Both the position numbers and the translations under genes were made by a program. DNA of 47,759 nt, from assembly GCA_027298025.1 (NCBI GenBank), contig JAPUGV010000277.1:1-47759 (forward strand). Reading direction: 5' to 3'. Source of the DNA: Chloroflexota bacterium. Lineage in GTDB: Bacteria > Chloroflexota > Anaerolineae > Anaerolineales > E44-bin32. This document shows, piece by piece, positions 1 through 47,759 of the stretch (the stretch's first letter is position 1; the number at the start of each line of letters is the position of its first letter). A model generated the notes under the pieces. That model did no database searches and was not told where the DNA came from. It was given only the letters and a program-made list of their open reading frames with translations.

Positions 1-314
1 GCCAGGAAGCGGTACCGATAAAGACGAGCGGCCTCCTCATAGGATTGCTTCCTACGGACGACCGGTCCCCGGCCAAGCTCAAAAGGAACCCCATACGCAC
101 TCGCAACCCGTCCCACAAATTCGGCCTCCTCCTCGCTCTCCGCTCTGAGTTGATGGTCGAAATGCGCCACAATGATCCGATAATTTAGGCGGATTAGGCA
201 ATCCAGGAGGCAGAGGCTGTCCGGGCCCCCCGATACACCCACAACAAGGCTCTGCCCGGGCTCCAACAGGCCCTCACGATCGATATAGCTTGCTACTTGC
301 TCCCTTAGCTGCAT
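1..314 (-). CDS. tilS: tRNA(Ile)-lysidine synthase TilS, N-terminal fragment (runs off window start)
   Basis: Reverse-strand translation from ATG at 314: MQLREQVASYIDREGLLEPGQSLVVGVSGGPDSLCLLDCL..., with the PP-loop SGGPDS motif. Confidence 0.85.
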   Translation of the reverse strand, partial: MQLREQVASYIDREGLLEPGQSLVVGVSGGPDSLCLLDCLIRLNYRIIVAHFDHQLRAESEEEAEFVGRVASAYGVPFELGRGPVVRRKQSYEEAARLYRYRFL

Positions 315-324
315 CTAATCTGAC

Positions 325-330
325 ATTATA
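325..330 (-). promoter_or_regulatory. -10 hexamer TATAAT for tilS
   Basis: ATTATA on + (TATAAT on -), 10 nt upstream of the tilS ATG. Confidence 0.45.
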
Positions 331-413
331 CTTAGCACCCTAACCTCGCAGCCGTTGACGCAGTGGCGTCGCCGCCAAATTAACCTAACATAAGCACTTG
401 GAAGGCACCCGCA

Positions 414-422
414 TGGTATAAT
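414..422 (+). promoter_or_regulatory. Extended -10 promoter TGGTATAAT upstream of mreB
   Basis: Exact TGnTATAAT; overlaps the ATG chosen by the ORF caller. Confidence 0.6.
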
Positions 423-462
423 GCCGCTCGCCCTCCAGACGGCCCCTTGGAGGTCTCCACCC

Positions 463-1521
463 GTGGCAATCAATCCTCTCAACTGGCTTCTCGGCCTCTT
501 CTCCCTAGACATAGGCATCGATCTGGGAACGGCTAATACACTCGTCCATGTGCGAGGCAAGGGCATCGTTTTGAATGAACCCTCCTGGGTAGTTATTGAG
601 AAGAGGACGAAGCAGCCCATCTTTATCGGAGCCGAGGCCAAGGAGATGGTCGGTCGCACACCCGCCAATATTGTGGCATTACGGCCGCTGCGTGACGGCG
701 TCATCTCGGATTTCGACATCACAGAGGCGATGCTGGAGTACTTCATCGGGAAGGCGCATGAACAGAGCGTGGCGCCTGTCCCGCGACCCAGGGTCGTGAT
801 TGGAATTCCCAGCGGCGCCACAGAGGTTGAGAAGCGGGCTGTTTTCGACGCGACCATGGCTGCGGGCGCGCGCGAGACCTACTTGATCGAGGAGCCTACC
901 GCAGCTGCCCTTGGCGCCGACTTGCCCATCGGGGAGATCGGGGGCTCGATGATCGTCGACATTGGCGGCGGGACGACCGAGGTTGCGGTCCACTCGCTGG
1001 GTGGAATTGTGGTCTCAAGATCGCTGCGAGTGGCAGGCGATGAAATGGATCAGGATATCATTTCGTACGTCCGGAACAAATACAATCTGCTCATCGGCGA
1101 GCGCATGGCCGAGCGCGCGAAACTTTCGCTTGGATCAGCCTTCCCAACAAAAGACGAACAGACCATTACATTGCGGGGTCGAAATCTCGTGAGCAGACTA
1201 CCAGAGGCCGTCGAAGTCTCGTCCATTGAAATCCGTGAAGCTCTTTCCGGTTCAGTGAAAGTCATTATTGAGACTTTACGAGATGCCATTGACGAGATCC
1301 CACCGGAAATTATTGCGGACCTCATGGAAGTTGGCGTTTGTCTTGCGGGAGGCGGTTCCCAGCTCAAGGGGCTCGATGAGCGGGTCAGCAACGAATTGAA
1401 CATGCGAGCCTGGGTAGCCGAGGATCCCATGACCTGCGTTGTAAGGGGAGCGGGTCTGATTCTCGACAATCTGGAAGTAAACAGTCAGTTCCTCATCAGT
1501 ACGGATCGGACCCCCGTCTGA
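463..1521 (+). CDS. mreB: Rod shape-determining protein MreB (actin-like)
   Basis: [27 protein letters not shown]-type N-terminus and [13 protein letters not shown]. GTG at 463 preferred because GGAGGT lies 8 nt upstream (449-454). Confidence 0.93.
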   Translation: [352 protein letters not shown]

Positions 1522-1539
1522 TCCAACCGAAACTCCACG

Positions 1540-2367
1540 ATGCTGTCCCAGTTCTCCTCCAAAACTTTATTGGCGAGCGCCCTGGTGCTCCTGTCAGGCG
1601 CGCTCTTGATCCTGAACCTTGGGGGGTATCTTGGGCCGGCCCAGGATGTGATCCTCCCGCCGCTAGCCACGGCGCAGGATTGGGTGTCTAAGCGGTTCTT
1701 TACTATTCGCGATCTGGTTACTTCGCCGCGTGACGTGGCTGCGCTTCAATTCCGGATCAGCGAGCTCGAAGCAGAAAGCGCTCAGCTTCAGGACCGGATC
1801 ATCGCACTCCAAGAGCAGGCGGCAGAGGCTGAGGTATTGGGCGCGCTGCTTAATTACGCCCGCACTCGACCCGAGAGCCGCTACCTTTCAACAAACGTGA
1901 TCGGGCTGGACCCAAGCCCATTTATCCGCTCCATCAACATTGGGGCGGGTTCAGATCGAGGCGTCCTGCACGGAATGCCGGTTCTGACCGACGAAGGGCT
2001 CGTCGGGCGCGTCACCGAAGTCACGGCCGCCACCTCACGAGTCCAGCTGATCACAGATCCCGCCTCTGCAGTCAATGTGCAGCTCCAGGGATCTAGAGCG
2101 GACGGGCTGCTGGCAGCCCAGCCTAACGGTGAACTCTGGGTGGAGCTAATTGACCAGAACGCCAACGTTGAGCCGGGCGAGCTCGTTCTCACCTCGGGCC
2201 TCGGAGGGGCATTCCCGGCGGATATTCCGGTGGGGCATGTGGTCAGCGTGCGGCGGAGGGACTTTGAGCTCTTTCAGCGGGCGGTGATCCAGCCTACGGT
2301 CAACTTTGATGAACTGGAGATAGTACTGCTGGTGACGAATTTCAAGCTGCTTGAGATCGCTCCTTGA
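1540..2367 (+). CDS. mreC: Rod shape-determining protein MreC
   Basis: Position after mreB; TM, coiled coil, then MreC-type core (GLVGRVTEVTAATSRVQLITDPASAV). Confidence 0.9.
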   Translation: MLSQFSSKTLLASALVLLSGALLILNLGGYLGPAQDVILPPLATAQDWVSKRFFTIRDLVTSPRDVAALQFRISELEAESAQLQDRIIALQEQAAEAEVLGALLNYARTRPESRYLSTNVIGLDPSPFIRSINIGAGSDRGVLHGMPVLTDEGLVGRVTEVTAATSRVQLITDPASAVNVQLQGSRADGLLAAQPNGELWVELIDQNANVEPGELVLTSGLGGAFPADIPVGHVVSVRRRDFELFQRAVIQPTVNFDELEIVLLVTNFKLLEIAP

Positions 2368-2864
2368 CCTACCTTATTGGGTTACCCACCATCGCGCTGC
2401 TGGCCATCCTGCAGACCAGTCTGGTTAGCCACTTACGCCTACTCGAGGGACGTCCCGACTTGGTATTGTTGGCGGTAGTGGCCTGGGCACTAACGGGCAG
2501 AGGTCATGAAGCGATGATTCTGGGATTCGCGGGTGGCCTGTTTCTGGATGCCTTTTCGGCGGTGCCTCTCGGCGTGAGTTCGACCGCACTGGTGATCGTA
2601 GCCGCCATCGCCTCCTACTCCGAAGGTCAATTCTGGGGAATCAACCCCATCATGCAATTGGCGGCAGTCCTAGTGGGCTCAGTGGCCTATTATTCGGCTA
2701 TCATTTTTGCCCTGGTTGCCACAGGTCAGCCGCTAGATCTGCAGCTAGCATTCGGACGCGTCGTGCTTCCTGGCGTGTTCGTAAATTTGGTTTTAGCGCT
2801 CCCGACCGTGCAGCTGGCGGGAGGTCTGTACAATTTGCTGCATCCGCCTCGGGTTACGGCATGA
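2364..2864 (+). CDS. mreD: Rod shape-determining protein MreD
   Basis: Polytopic 166 aa between mreC and PBP2; TTG start overlaps the mreC stop (TTGA). Confidence 0.85.
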   Translation: MTYLIGLPTIALLAILQTSLVSHLRLLEGRPDLVLLAVVAWALTGRGHEAMILGFAGGLFLDAFSAVPLGVSSTALVIVAAIASYSEGQFWGINPIMQLAAVLVGSVAYYSAIIFALVATGQPLDLQLAFGRVVLPGVFVNLVLALPTVQLAGGLYNLLHPPRVTA

Positions 2865-4933
2865 TTCATGCTTGGAGACTGCGTGCCACGATTGCTGCCA
2901 TGGGCCTCCTGTTGGCCGTATTTATCGGCCGGCTGTTCAGCTTGCAGATCCTGCAAGGCGAGCTCTATTCGAACCTGGCAGACGACAACCGCTTCGACCG
3001 GGTAAGCCTTCCTGCTCCACGAGGGGTGATTTACGACTCAAACGGCTCTCTACTGGTGCGAAACCTTCCCGCCTTCAACATATACGTGACCCCTGCCCTG
3101 TTGCCCGATTCGGAAGCCGAGATTGAAGCGATATATATAAAGTTAGCCGACCTAACCGGCGTTCCGCTTGATCAGCCGGGGCCACCTGCAGCCCCTTGTG
3201 TCGGCGGTCGTGGAATCCGACAGCTCGTTGAGGAGGGCGCCACGAACCGACCCTTCGATGCCTGGCCTGTGGCATGTGATATTGACGAAACCACGGCGCG
3301 GGTGTTGCGGCAGCAGCAGATCGACATGCCGGGGGTTAGCGTCGAGGCCGTCCCCGTGCGCGAGTATCCCACTGGCAATCTAACCTCCGCCGTCATCGGA
3401 TATCTTGGGCCTATTCCCGCCGCGCAAGTCGATTTCTGGGAAAGCTTAGGCTTTCTGGCAGATCGAGATAAGGTCGGATATGGAGGTGTAGAACTCAACT
3501 ACCAGGACATTCTGGCCGGCCAAAACGGGCTCAAGCTAGTCGAGAAGGACGTGGCCGGCTCGCTACTAGCCGAGGTTGGGCCGGGCAATTCAGCCGTTCC
3601 AGGCAACAATTTGAAGCTGACTATCGACACCCGACTGCAGGCGATCACCGCCTCCGCCCTCGAGAATCGGATGGAGTTCCTCAATAGATTTGCGGGTGAA
3701 GTTCGGACCACGATTGGATCCGTAATCGCCATGAACCCACAAACCGGCGAGATCCTGGCGATGGTTTCGATTCCATCGTATGAAAATAATCGATTGGCGC
3801 GTTTCATCCCACAGTATTACTTCCGCCAGCTCTCCGAGGACGCCTCCCGGCCACTCATCAATCATGCGATCTCTTCGGAATTTCCACCCGGATCATCGTT
3901 CAAGATGGTGACTGCCGTGGGCGCGCTAAATGAGGGGGTCATCGATCCAAAGCAGACTCTATTTGATCCCGGTCAGATCACCATCCAGAACGCGTACTTT
4001 CCCAACGATCCGGGGCAGGCCAAGGAATTCGTTTGCTGGAAAGAGGACGGTCATGGGCAGGTGGATTTTATTCACGGCATCGCCTGGTCCTGCAATGTCT
4101 ACTTTTACAAGATTGGCGGAGGGTTTGAAGACGAAGTCTCCGGCAAGGGTCTCGGAATCGATGACCTAGGCGTGTATGCGCGTGCGCTCGGCTACGGCGC
4201 ACCGCTGGGCATCGATCTGCCCGGGGAGGAGGACGGCCTCATTCCCACCGAAGAGTGGAAGCGACTTAACCTCGGGGAGAGCTGGTCCACCGGAGATACG
4301 TATATCTCCGCTGTCGGCCAGGGCTTCGTTCGCGGGACACCGCTGCAGGTGCTTACTTCCGTCTCCACCATTGCTAACGGCGGCCGCGTCATGTGGCCGC
4401 ACGTGGTTCAAGAAGTCCTGGATGGTGAAGGAAACGTTGTGCATCGATACGAGCCATGCGTGTTATGGGATATCGCTGATGGCATACTCATGGAAGACAC
4501 AAGTGAAATCGCGGCGGGTTGCGATAGCCTCGATCCTGAGTTGCGCGAGAACATCATCGCCGGTCATACCGTGTCACCGGACATCACCGTCGCTCCTGGT
4601 GTTCTCGAACTGGCCCGAGAAGGGATGCGACTGGTCGTTGAAGATGAAGAGGGCACTGCAAACCCATACGCGTTGCTGGATGGCATCTCTTCTGGGGGAA
4701 AGACAGGCACGGGCGAGTTCTGCGACGAAACTGCCTTCTCTAGAAACCTCTGCGTGCCTGGCAACTGGCCGACACATTCCTGGTACACCGCCTTTGCACC
4801 CTATGAGAATCCGGAGATTGCGGTCGTAGCCTTCGTGTACAACGGCGGGGAAGGCGCGGTCACTGCGGGACCCATCGTCAAGCAGGTGATCGAGGCCTAC
4901 TTCGAACTGAAGGCCATCGATGCCGCCCGATAG
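2861..4933 (+). CDS. mrdA: Penicillin-binding protein 2 (peptidoglycan transpeptidase)
   Basis: N-terminal TM, PAPRGVIYDSNG, SSxK motif (PGSSFKMVTA), KTGTGEF; ATGA overlap with mreD. Confidence 0.92.
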   Translation: MIHAWRLRATIAAMGLLLAVFIGRLFSLQILQGELYSNLADDNRFDRVSLPAPRGVIYDSNGSLLVRNLPAFNIYVTPALLPDSEAEIEAIYIKLADLTGVPLDQPGPPAAPCVGGRGIRQLVEEGATNRPFDAWPVACDIDETTARVLRQQQIDMPGVSVEAVPVREYPTGNLTSAVIGYLGPIPAAQVDFWESLGFLADRDKVGYGGVELNYQDILAGQNGLKLVEKDVAGSLLAEVGPGNSAVPGNNLKLTIDTRLQAITASALENRMEFLNRFAGEVRTTIGSVIAMNPQTGEILAMVSIPSYENNRLARFIPQYYFRQLSEDASRPLINHAISSEFPPGSSFKMVTAVGALNEGVIDPKQTLFDPGQITIQNAYFPNDPGQAKEFVCWKEDGHGQVDFIHGIAWSCNVYFYKIGGGFEDEVSGKGLGIDDLGVYARALGYGAPLGIDLPGEEDGLIPTEEWKRLNLGESWSTGDTYISAVGQGFVRGTPLQVLTSVSTIANGGRVMWPHVVQEVLDGEGNVVHRYEPCVLWDIADGILMEDTSEIAAGCDSLDPELRENIIAGHTVSPDITVAPGVLELAREGMRLVVEDEEGTANPYALLDGISSGGKTGTGEFCDETAFSRNLCVPGNWPTHSWYTAFAPYENPEIAVVAFVYNGGEGAVTAGPIVKQVIEAYFELKAIDAAR

Positions 4934-5026
4934 TTCCCCAATTCGGTTCGAAATCCAAGTCGTTCCGGAGCCGCACGGCACTGCCTAGGATCCGAAGGCA
5001 ACCCGCTAGCCCCCATTTCATCTCAG

Positions 5027-5035
5027 TGCTATACT
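5027..5035 (+). promoter_or_regulatory. Extended -10 promoter TGCTATACT upstream of minC
   Basis: TGnTATACT, 17 nt before ATG 5053. Confidence 0.45.
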
Positions 5036-5052
5036 CTCCGCCCGATTGCCCT

Positions 5053-5730
5053 ATGAGTATCCCGCTCTCAATGAAGGGTATCGGCGACGGCCTGCTGGTT
5101 ACGGTTCCAGAAGGTACTTGGAGCGTCGTTCGGCCCTCCCTCCTCCAAGCAATTGACGAACGATCCGACTTCTTCCGCGGCGCATACGTCGCCTTGCAGA
5201 TGGCGAATCGGTCCCTCAACGCCGCCGCGCTGGGTGGGCTCAGGGACGAGCTAAGTGAAAGGGAGATCGTACTAACTGCGATTTTGACGACCTCCAAACA
5301 AACGCGGGTGGCAGGCGCCGACCTGGGTCTGGCCCTCGAAATACCGCGGCCCAACATTGATCAGGATTTCGAGTTGGATCCTATCGAGTCTGATCTTGAA
5401 GGCGATGAGGCGGTGCTGCTTCATCGCACATTGCGTTCAGGCCATTCGATCCGTCACCCAGGTCATGTCGTTGTTATCGGAGACGTCAATCCCGGCGCGG
5501 AGGTCGTGGCGGGTGGAAACGTGGTGGTCTGGGGTCGAGTACGGGGCGTGGTGCACGCCGGCGCAACGGGGAACACAAAGGCCGTCGTCTGCGCCTTGGA
5601 TCTCGCGCCAACTCAGCTCCGGATAGCAGCACAGATCAGTATCTCGCCGGAAAGAAAAGGGAAACCACGTCCCGAGATGGCGATGCTGAAGAACGGACAA
5701 TTCGTGGCCGAGGGTTGGGAGCACAATTGA
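5053..5730 (+). CDS. minC: Septum site-determining protein MinC
   Basis: C-terminal beta-helix (HPGHVVVIGDVNPGAEVVAGGNVVVWGRVRGVVHAGATGN), followed by minD-minE. Start set at ATG 5053 because the called GTG 5026 overlaps a promoter-like element. Confidence 0.9.
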   Translation: MSIPLSMKGIGDGLLVTVPEGTWSVVRPSLLQAIDERSDFFRGAYVALQMANRSLNAAALGGLRDELSEREIVLTAILTTSKQTRVAGADLGLALEIPRPNIDQDFELDPIESDLEGDEAVLLHRTLRSGHSIRHPGHVVVIGDVNPGAEVVAGGNVVVWGRVRGVVHAGATGNTKAVVCALDLAPTQLRIAAQISISPERKGKPRPEMAMLKNGQFVAEGWEHN

Positions 5731-5743
5731 GAAGGAGGGAGTC

Positions 5744-6553
5744 TTGAGTGCAACCGTAGTGACCGTCACTTCTGGGAAGGGTGGTGTCGGCAAGACAACG
5801 GCTACCGCCAACCTTGGAACGGCCCTGGCCGAATTTGGCCAGCGCGTCGTGTGTATTGATGCAGATATCGGATTGAGAAACTTAGATGTCGTGATGGGCC
5901 TGGAGAATCGGGTCGTCTATGATCTAGTGGACGTGATCGAGGGCCGATGCAATCTCCGCCAGGCGATGATCAAGGACAAGCGGCTTAAGGATCTCTACAT
6001 GATCCCCGCCGCTCAGACACGGGACAAGACCGCTGTTTCCCCGGATGACATGATTCGTATTGCAGATGAGCTTCGGCCAAAGCATGACTGGATCTTGATC
6101 GATTCTCCAGCGGGCATCGAACGCGGCTTTCGTAACGCGCTAGCACCCGCCGACCTCATCTTAATTGTGACCAATCCGGAGGTTTCGGCAGTCCGAGATG
6201 CCGATCGCATCATCGGTATGACAGAAGCCGAGGGGAAAGAGGAACCAAAGCTAATCCTCAATCGAGTGAGGCCGGAGATGGTCCGGCGTGGCGAAATGCT
6301 GAGGGCCGAGGACGTTTTGGAGATCCTTGCCATTGATCTTATCGGGGTCGTGCCCGAGGACGAGGGCGTTCTGAAGGCTTCCAATCATGGTATCCCCATC
6401 GCCCTCAATGGGCGCAGCAAGGCCGGCCGCGCGTTTCGTGCGATTGCCTCACGCTTGATGGGTGATGAGTTACCGCTCGAAGATTTTGAAGCAGAAGGGG
6501 GTCTCTTCAATCGCCTCACTCGCATGGTCAAGACTGGGGGGCAGCCCGCATGA
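5744..6553 (+). CDS. minD: Septum site-determining ATPase MinD
   Basis: Deviant Walker A SGKGGVGKTTATANLG; TTG start with AAGGAGG SD. Confidence 0.96.
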   Translation: MSATVVTVTSGKGGVGKTTATANLGTALAEFGQRVVCIDADIGLRNLDVVMGLENRVVYDLVDVIEGRCNLRQAMIKDKRLKDLYMIPAAQTRDKTAVSPDDMIRIADELRPKHDWILIDSPAGIERGFRNALAPADLILIVTNPEVSAVRDADRIIGMTEAEGKEEPKLILNRVRPEMVRRGEMLRAEDVLEILAIDLIGVVPEDEGVLKASNHGIPIALNGRSKAGRAFRAIASRLMGDELPLEDFEAEGGLFNRLTRMVKTGGQPA

Positions 6554-6810
6554 TCATCGACTGGCTGCGCACCCGGAGAGGGGGTTCCGCCAGGACGGCC
6601 AAGAAGCGGCTACAATTCGTTCTGGTAAACGACAGAGCAGGGCTCTCTCCTGCTAAAATCGAGGCAATGAAGGACGATCTTATCGCTGCGATCTCCCGAC
6701 ACGTGGATATTGATTCCAAGAGAGTCAAGATCTCCCTGACGAACGATCGCAAGAAGCAGCGGCTTGTCGCAGACATCCCACTTGCCACGCGACGACCGCA
6801 CGCCCACTAG
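6550..6810 (+). CDS. minE: Cell division topological specificity factor MinE
   Basis: 86 aa, AKKRLQFVLVNDRAGLSPAKIEAMKDDLIAAISRHVDID; ATGA overlap with minD. Confidence 0.93.
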   Translation: MIIDWLRTRRGGSARTAKKRLQFVLVNDRAGLSPAKIEAMKDDLIAAISRHVDIDSKRVKISLTNDRKKQRLVADIPLATRRPHAH

Positions 6811-6814
6811 CTGA

Positions 6815-7975
6815 ATGCAGGCTTCGGCAAAAATCTGGCGTCATTTTGACGTCTGGCTTTTGGCGACCGTTGCTCTTCTGACGATCGCGGGGGTGGCCAT
6901 GATCCGCTCCGCCATCGCCAACAATCCCGAGTTGGTTGAGCTCAATGTTGTGGGAAGACAGGCCATCTTCGGCCTCGTTAGCCTGGTGCTTTTATTGGCG
7001 ACGGCTGCCATCGATTACCGCTTATGGTCGGCCCTCTCGCGACCGATCTACGTTTTCAACTTGCTCTTTCTGGCACTTATTCCAATCGCGGGTGTAGTCG
7101 GCTTTGGCTCTGCTCGCTGGTTTCAGCTCGCCACTGTAACTATCCAGCCCTCGGAGCTGGCTAAGATTCTGATGATCATTGTGCTGGCTAACTTTCTGGC
7201 CCGCAACCGGGACCGCATCCACGAGCTACGCACGATTCTGAGGAGTTTCGCCCTCGTTGCTGTGCCAGCTGCTTTAATCCTCATCCAGCCTGATCTCAGC
7301 ACTGCGATCGTGCTGCTCGTCATCTGGCTGGCTTTAGTGTGGGCGGCCGGCGCGCGCATGTCAAAGCTGGCGATCTTGGTGGCAGTGGTGCTTCTAGTAG
7401 CGATCGTGCTGACCCCGCTGCTGGTCAATTACATCGTCCAGGGCTATCCGGCAGGTGAGGATTTCTTCTTCTTGCGGAACTACCAGATGACACGTTTGGT
7501 TAATTTTATTTTTCCTAACCCGGAGGAGAGCTTTGGCGCCACCTATAACGTTGAGCAGGCACTGATCAGTATTGGATCAGGAGGTTTGCTCGGGCAGGGC
7601 TATGGAAGTGGAACCCAAGTTCAGCTGCGCTTCCTCAAGGTTCGCCACACGGACTTCATCTTCTCGTCCATGTCGCAGGAATTTGGCTTCATTGGTGCCA
7701 CGATCTTCCTGCTTCTGATCATGTTCGTTATCTATCGTTGCCTACGGGCAGCTCGCATGGCGCGCGATGGATTTGGCTCCCTGATTTGCTACGGAGTGGC
7801 GATTCTGCTGTTGTTTCAGGCTTCCTTCAATGTTGGAATGAACCTCAACCTGCTTCCCGTATCTGGGTTGCCGTTGCCTTTCTTATCCCAAGGCGGGTCA
7901 TCCCTGCTGACCATACTGCTAGGGATCGGCCTTGTTGAGAGCGTGATGCTGCGTCACAAGCGCATTGAGCTCTAA
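6815..7975 (+). CDS. rodA: SEDS peptidoglycan polymerase RodA
   Basis: Polytopic; IQPSELAKILMI, GSGTQVQLRFLKVRHTDFIFS, LPVSGLPLPFLSQGGSSLL. Confidence 0.92.
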   Translation: MQASAKIWRHFDVWLLATVALLTIAGVAMIRSAIANNPELVELNVVGRQAIFGLVSLVLLLATAAIDYRLWSALSRPIYVFNLLFLALIPIAGVVGFGSARWFQLATVTIQPSELAKILMIIVLANFLARNRDRIHELRTILRSFALVAVPAALILIQPDLSTAIVLLVIWLALVWAAGARMSKLAILVAVVLLVAIVLTPLLVNYIVQGYPAGEDFFFLRNYQMTRLVNFIFPNPEESFGATYNVEQALISIGSGGLLGQGYGSGTQVQLRFLKVRHTDFIFSSMSQEFGFIGATIFLLLIMFVIYRCLRAARMARDGFGSLICYGVAILLLFQASFNVGMNLNLLPVSGLPLPFLSQGGSSLLTILLGIGLVESVMLRHKRIEL

Positions 7976-9473
7976 TGCCGGCACCTTACCCGCCCGAGTG
8001 AATTCGCCAGCCCGCGTTCGTTTTGCCCCCTCCCCGACAGGGCGTCTCCATATCGGCGGCGCACGCACTGCGCTGTACGACTATCTCCTTGCGCGGCAGA
8101 CCGAAGGTGCGTTCGTAATTCGCATCGAGGACACGGATCGCAAACGATACGTGCAAGGTGCCGAGGAGGAGATTTACAAGGCCCTATCTTGGCTTGGTAT
8201 GGAATGGAACGAGGGACCGGACGTTGGCGGGCCTTTTGCCCCGTATCGGCAGTCAGAACGAACCGACATCTATCTTGAGCACGCCGAGCAGCTTGTGGAA
8301 TCGGGCCACGCCTACTACTGTTTCTGCACCACCGAGAGGCTGGCTACGGTCCGAAAGGAGCAGCAGGCGAGAAAGGAAGCGCCCCGGTATGACGGGCTAT
8401 GCCGGCGGCTCAACTCCGACGAAGCGCATAACCGGAAGCACGCCGGCGAAGCCCATGTGATCCGGTTTAAGACACCGCGACAGGGAAAAACCACGAGTGT
8501 AGACGAGATTCGAGGGGAAATCACCGTGGAGAACGCTACCCTGGATGACTACATCCTTTTAAAATCCGATGGCCTTCCGGTTTACCACCTGGCGGCCATG
8601 GTAGATGATCATTTGATGGAGATCACACACGTTTTGCGTACGTCGGAGTGGCTACCGACGTTCCCTCTGCATGTGTTGATCTATAAAGCCTTCGGTTGGG
8701 AGCAGCCCGCCTGGGTACACATGTCGGTGCTGCTGAATCCTTCGGGCAAAGGCAAGTTGAGTAAGCGACACGGCTCTGGGGGAGCGCACGCCGTCTACCC
8801 GCTCGAACTCAAAGAGTCGGGATATGTGCCGGAGGCGGTGGTAAATTGGCTCTCCCTCATGGGCTGGTCCTACGACGATCGGACTGAGTTCTTCATTATG
8901 CCGGATCTCATCGGAAAGTTCTCTTTGGCGAAATTGAACCCCAGCCCGGCCGCGGTCAACTTCAGCAAACTGGATCACTTCAATGGACTGCATATCCGCT
9001 CGCTAAAGCAAGAGGATTTAGCGAGCAGGCTGGTGCCCCGCTTCCGTGCTGCGGATTTAGAAGTGACGGAGGACGAACTGCGGCCGATTACGCCTCTGAT
9101 ACAGGAGCGAATTCGTACCCTAGATGAAGCAGTCGAGATGTCGGGATTCTTTTTCCGAAATACGGTCCAGCCCGATCCACAGCAGTTGATTGGAAAAAAC
9201 ATGTCCCCGGTTGAATCGGCGGCCGCATTGAGTCGGTCCATAGACCTTATACAGGGTTTTGAGCGATTGGCCGCTGAGTCCCTTGAGCTTGCATTGCGCG
9301 GCCTGGCAGATGACCTGGATCTCAAGGTGGGTCAACTCTTCGGCATTCTGCGGGTGGCCGTGACGGGGCAGCGCGTGAGCCCTCCGTTGATTGAAACCAT
9401 GGAGATCCTGGGTAAGGAACTGATTCTCCAACGTCTGAACCGCGCCGCTGAGCTGCTCGAATCTCCTGAATAA
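7965..9473 (+). CDS. gltX: Glutamyl-tRNA synthetase
   Basis: RFAPSPTGRLHIGGARTALYDYLLAR (HIGH-type) and GKGKLSKRHG (KMSKS-type). Start may be GTG 7998 instead. Confidence 0.95.
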   Translation: MSSNAGTLPARVNSPARVRFAPSPTGRLHIGGARTALYDYLLARQTEGAFVIRIEDTDRKRYVQGAEEEIYKALSWLGMEWNEGPDVGGPFAPYRQSERTDIYLEHAEQLVESGHAYYCFCTTERLATVRKEQQARKEAPRYDGLCRRLNSDEAHNRKHAGEAHVIRFKTPRQGKTTSVDEIRGEITVENATLDDYILLKSDGLPVYHLAAMVDDHLMEITHVLRTSEWLPTFPLHVLIYKAFGWEQPAWVHMSVLLNPSGKGKLSKRHGSGGAHAVYPLELKESGYVPEAVVNWLSLMGWSYDDRTEFFIMPDLIGKFSLAKLNPSPAAVNFSKLDHFNGLHIRSLKQEDLASRLVPRFRAADLEVTEDELRPITPLIQERIRTLDEAVEMSGFFFRNTVQPDPQQLIGKNMSPVESAAALSRSIDLIQGFERLAAESLELALRGLADDLDLKVGQLFGILRVAVTGQRVSPPLIETMEILGKELILQRLNRAAELLESPE

Positions 9474-9480
9474 GCCCCTA

Positions 9481-9489
9481 TGATAGAAT
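9481..9489 (+). promoter_or_regulatory. Extended -10 promoter TGATAGAAT upstream of tRNA-Gln
   Basis: TGnTAGAAT, 12 nt before the tRNA 5' end. Confidence 0.5.
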
Positions 9490-9501
9490 GGCCGCGTTCC
9501 C

Positions 9502-9572
9502 TGGGGGTTGGTCTAGTGGTAGGACAGCGGGCTCTGGATCCGTTAGCCGAGGTTCGAATCCTCGACCCCCAG
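9502..9572 (+). tRNA. tRNA-Gln (anticodon CTG)
   Basis: Folded by eye: acceptor TGGGGGT/ACCCCCA; D arm GTC...GAC; anticodon arm GCGGG-CTCTGGA-TCCGT; T arm CGAGG-TTCGAAT-CCTCG; discriminator G; CCA not fully encoded. Confidence 0.93.
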
Positions 9573-9588
9573 CCTAACTAAAGAATTT

Positions 9589-10669
9589 ATGGAAAGCCTG
9601 ATCGCAGCACTAGAGGCAAGCCAGGCACGTCTCCAGGAACTCCTGGTGCGTCTTTGATTTCCCTGCCAAAGAACAGCAACTAAGTAAGCTCGAGCGCGCG
9701 GCGGAGGATCCCAACCTCTGGGACGACCGGGCGCGCGCTCAAGGTACCATGCGTCGGCTTTCGAAGCTGAGAACAGAAATCGAATCCTGGCACACGTTGA
9801 GCCAGCGCACAGAAGATGCCCTCGAGCTCGCACGACTGGGCGATGACAGCCTGCGGGAGGAAATTGCTCATGAGCTGAAGGTGATCGAGACTGAGCTTGA
9901 AGGCATCGAGTTCGCCACCTTGTTGTCGGGAAAATATGATGCAGACGATGCGATTCTGGCGATCCATGCCGGCGCCGGTGGCACAGATTCCCAAGATTGG
10001 GCGCAGATGCTCGAGAGAATGTACCTCCGGTGGGCGGAGAGCAGAGGGTTCGGAACGGAAATCCTGGATCGCAGCGAGGGCGAAGAGGCGGGCCTCAAGA
10101 GCGTGACCATCGCCGTGGACGGAGATTATGCTTACGGCTACTTGAGATCGGAGGGCGGCGTCCACCGACTGGTTCGGATTTCGCCATTTGATTCGGCACG
10201 GCGCAGGCACACTTCGTTCGTGCTGGTAGAGGTGTACCCGCAGGTGGAGGCGGACACCGAGGTCGAGATCAATATCAAGGACCTCCGCATAGACACTTTC
10301 TTATCTGCTGGCGCAGGCGGACAAAATGTGCAGAAGAACGAAACCGCGGTACGGATTACGCATGTCCCCACCGGAGTCGTCGTCACGAGCCAGAATGAGC
10401 GATCCCAGACGCAGAACAAAGTGAACGCCATGCGGGTTCTCCGAGCGCGGCTGCTCGATTTGCAACGCCAAAAGCGAGAGGAGCAGCTGGCTGAGCTCAA
10501 AGGCGAGCATGTGAGTGCCGAATGGGGAAGCCAGATCCGTTCCTACATTCTCCACCCCTACCAGATGGTTAAGGACCATCGCACGAAACACGAGCGAGGA
10601 AACACGAGCGCGGTCTTGGACGGCGAACTCACTGAGTTTATGGAAGCCTATCTGAAGAGCGGAGCCTAG
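9589..10669 (+). CDS. prfB: Peptide chain release factor 2, expressed by programmed +1 frameshift (TGA 9655-9657)
   Basis: ATG 9589, MESLIAALEASQARLQELLVRL then CTT TGA; skipping T9655 gives DFPAKEQQLSKLERAAEDPNLWDD continuing into the called 306-aa ORF with GGQNVQKNETAVRITH. Confidence 0.93.
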
Positions 10670-10805
10670 CCCACCGCAAATTGATTCGGTGACGAAGGGC
10701 TAATCGCACATTGGACCAGGCTCAATGCATGCGGTACTCGCGATGCTTCCCCATGAGCAGGTTCGGCTATGCGCAGGTGGTCTTAAGAACGATCTATCAC
10801 CTGTG

Positions 10806-10814
10806 TGCTATAAT
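10806..10814 (+). promoter_or_regulatory. Extended -10 promoter TGCTATAAT upstream of secG
   Basis: Exact TGnTATAAT inside the called (over-extended) secG ORF. Confidence 0.6.
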
Positions 10815-10838
10815 GCCCCCCGCTCAGGAGCAAGCGCG

Positions 10839-11066
10839 TTGAAGTTCTACCTCAATCTAGCACTCATCATTGTCTCGATCTCGCTAATCATCATGGTCGT
10901 TTTGCAGAGCCGAGGGATTGGGCTAGGCGGCCTCGGCGGTGGCGACTTTGGAGGCAGTGGATACCACGTCCGTCGTGGCGTTGAGCGGTTGATTTTCAAT
11001 ATCACTATCGGGCTGAGCGTCACTTTCTTCGTACTCGCGATTCTGAACGTCACCCTCCCCGGATAG
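10839..11066 (+). CDS. secG: Preprotein translocase subunit SecG
   Basis: Two TM segments, MVVLQSRGIGLGGLGGGDFGGSGYHVRRGVERL; TTG 10839 with AGGAG 8 nt upstream. Confidence 0.87.
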   Translation: MKFYLNLALIIVSISLIIMVVLQSRGIGLGGLGGGDFGGSGYHVRRGVERLIFNITIGLSVTFFVLAILNVTLPG

Positions 11067-11081
11067 TCTCACCCGAAAGTC

Positions 11082-12776
11082 ATGCGCAGGATTATTTGGC
11101 AGCTGGTAATCGCCCTCGGGGGACTCTTGCTCGTTCTTGGTCTGCTGCTCGGCCAAACCCCCGATCCCGAAGCCACATTTGTTCAACCCGTGCACGGCGG
11201 ATCGTATGCCGAGGGCCTCATCGGGCGCTCCATCCGGCTTAATCCGCTTCTAGATCGCGGAAACCAGGTGGATCGGGACATCGATAGACTGCTGTACGGC
11301 GCGTTGGTTCGTTTCAATTCGTTTGGCGACCCAGTTCTTGAGCTGGCCGAGAGCTTTGCTGTATCGGCCGACGCTACGCTCTACAATTTCACGATTCGAG
11401 AAGACGCAATGTGGCACGATGGGGAGCCGGTGACGGCCAACGACGTGATCTATACTTTCTCGAAGTTTGCCGAAGAAGAGTACCCTGCCCCGGAGGATCT
11501 CAAACAGCTGTGGACCGAAGTGCAAGTCGTCAAACTGGATGATAAAAACGTGCAGTTTCAACTTCCGGAACGATTTGCGCCCTTTATGGACTACATGGCC
11601 GTGGGGTTGCTGCCTGATCACCTCCTTCGAGGGGTGGATGCGGAGGCTTTGATCAACCACCCTTTTAACCTGGAGCCTATTGGGAGTGGCCCCTTCAGGT
11701 TTGAGGGATTCCAGCGGGATGACAACGGCGAAGTAACTGGCGTCAGCCTTACGGCCTTTGAAGATTACGCGCTGGGTCAACCGTTCCTCGAGAGGGTGGA
11801 GTTTCGTTTCTTCGGTGACGCTCATGCCGCATTCCAGGCTTTCGAAGACGGCGAGGTGGACGGGATTGGCCAGGTTTCGGAGGAGATTTTGGATTCGGTC
11901 CTGGCGCAGCCCGACCTCAATCTGCACAGTGTGCGGAGCCCGAGTACCGCAATCGTTTTTCTCAATACACGGCATCCGGATAAGGATTACCTTGGCGAAA
12001 AAGACTTTCGGCAAGCCCTGACGATGGCGGTCGATCGGCAGCGGATGATCGGAGAGCTCCTCGGCGGGCAGGGACTGGTAGCCTCCGGACCGATCCTGCC
12101 GGGCAACTGGGCTTTCGCCCCAAACTTGGAGCCGCTTCCCTTTGACATGCTTGCTGCAGAGGAGCTGCTGGCCGACCAGGGCTGGGAAGTACCTGCCGGC
12201 ATTCCGCGGGGTTCACCAGATTACATTCGCACCGATGGAGAAAACCAACTATCGATCCAGCTAGCCCACCTCGACGACGCTCTGTATACAGCAGTGGCCG
12301 AGATGTTGCAGGCGAGTTGGCAGAGCGTAGGAATTAGTGTGGAGCTCGTTTCGCTTCCGGCGCCTGCCATAGTCTCTGACATGTTGATCCCGAGACAGTT
12401 TGAAGCGGTGCTAACGGAGCTGGATGCCTCTCAGGTGGCTGATCCAGATCCCTATTCGTTTTGGCACGATTCTCAGGCTGAGACGGGCCAAAACTACAGC
12501 GGGTTCGAAGATCGCAACATTAGCCTCTGGCTGGAGCAAGCCCGCATTACCCCCAACAAGGATCGGCGACAAGAGCACTATCGGGATTTTCAATTCCGAT
12601 TCCGGGATCAAGCACCCGCGCTTTTGCTTTATCATCCTATTTTCAACTATGCCATTAGTTCAGACATTCAAGGAGCAAATCTTGGACCGGTCTATGATCC
12701 TAGCGATCGATTTGCTAATATCAAGGACTGGTTCTTGCTTGTGCGCCGAGGCTTCTCTGGCGCAGAGGAAACATGA
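11082..12776 (+). CDS. Peptide/nickel-type ABC transporter substrate-binding protein (SBP_bac_5)
   Basis: Signal/TM N-terminus; YNFTIREDAMWHDGEPVTANDVIYTFSKF; PIGSGPFRFE; FRQALTMAVDRQRMI. Confidence 0.9.
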   Translation: MRRIIWQLVIALGGLLLVLGLLLGQTPDPEATFVQPVHGGSYAEGLIGRSIRLNPLLDRGNQVDRDIDRLLYGALVRFNSFGDPVLELAESFAVSADATLYNFTIREDAMWHDGEPVTANDVIYTFSKFAEEEYPAPEDLKQLWTEVQVVKLDDKNVQFQLPERFAPFMDYMAVGLLPDHLLRGVDAEALINHPFNLEPIGSGPFRFEGFQRDDNGEVTGVSLTAFEDYALGQPFLERVEFRFFGDAHAAFQAFEDGEVDGIGQVSEEILDSVLAQPDLNLHSVRSPSTAIVFLNTRHPDKDYLGEKDFRQALTMAVDRQRMIGELLGGQGLVASGPILPGNWAFAPNLEPLPFDMLAAEELLADQGWEVPAGIPRGSPDYIRTDGENQLSIQLAHLDDALYTAVAEMLQASWQSVGISVELVSLPAPAIVSDMLIPRQFEAVLTELDASQVADPDPYSFWHDSQAETGQNYSGFEDRNISLWLEQARITPNKDRRQEHYRDFQFRFRDQAPALLLYHPIFNYAISSDIQGANLGPVYDPSDRFANIKDWFLLVRRGFSGAEET

Positions 12777-13477
12777 TCAAACTGGGCGATTTTAAGGCGG
12801 ACGATGACGTGCAGGGCAAGGTAACCCGCATTGGCGTTGCAGGAGCCTTCCTGGACGTCGGCGCGGAAGTCGAGGGATTCGTTCACATCTCTCGCCTGTT
12901 GCCCCGGTCTAATCGCGTCGAGGATGTGCTCACTGTAGGCCAGGAGGTCGAGCTCTGGGTGAACAAGGTGGATCCCGCCACCGAGCGGCTCGAGCTGACG
13001 ATGATCCGCCCCATTCGATTGAAGTGGAGTCAGATTAAACCCGGCATGAAAGCCGAGGGCGCGGTTACCCGGCTTGAAAAATTTGGCGCCTTCGTAGACA
13101 TTGGCGCTGAAAGAGACGGGCTAGTTCACGTTAGCGAAATGAGCGACGGCTATGTACGCGATCCAGCCAATGTGGCCCGAGTGGGCGATCAAGTCGAGGT
13201 CGCAGTGCTTGAGGTAGATCGCGGCAAGAGGCAAATCCGGCTTACCATGAACCTCCCTCCCGACGAGTATATGGAGGATGACGAAGAGCAAGAAGAATTG
13301 CCGACCGCAATGGAGATCGCATTACGACAAGCTATGGATTCCCCCTCCTCCGAATCTCTGGCCCCAGAAGATTCAAAGTCGGCTGACAAACGGAAGATAA
13401 TTCAGGACGAGCTGCTCGACCGTACCCTGTCCGATCGGGTCGAGACCTCAACCGAGAGCAGAACAAAGGAAGATTAA
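12773..13477 (+). CDS. S1 RNA-binding domain protein (two S1 domains, acidic C-terminus)
   Basis: GKVTRIGVAGAFLDVGAEVEGFVHISRL and GAVTRLEKFGAFVDIGAERDGLVHVSEMSDG; ATGA overlap with previous CDS. Confidence 0.88.
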   Translation: MIKLGDFKADDDVQGKVTRIGVAGAFLDVGAEVEGFVHISRLLPRSNRVEDVLTVGQEVELWVNKVDPATERLELTMIRPIRLKWSQIKPGMKAEGAVTRLEKFGAFVDIGAERDGLVHVSEMSDGYVRDPANVARVGDQVEVAVLEVDRGKRQIRLTMNLPPDEYMEDDEEQEELPTAMEIALRQAMDSPSSESLAPEDSKSADKRKIIQDELLDRTLSDRVETSTESRTKED

Positions 13478-13499
13478 TACAAGGTCTAGGCCACGTATC

Positions 13500-13530
13500 A
13501 AGAAAAGACCGAGGCCAAATTCACCTCGGT
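13500..13530 (-). terminator. Rho-independent-type terminator for the (-) strand genes
   Basis: Stem ACCGAGG (13508-13514)/CCTCGGT (13524-13530); (-) strand continues CTTTTCTT; between convergent CDSs. Confidence 0.6.
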
Positions 13531-13558
13531 TGCGCCTTATTGAAGAGCCCCTCGGATC

Positions 13559-13801
13559 CTAAGTCTCTTCTTCTTCCTCACCCTCCATCCATAAGTCGTC
13601 TTCGTCTTCCTCTGGCTCGAGGAGCTCATCCCTTTCCCAAATTTCATCCAGCCCTTCCTCGTTCCAGTCGTCGTCCGAGGCGTCGGAGAGGTGGGTGAAA
13701 GTCATGCAGCCGACCTCCGGATCAATCTCTACTGCCGAAGCTCCGCAGTAACCCGCATCCAAAAATACGCATTCAATGTAATGGCAACGGATTCTTGGCA
13801 A
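13559..13801 (-). CDS. Small DUF1540-like Cys protein with a highly acidic tail
   Basis: MPRIRCHYIECVFLDAGYCGASAVEIDPEVGCMTF followed by D/E-rich tail; starts 6 nt after the rel stop. Confidence 0.6.
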   Translation of the reverse strand: MPRIRCHYIECVFLDAGYCGASAVEIDPEVGCMTFTHLSDASDDDWNEEGLDEIWERDELLEPEEDEDDLWMEGEEEEET

Positions 13802-13807
13802 TTCGCA

Positions 13808-15958
13808 TTACCCTGGTTGAATTCTGCGCGCTTCGAGCACATTAGGAAGCGCTTCGAGTCGATTTAGGACACGGCTCAGTTGGGCGAGATCCGTAATTCC
13901 CATGATGAGGTCGAAAATGGCCAAACTCTCGTCGGTCGACACATGGATAGAGGACATGCTGATCCCCTCGTTCGCTACAAGGGTCGAGACATCCCGCATG
14001 AGGCCATCGCGATCGTAGGCTCGAATCTGGACTGACACGGGGTAAGTATCCTTCGCTTTGCCCCAGGATACGCTAACTAATCGTTCCTTATCTCTGAGTC
14101 GAAGAACGTTGGGGCAGTCTTGCCGATGAATGGTTGCCCCACGACCGCGGGTTACGTAGCCGATTATTGGATCACCCGGAACAGGATTGCAGCATCGACC
14201 CAATTTCGTGAGCAATCCAGAAAGCCCCAGAACACTCACTTCTGCGGCCTCTTTCGGAGCGCTTGGCCTACTGAGCGGCATAGGGATTGCCAGCTGCGAC
14301 TCTTCCCGCTCAGCCGCGCGGTTGACGATCTTGCCAAGGTTGAGATCGCCTACGCCAACTGCGGCGAGGAGATCGTCTCGGGAGGGGTATTTCATATCCT
14401 CTGCGAGTTGGTCGATATCAAATTCCTGAATCCCAAGTCGCCGGATCTCACGCTCTACTAGCTGCTGGCCGTGCGAAATATTCTGCTCCCGATCCTGTTT
14501 GCGAAACCATTGCCGGATCTTCGAGCGCGCTCTCTGGCTCTTCACCATCTCAAGGCTGGGGTTGAGCCAATCGCGGCTAGGGCCGCCCCGTTTGGTGGTC
14601 AGGATTTCAATCGAGTCACCGGTCTTCAGTTTGGTATCCAAGCTGACCAGCTTTCCCCCCACCCGTGCTCCGCGACATCGATGGCCAATTTCCGTGTGAA
14701 TGTGATACGCAAAGTCGATGGGAGTCGAGTCTACGGGCAAATCGATGATATCCCCACGCGGAGTAAACACGAATACGCGATCCTCGAGGACATCGGATTT
14801 CATGGCATCCATGAAGTCGCCGGCATCGGTAACATCCTGGCGCCACTCCATCAGGCTGCGTAGCCAGTTGACGCGCCGCTCGAATCCGTCGTCGCGAACA
14901 CGTTCTTCCTTGTATCTCCAGTGTGCTGCGATCCCGAACTCGGCATTCTCGTCCATCTCAGGAGTGCGGATCTGGACTTCCACTGTCTTGCCGTCGTCAA
15001 AGATCACTGCAGTATGGAGGGATTGATAGAAGTTGTCTTTGGGAGTGGCAATATAGTCATCGAAGGTGCCGGGTACCGGCTTCCAGCGATTGTGAATAAC
15101 CCCCAGAGCCAAATAGCAATCCGAGTCGGATTGTACGAGCACCCTAACCCCCCGGATGTCGTACACCTCTTCGAAGGGAACATCTTTGCGTTCCATTTTG
15201 CGGAAGATCGAATACAGATGCTTGGGTCGTGCCTGGACCTCCGCTTCAATACTGGTTTCCCCCAGAAGGCCTTGCACGTCCTCCCGAATAGCCGTCATGT
15301 TCTGCTCGCGATCCACGCGGCGAATTGCCACCTGATCTCCTAACATCTTGTATTCGTCCGGGTGGACATAGCGAAAGGCTAGATCTTCCAGTTCCCATTT
15401 GACCTGCCAAATCCCGAGCCTGCTGGCCAGGGGGGCGAAGATTTCGATGGTCTCAATGGCTATCCGCTGGCGACGCTCAGCCGATAAATGAGACAAAGTG
15501 CGCATGTTATGCAGTCGATCGGCAAGCTTGATGACCACCACCCGGACGTCGTCTCCCATCGCCAGAAATGTCTTGCGCAGGGTCTCATTTGCCAGCTCGC
15601 GACGTTCCGGTCGTTCTCCCCGATTGTTGCGACTCACTCGAGGCAGCTGGGTGAGCTTGGTCACGCCGTCTACGAGCTGGGTAATTTCCGGTCCGAATTC
15701 ATCATTGAGGTCGTCGAGCGTGAGATCCGTGTCCTCGACTGTGTCGTGCAACAGTGCGGCCACGACGGTGGGGGTGGGTGCGCCCAATTCTGCCATGATC
15801 GTCGCAACTGCCAAGCAGTGATTGATGTACGCCTCCCCCGAGGCTCGCTTCTGACCCTTATGCGCCTTCCTAGCCACTTCATAGGCGCGGCGAATCTGTT
15901 CCTCGTCGCTCGGTGAGGTTTGCTCTGGAAGCGCTTCTAACAGCCGCTCAAGTTTCAT
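13808..15958 (-). CDS. RelA/SpoT-family (p)ppGpp synthetase/hydrolase
   Basis: HD domain (ALLHDTVEDTDLTLDDL, IKLADRLHNMRTL), synthetase (YDIRGVRVLV, DNFYQSLHT), TGS and ACT domains. Confidence 0.95.
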   Translation of the reverse strand: MKLERLLEALPEQTSPSDEEQIRRAYEVARKAHKGQKRASGEAYINHCLAVATIMAELGAPTPTVVAALLHDTVEDTDLTLDDLNDEFGPEITQLVDGVTKLTQLPRVSRNNRGERPERRELANETLRKTFLAMGDDVRVVVIKLADRLHNMRTLSHLSAERRQRIAIETIEIFAPLASRLGIWQVKWELEDLAFRYVHPDEYKMLGDQVAIRRVDREQNMTAIREDVQGLLGETSIEAEVQARPKHLYSIFRKMERKDVPFEEVYDIRGVRVLVQSDSDCYLALGVIHNRWKPVPGTFDDYIATPKDNFYQSLHTAVIFDDGKTVEVQIRTPEMDENAEFGIAAHWRYKEERVRDDGFERRVNWLRSLMEWRQDVTDAGDFMDAMKSDVLEDRVFVFTPRGDIIDLPVDSTPIDFAYHIHTEIGHRCRGARVGGKLVSLDTKLKTGDSIEILTTKRGGPSRDWLNPSLEMVKSQRARSKIRQWFRKQDREQNISHGQQLVEREIRRLGIQEFDIDQLAEDMKYPSRDDLLAAVGVGDLNLGKIVNRAAEREESQLAIPMPLSRPSAPKEAAEVSVLGLSGLLTKLGRCCNPVPGDPIIGYVTRGRGATIHRQDCPNVLRLRDKERLVSVSWGKAKDTYPVSVQIRAYDRDGLMRDVSTLVANEGISMSSIHVSTDESLAIFDLIMGITDLAQLSRVLNRLEALPNVLEARRIQPG

Positions 15959-15974
15959 TGAATTCTATTGAATC

Positions 15975-16003
15975 AGTATAGCTGGTGGAAAGTTCGCCTT
16001 CAA
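15975..16003 (-). promoter_or_regulatory. Sigma70-type promoter for rel: TTGAAG-N17-TATACT
   Basis: (-) strand -35 at 16003-15998, -10 at 15980-15975, 17-nt spacer, just upstream of ATG 15958. Confidence 0.6.
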
Positions 16004-16065
16004 GTGCCGCAGAAGGGTCCCACAGATTGCTTTTCAGGCGGAAAGGAGTGGATGTAGGCGCAGAA

Positions 16066-17106
16066 CTAGCCGCCCGGGCGAAAGGGAGGGGAGGGCACAC
16101 GATCCACCCAGTAGTCCATAATTTCGATTGCAGCGCTGTCGCGTGCCTCAGCAATCCAGGTATTGAGCGCTTGAGATACGGCGAGACGATACGCTGAAGC
16201 ACTTAGCTCTCGGTCTTCGTGGCCTAGGATTTCAATGAGATGCCAGCCGAAATCAGTCTCGACTGGGCCCACGATCTCACCGATCGCTCCTCCGAACGCG
16301 GCCTCCTCAAAGGCCTCCACCATCCGTCCGCGGCCAAACCAGTCCAAGTTTCCCCCCTGCTCCTTATTCGACTCATCGAGAGAGTATTCGGAAGCCAAGT
16401 CGCCCCACTCCTCTCCCTCCTCAACGCGGGCCAGGAGATCTGCGGCTTCCTGCTCTTCCTCAACAAGGATGTGGCGTGCCCAGACCTGGTCTTGTGTCTC
16501 ATCGACCTGGTCCTCAAAGTCGGCTTCAAGCCGCTCCCGAAGCATTCTGGCGCGCACATCGGCTCGCAGCGTGGCCTCATCAACTCCAAATGCCCCGATA
16601 TTGGTGAGGTAGGCCTCGAAGTTGCTCTCAAAAAGCTCGCGAGTGTACGGGGTTGCGATGGGGCTCGGAGTCCCATCGACCGCTGGCGCGGGTGTAGCTG
16701 CATCCTGCTCTCCAAAGAATCCCAGACTTTCTTCTATGAAGGCGTCAATCTCTGCCTCTGAAACGTCGATCCCTCGACGCCCAGCCTCCTGTTCGATGAG
16801 CTGCTCTTGGATTAGCAAGTCCAGGATGTTGCTACCTATAAATAGGGGGTTGGCTAATTGCTGGCCAATGTTGGTCAATTGAGACTGATAGGCAGAAAAG
16901 GTTTCGGGGTCATCGCCGAGAATCTGGAGTGCTTGCTGCAAGTTGGTAAATTGGTTGGTGAGGTTCCATTGCGCGAGACTCACTCGCCCCTGGAATTCAG
17001 CCGTCGTAATTTCGCCCTCCCCGATGATCGCGATAGGTTGATTGGGCTGGACGAAGAAAGCCTGCACTAGCCCATACGCCACAAGGCCCACCACGACCGC
17101 GGTCAC
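16066..17106 (-). CDS. Membrane-anchored parvulin-type peptidyl-prolyl isomerase (SurA/PrsA-like)
   Basis: N-terminal TM, SurA-like N region, rotamase core (ARHILVEEEQEAADLLARVEEGEEWGDLASEYSLD...NLDWFGRGRMVEAFEEAAF). N-terminus probably extends upstream (see finding). Confidence 0.85.
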   Translation of the reverse strand: MTAVVVGLVAYGLVQAFFVQPNQPIAIIGEGEITTAEFQGRVSLAQWNLTNQFTNLQQALQILGDDPETFSAYQSQLTNIGQQLANPLFIGSNILDLLIQEQLIEQEAGRRGIDVSEAEIDAFIEESLGFFGEQDAATPAPAVDGTPSPIATPYTRELFESNFEAYLTNIGAFGVDEATLRADVRARMLRERLEADFEDQVDETQDQVWARHILVEEEQEAADLLARVEEGEEWGDLASEYSLDESNKEQGGNLDWFGRGRMVEAFEEAAFGGAIGEIVGPVETDFGWHLIEILGHEDRELSASAYRLAVSQALNTWIAEARDSAAIEIMDYWVDRVPSPPFRPGG

Positions 17107-17206
17107 TACCGCCGCGCCAATTAGGATCCTACGGCGAAGCCGTCGTTCGCGCTCCCCTATTGCAATATGCTTTCGATTTATCAGGGGAATCCTCTTGAGA
17201 TCTTCG

Positions 17207-17464
17207 CTATCGATAGCGTCCGGATGTAAATGCCATTAGCGCCATGTGCCGGGATCGCTTGATTGCCTTCGCCAGCGCGCGTTGGTGCTTAGCACAGGTG
17301 CCGGTTTCTCTCCGGGGACGGATCTTACCGGTGTCCTTTACCAGCCGCTTCAATATGTCGGTTTTCTTGTAATTAATCGTCTTGCTTGGATCTGTGCAAA
17401 ACTGACAGGTCCGGGGCCTTCTCCTGAATCGTCTGCGCGGGCCATCATGTGATCGGGTCGCCAT
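17207..17464 (-). CDS. rpsR: 30S ribosomal protein S18
   Basis: CQFCTDPSKTINYKKTDILKRLVKDTGKIRPRRETGTCAKHQRALAKAIKRSRHMALMAF. Confidence 0.95.
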   Translation of the reverse strand: MATRSHDGPRRRFRRRPRTCQFCTDPSKTINYKKTDILKRLVKDTGKIRPRRETGTCAKHQRALAKAIKRSRHMALMAFTSGRYR

Positions 17465-17551
17465 TTATGCTCTCTCCACTTCGTATTGGAATCATCTAGC
17501 GGACTCAGCCTCGTCCAGTTGAGCGGTTTCAGGTCTTACTCAGTCCGCGAG

Positions 17552-17842
17552 TCACGACTCCTTCAATGTAAGAAGATATCTTAAGACTTGCTCACTGAGT
17601 TCTAGATCCCTTTCGATAGCCATACCAGCCTGAGGGGGCATCTCTGTCTCAAAAATGAAATAGTACCCTTCGGAGCGCTTCCGAATGGGATAGGCCAGCT
17701 TGCGCTTGCCCCAGCGATCTACATTTAGGGTCTTACCCTGTGCGGCATCGATCCACGATTTGACTCGCTCTTCGAGCGAGCCGAGCGCCTCCTCATCGAG
17801 GTCTGGATCCGCGATATAAGCAAGTTCGTATTTACGCAACAC
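17552..17842 (-). CDS. rpsF: 30S ribosomal protein S6
   Basis: LRKYELAYIADPDLDEEAL...WGKRKLAYPIRKRSEGYYFIFET; GTG start with GGGAGGAGG SD. Confidence 0.95.
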   Translation of the reverse strand: MLRKYELAYIADPDLDEEALGSLEERVKSWIDAAQGKTLNVDRWGKRKLAYPIRKRSEGYYFIFETEMPPQAGMAIERDLELSEQVLRYLLTLKES

Positions 17843-17973
17843 TCAACCTCCTCCCACGGGATTGCCCCAAACTCACCGCGAGGATGCGGAGGAATGGAGC
17901 GGAAAGTAGCCGATAGAGTTTATCATACGGGAGTACGACGACCCGGGCAGAGCGATAGTTCAGGATTTCACGG

Positions 17974-17979
17974 TATAAT
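17974..17979 (+). promoter_or_regulatory. -10 hexamer TATAAT upstream of the phosphohexomutase gene
   Basis: CGGTATAAT; no clear -35. Confidence 0.4.
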
Positions 17980-18058
17980 CGGCGGCGAAGATCATAACTC
18001 AACATAATAAGAACCAGGCTGCTGCAAGACTGGGCGCAACGAACTGCCAGGAGGAGAA

Positions 18059-19486
18059 ATGGAAGCGGTTCCCATCAAGTTCGGGACCGACGGTTGGCGC
18101 GGCCGAATTGCAGATAACTACACATTTTCTTCCGTCCGCCGCTGCGCGGACGGTTTTGCAAAGTACCTAGCTGAAGCGGAAGGCAAGGGCCGGCCGGTAG
18201 TCGTAGGTTACGATCAACGGTTCGCCTCCGAATTGTTTGCGGCGGCTGCATCTGAAGTTCTGGCCGGACACGGTTTCCAGGTTCTGCTGACGCAAGAAGC
18301 CACTCCAACTCCCGCTATTTCGCACGCGGTGATGGAGCACGGTGCGGTTGGCGCGGTCAACATCACGGCCTCCCACAACCCCCCTGCAGACAACGGCTTT
18401 AAGGTGCGCAACAGGTATGGTGCAGCGATCGGTCCTCAGAATCTGAAGCGGATCGAAAACTTCATTCCGGATACAGCGGAACACGTGGCTAAAGTTCGGC
18501 TGAACGAGGGGCTGAATTCTGGATCCATCACATACATTGACCCCGGCCCTGCCTACGTGGCCAAGATTGAAACCCTGGTCGATTTGGATCGCATCCGAAA
18601 CGCTGGCTTGAACGTGCTGATCGACGCGATGTGGGGCAACGGCGCAGGTTGGTTCCCTCGCCTGCTTGACGGCGCATCCACTCAAGTTTCAGAAATCCAC
18701 CACGAGCGAAATCCGGTCTTTCCCGAAATGAGCAGGCCGGAACCCATCCCACCCAACGTAGATGTGGGACTTTCCACAACCGTTGAATCCGGAGCCGATG
18801 TTCTAGTGATTACGGACGGGGATGCGGATAGGGTGGGCATCGGCGATGAACGCGGCTCCTTTATCGACCAGCTTCGCGTCTACGGACTGCTGGCATATTA
18901 CCTTCTTGAAGTGCGCGGAGAACGCGGGCCGATCGTCAAGACCCTGTCAACTACCTATCTGTTGCTTAAGCTGGCAGAAATGTACGACGTGCCCATCTAT
19001 GAGACAGGAGTGGGTTTCAAGTACGTAGCTCCCAAGATGCTCGAGGTCGACGCGCTGATTGGAGGCGAGGAATCCGGAGGGTTCGCCTTCCGCGGACATG
19101 TCCCGGAGCGAGACGGAATACTCGCCGGCCTGTACATTCTGGACATGATGGTTCAGCTTGAGCGCAAGCCATCGGAATTAATTCAACTACTGTTCGATCG
19201 CGTAGGCCCGAGCTATTACAAGCGCATCGACACACCCTTGGAGGCAAGCGAGCGAGCGGAAAAGCAGGCCCTTGCCGAGAGCGCGGACCCGGACCAAATC
19301 GGCGGGCTAAAAGTCACGAGTGTCAACCGCACCGATGGGCACAAATTCGAGCTTGAAGATGGCGGCTGGCTGCTGGTTCGCTTTTCCGGCACCGAGCCTG
19401 TGGTACGTGTCTACTGTGAGACCACGGAAGAGCAGCGGGTGGATCCGATCCTTGCCGATGGATTAGAACTCATTGGGCTGCAATGA
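18059..19486 (+). CDS. Phosphoglucomutase/phosphomannomutase family protein
   Basis: [10 protein letters not shown], active-site NITASHNPP, metal loop [30 protein letters not shown]. Confidence 0.92.
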
Positions 19487-20292
19487 AGCCTCTGACGGAT
19501 ACGCACTGTCATCTGTCGCTGGATCAATTCACGGGCGAGTTGGATCCGATTCTCAAACGCGCGCGCGCGGCAGGAGTTGGGCGCCTGGTAATCCCCGGGA
19601 TCGATATTGAAACTAGCCGGCGGGCGGTCGAGATTGCCGAGGGGCTGGCAGGAATCTATGCTTCCGTTGGCGTCCACCCGCACAACGCGTCAAGCTATTC
19701 TGACTCGGCGAGGGATCGCCTTCGCGAGTTGGCGCGCTCCCCGGCCGTCGTGGCGGTAGGAGAGATCGGGCTGGACTACTATCGGGATCATTCGCCGCGC
19801 GATCAACAGGTCGCGGCGCTGATCGATCAGCTGTCGCTGGCCCGTGAATTGGAGTTACCGGTCATCATTCACAATCGTGAGGCCCAGGAAGAGCTATTTG
19901 AAGTTCTGTTAGAATGGGCGCCGACGGTGGCCGGGACCAAGAAAGGCGTTCTGCACGCCTTTTCCGGCACCCGCGCGAGCGCCGAGACTGCTGTATCATC
20001 GGGATTCTTCATTGGAGTAGCGGGACCACTAACATATCCGAGCGCCGAGGAGCTCCGCCAAACAATCCAAGATCTTCCCCAAGATCGGCTGCTATTGGAG
20101 ACTGATTCACCCTATCTCCCCCCACAACCGCATCGGGGTCAGCGAAACGAGCCGGCATATTTGCCGCTCATTGCCGAAGAGTTGGGCCGATTGACGGGCG
20201 GAGAGATCGACAAGGTGATCGCTTACACTTCAAGGAACGCAAGCTACTTATTTGGTTGGCTGAATGGAAGCGCGAACTCTATCCTTTCCTGA
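19483..20292 (+). CDS. tatD: TatD-family metal-dependent DNase
   Basis: [45 protein letters not shown]. Confidence 0.93.
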
Positions 20293-21238
20293 ACTTGTTG
20301 CGGACGGCCTTACTGCTGTCGAGGCCCGCATGCGTGCGGGAATGGTGGCAGAGCTGCCGGCTTTGGGGGCTGCCATCGACCAGCTGCTCAGCTCGGGCGG
20401 CAAGCGCATCCGCCCCACCCTGGTGCTCTTAGCCGGGGGCCTGCTGGACGCGGACCGCGAACGCACGGTCACCTTGGCTGCAGCCGCGGAACTGCTCCAT
20501 ACTGCCACGCTTGTCCATGACGATCTAATCGACGGCGCACTTCTGCGCCGCGGTTTTCCCACCCTCAACGCGCAGATGGAGGATGGCGCCACCGTCCTGA
20601 TTGGCGACTACATTTTTGCGCGCGCCGCGCACCTAGCAGCTGAGACGGAGTCGCTACCGCTGATCAAAAAATTCGCCACGACGCTTGCGATCATCGTTAA
20701 TGGTGAGCTCGATCAGCTCCTCGGCTCTGCCACCGGAGACCATCGCCGTGATTACTTCGATCGAGTGTACGCCAAAACCGGCTCCCTATTCGAGTTGGCC
20801 GCCGAATCCCCAGCGCTGATTGCGGGCGCTGAACAGGGCACGATACGCGCGATGAAGAAATTCGGCCGTCAGATCGGCGTAGCTTTCCAGATCGTGGACG
20901 ACATCCTCGATTTCACTGGAAATGCCGACCTGGTGGGAAAGCCAGTGGGTGGCGATCTGCGCCAGGGGTTGATCACCCTGCCAACGATTTATCACCTGGA
21001 GGCCAATCCCGATGACTCCGACAAGATTGATGCGCTTGTTGCAGGCACACTCGACGCGGAGCAGGCTGCGCGGTTAGTTGAGACGATCCGCCACTCTGGC
21101 GCTGTGGGTAAAGCGCTGGATGAAGCATCGGATTACATTGAATCGTGCATTAGACTGCTGGACGATTTCCCATCCGATCGCCCCGAGCATCTTGCGCTCA
21201 TTGAACTGGCGAAGTACGTGCTCAACCGCACGCTATGA
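20264..21238 (+). CDS. Polyprenyl (trans-isoprenyl diphosphate) synthase
   Basis: [12 protein letters not shown], first Asp motif [12 protein letters not shown], second DDILD. Confidence 0.93.
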
Positions 21239-21858
21239 CGGTTCATATCTCCCGACACCCACTCGTCGCTCACAAACTCACCAGAATTCGGGATAGTAGT
21301 ACCGAACCTAAGAAATTTCGGGAGCTTATCCGTGAGATTTCGGCGCTGCTGACCTATGAGGCTACGCAAGACCTGGGGGTCGATCCGGTGAGAGTTACCA
21401 CTCCACTGGAGGAGACGGATGGCTCCGATTTGGCGGAAAAGGTCGGGCTGGTCCCGATTCTTCGCGCGGGTCTAGGCATGGTCGAAGGTGTTTGGGAGCT
21501 CATGCCTTCCGCAGAGGTATGGCACATCGGTCTTTACCGAGATGAGGAAACCTTTCGCCCCGTTGAGTACTACAACAAGCTGCCGGTAACGCCTACAGTC
21601 GCGGTCTGTTTGGTTCTCGATCCCATGCTAGCTACTGGCGGCTCGGCGGTTGCAACCGTTGATATTCTTAAGCGCTGGGGGGTCGGCCGCGTCAAGTTCG
21701 TGGGATTGATCGGTGCCCCCGAGGGGATTACAAATCTGGAAGAGCACCATCCAGACGTCCCGATTCATCTGGCCGCGGCCGACGAACGCCTCAATGATCG
21801 AGCCTTCATCGTCCCCGGCTTAGGTGATGCCGGCGATCGGCAATTTGGAACCGCCTAG
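21235..21858 (+). CDS. upp: Uracil phosphoribosyltransferase
   Basis: [50 protein letters not shown] overlap. Confidence 0.95.
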
Positions 21859-21900
21859 CTGCGCCCAGAAGCCCTGGTTCGGAAACCGTCCGATTGAAAT

Positions 21901-21918
21901 GCGCTAAGAGCTTAGCGC
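21901..21918. repeat. Perfect palindrome GCGCTAAG-AG-CTTAGCGC over the 3' end of the kinase gene (possible convergent terminator)
   Basis: 8-bp arms; contains the (-) strand TAG stop; between convergent genes. Confidence 0.5.
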
Positions 21919-23595
21919 GGCCTGGTATCCCTGCAAATGTCCGACCAACCAGGATGGCTTGCGCGGTCGCAGGAGCAGCTCATGGGTGAGTTGCAGCGCC
22001 TGCTCGTCATTGCCCGCCTGATGAAGGACATCGATCATTACTGCGTTGGCGAGAATATCCTCCGGGGAGGCGACGAGCACTCCTTCCAACATGCCAGCTG
22101 CAGCCTCCGCTTGTCCGACGTATAGAAGCGATCGCGCATCAAGGCTCTCCAGTGGGGCCCAGTCCGGAGAGATGTCGTATAGCGCATTAATTGCGGGAAA
22201 CATTGCTCCAGATTCAGCGCCCAGGAAGAGCGCTTGCGAGAGCAGATTGGATACCCGCAAATCGTCCCCCGGTTTCGCTCCCGTAAGCTCCAAGCCATTG
22301 ATTAGAGCTTCTGCAGCGCTCATATAATTGGCTTGTTCCAAGTAAAGCTCCGAGGCTTTGGTAAATTCGGATTTCGCCGGCGCTAGATCGCCCTCAGCTG
22401 CCAGCGCATGAGCAAGCTCGAGGTGGGCCTCGGGATTCTCAGGATTCTCATTAATCCACTGCCATGCTGAAGGGATTGCACCTTGAGCAGGGCCATCGAA
22501 CGGGTCCGGCGGGGCGTGATCCACTGAGGCCACCGCCGGTCGCTGGCTTCCATGCTGGTTTCCAGCATCCACCTGCTCCCCGGCCGCGCCGCCCATCGCG
22601 AACCCAAACGTCACCAAACTCAGCAGTGCAAACGCCAGCCCCCCACCAACCCAGGCCCAGCGCCTGGGCCGGGGCCTGATCTCCAGCTCTGCGATTGGAT
22701 CCACAGCCGGTTCTGCAACCGTTTCCACGGACATCGAGGCCCCGGCTTCTTGCTCGTCCCACGGAGAGATGCCGCGGGCGGCCTTGTCGAACGCCTCCAC
22801 AAGCTCCTCCACCGACGCGAAACGATCGGGGCGATCCTTCGCCAGCGCCTTCAGAAGCACCCGCTCTAGATCTACGGGAATCTTGTCGTTGATCGAGCGC
22901 GGCATGGGGAGAGGTGTGTAGAGGTGATCGTGAATGATCGAAAAAGGAGTATCCGAACTGTATGGCACGCGCCCCACCGCCAGCTGATAAAGCACAATTC
23001 CAAACGAATAGATGTCGGTCCCTTCATCGAGGTCCCGCGCTCCGCGTGCCTGCTCGGGCGAGATGTAATGAGGAGTGCCCAGAAGTTGGTCTCCAGAGAG
23101 GGTCGACTGGCCGGCTTCTGCCATACGTGCCAGACCAAAGTCAGCTAGATAGACGTTCCCCGATTCTGTTAGCAAGATATTGGAGGGCTTGACGTCACGG
23201 TGTAGCACACCTTGGCTATGGGCATAGGTGAGTGCGCTGCCGACCGACTGAACGATGCTGAGAATCTGTTCCTTGCTCGGCCACCCACGATCGAGGACCG
23301 CCTTCAAAGTTTCTCCCTCGATAAATTTCATGACCAGATAAGATTGGCCGTTGTGATCTGCATAATCGAATACCGGCACGATATTAGAATGATCGAGTTT
23401 GGCAACCACGCGCGCTTCACGCGTAAAGCGTTCAAGAAACTGTGGATCCTGCATAAAGGCTGGATGCAGCACTTTGATCGCGACGTAGCGATCTAAATTC
23501 GGGTGGTAGGCCTTGAATACCGTCGCCATGCCCCCCTGGCCGAGCTGCTCGATGATACGGTACGGTCCGACGTTTTCGCCTTGTTGAAATGGCAT
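21904..23595 (-). CDS. PknB-type Ser/Thr protein kinase with C-terminal TM and TPR-like region
   Basis: IIEQLGQGGMATVFKAYHPNLDRYVAIKVL, HRDVKPSNILLT, DFGLARM, GTPHYISPEQARG; TM WAWVGGGLAFALLSLVTFGFAMG. Confidence 0.94.
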   Translation of the reverse strand: MPFQQGENVGPYRIIEQLGQGGMATVFKAYHPNLDRYVAIKVLHPAFMQDPQFLERFTREARVVAKLDHSNIVPVFDYADHNGQSYLVMKFIEGETLKAVLDRGWPSKEQILSIVQSVGSALTYAHSQGVLHRDVKPSNILLTESGNVYLADFGLARMAEAGQSTLSGDQLLGTPHYISPEQARGARDLDEGTDIYSFGIVLYQLAVGRVPYSSDTPFSIIHDHLYTPLPMPRSINDKIPVDLERVLLKALAKDRPDRFASVEELVEAFDKAARGISPWDEQEAGASMSVETVAEPAVDPIAELEIRPRPRRWAWVGGGLAFALLSLVTFGFAMGGAAGEQVDAGNQHGSQRPAVASVDHAPPDPFDGPAQGAIPSAWQWINENPENPEAHLELAHALAAEGDLAPAKSEFTKASELYLEQANYMSAAEALINGLELTGAKPGDDLRVSNLLSQALFLGAESGAMFPAINALYDISPDWAPLESLDARSLLYVGQAEAAAGMLEGVLVASPEDILANAVMIDVLHQAGNDEQALQLTHELLLRPRKPSWLVGHLQGYQAALSS

Positions 23596-23629
23596 TAGAT
23601 TCCTTTGAGCATAAGCCTAGGACCCTCAA

Positions 23630-23658
23630 ATTATGGAGAGAATATGGGGATGTGACCA
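23630..23658 (-). promoter_or_regulatory. Candidate promoter for the Ser/Thr kinase: TGGTCA-N17-CATAAT
   Basis: (-) strand -35 at 23658-23653, -10 at 23635-23630, 17-nt spacer; SD AAAGGA before ATG 23595. Confidence 0.4.
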
Positions 23659-23708
23659 GTGAGTAAATTGTCAGGGCGAACGACATAGAAGACTGAGGGG
23701 TTAGCGAA

Positions 23709-24881
23709 CTAGGCCTGGAGTACCGCAAGTCCTGGCAGCGGCTTACCCTCCAGTAAGGCGAGCGCGGCGCCGCCTCCGGTCGAGAGGTGGGTGAACTGAT
23801 TTGCCAGGCCCGCCTGTCGAACGGCGGCCGCCGAATCTCCGCCTCCCACAATGCTCAAGGCACCACTTTGTGCAATGGCCGCAGCGAGGCCGACCGTTCC
23901 TGCTGCAAATGGTGCAAGCTCAAAGACCCCCATGGGCCCGTTCCAAAATACGGTCCCCGCTTGACCGACCGCGTGGGTGAAGGCTTCGAGCGTTTGTGGC
24001 CCAATATCCAGCACCTGCCAGCCACTAGGCACGTTGCCAACTTCCACCACTTGCGTGGCGGCTTCGGGCGAGAAGGCATCTGCCGCGACGGCGTCAGCAG
24101 GAAGGTGCAATTTTTCCTTGGCTTTCTCGATCAATTCCAGAGCCACCTCGTATGATCCAGGTTCTACCAGCGAATTGGCCATATCGTGGCCCTGCGCCGC
24201 CAGGAACGTATTGGCGATGCCCCCGCCGATTAACAACGCCTCCGCGCGCTCGATCAGGCTGCCCACGACGCCGATCTTGTCCGAGATCTTGGCTCCACCC
24301 AGCACTGCAACAAACGGGCGTGCAGGATCCTGGAGGGCGATCTCCAGAAACTGAAGCTCGCGCTCAATCAGCATCCCTGCTGCGCTAGGCAGGTAGTGCG
24401 CAACTCCTACAGTGGAGGCGTGGGCCCGATGCACGGTGCCAAATGCGTCGTTCACGTAAACATCACCCAGGGCCGCAAGCTCGCGCGCAAAATCGGCCTG
24501 ATTGCCCGTTTCATGTGGGCTGAAGCGGGTGTTCTCCAGAAGCAGCAGTTCGCCCGGCCCCAGGGCCTGCGCCGCCTCGGTCGCTTCCGAGCCCACCGTC
24601 TGGTCAACGAAGCCAACCGGCTTTCCAACCAATCGCTCCAGGCCATCCGCGATCGGTCGCATAGAGAGCTGCGCCACCACTTTCCCTTTCGGTCTGCCCA
24701 GGTGTGAGCAAATGACTATCCTGGCTTCATGTTCCAACAAATACTGGATGGTGGGCAGCGCGGCACGGATTCGCGCATCATCCGTAATGACGCCCTCTTT
24801 CATCGGCACATTGAAATCAACGCGAAGGAGCACTCGACGGCCGCGCAGATCGAGGTCGCGTAGAGTCCTTAATTTTCCCAC
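23709..24881 (-). CDS. pgk: Phosphoglycerate kinase
   Basis: RVLLRVDFNVPMKEG, SHLGRPKG, VLGGAKISDKIGV, GGGDSAAAV. Confidence 0.96.
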   Translation of the reverse strand: MGKLRTLRDLDLRGRRVLLRVDFNVPMKEGVITDDARIRAALPTIQYLLEHEARIVICSHLGRPKGKVVAQLSMRPIADGLERLVGKPVGFVDQTVGSEATEAAQALGPGELLLLENTRFSPHETGNQADFARELAALGDVYVNDAFGTVHRAHASTVGVAHYLPSAAGMLIERELQFLEIALQDPARPFVAVLGGAKISDKIGVVGSLIERAEALLIGGGIANTFLAAQGHDMANSLVEPGSYEVALELIEKAKEKLHLPADAVAADAFSPEAATQVVEVGNVPSGWQVLDIGPQTLEAFTHAVGQAGTVFWNGPMGVFELAPFAAGTVGLAAAIAQSGALSIVGGGDSAAAVRQAGLANQFTHLSTGGGAALALLEGKPLPGLAVLQA

Positions 24882-24890
24882 GGCGTATAG

Positions 24891-25901
24891 CTAAAGGGAC
24901 TTGGCCATATAGGCGGCTAAATCAGCAGTTCGAACGGAGTAGCCCCATTCATTGTCGTACCACGATACGACTTTGGCCAGATTGCCGTCCATCACCATCG
25001 TGAACTGTGCATCGATGATGCTCGAGCGGGGATCCATCTTGAAGTCGGAGCTGACCAGCGGTTCCTCGCTGAAGCCAAGGATTCCCTCCATCGGACCTAC
25101 CGAGGCCGCCTGAAATGCTTTGTGAAGATCCTCGGTGGTGGCCTCTCGCTCCAGCAGCGCAACGAAGTCGACTACGGAGACGGTTGAAGTTGGCACGCGC
25201 ATGGAAAATCCATCGAATTTGCCTTCGAGTTCGGGAATCACCCGCGATACGGCTCGCGCCGCGCCTGTGGTGGTCGGAACGATGTTCAACGCCGCCGCCC
25301 GCGCGCGCCGCAGGTCCTTGTGTGGCAGATCCAGCAGCCGCTGACCTGCGGTGTAGGAGTGAATGGTCGTCATCAAAGCCTTCTCGATCCCAAACTCATC
25401 CTGCACGACCTTTGCCGCAGGCGCCAGGCAGTTCGTTGTGCAACTGGCATTGGAGACCACGTGGTGGGTCGCAGGGTCGTACATACCCTCGTTCACACCC
25501 AAGACGATCGTCACGTCAGGATCCTTGGAAGGGGCGCTGATGATCACTTTCTTGGCCCCGGCCTGCAGGTGCTGGGAGGCTTGCGCGTGGGTCCGGAAGA
25601 TGCCGGTTGATTCGATGACGATATGGACGCCCAAATCATCCCAGGGCAACTTGGCGGGCTCAGGCTCGGAGAGGGCTTTGATTAGGTCACCATTCACCCT
25701 AAGTCCATCGTCCGTCACCTCGACCGTGCCCTCGTACTTCCCGTAGTTCGAGTCGTACCTAAACAGATGGGCCATCGTGGCCAGATCCCCGAGGTCATTG
25801 AAGGCCACGATGTCAAACTCATTCGAGTACTGTCCCACCATCACTTTCAGGACCTGCCGACCAATCCGGCCCAGGCCGTTGATTCCGATACGTGTCGCCA
25901 T
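24891..25901 (-). CDS. gap: Glyceraldehyde-3-phosphate dehydrogenase, type I
   Basis: [40 protein letters not shown]; start trimmed to ATG 25901 (GGAGAG upstream). Confidence 0.96.
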
Positions 25902-26000
25902 GAGTCTCTCCGATTCCGAGGATTCCGTCGCCACGCTCTCGCCGCGTCTGATCGAAAGCTTTGCATGGGATCCCCTGGATTGATGTGATTTGGGGCGTTG

Positions 26001-27329
26001 CTAATTCAATTCGCCGACTTGCTCGACTTGCGCCGCTTTTGGCCACTCGAGCGGACCCGTTCTCTCCTCAAGGAGCGAGATTAGCCGTTCCGCGAGTTGC
26101 TCAGAATGGTGCCGCCAGGGGTTATCGTGGTCAATGAGATCGGCAGCGTAGAAAGGCACATCCCTGAGGCCCTCTGCCGGCGGCCCCACTAGCGAAACGC
26201 CTTTTGACAGGGCCGTGTCCAGGCAGTCGTTGGCCACCACCACATCCACCAGACCATCACCGGTGTGGCGAGTCAAGGCCGTCCAATGTGCTTCGCAATC
26301 GTAGTCATCGGTCTCGCCCTTCTGCGTGGCTACGTTGCAGACGTAGACTCGGAATGCTCGGCTCGATCGGACGGCGTCCGCGATGTCAGGAACCAGCAGA
26401 TTCGGCAGTACGCTCGTGTACAGACTTCCAGGTCCGATGATAATCATGTCGGCGTTTAGCAGCGCATGGATCGCCTCGGGATAGGCGGGCGGATCCGATG
26501 GCTCAAGGTACACCCGACGGATCTGACCCGGCACCTCTGGGATTCGGCTCTCACCCTCAACGCGGATGGTTCGGGATTCCAGCGCGGGCGTCTTGTCGGC
26601 CGCGAGCGAGACATCGGCCAAGGTGGAAGGCAAGACCCGACCCCTTATGGCTAAGACCCGGCCCGCCTCCAGAATGCCGCGGTCGAAGCTACCGGTAACT
26701 CCGCTCAGGGCCGCAATGAATAGGTTGCCGAATGAATGCCCTTCCAGCTCTTCTCCCTCAAGAAACCGGTATTGAAAGAGCTGCGTCAGCAGGTCTTCAT
26801 CGTCGGATAGCGCCGCCAGACAACTCCGTAGATCGCCCGGCGGCGGCAGGCCCAGGGATCGACGTAGCCGGCCGGAAGATCCCCCATCGTCGGCCATGGT
26901 CACGATAGCCGCTAAATTGCCGGTGTGCGTCTTAAGGCCTCTTAGAAGCGTCGCCAGGCCGGTCCCGCCGCCAATGGCCACGATCTTGGGGCCCCTGCCC
27001 AGTCGACGATGCCGGGCCACGACTTCCACGACCCGCTTGCCAGGCTTTACGTACGGGCTGAGGAGACTGCGATTGAGACGAAATAGCGCAAATAGCGAGG
27101 CTGCTACCCCTGTGAGTCCCACCAAGCTCGCTATGACGCCGACCGGCAGTGAAGTGACATCGGTAAAACTTGGTTCGCCCGATAGCGCCGAAGCCCCGAT
27201 GGAGATCCCGAGCGCAGTCAGAAAGATTCCCACGATCAGGAGTACGATCCAGCGCTTTATACCCAAACCGGGCTGAAGCCAGCTCCACAGCGTCCTCAGA
27301 CGGGTGTGGTCCGTCGATTTGGCACCCAC
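26001..27329 (-). CDS. yvcK: YvcK/CofD-like gluconeogenesis factor with N-terminal TM segments
   Basis: VAIGGGTGLATLLRGLKTHTGNLAAIVTMADDGGSSGRLRRSLGLPPPGDLRSCL. Confidence 0.93.
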   Translation of the reverse strand: MGAKSTDHTRLRTLWSWLQPGLGIKRWIVLLIVGIFLTALGISIGASALSGEPSFTDVTSLPVGVIASLVGLTGVAASLFALFRLNRSLLSPYVKPGKRVVEVVARHRRLGRGPKIVAIGGGTGLATLLRGLKTHTGNLAAIVTMADDGGSSGRLRRSLGLPPPGDLRSCLAALSDDEDLLTQLFQYRFLEGEELEGHSFGNLFIAALSGVTGSFDRGILEAGRVLAIRGRVLPSTLADVSLAADKTPALESRTIRVEGESRIPEVPGQIRRVYLEPSDPPAYPEAIHALLNADMIIIGPGSLYTSVLPNLLVPDIADAVRSSRAFRVYVCNVATQKGETDDYDCEAHWTALTRHTGDGLVDVVVANDCLDTALSKGVSLVGPPAEGLRDVPFYAADLIDHDNPWRHHSEQLAERLISLLEERTGPLEWPKAAQVEQVGELN

Positions 27330-27335
27330 GCCGCG

Positions 27336-27364
27336 ACTATACCAAAGACCCAGTCGAGTGTCTA
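27336..27364 (-). promoter_or_regulatory. Promoter for yvcK: TAGACA-N17-TATAGT with extended -10 TG
   Basis: (-) strand TAGACA (27364-27359), 17-nt spacer, TGGTATAGT; -10 is exactly 6 nt from GTG start. Confidence 0.65.
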
Positions 27365-27399
27365 CTGAGACCCCCGCACCGCCGTGGCAAGGCGGGAGG

Positions 27400-27405
27400 T
27401 ATAAT
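27400..27405 (+). promoter_or_regulatory. -10 hexamer TATAAT upstream of the ABC ATPase gene
   Basis: AGGTATAAT in the divergent intergenic region; no clear -35. Confidence 0.4.
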
Positions 27406-27442
27406 GCGAAATACGAGACTCTAACGCGGAGGAGGACGGCCG

Positions 27443-28546
27443 ATGGCTAGCGTAACCTACAATCACGTCTACAAGCGTTTCGATGATGTCGCAGCTGTCA
27501 ATAACATGAGTATTGAGATCGAAGACAAAGAATTCTTGGTGCTCGTGGGCCCCTCCGGCTCCGGAAAGACGACCGCATTGCGCCTGCTGGCCGGCCTGGA
27601 GGAGATTTCGGAGGGCCAAATCCTAATCGGCGATCGAGTGGTCAATGATGTGGCACCTAAGGATCGCGACATCGCCATGGTGTTTCAGTCTTATGCGCTC
27701 TACCCTCATATGTCGGTGTATGACAACATGGCCTTTGGCCTTAAGCTGCGGAAAACTCCGAAGGACGAAATTGAGAAGAGGGTGAAGAACGCGGCCGAGA
27801 TCCTGCGTATCGAAGAATTGCTCGACCGCAAACCCCGCCAGCTCTCTGGTGGACAGCGGCAGCGCGTGGCGGTGGGTCGGGCGATCGTGCGCGAGCCCAG
27901 CGTTTTCCTCTTCGATGAGCCACTCTCTAACTTGGACGCTAAGCTCCGCGTTCAGACCCGCGCCGAAATTACTAAGCTCCACCAACAGCTTGCCACGACC
28001 TTTGTCTACGTAACCCACGACCAGGTGGAGGCGATGACGATGGCCACGCGGATCGCAGTGATTCGGCGTGGCCTTATGCAGCAGGTCGATTCGCCCCAAA
28101 CTCTGTACGACCATCCCATGAACGTGTTCGTGGCCGGATTTATCGGATCTCCGGCGATGAACTTCTTTGATGCCAAGGTAGACCGATCGAATGGGCAGCT
28201 GATCATCGACTCCGAAGTGTTCAATGCCGTGGTTCCCGAGGCAAAGGCTTCGAGATACCAGGAGTACGTTGGAAAGCAGGTTGTCTTTGGCATTCGACCG
28301 GAAGACATCCACGATCCAAGTTTCACCCCCTCCGATGTTCAGACCTCGTTGGTAGAGGCAAAAGTGGATGTGACAGAGCTCATGGGAAGCGAGATCTTCC
28401 TTCATCTGGAGGCCAAGGGAAAAGCATTTGTTGGCCGAGTCGATCCACGCACATCCATGCGAGCCGGAAATGACGTCCAGGTGGCCTTCAACATGGAAAA
28501 CATCCATCTCTTTGAGAGAGAGGGTGATCAAGCGAGCATCATGTAA
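27443..28546 (+). CDS. Sugar-type ABC transporter ATP-binding protein (UgpC/MalK/MsmX family)
   Basis: [54 protein letters not shown], regulatory C-terminal domain; SD GGAGGA. Confidence 0.94.
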
Positions 28547-28567
28547 CCCTGCCAATGCCCGACTCGC

Positions 28568-28594
28568 AGCCCCCGGACACGGGGGCTTCTTCTT
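28568..28594 (+). terminator. Rho-independent terminator after the ABC ATPase gene
   Basis: AGCCCCCG-GACA-CGGGGGCT followed by TTCTTCTT. Confidence 0.75.
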
Positions 28595-28602
28595 GCCCGC
28601 CC

Positions 28603-29814
28603 ATGCAATCACTCGATTTACTGACTCAACTCCACCGTCCATCCTCGGCGAAGATCATTCTGCTCGTTTTAGACGGTCTTGGGGGCCTTCCGATGCAGAC
28701 TGGAGGGGCAACCGCGCTCGAAGCAGCCGCGACCCCTAATCTTGACCGGCTAGCTCAAGAAGGAACGACCGGCCAAACGATCCCCATTCTGCATGGTGTA
28801 GCGCCTGGGTCGGGCCCAGCGCACCTTTCGCTTTTTGGGTACGATCCCCTGAAATACGATGTCGGCCGCGGCGTCCTGGAGGCCACCGGCATTGGATTGC
28901 AGGTCGCCCCCGGGGATGTAGCGGCGAGGGGAAATTTCTGCACGCTCGATGGTGACGGCCTGATCACAGATCGACGCGCAGGCCGATTACCATCCGAGGC
29001 GGCCGCTCCGCTGGTGGAACAGCTGGACTCGATTAAGATCCCCGGGTACACGTTCGAAATCCGACAGGTTCGAGAGTACCGCTTCGCCCTGGTTGCTAGA
29101 GGAGAGGGACTTGAGCCAGGGCTTTCTGACACCGATCCCCAGCGAGTGGGCCAGGCTCCGCTGCAGGTTGTCCCCGAAACGCCGCAGTCACAGGCGTCAG
29201 CGGAGCTGTTCAACCAATGGATTGAGGCCTCTCGTTCCGTGCTTGCCCAAGAACCTCTGGCCAACGGGCTGACTCTGCGAGGATTCTCGACCGATCCCGA
29301 GTTGCCACAGTTCGGCCAGAGCTACGGTCTGAATGCGCTCTGCGTGGCGGTGTATCCGATGTACAAAGGTGTTGCCAAGCTGGTTGGCATGGAAATCCTG
29401 GAGTTTGAAGGTGAAGATCCCGCCGATGAATTCTCCGCCCTCGGACCCCGATGGGACGAGTTCGATTTTGCCTTCATTCATGTGAAGGCTCCCGACAGCC
29501 GGGGCGAAGACGGAGACTTTGAGGGGAAGGCGGCGGTTATCGAGCAGATTGACCGGGAACTCGGCCGGCTGATGGACCTCGAACCGGCAGTGCTCGCGGT
29601 AACGGGTGACCATTCCACCCCGGCACGCATGCGATCGCACTCCTGGCATCCCGTACCTCTGCTGATATGGGCGCCCGATACTGTGCGACCGGATGACTCA
29701 CTTAATTTTGGAGAGCGCGACTGTGCCCGTGGCGGGCTGGGAACCTTTCCTGCCAAGTCCTTGATGGCGCTGCTGCTCGCCCACGCCGGCCGTCTCAACA
29801 AGTTCGGCGCCTAA
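28603..29814 (+). CDS. apgM: 2,3-bisphosphoglycerate-independent phosphoglycerate mutase, archaeal type
   Basis: KIILLVLDGLGGLP, HLSLFGYDPLKYDVGRGVLEATGIG, VTGDHSTPARMRSHSWHPVPLL; start moved to ATG 28603 because a terminator occupies the called N-terminus. Confidence 0.9.
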   Translation: MQSLDLLTQLHRPSSAKIILLVLDGLGGLPMQTGGATALEAAATPNLDRLAQEGTTGQTIPILHGVAPGSGPAHLSLFGYDPLKYDVGRGVLEATGIGLQVAPGDVAARGNFCTLDGDGLITDRRAGRLPSEAAAPLVEQLDSIKIPGYTFEIRQVREYRFALVARGEGLEPGLSDTDPQRVGQAPLQVVPETPQSQASAELFNQWIEASRSVLAQEPLANGLTLRGFSTDPELPQFGQSYGLNALCVAVYPMYKGVAKLVGMEILEFEGEDPADEFSALGPRWDEFDFAFIHVKAPDSRGEDGDFEGKAAVIEQIDRELGRLMDLEPAVLAVTGDHSTPARMRSHSWHPVPLLIWAPDTVRPDDSLNFGERDCARGGLGTFPAKSLMALLLAHAGRLNKFGA

Positions 29815-30494
29815 CCGGTGCGTGAGAGAAGCAAGCGCGAGATCATGTACAGCAGGCCGGCCTGGACCAGAGTCGCCACACCGACGGTACCAAAGGCCAC
29901 CTGCCAGAAACGTACGGGGAATAACCGAATCAAGGTGTCGCTGAACAGGAAGGTCCACGTATTTGGATCGAAGAAGACCTCGTGGAAGCCAACAAAAAGC
30001 ACCGAGAACGCGACGATCAACCCTATCAGCAGAATGACCATGACCAGCGCGGTCAGCTTGGCACCTCCCTGCAGGGTTTCCCAGATATATTGGCTGCCGG
30101 CGACTCTCCACAAGAGCACGCTGGTGGCGAGCGCGGTAACCAATCCAATGCGCCAGAGGTTTAAGGCTGCTCGGGTGACCTGCTTGACGTCCGCCATGTG
30201 GCCGAGCTCGCGCAGATTGTAAACCGGGGTGCCATCATCAAATTGCTGATCCCCAAGAAACTCGATTTCCGCATCATTCAGCAGATATTCGAGCGCGATA
30301 GGAGCATGGCGGAGCCGATCCGCTTGGGTAAACCCGTATAAGTCCCTCGGGAAGCCAGGCAGGGCATAATTGAAGCGCACGAAAGTGCTGGTCATCATCA
30401 GCCGCACGCTTGTCAGCACAAGGATTACCGGAATGAGCACTTGCAGGAAGACGCGCGCTGCCGTCAGCCATCCGGGTTGCGAAGTCGCATCCAT
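29811..30494 (-). CDS. Integral membrane protein, DUF1461/TIGR01906-like
   Basis: FVRFNYALPGFPRDLYGFTQADRLRHAPIALEYLL...LRELGHMADVK with several TM segments. Confidence 0.75.
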   Translation of the reverse strand: MDATSQPGWLTAARVFLQVLIPVILVLTSVRLMMTSTFVRFNYALPGFPRDLYGFTQADRLRHAPIALEYLLNDAEIEFLGDQQFDDGTPVYNLRELGHMADVKQVTRAALNLWRIGLVTALATSVLLWRVAGSQYIWETLQGGAKLTALVMVILLIGLIVAFSVLFVGFHEVFFDPNTWTFLFSDTLIRLFPVRFWQVAFGTVGVATLVQAGLLYMISRLLLSRTG

Positions 30495-32062
30495 CAGGGC
30501 AGTCCTTCCATCCCCCCCAGCACAAATTGGAGCACAATCGAGTTGATTAGTTGTTCGACCGGCGCACGATCATCGGTGAACACGATGTCCGTTTCGGGCG
30601 TGGTTCGGATGTTCGCCGTCGCACGGTTGAGCACATCGATCAGTTCATTCGGTGCCTCGCGTCCTTCCAGGGCCAGGAGGTTTTCCACCAGGTTAGTGGC
30701 CTGCGTCGGCTCTCGCGTAGCATACAACAGCGAATTGAAGCTTCCCGGCACATCCACCAGATATACCGAGGGAAAGACGGCCTGGATCGTTCCAGCCAGT
30801 GCCTCGATCAGCCGTCTATCCTCAGCAGTACGCCCCACGTTTATCGCTAACACCCCCCGATCTTCAAGATGATCCGCCACGTTTTGGAAAAACTCAACCG
30901 AAGTTAGTTCCCAGGGAATATAGGGCGCGCGATAAGCGTCGATCGCGATGACCGAATACAGGTGCTCGCTTTGTTCAAGACCCGTGCGACCATCGGCTAC
31001 AATCGCATTTAGGTTTGGCTCGTTCATATCGAAGTATTCGCGGCCGACGCGGATGATCTCTGGATCGATTTCCCATCCATCGATAGGTACCGGTCCGAAA
31101 ATCTCTGAATACTGCTTCGCAATCGTGCCCCCGGCCAGGCCAATTAAACCCACCCGTCCAAGATCATCTAGCTCCACCGGGGCGGGATTGAAAAAAGGCG
31201 CTACGAGAAACATTTCCCATGTGCCGTATCCGTATGGAGGTGCACCTTCCTCCGGCAAATATATCGAGTGTTCCGCCAACCCCTCATTCAGGTAGAGCAG
31301 GCGCACGCCATCGTTCTCCACTACCTGGATGTAATTGTACGAGGACTCCGTTTCATACAGCGAACCGTCCTTGATTGGACCCGAGAGCGCCAGAGCGGAC
31401 AGGCCGATCAGCGCGATCGGCATCCATGCGTATCGCAGCATCCTGCGCGCACCACTCTCGAAGGCCAGACCTCCAAGTGCCATTAGCAGTAGAACTAGAC
31501 TGAACAAGAGGAACGTGCGGGCGGTGCCGATCGTTGGGATCAGCCATAATACCGGCAGAAAGGTTCCAAGAATCGAGCCTACGGTTGAAACCGCATACAC
31601 CCTTCCCGATGTGCGGCCCGCTTTCGCCGTCTCCGTGATCGAAAGACGGATAGCGAAGGGGGATACGCAGCCCAGCAGTGTGATCGGGACAACGAAGAGT
31701 ACGAGCACTGAAATGAAGGAACCGACCATAATCGCCGCGTCCAGTGCCTGCACTGCGACCGCCGCCTGCCGCAACACGGGCCGGGAAATTAGCGGCACCA
31801 GCCCCGCAGTGAACGCCCCCCACGCGATGATGCGATAGAAGGTGTCAGCATAGGGAGAGCGATCGGCCCATCGGCCGCCTATGAAGTAGCCGGCAGCCAA
31901 GTAAATCAGGATGAGGCCGATAATGTTTGCCCACACGATATTGCTGGTACCAAACACCGTGCCGAGCAATCGAGCGGCCGTGATTTCAATCGCCAGGGTC
32001 GTCATGCCGGCGGTGAAAACCGCAAGAATGATGAGCCTCTCACGCGTAATCAATCTGGTCAT
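30494..32062 (-). CDS. Spermidine synthase-like methyltransferase-fold domain fused to N-terminal TM region
   Basis: TM-rich N half; GLIGLAGGTIAKQYSEIFGPVPIDGWEIDPEIIRVGREYFDMNEPNLNAIVADGRTGL...VIAIDAYRAPYIPWEL. Confidence 0.8.
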   Translation of the reverse strand: MTRLITRERLIILAVFTAGMTTLAIEITAARLLGTVFGTSNIVWANIIGLILIYLAAGYFIGGRWADRSPYADTFYRIIAWGAFTAGLVPLISRPVLRQAAVAVQALDAAIMVGSFISVLVLFVVPITLLGCVSPFAIRLSITETAKAGRTSGRVYAVSTVGSILGTFLPVLWLIPTIGTARTFLLFSLVLLLMALGGLAFESGARRMLRYAWMPIALIGLSALALSGPIKDGSLYETESSYNYIQVVENDGVRLLYLNEGLAEHSIYLPEEGAPPYGYGTWEMFLVAPFFNPAPVELDDLGRVGLIGLAGGTIAKQYSEIFGPVPIDGWEIDPEIIRVGREYFDMNEPNLNAIVADGRTGLEQSEHLYSVIAIDAYRAPYIPWELTSVEFFQNVADHLEDRGVLAINVGRTAEDRRLIEALAGTIQAVFPSVYLVDVPGSFNSLLYATREPTQATNLVENLLALEGREAPNELIDVLNRATANIRTTPETDIVFTDDRAPVEQLINSIVLQFVLGGMEGLP

Positions 32063-32091
32063 GGATAATCGCAGAATTGTACTTCGTTGAA

Positions 32092-33177
32092 CTATTGCGC
32101 CACCAGGATCGCCAATAGGGCAGACCAAAAGAGACTGTACCGCAGCGGCCGCAAGAGTTGTTGCGAGGCGGAAAACAAAATCACAGCCAGTACCAGGCCG
32201 CTTGCAAATCGCACCAGCCCTAGCGGCTCACGAAAGGTCGAGAACGGCAGGGCCATCACCGCAATTCCATTCCCGAGCAGCGACCAGGTTTCCGCCGAAG
32301 ACATGCCTCTGAGGATCGATCGAACGGAGACGACTACGGCCCATATCGTGGGCAGCACGATTGTTGGCAAGAACATAATGAGAAACAGACCCAGTGCGAG
32401 CATGTCCACAGATCCGATGCGAAATAATCCCATGAAGGGGATCCACTCGAATGAGGTGGCCATATCCCCACCGCTTCCCAGTCCAAGGCTCCCAAAGGTC
32501 CTCCAAAGCCAGGCCTGCCAGCCGATGAAGATCACCAGGGAGGCCAGATAGGCGACTAAGGGACGAGTTCTCCGTTGCCCGGTCAGCTCAGCCAGGAGGG
32601 CGGCGGCCAAGAAAATGATCGTGGTTTCTTTTGCAAACAGGGCCAGGCCGAGCAGCAGTGCACTCCACACGACCCTGCCTCTCGCTCTTAGCAGCCATCC
32701 CCCCGCCGCGAGGCCATAGGCCAGGGGTTCCCCAAGTCCCACCCCAATGGGAGCCACCAGGCCCACCCATAAGCCATAAGACAGCGCATACCAGGGATTC
32801 AACACCCGATCCAGCAGGAAGCGCGCGACCGCCCACGTGCCTCCCCAGTGCGCCAGCAGGCCCGCAATCACCAAAGTCCATGGCAGCCAGGCTTCGACCC
32901 CCATCGACATCAAGCGTGCGGAGAGCGGGAACAGGATCCGTTGATACCGATAGGCGGGGACATCCAATTTCGGCCCGACTTCTTTCGGGTCGGGGTTCGA
33001 GGCGATGTAGTAGGAAAACTGCCCATCGTACCCGGGCGAGCCACCCTCAATTCCCTGAGAAAAGCGGGTACCCAACTCGAAGAGTTCGATTGGCGCCCAG
33101 CCAAGGCTTGCCAGGCGCCAGACAACGTAGGCGGCTGCTGCCAGGGTCGATATCGTTGCTGGCCAGAAGGCTCTCAT
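32092..33177 (-). CDS. Polytopic membrane protein resembling cell-surface glycopolymer formation (AZOBR_p60025-like) proteins
   Basis: MRAFWPATISTLAAAAYVVWRL...GSPGYDGQFSYYIASNPDP; ATGA overlap with upstream gene; family name recalled, not searched. Confidence 0.6.
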   Translation of the reverse strand: MRAFWPATISTLAAAAYVVWRLASLGWAPIELFELGTRFSQGIEGGSPGYDGQFSYYIASNPDPKEVGPKLDVPAYRYQRILFPLSARLMSMGVEAWLPWTLVIAGLLAHWGGTWAVARFLLDRVLNPWYALSYGLWVGLVAPIGVGLGEPLAYGLAAGGWLLRARGRVVWSALLLGLALFAKETTIIFLAAALLAELTGQRRTRPLVAYLASLVIFIGWQAWLWRTFGSLGLGSGGDMATSFEWIPFMGLFRIGSVDMLALGLFLIMFLPTIVLPTIWAVVVSVRSILRGMSSAETWSLLGNGIAVMALPFSTFREPLGLVRFASGLVLAVILFSASQQLLRPLRYSLFWSALLAILVAQ

Positions 33178-35372
33178 TTGCGACTCAGGTATGCGAAAGC
33201 CGCCAACCCCACAAGGGACAGCGCAAGGCCGATGGGGACCGTGGTCGGACGGTAGCTGAAGTTCACCGTGTGTTGTCCCGCTGGAACCCACACGGCTCTC
33301 ATAACCCCATATGCAGGATAGCTTTCGGTGGCCCGACCATCGAGCTCGGCCGTCCATCCTGGATACCAGGTATCTGCCAGCACCAGCCAGCCTCCCTCCG
33401 GCGCCTCAACCGCAAGCTCCACCTCGTTTGGACCCTTATCTTGGAGGGCCGTCACCACGCCCAGACCGCCCACCTCCGGTCGGGGATCCCCTTCCAGCAG
33501 CACTTCTTCGGATGGGTCGAATTCTGGAGCGGTCGTTTTGCGGATGGCCTCCGTTGGACTCGTCACCCACTCTGCTCTCGGAACAATCCAGGCCCGCACT
33601 GGAGCCGATACCGGGTCATAGTGAGTCGGAACGTCCACAGCCTGCCATCCAACGTCCATATAGCGCAGCAATCGGTCGCGCAGCGCGGGGGTCGTACGTT
33701 CCAGTTGCACCATCCATGCGACATATCTTGCGGGGAGCAGAGGATCGAAATTGTTGACGGATGGTAGTCGATCCAGCAATAGCGTATTCGGCAGACCACT
33801 TTCTCGAACGATCCGCCAGTCGAGCTCGGGTTGAAAGTCGTCAAATCGAAACGCTATATCAAACTTAATTTCTCTCTCCACGTCTTGCGACATGTACAGA
33901 CGATGGTCACCAGACACTTCCTCACTGAGAGCGGTCGGGGCCGAGTTGAACTGGGCTGGTAATGTGGGATTGAGCCCACGACCGGCAAGGAAGAGGTCGA
34001 GCACAACGACACCGAGGGCGGCCGCGGTCCATCCTTTTCGGGCCGGATCCGTGCGCAGAAGTGTCAGGATTCCGCTGGCGGCCAGCCAGAGCCCGGCCAC
34101 GGCAATCGCGCGGGTGAAAGTCGGTTGGATGTCGGTCTCAAGTAAGCCGATCAGGGCGGCGACCACCAGGACGGCAACCGATCCGGCGGTGCCAAGGCGA
34201 ATCCAATAGAGTTTCCGCCCCCCCGCAACCTTCCAATGTTCGGCTCCCAGGCCTGCGAGCAGCGACAGAGAGGCAATCAGCCAGAGATTCCAACGTGTGG
34301 GCGCCTGGAATAAGGAAAACGTCGGGACATTCTCGAAAAGGAAGGTGAAGATGGGCGTGTTGTTTCCGAGGCTCAGTAGAAATGCGACCGCTGCAGTCCC
34401 GAGCAGGAACCATCTAAGACGGCCGCTCCTTTTGGAAAAGAGTGCACCGACGGCCAGGAGGAATGGAAGCACCCCTATGTAGATCGCGTCTTCCCAGAAA
34501 TTTCCGTAACCCCAGAAATCTGCTGTCCGCGGATTGCCATAAAGATCGGGCGCAACGAGCCCGAATAACCGCCAGGGCCAAAACGAATAGGTCAATGCGA
34601 ATTCAGGGTCTAGATCACCAGCCCGGTTGGAAACCGACACATACTCCAGTGTCGGAATGAGCTGCACGGCGGCAATGGCAAATGCGAGCACCCCGGCCGC
34701 CACCAGAGACACGACTGCTTTTCCAGCCGAGCCTGAGTAGAAGCGCGTACGGTATGCGACCCACGCAGCGGCCAGAATTAGCGTGTACCATGCGATCTGC
34801 GCGTGTCCTGAGAGCCACTGGAGGCCGAGCACCAGACCGAGCAAGGCCACGGTGCGCGGCTTGGGCTTTTGTGACAAGCCCTCTGCGGCAAACAGGATCC
34901 AGGGTAGCCAGGCCGCGGCGGCATTGATACTGAGGAAGCCTGATCTGGCAACCAGGTACCCAGACATCCCGTACGCAAGCCCTGCGATGGCCTGGGCAAA
35001 CGCACCGAGCCTCACGGACCGAGCAAGCAATGCCATGCCGAATCCGGCCCATATGAGGTGCAGCAAAACCAACAGCGTTTGGCCCCACGAGACATCCGTC
35101 GCTAGCAATATCCAGTTCGGCGGATACAGCAGCGCCGATTGATAATTCGCCAGCAGCGGTGCTCCCATTCCCAGCCACGGGTTCCACAATGGGAAGTGGC
35201 CCAAAAAAGCGATCTCTTTGGCCGCAGTGTGCCATGGCGTGAACTGCAGTAAGGGAGCACCCCAGAAAAGCGCCCGACCTCGGATCAGGTCGATTCCGAA
35301 GAGAAGAATCGGCCCGACTGCAATTGGCAGCCAGGGAAGTGCCTTACGGAAGGCAGGTTTGGTAGAGTTCAT
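33174..35372 (-). CDS. YfhO-like polytopic membrane protein (copy B1)
   Basis: HFPLWNPWLGMGAPLLANYQSALLYPPNW and C-terminal YPGWTAELDGRATESYPAYGVMRAVWVPAGQHTVNFSYRP; ATG 35372 chosen. Confidence 0.8.
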   Translation of the reverse strand: MNSTKPAFRKALPWLPIAVGPILLFGIDLIRGRALFWGAPLLQFTPWHTAAKEIAFLGHFPLWNPWLGMGAPLLANYQSALLYPPNWILLATDVSWGQTLLVLLHLIWAGFGMALLARSVRLGAFAQAIAGLAYGMSGYLVARSGFLSINAAAAWLPWILFAAEGLSQKPKPRTVALLGLVLGLQWLSGHAQIAWYTLILAAAWVAYRTRFYSGSAGKAVVSLVAAGVLAFAIAAVQLIPTLEYVSVSNRAGDLDPEFALTYSFWPWRLFGLVAPDLYGNPRTADFWGYGNFWEDAIYIGVLPFLLAVGALFSKRSGRLRWFLLGTAAVAFLLSLGNNTPIFTFLFENVPTFSLFQAPTRWNLWLIASLSLLAGLGAEHWKVAGGRKLYWIRLGTAGSVAVLVVAALIGLLETDIQPTFTRAIAVAGLWLAASGILTLLRTDPARKGWTAAALGVVVLDLFLAGRGLNPTLPAQFNSAPTALSEEVSGDHRLYMSQDVEREIKFDIAFRFDDFQPELDWRIVRESGLPNTLLLDRLPSVNNFDPLLPARYVAWMVQLERTTPALRDRLLRYMDVGWQAVDVPTHYDPVSAPVRAWIVPRAEWVTSPTEAIRKTTAPEFDPSEEVLLEGDPRPEVGGLGVVTALQDKGPNEVELAVEAPEGGWLVLADTWYPGWTAELDGRATESYPAYGVMRAVWVPAGQHTVNFSYRPTTVPIGLALSLVGLAAFAYLSRK

Positions 35373-36891
35373 ATCCGCCTTGACCGTCCAAGAGATCCAA
35401 ACACTCCCATTCCTGCGGGTCCCAATCGCCAAGGGCGCGCTCTCTAGGTCCGAAAATCACATAGGTGATTCGCTCTTCTCGTATGAGTGACATTCGCTGT
35501 TCTTCTGTCCCTGAAACCTGATAGAAATCTTCGATCCTGGGTTTCAATCCGGCCAGCCCCGCGGTCTCAGGCCCGTGACCGGCGACAACTCGCACCGGTG
35601 CCCAAGCCGGTAGGGGATTGCTGGTTTCGAACGAGGCCAGCACAATCGCCGACGGCTCCGCCAGCTGACTCAGGCGGCGAAATGCCTCGACCTCTTCCTG
35701 AGGTCGGAAGGCAGGCTCTCGAGCGTTCAGCGCAAGCTCAAATCCCCCGGCCAGGATCAAGAGGCTGCTAGGGATCAACAAGATGGCCATGGCGACCCTT
35801 CCAAGCCTCCGCCTTGGGCCTCCTTCGAGCGTAGCAAGCCCCGCCGCCGCCAGCACGGTCAGCGCCACCCAGCCACCCTCTGGAAGTCGGCGCTGTATGT
35901 TTAGCGGCGCCCACGCCAACGCCGGGATGGCAATCGCCCAGGCAACCGGAAACAACAACGCCTCCCGATTTCGACGTAGCAGACTACCCGCACCTATGAA
36001 AGCGGCAGGTAGCAGAATGCCGAACGCTAGCAGATACAGGATGGGATGAGGCGAAAGGATGAGATTTTGAGCGGTCCAGGCTTGCAGGTATGGATCCGTG
36101 AGCGCTTTATAGCCAAGGTACGCACTCAGTGGGACGGAGGGCAGGATCGAGCGCGCGAGGCGTTTCATCCAATGGGCCTTATTCGCTCCAAATCCCAGGA
36201 CCGCAATCGCGTGCGCGGCCAGTACTGCAAAGGCAGAGAGCAATTCGGGAGAATGGATTAGGCCCGCAAGAAGCAGGGCAAAGCCTGAGCGCCAGCTCGA
36301 TTCATCCTGTAGATACCAGACAAAGCCGAGGAGCATCAGCGCTCTTCCCAGCGTCAGATGCGGCAGACCGTATATGGCCAGGAACCCGAAGGTCTCCGGA
36401 GAGTAAAACTCTAGAGGCAGACTGCCGGCAACCGCCGGCTGTCCCAGAAAAATCAGAAACCAACCCAGCCCTCCCCCGATTGTTGCGATAACCACCGTCC
36501 AGCGGCGCAGCCCAATGTTTTCAATAAACAACGACGAGAACCGGTACACCGCGAGCACCAGGGCTGGGATAGCCAACACGCGAAACAAGTGGTAGAGCGC
36601 CACCAGCTGGCCATGAGATCCGTCGCTCGCTTTACCGAGCAAGAGGTACGGCAAGAACGCTAGAACGCCGGTTTGCTCTGTTGCGGAATACGGGCTTCTA
36701 AAGAGCCAAGCTCCCTCAAATCCCGAGAGCATCTTAGCGATGTACGAATTGCCGTCTTCTGCAGCGATGAGAAATCCGGTGAAGGTCCAATCATGTGTCG
36801 GGCTTGTGGCTGCCAGCAAGTAAGGCAGGCTTGTTACAAGTGCCAGCATCAACGAGTAGAGCAGGGCCCAGCGAATCTCGCTTCTCGTCAA
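35344..36891 (-). CDS. Uncharacterised polytopic membrane protein (copy A1)
   Basis: 515 aa, multiple TM; TSLPYLL...FTGFLIAAEDGNSYIAKMLSG shared with the 39116-40729 gene; TTG start overlaps upstream stop. Confidence 0.75.
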   Translation of the reverse strand: MTRSEIRWALLYSLMLALVTSLPYLLAATSPTHDWTFTGFLIAAEDGNSYIAKMLSGFEGAWLFRSPYSATEQTGVLAFLPYLLLGKASDGSHGQLVALYHLFRVLAIPALVLAVYRFSSLFIENIGLRRWTVVIATIGGGLGWFLIFLGQPAVAGSLPLEFYSPETFGFLAIYGLPHLTLGRALMLLGFVWYLQDESSWRSGFALLLAGLIHSPELLSAFAVLAAHAIAVLGFGANKAHWMKRLARSILPSVPLSAYLGYKALTDPYLQAWTAQNLILSPHPILYLLAFGILLPAAFIGAGSLLRRNREALLFPVAWAIAIPALAWAPLNIQRRLPEGGWVALTVLAAAGLATLEGGPRRRLGRVAMAILLIPSSLLILAGGFELALNAREPAFRPQEEVEAFRRLSQLAEPSAIVLASFETSNPLPAWAPVRVVAGHGPETAGLAGLKPRIEDFYQVSGTEEQRMSLIREERITYVIFGPRERALGDWDPQEWECLDLLDGQGGYELYQTCLP

Positions 36892-39119
36892 CGCCTGATC
36901 CAGATCGATGCCAACACGATCAGTCCGATGAGGGTGACGAGCGCTCCCGCCCGCAGCGAGTTGGGGCGGAAGGCAAACTCCACTTCGTGCTCCCCGGACG
37001 ACAGTTCAACCGCGCGCAGCAGCCCCGCGTACGTCTCGAGGGGGGCCGTCGCACCGTCGATCGTCGCCTCCCACCCTGGATACGCGATTTCACTAACAAC
37101 GAGCGTCCCCGGTCCCATAGCTCGCATTGCGATTCGATTGGGGGTCCGCTCCACCACCTCTACCGGTCCCCCGCCATCGATCCAGGCACGCGGCCTGGCA
37201 TGAGGATTGCGGTAGTAGTAGCGCCCCTGCTCCATTCTTTCAAACTCGAGATCGGGGTGCTCAATCGGATATGCCGAGACGATCTGGGAGATAGCGAGGT
37301 CTCCCATTAAGACCAGATCTGGCTTGAAGGCCCATTTGGCCCCAGGATCCACGAATGGTGGCAGAGTCACCGAATATTCGTCTTCACTGAATCCGGTGGC
37401 CCGTGACATATAGGCCGAGTAGGAGGCAAGCTGCAGAGGATTGATTCCATCCGCCAATTCGAGCCCCGCGGCGGCGGCAGCGGGCTGAGGCAGGCTGTAA
37501 GAGGGCGAAAACGCGCGTGGGTTGCCCGATTCCGGTCCCGCCTTTACACGTTCTAGATCCGGAGCAGGGCGTACTTCAATGGTAGTTAGATTCACCAGGC
37601 TGAGGTCGAGGACGATCAGCAGGCACCATCCCACGATTGACCCTAGCGACCGCTTACGTATGGAATTCCCGGTCCAGATGGCTGCCAATCCGATCAGCGC
37701 GGCAGATACGAAAAAGGCCGCCGACCGCAGTGCTGCCAGATTGCGCAGCAAGAGGCTGAGGCCCAGCACCAGAGATATGCCCGCGAGTGCCCCACCGATG
37801 ACGCGAAGCTGTCTGAGGTTTGCCCGTCCCTTGAGCATCTGATCCAATCCCATGCCGGCCAGCATGGCCAGCGCAAATGAAGAGAGGAACAAGCTACGGG
37901 GAGGTACGCGCAGTTTGCCAAACCCGGGCACGAGCGCAGATAGAAGCCCGTAGATCGGTGTGAGGTCGCCAAGAGCGACAATGAGCGAGAAGATAACAAC
38001 TCCTACCCAGAACCACCGTCCCGGCGCACGGCTCGGCAGTGTCGTCACGGCAAGGAAGAGCACCACGACCCCTGCATATATCTGCCATTCCGGCCAGCCT
38101 GCGTACTCGGGAGCCAACGCGTTCAGTAGATATTTGGGAGGCAGGCGGAGTGCCGTCGATTGAGCTAGAGAAAGGTTCGCGCGAGTACTGAGCGATACAA
38201 ACTCACCCAACGGTACGGCCAATATCGCCGCAACGGCCAGAGACATTAGCCCGGCGATGATGAGGGCCGAGGCCGCTCGGGTCCAACTCGCTCCCTCACC
38301 GCCGATATTGCCGACCTTACGAGGGGCTTCTCCTAGCGCTTGCGATTGCTGTGCGCCTGAATCTCCGTTTTCTGCGGAGCCGATTTTCCCCTGGCGATTT
38401 TTGATCATGAGTTGCGACGGTCTGAGATCTTGTGGTGCGGCTTCATCCGCATTTTGCTCCGTAGATCTTATTTGGCTATGCGCAAAACGCCACACAGCAA
38501 ATGCCCCCGCTAGCAGCGCCGATGGCAAGTACCAACGCGGATCGATTAGAAATACCATGCCCAGCGCGCCCCCTGCGAGCGCCGCAGATGCGAGGCGCCT
38601 CCCATTCAATTCGCGAACCGCCTTCTCAAAGGCGAGCAACACCCAGGGAGTCCAGTAGACGGCAAAGACCAGCGAAACGTGTCCGAGCCCAAAGTGCCCG
38701 ATCAGCTTTGGCATTCCCGCAAACGCCAAGCCCGCCACGATGGCCGGGCCCGACCGGATCCCGAGGGTTTGCCCAAGCTTCCACATGCCCAACCCGCCCC
38801 AGGCTATATGGAGCCAGGCCAGCAAATTGAATGCCACACCGGGATTTAGCACGATTGCCAGCCAGTTCGGCGGGTAATATAGCCCAGAAAGTGGATCGGC
38901 CGCGAACGGGGCGCCCGAGAGGATCATCGGATTCCAAAGGGGTACTTGCCCCCACTCAATCAGCGAACGCTGCACAAAGCTCGCATTCGGCCAATGAGAA
39001 ATCAGGAGATCCGAATATGCGCCCCCTCGCCAAAAAAGCACCCCCATCGGATCGCTGATTAGGGGCGCAAGCCATAACATGCCAGATAGCACAAAAATTA
39101 AAACGATGGCAGCGGTCAA
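36888..39119 (-). CDS. YfhO-like polytopic membrane protein (copy B2)
   Basis: QVPLWNPMILSGAPFAADPLSGLYYPPNW and YPGWEATIDGATAPLETYAGLLRAVELSSGEHEVEFAFRP; TTG start in TTGA overlap. Confidence 0.8.
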   Translation of the reverse strand: MTAAIVLIFVLSGMLWLAPLISDPMGVLFWRGGAYSDLLISHWPNASFVQRSLIEWGQVPLWNPMILSGAPFAADPLSGLYYPPNWLAIVLNPGVAFNLLAWLHIAWGGLGMWKLGQTLGIRSGPAIVAGLAFAGMPKLIGHFGLGHVSLVFAVYWTPWVLLAFEKAVRELNGRRLASAALAGGALGMVFLIDPRWYLPSALLAGAFAVWRFAHSQIRSTEQNADEAAPQDLRPSQLMIKNRQGKIGSAENGDSGAQQSQALGEAPRKVGNIGGEGASWTRAASALIIAGLMSLAVAAILAVPLGEFVSLSTRANLSLAQSTALRLPPKYLLNALAPEYAGWPEWQIYAGVVVLFLAVTTLPSRAPGRWFWVGVVIFSLIVALGDLTPIYGLLSALVPGFGKLRVPPRSLFLSSFALAMLAGMGLDQMLKGRANLRQLRVIGGALAGISLVLGLSLLLRNLAALRSAAFFVSAALIGLAAIWTGNSIRKRSLGSIVGWCLLIVLDLSLVNLTTIEVRPAPDLERVKAGPESGNPRAFSPSYSLPQPAAAAAGLELADGINPLQLASYSAYMSRATGFSEDEYSVTLPPFVDPGAKWAFKPDLVLMGDLAISQIVSAYPIEHPDLEFERMEQGRYYYRNPHARPRAWIDGGGPVEVVERTPNRIAMRAMGPGTLVVSEIAYPGWEATIDGATAPLETYAGLLRAVELSSGEHEVEFAFRPNSLRAGALVTLIGLIVLASIWIRR

Positions 39120-40729
39120 CGCTCCGGTACCTTATACAAGTCGGAGTCACCTTCCCGATGGGCAAATTCGGCTAGCGAGAGCCAAGAAGGAATCCCCAGC
39201 TTCTTCTCTTCTTCACCATAAAAGGCGTATTCGACGCCAGCCGCCCGAAGAGCCTGAAGCCCCAACACCGGATCCCCGTCCCAATTCCACAGTTCTCGAA
39301 CTAGCGCCTTTTGGGCATCTGAATGGGGGGTTTCAAATGGATGGCCATAAAGCACACGGACATCGCTATAGGCCGGCAATCGGTTGCCGGATTCGAGGCC
39401 GGCGAGGATCAGCGGATCTTCGGAGATGTTAAGTCCGATCCATTCGAGCAATGCCTGATCGCTCTCCGACATCACGACGCCTGCCTCTCCGCGCGAAACC
39501 GCAACTAATCCCGATCCGATGACGACCAGGTGAGAGGGTACGGAAAGCGCGATGGTTGCAGCCATCAACAGCGCAAACCTCCGACGGGTGGAAGCAATGG
39601 CATCTAGCCCGACGCCCGCCAGCGCCGCGAGGGGAATGAAGAGGCCGAGCGTCAGCCGACGCTGAAGGGAAACCGGCAAGTAGAGCATGAAAAATCCCAA
39701 GATGGCCCATGTGATCAGCAAGCGCCCGGAGGACCGACCGCGGGCATTTCCCAACAGCATTCCCACGACCGCTAATATCAGCACCAGGCCATATCCAAGT
39801 AGAACTTCCATGATGCCTGGTGTTGGCGTCAGATTTTGCGCATTCCAGGCGAATAAGACGGGATGCCGACGGATCACGCCCAACGTGTACACGAGCATCG
39901 GGAGGGCTCCAGCCAAAAATGCCGTCATCCCTACCACCCAGCTCCTTAGCTGCACGGCCTGCGTCCCGTGCAGGCGCTCGACCACCAGCCAGACGCCGAG
40001 CACAATTCCGATCGCGGCCACTGTGAATGGTTGAAGCAACGCCAATAGCAGCCCGCCGAGGAAGAGCACGGCTTGACGCGCATCCGGCAGAATCTTGGGG
40101 AACAGGATCAACGTTACGGAGGTTATCAAAGCCGCAGTCGCCAGCGGAAAGTGCGCATTGGCATAGGCTGAGAGGAACGGAATCGCCTCTGGAACCCACA
40201 GATCAATCGGAAGCAACCCCATGAGCAGGGCGATGCCACCCACTCCAGACCCAAATAGGGTGAGCACAAATGCAGCCCACTTAGCCCTCGGCGTCGGAAG
40301 CGTACGTACAAAGAAGAAATAGCTGCTTCCTAGCATTGCCAATGCGCCGAGCACACGCGCGGCATGGTAGGTCAGGATTTGCGGCAGCCCGATAACGCTG
40401 CTGATTCCGCCAAGGATCAGCTGGTATACAAAGAGCAAGACCCCCGGTCCCGGCTCGGGTGCATATGGAAGCCGAATCTCGAAAACGAGATCGGCCCCCT
40501 GCCGCATTTTGGCGAGATAGCTGAAGCCGTCAACAGGATTGATCAGGAATCCACTGAAAGTCGATCCCGTTTCGAGAAGCACGGGTGCGACCAAAAATGG
40601 AAGGGAGGTAAGCACGACAGCCAGCAGTGCCAGGCCGGCTGCCCAGCGCAGCTCGTGATTATGAAGCACGGCCGAGATTTTACGCCGGTATCGGCCACCC
40701 CGCCATTTGCCCCGCAAACCTCCCCACAT
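39116..40729 (-). CDS. Uncharacterised polytopic membrane protein (copy A2)
   Basis: 537 aa, multiple TM; TSLPFLV...FSGFLINPVDGFSYLAKMRQG homologous by eye to copy A1; exact start uncertain. Confidence 0.75.
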   Translation of the reverse strand: MWGGLRGKWRGGRYRRKISAVLHNHELRWAAGLALLAVVLTSLPFLVAPVLLETGSTFSGFLINPVDGFSYLAKMRQGADLVFEIRLPYAPEPGPGVLLFVYQLILGGISSVIGLPQILTYHAARVLGALAMLGSSYFFFVRTLPTPRAKWAAFVLTLFGSGVGGIALLMGLLPIDLWVPEAIPFLSAYANAHFPLATAALITSVTLILFPKILPDARQAVLFLGGLLLALLQPFTVAAIGIVLGVWLVVERLHGTQAVQLRSWVVGMTAFLAGALPMLVYTLGVIRRHPVLFAWNAQNLTPTPGIMEVLLGYGLVLILAVVGMLLGNARGRSSGRLLITWAILGFFMLYLPVSLQRRLTLGLFIPLAALAGVGLDAIASTRRRFALLMAATIALSVPSHLVVIGSGLVAVSRGEAGVVMSESDQALLEWIGLNISEDPLILAGLESGNRLPAYSDVRVLYGHPFETPHSDAQKALVRELWNWDGDPVLGLQALRAAGVEYAFYGEEEKKLGIPSWLSLAEFAHREGDSDLYKVPER

Positions 40730-40736
40730 TTATAAT
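40730..40736. promoter_or_regulatory. Overlapping bidirectional -10 element: (+) TATAAT 40731-40736, (-) TATAAA 40735-40730
   Basis: TTTATAAT between divergent genes. Confidence 0.5.
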
Positions 40737-40742
40737 CCATTC

Positions 40743-41444
40743 ATGAGTCGCGCCTCTGGCTTGTACCGCCTCCAGGAAATTGATCTCGAGAATGATAGGC
40801 TAAAAGGGCGGCTTGAAGAAATTCGAATTACCCTCGATGATTCAGCTGAAATCACACAGCTTAGAGCCGATCTGGCTGCCAAGGAATCGGCATTGGCCAC
40901 CGTCCAGGCGGCATCCACGCGAGCCGAAAACGAGGTGGAAGATCAGCGGCTCAAAATCCAGAACACTGAGCAGGCCCTCTATGGGGGAAGCGTCAAACAT
41001 CCTAAGGAACTCGAGGATCTTGAAATGGAGTCGGAGTCGCTGAAGCGCCATCAAGACACGCTCGAGGATCGCTACCTGGAGGTCATGCTGGAGCAAGATG
41101 AAGCAGAAGGCAAGCTGACCCAAAGCTCGGCCTCCTTGGAGGTCGCTGAATCCGGTCAGGCGAGCCAGCACGTGGAGTTGGTCACCGAACGAGAGAGTAT
41201 TGATAATCGTCTGGCCAACCTGGAGGCCGAACGAGAAGTAGCATTAGCAAGCGTCTCTAAGCAGGATCAAGACGCCTATGAAGGATTGCGAACTCGCCTG
41301 CGTGGCGTAGCGGTAATCGTGCTGAACGGGGACAGCTGCGGCGCATGCGGGTTGACGCTATCCGCCTCTTCCCGACAACTGGTAGGCAGCGGTGACGAGC
41401 TCATACGCTGCACCCAGTGTGGTCGAATCCTGTACGGAGGTTAG
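40743..41444 (+). CDS. Coiled-coil protein with C-terminal C4-type zinc ribbon (CT398/CdsZ-like)
   Basis: Long coiled coil then CGACGLTLSASSRQLVGSGDELIRCTQCGRILY; ATG 40743 preferred over the called start because TATAAT lies inside the latter. Confidence 0.8.
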   Translation: MSRASGLYRLQEIDLENDRLKGRLEEIRITLDDSAEITQLRADLAAKESALATVQAASTRAENEVEDQRLKIQNTEQALYGGSVKHPKELEDLEMESESLKRHQDTLEDRYLEVMLEQDEAEGKLTQSSASLEVAESGQASQHVELVTERESIDNRLANLEAEREVALASVSKQDQDAYEGLRTRLRGVAVIVLNGDSCGACGLTLSASSRQLVGSGDELIRCTQCGRILYGG

Positions 41445-43852
41445 CGATTTTCGGACCCTTCGGACCTTTCGGAATACGGTTTGACATCGAAGAATTTATC
41501 GGCGGCCTAGTAGCCGGAATTCTCGTCGGTCTGCTCTTGGCCAGGCTCAAGCCGGCCTTTGTCTGGGTGATCGCAAGGATCAGAGAGCAGCTAAATTCCC
41601 TGCGGTCAGGGCTCACGGGCCGGGCCATTGACCGCTACCAGGTCGAACTTATTTCCCGCGCAGAAACTATGCACCTAGCTCGGGCTATTCTGGCGCTGGA
41701 TGAGATCCTCATTCCACCACGCGTGCTGGTCCCGCCCGCTCCATCCGATCCATCGAGCGATAACGATGTCCCACAGGACACACTTGGGGTTTTGCCGAAT
41801 CTTCCAGATTTCACCTACTTGTCCGGCGTATATGTGGCGCACACGCTTTCGCTCGGTGAGGCGCTGAGCAACGGCGCGGATCTGATACTCACGGGCGATC
41901 CGGGCAGTGGCCGATCCACGGCTCTGGCTTATCTGGCTATCCGGCTTGCGAACCGCGATGCGGCACTTGGCGAGCTCACGGGCAAGGTCCCCATTCTAGT
42001 ACATGCCGCAGACCTGCCGCTCGAGGGTCGCCAGGCTGCAATTGGACCGGTGATCGATGCCGCTCAACGGACCGTATCGCCGAGTGTGGCGGCCATGCTG
42101 CCCAGCTATATTCAAAAGCACTTTGAAAGCGGAAACGCACTCCTGCTCCTAGATGGGTTGGATGAGATCCCCTCCGAGGATCTCCCAGAAATTTCGACCT
42201 GGCTGAAGGAACTGCGCGCTCTGCATCAGGACCTTCGAATCGTAGCCGCGGGCCCGACGGATATGCTCGACGGACTGACGCAGGCAGGCCTGACTCCAGT
42301 TCCGATTGCCCCCTGGACGGAACGTATGCAGCGCGAGTTTTTTTCCAGGTGGGGTCGATCCTGGAACGAGCATGTCGTTCCGAACCAGCCGAAGAGTCGC
42401 ATCTCGGACATTGACCCGGCCTTGATAAATGGTTGGCTGGCCGGGACCACGCGCGGCCGAACTCCGGCTGAGATTACGCTTCGAGTTTGGGCAGCATACG
42501 CCGGCGATATTCGAGGTCAGCGAGCTGTGGACGATGCGGAATCCTACGCCGCGCGCGTGCTCTCTCCCGAGGAGCAGCGGCATGTCGAGGAAGTGGCCTT
42601 GGCTTGGCTGAAAGCCGGCAAAGCTGCCATCCCCGAGCGCGCCCTCCCAAAGGGGATTCCAATCCCAAGTTTGGTCGAAGCCGGGATTCTGGTTCGCAGA
42701 TCCGGGGGCCTCATTTCATTCTTCCAGCCCGGAATTGGCGCCTACTTTGGAGCGCGAGCCATGGCTCAGGGTGAGCTGTCGGAAAGCGTTGAGAGCGCCA
42801 GGTGGGAACCGGCGTCCAAGGCCCTGCACTACTATGCCGTACTCGGTGATCCCGAGGCGGCTGTCACGCGGGCCTTGAATTCCAATGGTGAGCCATTGGA
42901 GACGGGTCTGCTCAAGAGTGCCCGCTGGCTTCCTGATTCTTCGAGCAAGGCCGAGTGGCGAGGCAAGCTGCTCCGCGAAGTGGCAAAGATGGTTCAGGAC
43001 GCCGCCAAACCGTACGGCCTACGTCTGCGTGGGGTACATTCGCTTGCCAAGGCCGAGGAGGCATCGGTCAATATACTGTTCACACGAATGCTGAAATCAC
43101 CGGCAACCTCTAGCCGTGTCCTGGCGTGCCTGGGCCTTGGGGGTATGGCAGATGAGGATTCAGCGGAAGGCCTGGTCACGATCGCCCAGGGAGATTCGGA
43201 GCCTCTTGTGAGGCAGGCCGCATGCCTGGCGTTAGGGGCGATCGGCAACGATGCCGCGTTAGAAGGCCTGGGACAAGCGCTTTTGGGCGGGGACGAACAG
43301 CTCCGACTGGCGGCGGCGGAAGCGCTCGCGGTGCACCCAGATGAAGGCTACGGCATGTTGCGGGAGGCTGCGGAGCACGAGGAAATCATGACCCGTCGTG
43401 CAGCTGCATTTGGCCTGGCCAGGATTCAAGACGAGTGGGCGATCGAAATATTAGAGAGAGTCAAGGTGGATGACGAAGAGTGGATCGTACGCGGTGCGGC
43501 GGCCGAAGCCCTCGATCGTAGGCTCAAACCTCCCTGGAAGATCTATGCGCCTCCAAATGAGCCGGCAGAGCTGCCCTGGGTAATCGCATATGCGGCCAAA
43601 GAGGGCCTAGGAGTTGCACCGGGCAAAGCGTCTACTGAGATGTTGCGACGTGCATTGAGCAATGGATCGTTTGATGAGAAGGTCGCTGCACTGGAGGTGC
43701 TCGGCTGGGGCGCAGGCGAGGAGCTGACGCTCGAGCTTTACAAAGCACTCGAGTCGGGCGATGACCACCTGCGAGACATAGCGTTTGAATCGCTCTGGCG
43801 CTTGTCTACGACGGGGGTCCGCTTGCCCGACCCGCTGAAATTCGGCCTCTAA
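41417..43852 (+). CDS. Membrane-anchored NACHT-like NTPase with C-terminal HEAT repeats
   Basis: TM FIGGLVAGILVGLLLARL; P-loop-like GDPGSGRSTAL; NACHT-type Walker B LLLLDGLDEIPSEDLPEI; repeats such as VRQAACLALGAIGNDAALEGL. Confidence 0.78.
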   Translation: MWSNPVRRLAIFGPFGPFGIRFDIEEFIGGLVAGILVGLLLARLKPAFVWVIARIREQLNSLRSGLTGRAIDRYQVELISRAETMHLARAILALDEILIPPRVLVPPAPSDPSSDNDVPQDTLGVLPNLPDFTYLSGVYVAHTLSLGEALSNGADLILTGDPGSGRSTALAYLAIRLANRDAALGELTGKVPILVHAADLPLEGRQAAIGPVIDAAQRTVSPSVAAMLPSYIQKHFESGNALLLLDGLDEIPSEDLPEISTWLKELRALHQDLRIVAAGPTDMLDGLTQAGLTPVPIAPWTERMQREFFSRWGRSWNEHVVPNQPKSRISDIDPALINGWLAGTTRGRTPAEITLRVWAAYAGDIRGQRAVDDAESYAARVLSPEEQRHVEEVALAWLKAGKAAIPERALPKGIPIPSLVEAGILVRRSGGLISFFQPGIGAYFGARAMAQGELSESVESARWEPASKALHYYAVLGDPEAAVTRALNSNGEPLETGLLKSARWLPDSSSKAEWRGKLLREVAKMVQDAAKPYGLRLRGVHSLAKAEEASVNILFTRMLKSPATSSRVLACLGLGGMADEDSAEGLVTIAQGDSEPLVRQAACLALGAIGNDAALEGLGQALLGGDEQLRLAAAEALAVHPDEGYGMLREAAEHEEIMTRRAAAFGLARIQDEWAIEILERVKVDDEEWIVRGAAAEALDRRLKPPWKIYAPPNEPAELPWVIAYAAKEGLGVAPGKASTEMLRRALSNGSFDEKVAALEVLGWGAGEELTLELYKALESGDDHLRDIAFESLWRLSTTGVRLPDPLKFGL

Positions 43853-43855
43853 ATT

Positions 43856-44164
43856 CTAGGTATCCAGGTAGCCCTGGATCCGCCTCTCAACCTCTGCAGC
43901 AGTCATGTCCTCGACCGCCACAATCTTATCCAGCCCCTTGTGGCCGGCTACAATTTCGATCCGATTCTTGTGTACGCCAAGCACTTTGGATAGAAAAGCG
44001 ATCAGGGCGCGATTGGCTTTGCCCTCCACCGGCGGCTCCTGAATTCGGATCCGAACCGTTCCATCCTCCAATATCCCCCCCACTTCGCTCTTTCGGGCGC
44101 GGGGAGTGACCCGGATAGTCAGCGCCGCGCCGTGTATGCCGTTGTGAAGCCTAAATTTGCGCAT
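43856..44164 (-). CDS. yggU: DUF167/YggU family protein
   Basis: LTIRVTPRARKSEVGGI...VRIRIQEPPVEGKANRALIAFLSKVLGVHKNRIEIVAGHKGLDKIV. Confidence 0.9.
   Translation of the reverse strand: MRKFRLHNGIHGAALTIRVTPRARKSEVGGILEDGTVRIRIQEPPVEGKANRALIAFLSKVLGVHKNRIEIVAGHKGLDKIVAVEDMTAAEVERRIQGYLDT
43862..43879. repeat. Inverted repeat ATCCAGG-TAGC-CCTGGAT at a convergent gene junction
   Basis: 7-bp perfect arms within the last codons of yggU, just after the stop of the NACHT-HEAT gene. Confidence 0.45.
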
Positions 44165-44421
44165 TAGAATGCCGACACCAGTATTCGCAAGACCAGGCTT
44201 TGGACGATTCTTAGCACGATGAGCAAAACAAAGGGGCTAAAATCGATCCCGCTAACGGGCGGGAGGATGCGTCGGATCGGATCGAGCATGGGCTGCACGA
44301 TCGAATCCAGGAAACTTCGAACGGGGTGGAATGGGTCAAGGACCCAGGCGACGATGACATCTGCGAGCACCACGATCGATAATATTGTGAAAACGAGACC
44401 GACTATATCAATCAGGTCCAT
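44164..44421 (-). CDS. yggT: YggT family membrane protein
   Basis: VADVIVAW-type segment (LADVIVAWVLDPFHPVRSFLDSIVQPMLDPIRRILPPVSGIDFSPFVLLIVL); start at ATG 44421. Confidence 0.88.
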   Translation of the reverse strand: MDLIDIVGLVFTILSIVVLADVIVAWVLDPFHPVRSFLDSIVQPMLDPIRRILPPVSGIDFSPFVLLIVLRIVQSLVLRILVSAF

Positions 44422-44437
44422 AGTGCCGCTAGCTTCA

Positions 44438-44446
44438 ATTATCCCA
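44438..44446 (-). promoter_or_regulatory. Extended -10 promoter TGGGATAAT upstream of yggT
   Basis: (-) strand TGnGATAAT, 16 nt before ATG 44421. Confidence 0.45.
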
Positions 44447-44480
44447 TAATTTCGAGCCGGTTCGCCGGAGGAAGCATTTC

Positions 44481-45209
44481 CTATCCGATCGCCCGGGGTC
44501 CGAATATCGCCCGGCCAATGCGCAGCAAAGTGGCTCCCTCTTCTACCGCGATTTCGTAGTCTTCCGTCATTCCCATTGAAAGCTCCGACCAATCGCCCGG
44601 AACGGCCTGTCGCAAGTAATCTCGCAGCGCTCGTAACCTCTGAAAGACTGGACGAACGCGCTCCGGTTCAATGACCCTAGGCGCCATGGTCATCAATCCT
44701 CGAACCTCCAAGTTCGGCAGTTCACAAATTCGGGTAAATTCCTCCGCAGCCTCTGGCCAGCTCGCCTCATCGGTAAGGGGCCAGCCCCATTTCGAGGCCT
44801 CACCCGATACGTTGCACTCCAGAAAGATAGGCAACCGAGTTCCCGCCTGCCCCGCCTCACGGTTCAACCGATCCGCGATCTTGGAACGATCCACAGAATG
44901 CACGGCGTCAAAGACCTGAACCACCGTTCTTGCTTTGCGGCTTTGTATGTGTCCGACCATGTGCCATTCTAAATCGGCAAGGTCATCAGCGTTCGCCCGT
45001 TTGGGAAGGGCCTCCTCGACCCGATTTTCTCCAATCAGCCTGATTCCCGCTTCGTGGGCTGCCCGCACGAACTCCTGTGGGTGTGACTTCGTTATTCCCA
45101 CGATTCGGATTGCATGGGCATCACGACCCGCCCGATCTGCCGCGACGTGGATCCGCTCCTGAACTTCGTTCAATCGTTCTTGTACCTGAATTTCAGCTAC
45201 GGATGGCAA
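44481..45209 (-). CDS. yggS: PLP homeostasis protein, YggS/PROSC family
   Basis: IRIVGITKSHPQEFVRAAHEAGIRLIGENRVEEALPK...LEWHMVGHIQSRKA; C-term LSMGMTEDYEIAVEEGATLLRIGRAIFGPR; start uncertain (TTG 45209). Confidence 0.92.
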   Translation of the reverse strand: MPSVAEIQVQERLNEVQERIHVAADRAGRDAHAIRIVGITKSHPQEFVRAAHEAGIRLIGENRVEEALPKRANADDLADLEWHMVGHIQSRKARTVVQVFDAVHSVDRSKIADRLNREAGQAGTRLPIFLECNVSGEASKWGWPLTDEASWPEAAEEFTRICELPNLEVRGLMTMAPRVIEPERVRPVFQRLRALRDYLRQAVPGDWSELSMGMTEDYEIAVEEGATLLRIGRAIFGPRAIG

Positions 45210-45975
45210 GGTGTGCTCCAAAGCGTCCGGTGTTGCCGTTCTCTCCGCGATGTGAGTACCAGTCTTGCAGGTTACATGCCGTGCAAATCCCAGATATTTC
45301 AATCGAGCGCACGCCCGCTGAACGCAGCTGGGCCTCATTTGCGCTCCATAAGTCTAGATGTACGGCCCCGCCAATCGAGTGCAGGTGATCGCGCGCTGAA
45401 TCGCCGACCGATTCCTCGAATTGCACAACTACGTCTTCGCCGACTGGATAGTGGTCGGGTCCGATAGAGGGCCCAATCCCTGCTACCAGATCCTCCGGCC
45501 TGCATCCATATTCTTGTTGCAGGCTTTGCGCCAGCTCAGTTGCCACCCCGCGCACGGTACCCAGCCAGCCGGCATGCGCAACTCCTGCTGCCCGCCGGCG
45601 AGGATCATAGATCATGATCGGCACACAATCTGCAAAACGCATCATGAGCGTCACGTCGGGACGGTCGGTAATGATGGCGTCACCTTTCAGGTGCCCGCCG
45701 GCGAGATTGGGTTGGTCTGTGCGAATAACCGTTGCCGAGTGTACTTGCCATACGTCGAACGCCCGACCGAGGGCTTGATCCGTTGCGCCCAGTCCGCGCG
45801 CGATGTTTTCGGTGACGCGTGCCTCGTCATCTCCGACTGTGCGACCATAATTAAGCGAGTGCCATGGCGCCGGGCTCACCCCGCCGTGCCGGGTCAAAAT
45901 TGCATGGTCTAGGTTGGGATCTGCTAGGGATTCGAACTGAAAGAAGCGAAGTCCTTCAGCTTCCCGAAACGGCAT
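45193..45975 (-). CDS. pgeF: Purine nucleoside phosphorylase/laccase-domain protein (PgeF/YfiH family)
   Basis: HAILTRHGGVSPAPWHSLNYGRTVGDDEARVTENI, MMRFADCVPIMIYDP, GVAHAGWLGTVRGV. Confidence 0.93.
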   Translation of the reverse strand: MPFREAEGLRFFQFESLADPNLDHAILTRHGGVSPAPWHSLNYGRTVGDDEARVTENIARGLGATDQALGRAFDVWQVHSATVIRTDQPNLAGGHLKGDAIITDRPDVTLMMRFADCVPIMIYDPRRRAAGVAHAGWLGTVRGVATELAQSLQQEYGCRPEDLVAGIGPSIGPDHYPVGEDVVVQFEESVGDSARDHLHSIGGAVHLDLWSANEAQLRSAGVRSIEISGICTACNLQDWYSHRGENGNTGRFGAHLAIRS

Positions 45976-45981
45976 GCGGCG

Positions 45982-45990
45982 AGTCTACCA
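45982..45990 (-). promoter_or_regulatory. Extended -10 promoter TGGTAGACT at pgeF, exactly 6 nt from the ATG
   Basis: (-) strand TGGTAGACT-CGCCGC-ATG. Confidence 0.5.
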
Positions 45991-46055
45991 CTCCGCCTGG
46001 ACATCCCTCAGCTGCGCAGTATGGCGTTATGGCTATACGCAAGCCAGGCCGTATC

Positions 46056-47045
46056 TTATTTGGAAGGCTCGGAGATATGCTTTGCGCGTTGCTCGGCTAC
46101 GGCAAGCTTCGTGGAGGTGGTCTTATTCGTGTCTATCATGGCCTGATCCACATGAGGGTAGGCCATCCACACGTTCATGGCTCCGAACAGGAAGCCGGTC
46201 GCGGTACGCAGCAGCGGTGGGCTCTCGCGGGGAGGGAAGGGGAAGAAACCGAGCTGTGAGATCAGCTGCGTTCCGCCGTCGAGCGCGATGGGGACGATCC
46301 CCAGCAGAAACCAGAACTTGAGGGGGAGTGGCTTGACGCTTCGGCGATTGCGAATGATTCCATACACAAGCCCCGCGATCAGGATCCCGACGTAAATTCC
46401 GATGTCTCGCTCGCACAGCGCGGTCTTGTATCCAACGGTCTCGTCTCCCACGTACCGCCGGGCAGCAATGACGTCCTGCTCATCCTTACCGGTGGCCTCG
46501 CCATAGGACACAAGATCCGTGCCTGCCAATTCGCGGGGATATACGACCTGCGGCCCGTACAAGAAGAAGGACCGGAACGCGAATTGATGGCAGAATGGCG
46601 AATACAGTGTATAGATGACCCGCGCCGGGCCAGTGGCGCCCACTTTCATCAGCGTAGGCGCCAGGAAGGGCAGCCCAGCATATAGAAAGACAATGAGTGA
46701 GAACGCCGCCAGCCAGTGGCGTGTGAAAAATCGAACCCCGCGATTCAGCCGAATGCCCCAGGCCTCGCTGGTGACCGCTCCAGCAGCCTCAGTCCGACTG
46801 GCTGAGTCCCTCGCCGCACCCAGCGCCACCTGGAGTTCGACCTCAGAGAAAGGGGAATTCAGCGTATAGGATCCGACTTCTACAACCGGTACGCGATCCC
46901 CGTACCTTTCCCGCAGCGCGGCATCCGCCGAGACGTCGATCTCGAGCAGCTCATGGGGAATCTGCTCTTGAAGTGAATTCAAGGCCGAGCGCACATCGTC
47001 GGCGTCACCCGTCTGATCAAGATAGTAGAGGGTGACCTGGATCAT
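46056..47045 (-). CDS. Glutaredoxin-like N-terminal domain fused to a DUF2085-like integral membrane domain
   Basis: MIQVTLYYLDQTGDADDVRSALNSLQEQIPHELLEIDVSADAALRERYGDRVPVVEVG; then YSPFCHQFAFRSFFLYG...ALCERDIGIYVGILIAGLVYG...DGGTQLISQLGF. Confidence 0.75.
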   Translation of the reverse strand: MIQVTLYYLDQTGDADDVRSALNSLQEQIPHELLEIDVSADAALRERYGDRVPVVEVGSYTLNSPFSEVELQVALGAARDSASRTEAAGAVTSEAWGIRLNRGVRFFTRHWLAAFSLIVFLYAGLPFLAPTLMKVGATGPARVIYTLYSPFCHQFAFRSFFLYGPQVVYPRELAGTDLVSYGEATGKDEQDVIAARRYVGDETVGYKTALCERDIGIYVGILIAGLVYGIIRNRRSVKPLPLKFWFLLGIVPIALDGGTQLISQLGFFPFPPRESPPLLRTATGFLFGAMNVWMAYPHVDQAMIDTNKTTSTKLAVAEQRAKHISEPSK

Positions 47046-47641
47046 TGACTCAGTTCAACGCTCTCTAGGTATCCGCCAAGTTGGGATTCTGTCAACACGC
47101 CTATGTGGTAGGCCTGGATACGACCCTCCCGATCCAGAACAACGGTAGTGGGATAGCCACGTACCTTATACAGGTGCTGGATTTTGCCTCCCGGATCGAG
47201 CAGAAGCGGAAAGCTGAGACCCAGTTCCTCGCCGAAAGCAGCCACAAGTTCAGCGGATTCGTCAAAGTCGATCCCGAGCACCACAAAGCCCTGATCCCTG
47301 AACGATTCGAAAGCCGATTCCAACAGGGGCATTTCGGTTCTGCAGGGCGCGCACCACGTCGCCCAGAAATTAAGCAGTACGACATCCCCCCGGTAGTCCT
47401 TGAGCCCAACCGGCGTTCCGTCTGCGGCTTCCAGATCGAAATCTGGCGCCGGGCCACCGGTCTCCAGGCCGGCCAAGGCGATCTGAGGTGGCCCCGCAGT
47501 AGGCAGGGGCTGGGAATCGATGGGCGTGGAGGGCACGCCGAAAAACACAAAATACCCGATAGCGGCGCCGATAAGCACGCCCACTAAGAGTGCCAACCAA
47601 GGCTGGTAAGACCGATCCGATCCGGGCTCCCGATTAAGCAC
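47042..47641 (-). CDS. TlpA/ResA-type membrane-anchored thioredoxin
   Basis: TM then PAPDFDLEAADGTPVGLKDYRGDVVLLNFWATWCAPCRTEMPLLE; ATGA overlap with downstream gene. Confidence 0.92.
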   Translation of the reverse strand: MLNREPGSDRSYQPWLALLVGVLIGAAIGYFVFFGVPSTPIDSQPLPTAGPPQIALAGLETGGPAPDFDLEAADGTPVGLKDYRGDVVLLNFWATWCAPCRTEMPLLESAFESFRDQGFVVLGIDFDESAELVAAFGEELGLSFPLLLDPGGKIQHLYKVRGYPTTVVLDREGRIQAYHIGVLTESQLGGYLESVELSQ

Positions 47642-47759
47642 AATACGCCCCGCGGGCGTAACTCAATCATTTCAAGCGCAACGACGGCTGGATACACTTC
47701 CACGATCACGCGCGTGCCCGGATGCGGCCACTGCACTGTCAGATCGCCCGGTCGATAGT
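47583..47759 (-). CDS. Possible 3' end of an unidentified CDS entering from outside the window
   Basis: Open (-) frame YRPGDLTVQWPHPGTRVIVEVYPAVVALEMIELRPRGVLCLIGSP..., overlaps the tlpA-like start; no family recognised. Confidence 0.3.

Follow-up and report, generated by a model that had tools for sequence, protein, structure and literature searches.

Organization of the gene row

The DNA analyzed (the window, 47,759 nucleotides) belongs to a Chloroflexota (Anaerolineae-type) draft genome of 2.7 Mb in 283 contigs, 90% complete, and the nearest relatives found for its proteins are from Chloroflexi/Anaerolineae genomes. Seven genes occupy the minus strand between positions 29,811 and 40,729 and are transcribed in the order A2, B2, A1, B1, C, a spermidine-synthase-like gene (SpdSyn) and Lit (Table 1). 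The first-pass annotation had described them as a tightly packed set, and all the open reading frames were confirmed, with junctions that overlap or nearly abut. The A2/B2 and B2/A1 junctions are TTGA overlaps in which TTG is the start codon of B2 and A1, the A1 and B1 genes overlap by about 29 nt if ATG 35372 is taken as the start of B1, and B1 and C are joined by an ATGA overlap. A gap of 29 nt separates C from SpdSyn (ATG 32062), the sequence TGATG is common to SpdSyn and Lit, and the end of the Lit gene overlaps the convergent phosphoglycerate mutase gene. An RNA family search found a tRNA and no other RNA family, and the frequency of promoter- or terminator-like sites was not above that in shuffled sequences.

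Table 1. Genes of the row, its neighbors and the residues discussed in the text.
Feature	Position	Strand	Description	Remarks
A2	39116..40729	(-)	537 aa, predicted GT-C family, first gene of the row	Without curated Pfam/NCBIfam model
A2 D67	40529..40531	(-)	Presumed catalytic Asp, start of first juxtamembrane helix	Conservation and model
B2	36888..39119	(-)	743 aa, YfhO	TTG start, TTGA overlap; Pfam E 5.2e-10
B2 D37	39009..39011	(-)	First-loop Asp of the SD..I.H motif	44/44 B2
B2 DPRW	38532..38543	(-)	In place of GHxQ of other YfhO-likes	GHxQ in 0/44 B2
A1	35344..36891	(-)	515 aa, paralogue of A2	TTG start, TTGA overlap
A1 D46	36754..36756	(-)	Presumed catalytic Asp (AEDGNSY)
B1	33174..35372	(-)	YfhO, 732 aa from ATG 35372 (752 aa from TTG 35432)	Pfam E 8.1e-21
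B1 A59 (752-aa numbering)	35256..35258	(-)	Position of first-loop Asp in other YfhO-likes	Asp in 0/41 B1
B1 GHAQ	34797..34808	(-)	GHxQ motif, absent from B2	Kept in 41/41 B1
C	32092..33177	(-)	361 aa, GYDGQF motif, optional tail gene	NF046093 relative
SpdSyn	30494..32062	(-)	Fused MFS/spermidine-synthase-like protein, optional tail gene	NF037959, 186 bits (cut-off 40)
Lit	29811..30494	(-)	Lit-family membrane protein, optional tail gene	PF07314 (formerly DUF1461), E 1.8e-19; TIGR01906
Phosphoglycerate-mutase-like gene	28,555-29,814		Convergent with the row	Named by eye from sequence
Zinc-ribbon coiled-coil gene	from 40,743		Divergent from the row	Followed by NACHT/HEAT-repeat gene

Conservation of the row across relatives

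A search of relatives drawn from whole genomes and from a genome contig collection has revealed the gene order A2-B2-A1-B1 in about 32 loci across the taxonomic order, the window included, a count from which two recognized duplicates were left out and in which some remaining loci may come from nearly identical genomes that bear two names. This retention, which the earlier proposal had made one of its tests, indicates that the arrangement is selected and not due to chance. The divergent upstream neighbors, a zinc-ribbon coiled-coil gene (PF24481/PF02591) and a NACHT/HEAT-repeat gene (window 40743-43852), are also the same in most loci, and because they stay beside the row they may be functionally linked to it. 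Carriers in culture include Anaerolinea thermolimosa, Longilinea arvoryzae and Bellilinea caldifistulae, which makes the row amenable to study.

Single genes of the core have been lost or displaced in some relatives. Two genomes (G033, G035) carry A2-A1-B1, with B2 missing from the row, two others (G027, G040) carry B2-A1-B1-C, with A2 missing, and in another two (G025, G039) A2 sits on a different contig; A2 and B2 are therefore not an obligate neighbor pair. A1 was present in every row where B1 was found. When 41 genomes were searched with A2 and B1, strong B1 matches were obtained in nearly every genome bearing A, and most genomes without A had no strong B1 match; in three genomes (G006, G026, G032) the B1 matches were weak or partial only.

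The last three genes, C, SpdSyn and Lit, were found mainly in the window's own family and are optional tail genes outside the conserved core. C matches NF046093 (AZOBR_p60025 family, cell surface glycopolymer formation) with 124 bits, below the curated cut-off of 150, and this model was matched by all 17 aligned C members. The final gene had been called DUF1461-like, a family assignment that was correct under what is now the name Lit. More often than by these tail genes, the core is followed by a MoxR-type AAA ATPase gene (PF07726) and a DUF58 gene, which come after B1 or C in 25 loci (including L036:12906-15205, L050 and L028); this pair is absent from the window's row, and one DUF58 match lies on another contig of the genome. 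In G027 and G040, which belong to one family, the row ends after C with a GT2 (DPMS-type) gene (L075:4217-4951 (-), L079) that is a candidate for the donor-making enzyme. The window's own row contains neither a GT2 nor a GtrA gene; searching its genome gave 12 GT2 matches and a single GtrA-like one. A separate observation is that this only GtrA-like gene lies about 4.5 kb from the gene of a 1120-aa protein (L094:2502-5864 (-)), which contains the motif DESLHTYYSW and has a C-terminal part that is repeated. By eye, this protein resembles a further GT-C-type enzyme to which a propeller-like domain is fused.

The A family is predicted to have a GT-C fold

A1 and A2, whose similarity the first-pass annotation had set as a refutation test, are paralogues that, aligned over 530 columns, are 28% identical (E 3e-39), and a search with A2 found no other A gene in this genome. 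The sequence motifs quoted for both the A and the B proteins were present, with their core letters conserved across orthologues. No curated Pfam or NCBIfam family covers A, which produced weak scattered matches including Dpy19 and Glyco_transf_22. The predicted model of A2, built with 46 sequences, had a mean pLDDT of 93.5 and a pTM of 0.92, and its 27 PDB matches at E<0.001 were all GT-C enzymes or complexes containing one, among them STT3/OST, PglB, AglB, AftA, AftD, DPY19 and ArnT. These fold matches, like those of the B1 model described below, have identities of about 9-15% and TM-scores of about 0.3-0.57. With this confident model of A2, and with A1 assigned by homology to it, A is predicted to be a GT-C family itself and so not a partner of unknown kind.

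The residue D67 of A2 was invariant in 72/72 A-family proteins, distant Chloroflexota members included, and gives A an acidic residue in its first extracellular loop, as expected of GT-C glycosyltransferases. It lies near the start of a helix (65-79) that comes after the first long transmembrane helix of the model. In PimE, ALG6, ArnT and PglB the first juxtamembrane helix carries the catalytic Asp at its tip (PMC12041525), and D67, matched by the order of elements, is presumed to be the equivalent of this residue.

Matches to the A profile, weak C-terminal ones counted, were obtained in 63 of the 201 sampled Chloroflexota genomes. At the 20 A loci inspected in other Chloroflexota and in distant relatives, no B gene was found next to A. 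Three loci (L074, L080, L144) have an A-A tandem without B, and the copies of L074 lie amid other large membrane-protein-like ORFs.

The B proteins belong to the YfhO family and have reciprocally lost motifs

As proposed from the sequence, B1 and B2 are YfhO-like: both exceed the gathering cut-off of Pfam YfhO (PF09586, 28.5 bits) with 74.5 and 38.8 bits, respectively, and they are the only PF09586 matches in this genome. The model was matched at E<=0.001 by 44 of the 47 aligned B members, and B1 and B2 align with each other in two collinear blocks (E 1e-25 and 9e-16). The predicted model of B1 (pLDDT 90.6) gave 11 PDB matches at E<0.001, all of them GT-C and including ArnT, AftD and STT3, which supports the GT-C fold anticipated for the YfhO family; B1 also has the C-terminal extracellular domain that goes with this fold. 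Profile searches of A and of B against solved structures yielded nothing meaningful at the sequence level, and the comparison of the A and B profiles gave a probability of 10%, so the kinship between A and B rests on fold only. In B2, a hydrophilic stretch (RSTEQNADEAAPQDLRPSQ...; window ~38330-38490) lies in a part poorly conserved among orthologues.

An alignment covering all row members collected has revealed that B1 and B2 differ at two motifs in opposite directions. The first-loop Asp was present in 44/44 B2 and 24/24 outside YfhO-likes and in 0/41 B1, where the position is occupied by Thr, Leu, Ile or Ala; the outside set comes from elsewhere in the phylum, includes one protein that is itself B2-like (L185) and leaves out two proteins with an alignment not usable at this site, L180 (out of register) and L193 (Ser). 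This Asp is not part of the definition of YfhO in Pfam. At this site B1 carries a WG.P.LQF.PW-type sequence, with the strict pattern in 33/41 members and differences at Pro, also without Asp, in the other eight. Conversely, GHxQ was found in 41/41 B1 and 0/44 B2, which have D.R instead; in the outside proteins it is common, although not universal (G 79%, H 62%, Q 75%). Since these counts are taken over related sequences, they represent few independent events, and the hypothesis concerning the GHxQ half was raised by the same data, as it was noticed while reading the alignment. The complementary motif losses read from this alignment are a new observation. The catalytic residues of YfhO were left unassigned by the 2018 work on B. 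subtilis (PMC5836110), and the reciprocal loss leads to residue-level predictions on which YfhO motifs matter.

Duplication history

The alternating order had suggested duplication of an A+B unit. Trees and clade tests were run with a quick method that is less reliable with long branches. The row copies of A1 and of A2 form separate clades with 100% support each, and their sisterhood has a support of 52%. B1 row copies also form a clade, as do those of B2 apart from the stray L185. In the free tree B1 is nearer to other YfhO-likes, and the B1 profile scores several of these above B2; B1 and B2 were not recovered as sisters, yet their sisterhood was not rejected (p 0.41). Both the A1/A2 and the B1/B2 splits predate the radiation of the order. 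A first rejection of the B1+B2 clade (p 1.3e-5) was an artefact of leaving L185 outside; p 0.41 is the value obtained with this protein placed inside. L185 (G036:C12:280500-285000) is a stand-alone B2-type YfhO located outside the row, with 542 bits to the B2 profile and with both the Asp and DIRW.

Proposed function of the row and alternative explanations

We lean toward considering the row an extracytoplasmic glycosylation operon in which A2, B2 and A1 would be catalytic GT-C proteins and B1 a non-catalytic or re-tooled partner. The core A2-B2-A1-B1 would comprise four integral membrane proteins of GT-C fold. GT2 (DPMS-type) enzymes would make polyprenyl-phosphate sugars inside the cell, which would then be flipped outward; a GtrA-like protein is encoded elsewhere in the genome. 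At the outer face, A2, A1 and B2, which keep the Asp at the catalytic position, could use these sugars one after another in the assembly or decoration of a surface glycoconjugate, the acceptor of which may be a glycan, a lipid or a surface protein. B1, which lacks the Asp in every row relative, would most likely be a non-catalytic partner of A1, its constant companion in the rows, acting in acceptor or donor binding or as a scaffold. Gene order, homology, the folds of A2 and B1 and the motif losses come from the analysis itself; catalysis, donor and acceptor, like the folds of A1, B2 and C, are parts of the scheme that we infer, as is its division of labor, with A1 as enzyme, B1 as its partner and A2 and B2 as further transferases. 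In known systems YfhO proteins transfer sugars from C55-P-sugar at the outer face, working with a GtrA-type flippase and a GT-A enzyme, and YfhO of B. subtilis is needed, with partners of these two types, for the extracytoplasmic addition of GlcNAc to LTA (PMC8035078, PMC5836110). One of these works, a review, has also speculated that acceptor binding by certain GT-C enzymes depends on a second protein. Three Asp-bearing GT-C-type proteins beside one Asp-less YfhO would fit this idea.

It is possible, with a lower probability, that all four proteins are independent active glycosyltransferases for different sugars and that B1 uses another base residue without being a pseudoenzyme. B1 is otherwise well conserved (GHAQ, WED..Y.G, NNFDP, PGW) and its model is confident, and the paralogues PgfM1 and PgfM2 of the S. 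mutans pgf operon act at successive steps (PMC5856776), with NCBIfam models that match B1 and B2 weakly. This must be set against the absence of the Asp from all 41 B1 proteins when every B2 and all 24 outside YfhO-likes keep it. The exact complementarity of the motif losses, in two genes of one conserved row, could be explained by an obligate B1-B2 heterodimer splitting one YfhO activity, with the Asp side from B2 and the GHxQ side from B1, so that the paralogues would work only together, alongside two GT-Cs of an unnamed family. We regard this as improbable: within their rows, G033 and G035 keep B1 without B2, GHxQ is not universal in outside YfhO-likes, and the D.RW replacement of B2 may be functional.

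Least probable, and rather doubtful, is the arrangement suggested at first, namely two A+B heterodimers derived from duplication of the A+B unit and forming a glycosyltransferase/flippase machine. Its alternating order is conserved and the A row clades are weakly sisters; however, the sisterhood of B1 and B2 was not recovered, though not rejected, in some genomes A2 or B2 has dropped out of the row or been relocated on its own, the 20 inspected A loci elsewhere have no adjacent B, and no flippase appeared among the confident fold matches of A2 and B1. Nothing in the data, in which the models are of single proteins, pointed to a flippase role or to an assembly of four subunits.

The row is thus real and conserved, and most likely represents a variant form of surface glycosylation by GT-C enzymes, in which the unexpected feature is that B1 and B2 have each lost a motif kept by the other. 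Being conserved across the order, and often beside the MoxR-DUF58 pair, it would mark a conserved envelope pathway. No open-access literature on YfhO together with Anaerolineae or Chloroflexi was found, so the locus seems undescribed there.

Comparison with known glycosylation systems

The row shares YfhO-family GT-C proteins with the multi-component transmembrane glycosylation systems of Firmicutes, CsbB/GtcA/YfhO and related ones (PMC8035078, PMC5836110), and GT2 and GtrA-type genes are likewise present in the window's genome; two relatives have a GT2 gene right beside the row. Unlike those systems, the row belongs to a different phylum, contains four predicted GT-C-type proteins, two of them from a non-YfhO family, and has no GT2 or GtrA gene of its own. 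The S. mutans pgf operon (PgfS-PgfM1-PgfE-PgfM2; PMC5856776) also encodes two large paralogous membrane proteins, whose models (NF047589/NF047590) are those matched weakly by B1 and B2; in contrast to the row, the streptococcal operon includes GT-A and epimerase genes, and the A family was not reported in it (PMC5856776). With STT3/PglB/AglB, AftA, AftD and ArnT the identity is only about 9-15%, and the A profile has no sequence-level match to solved structures, but the predicted fold is common to these enzymes and to A2 and B1, and A has an Asp at the first juxtamembrane helix.
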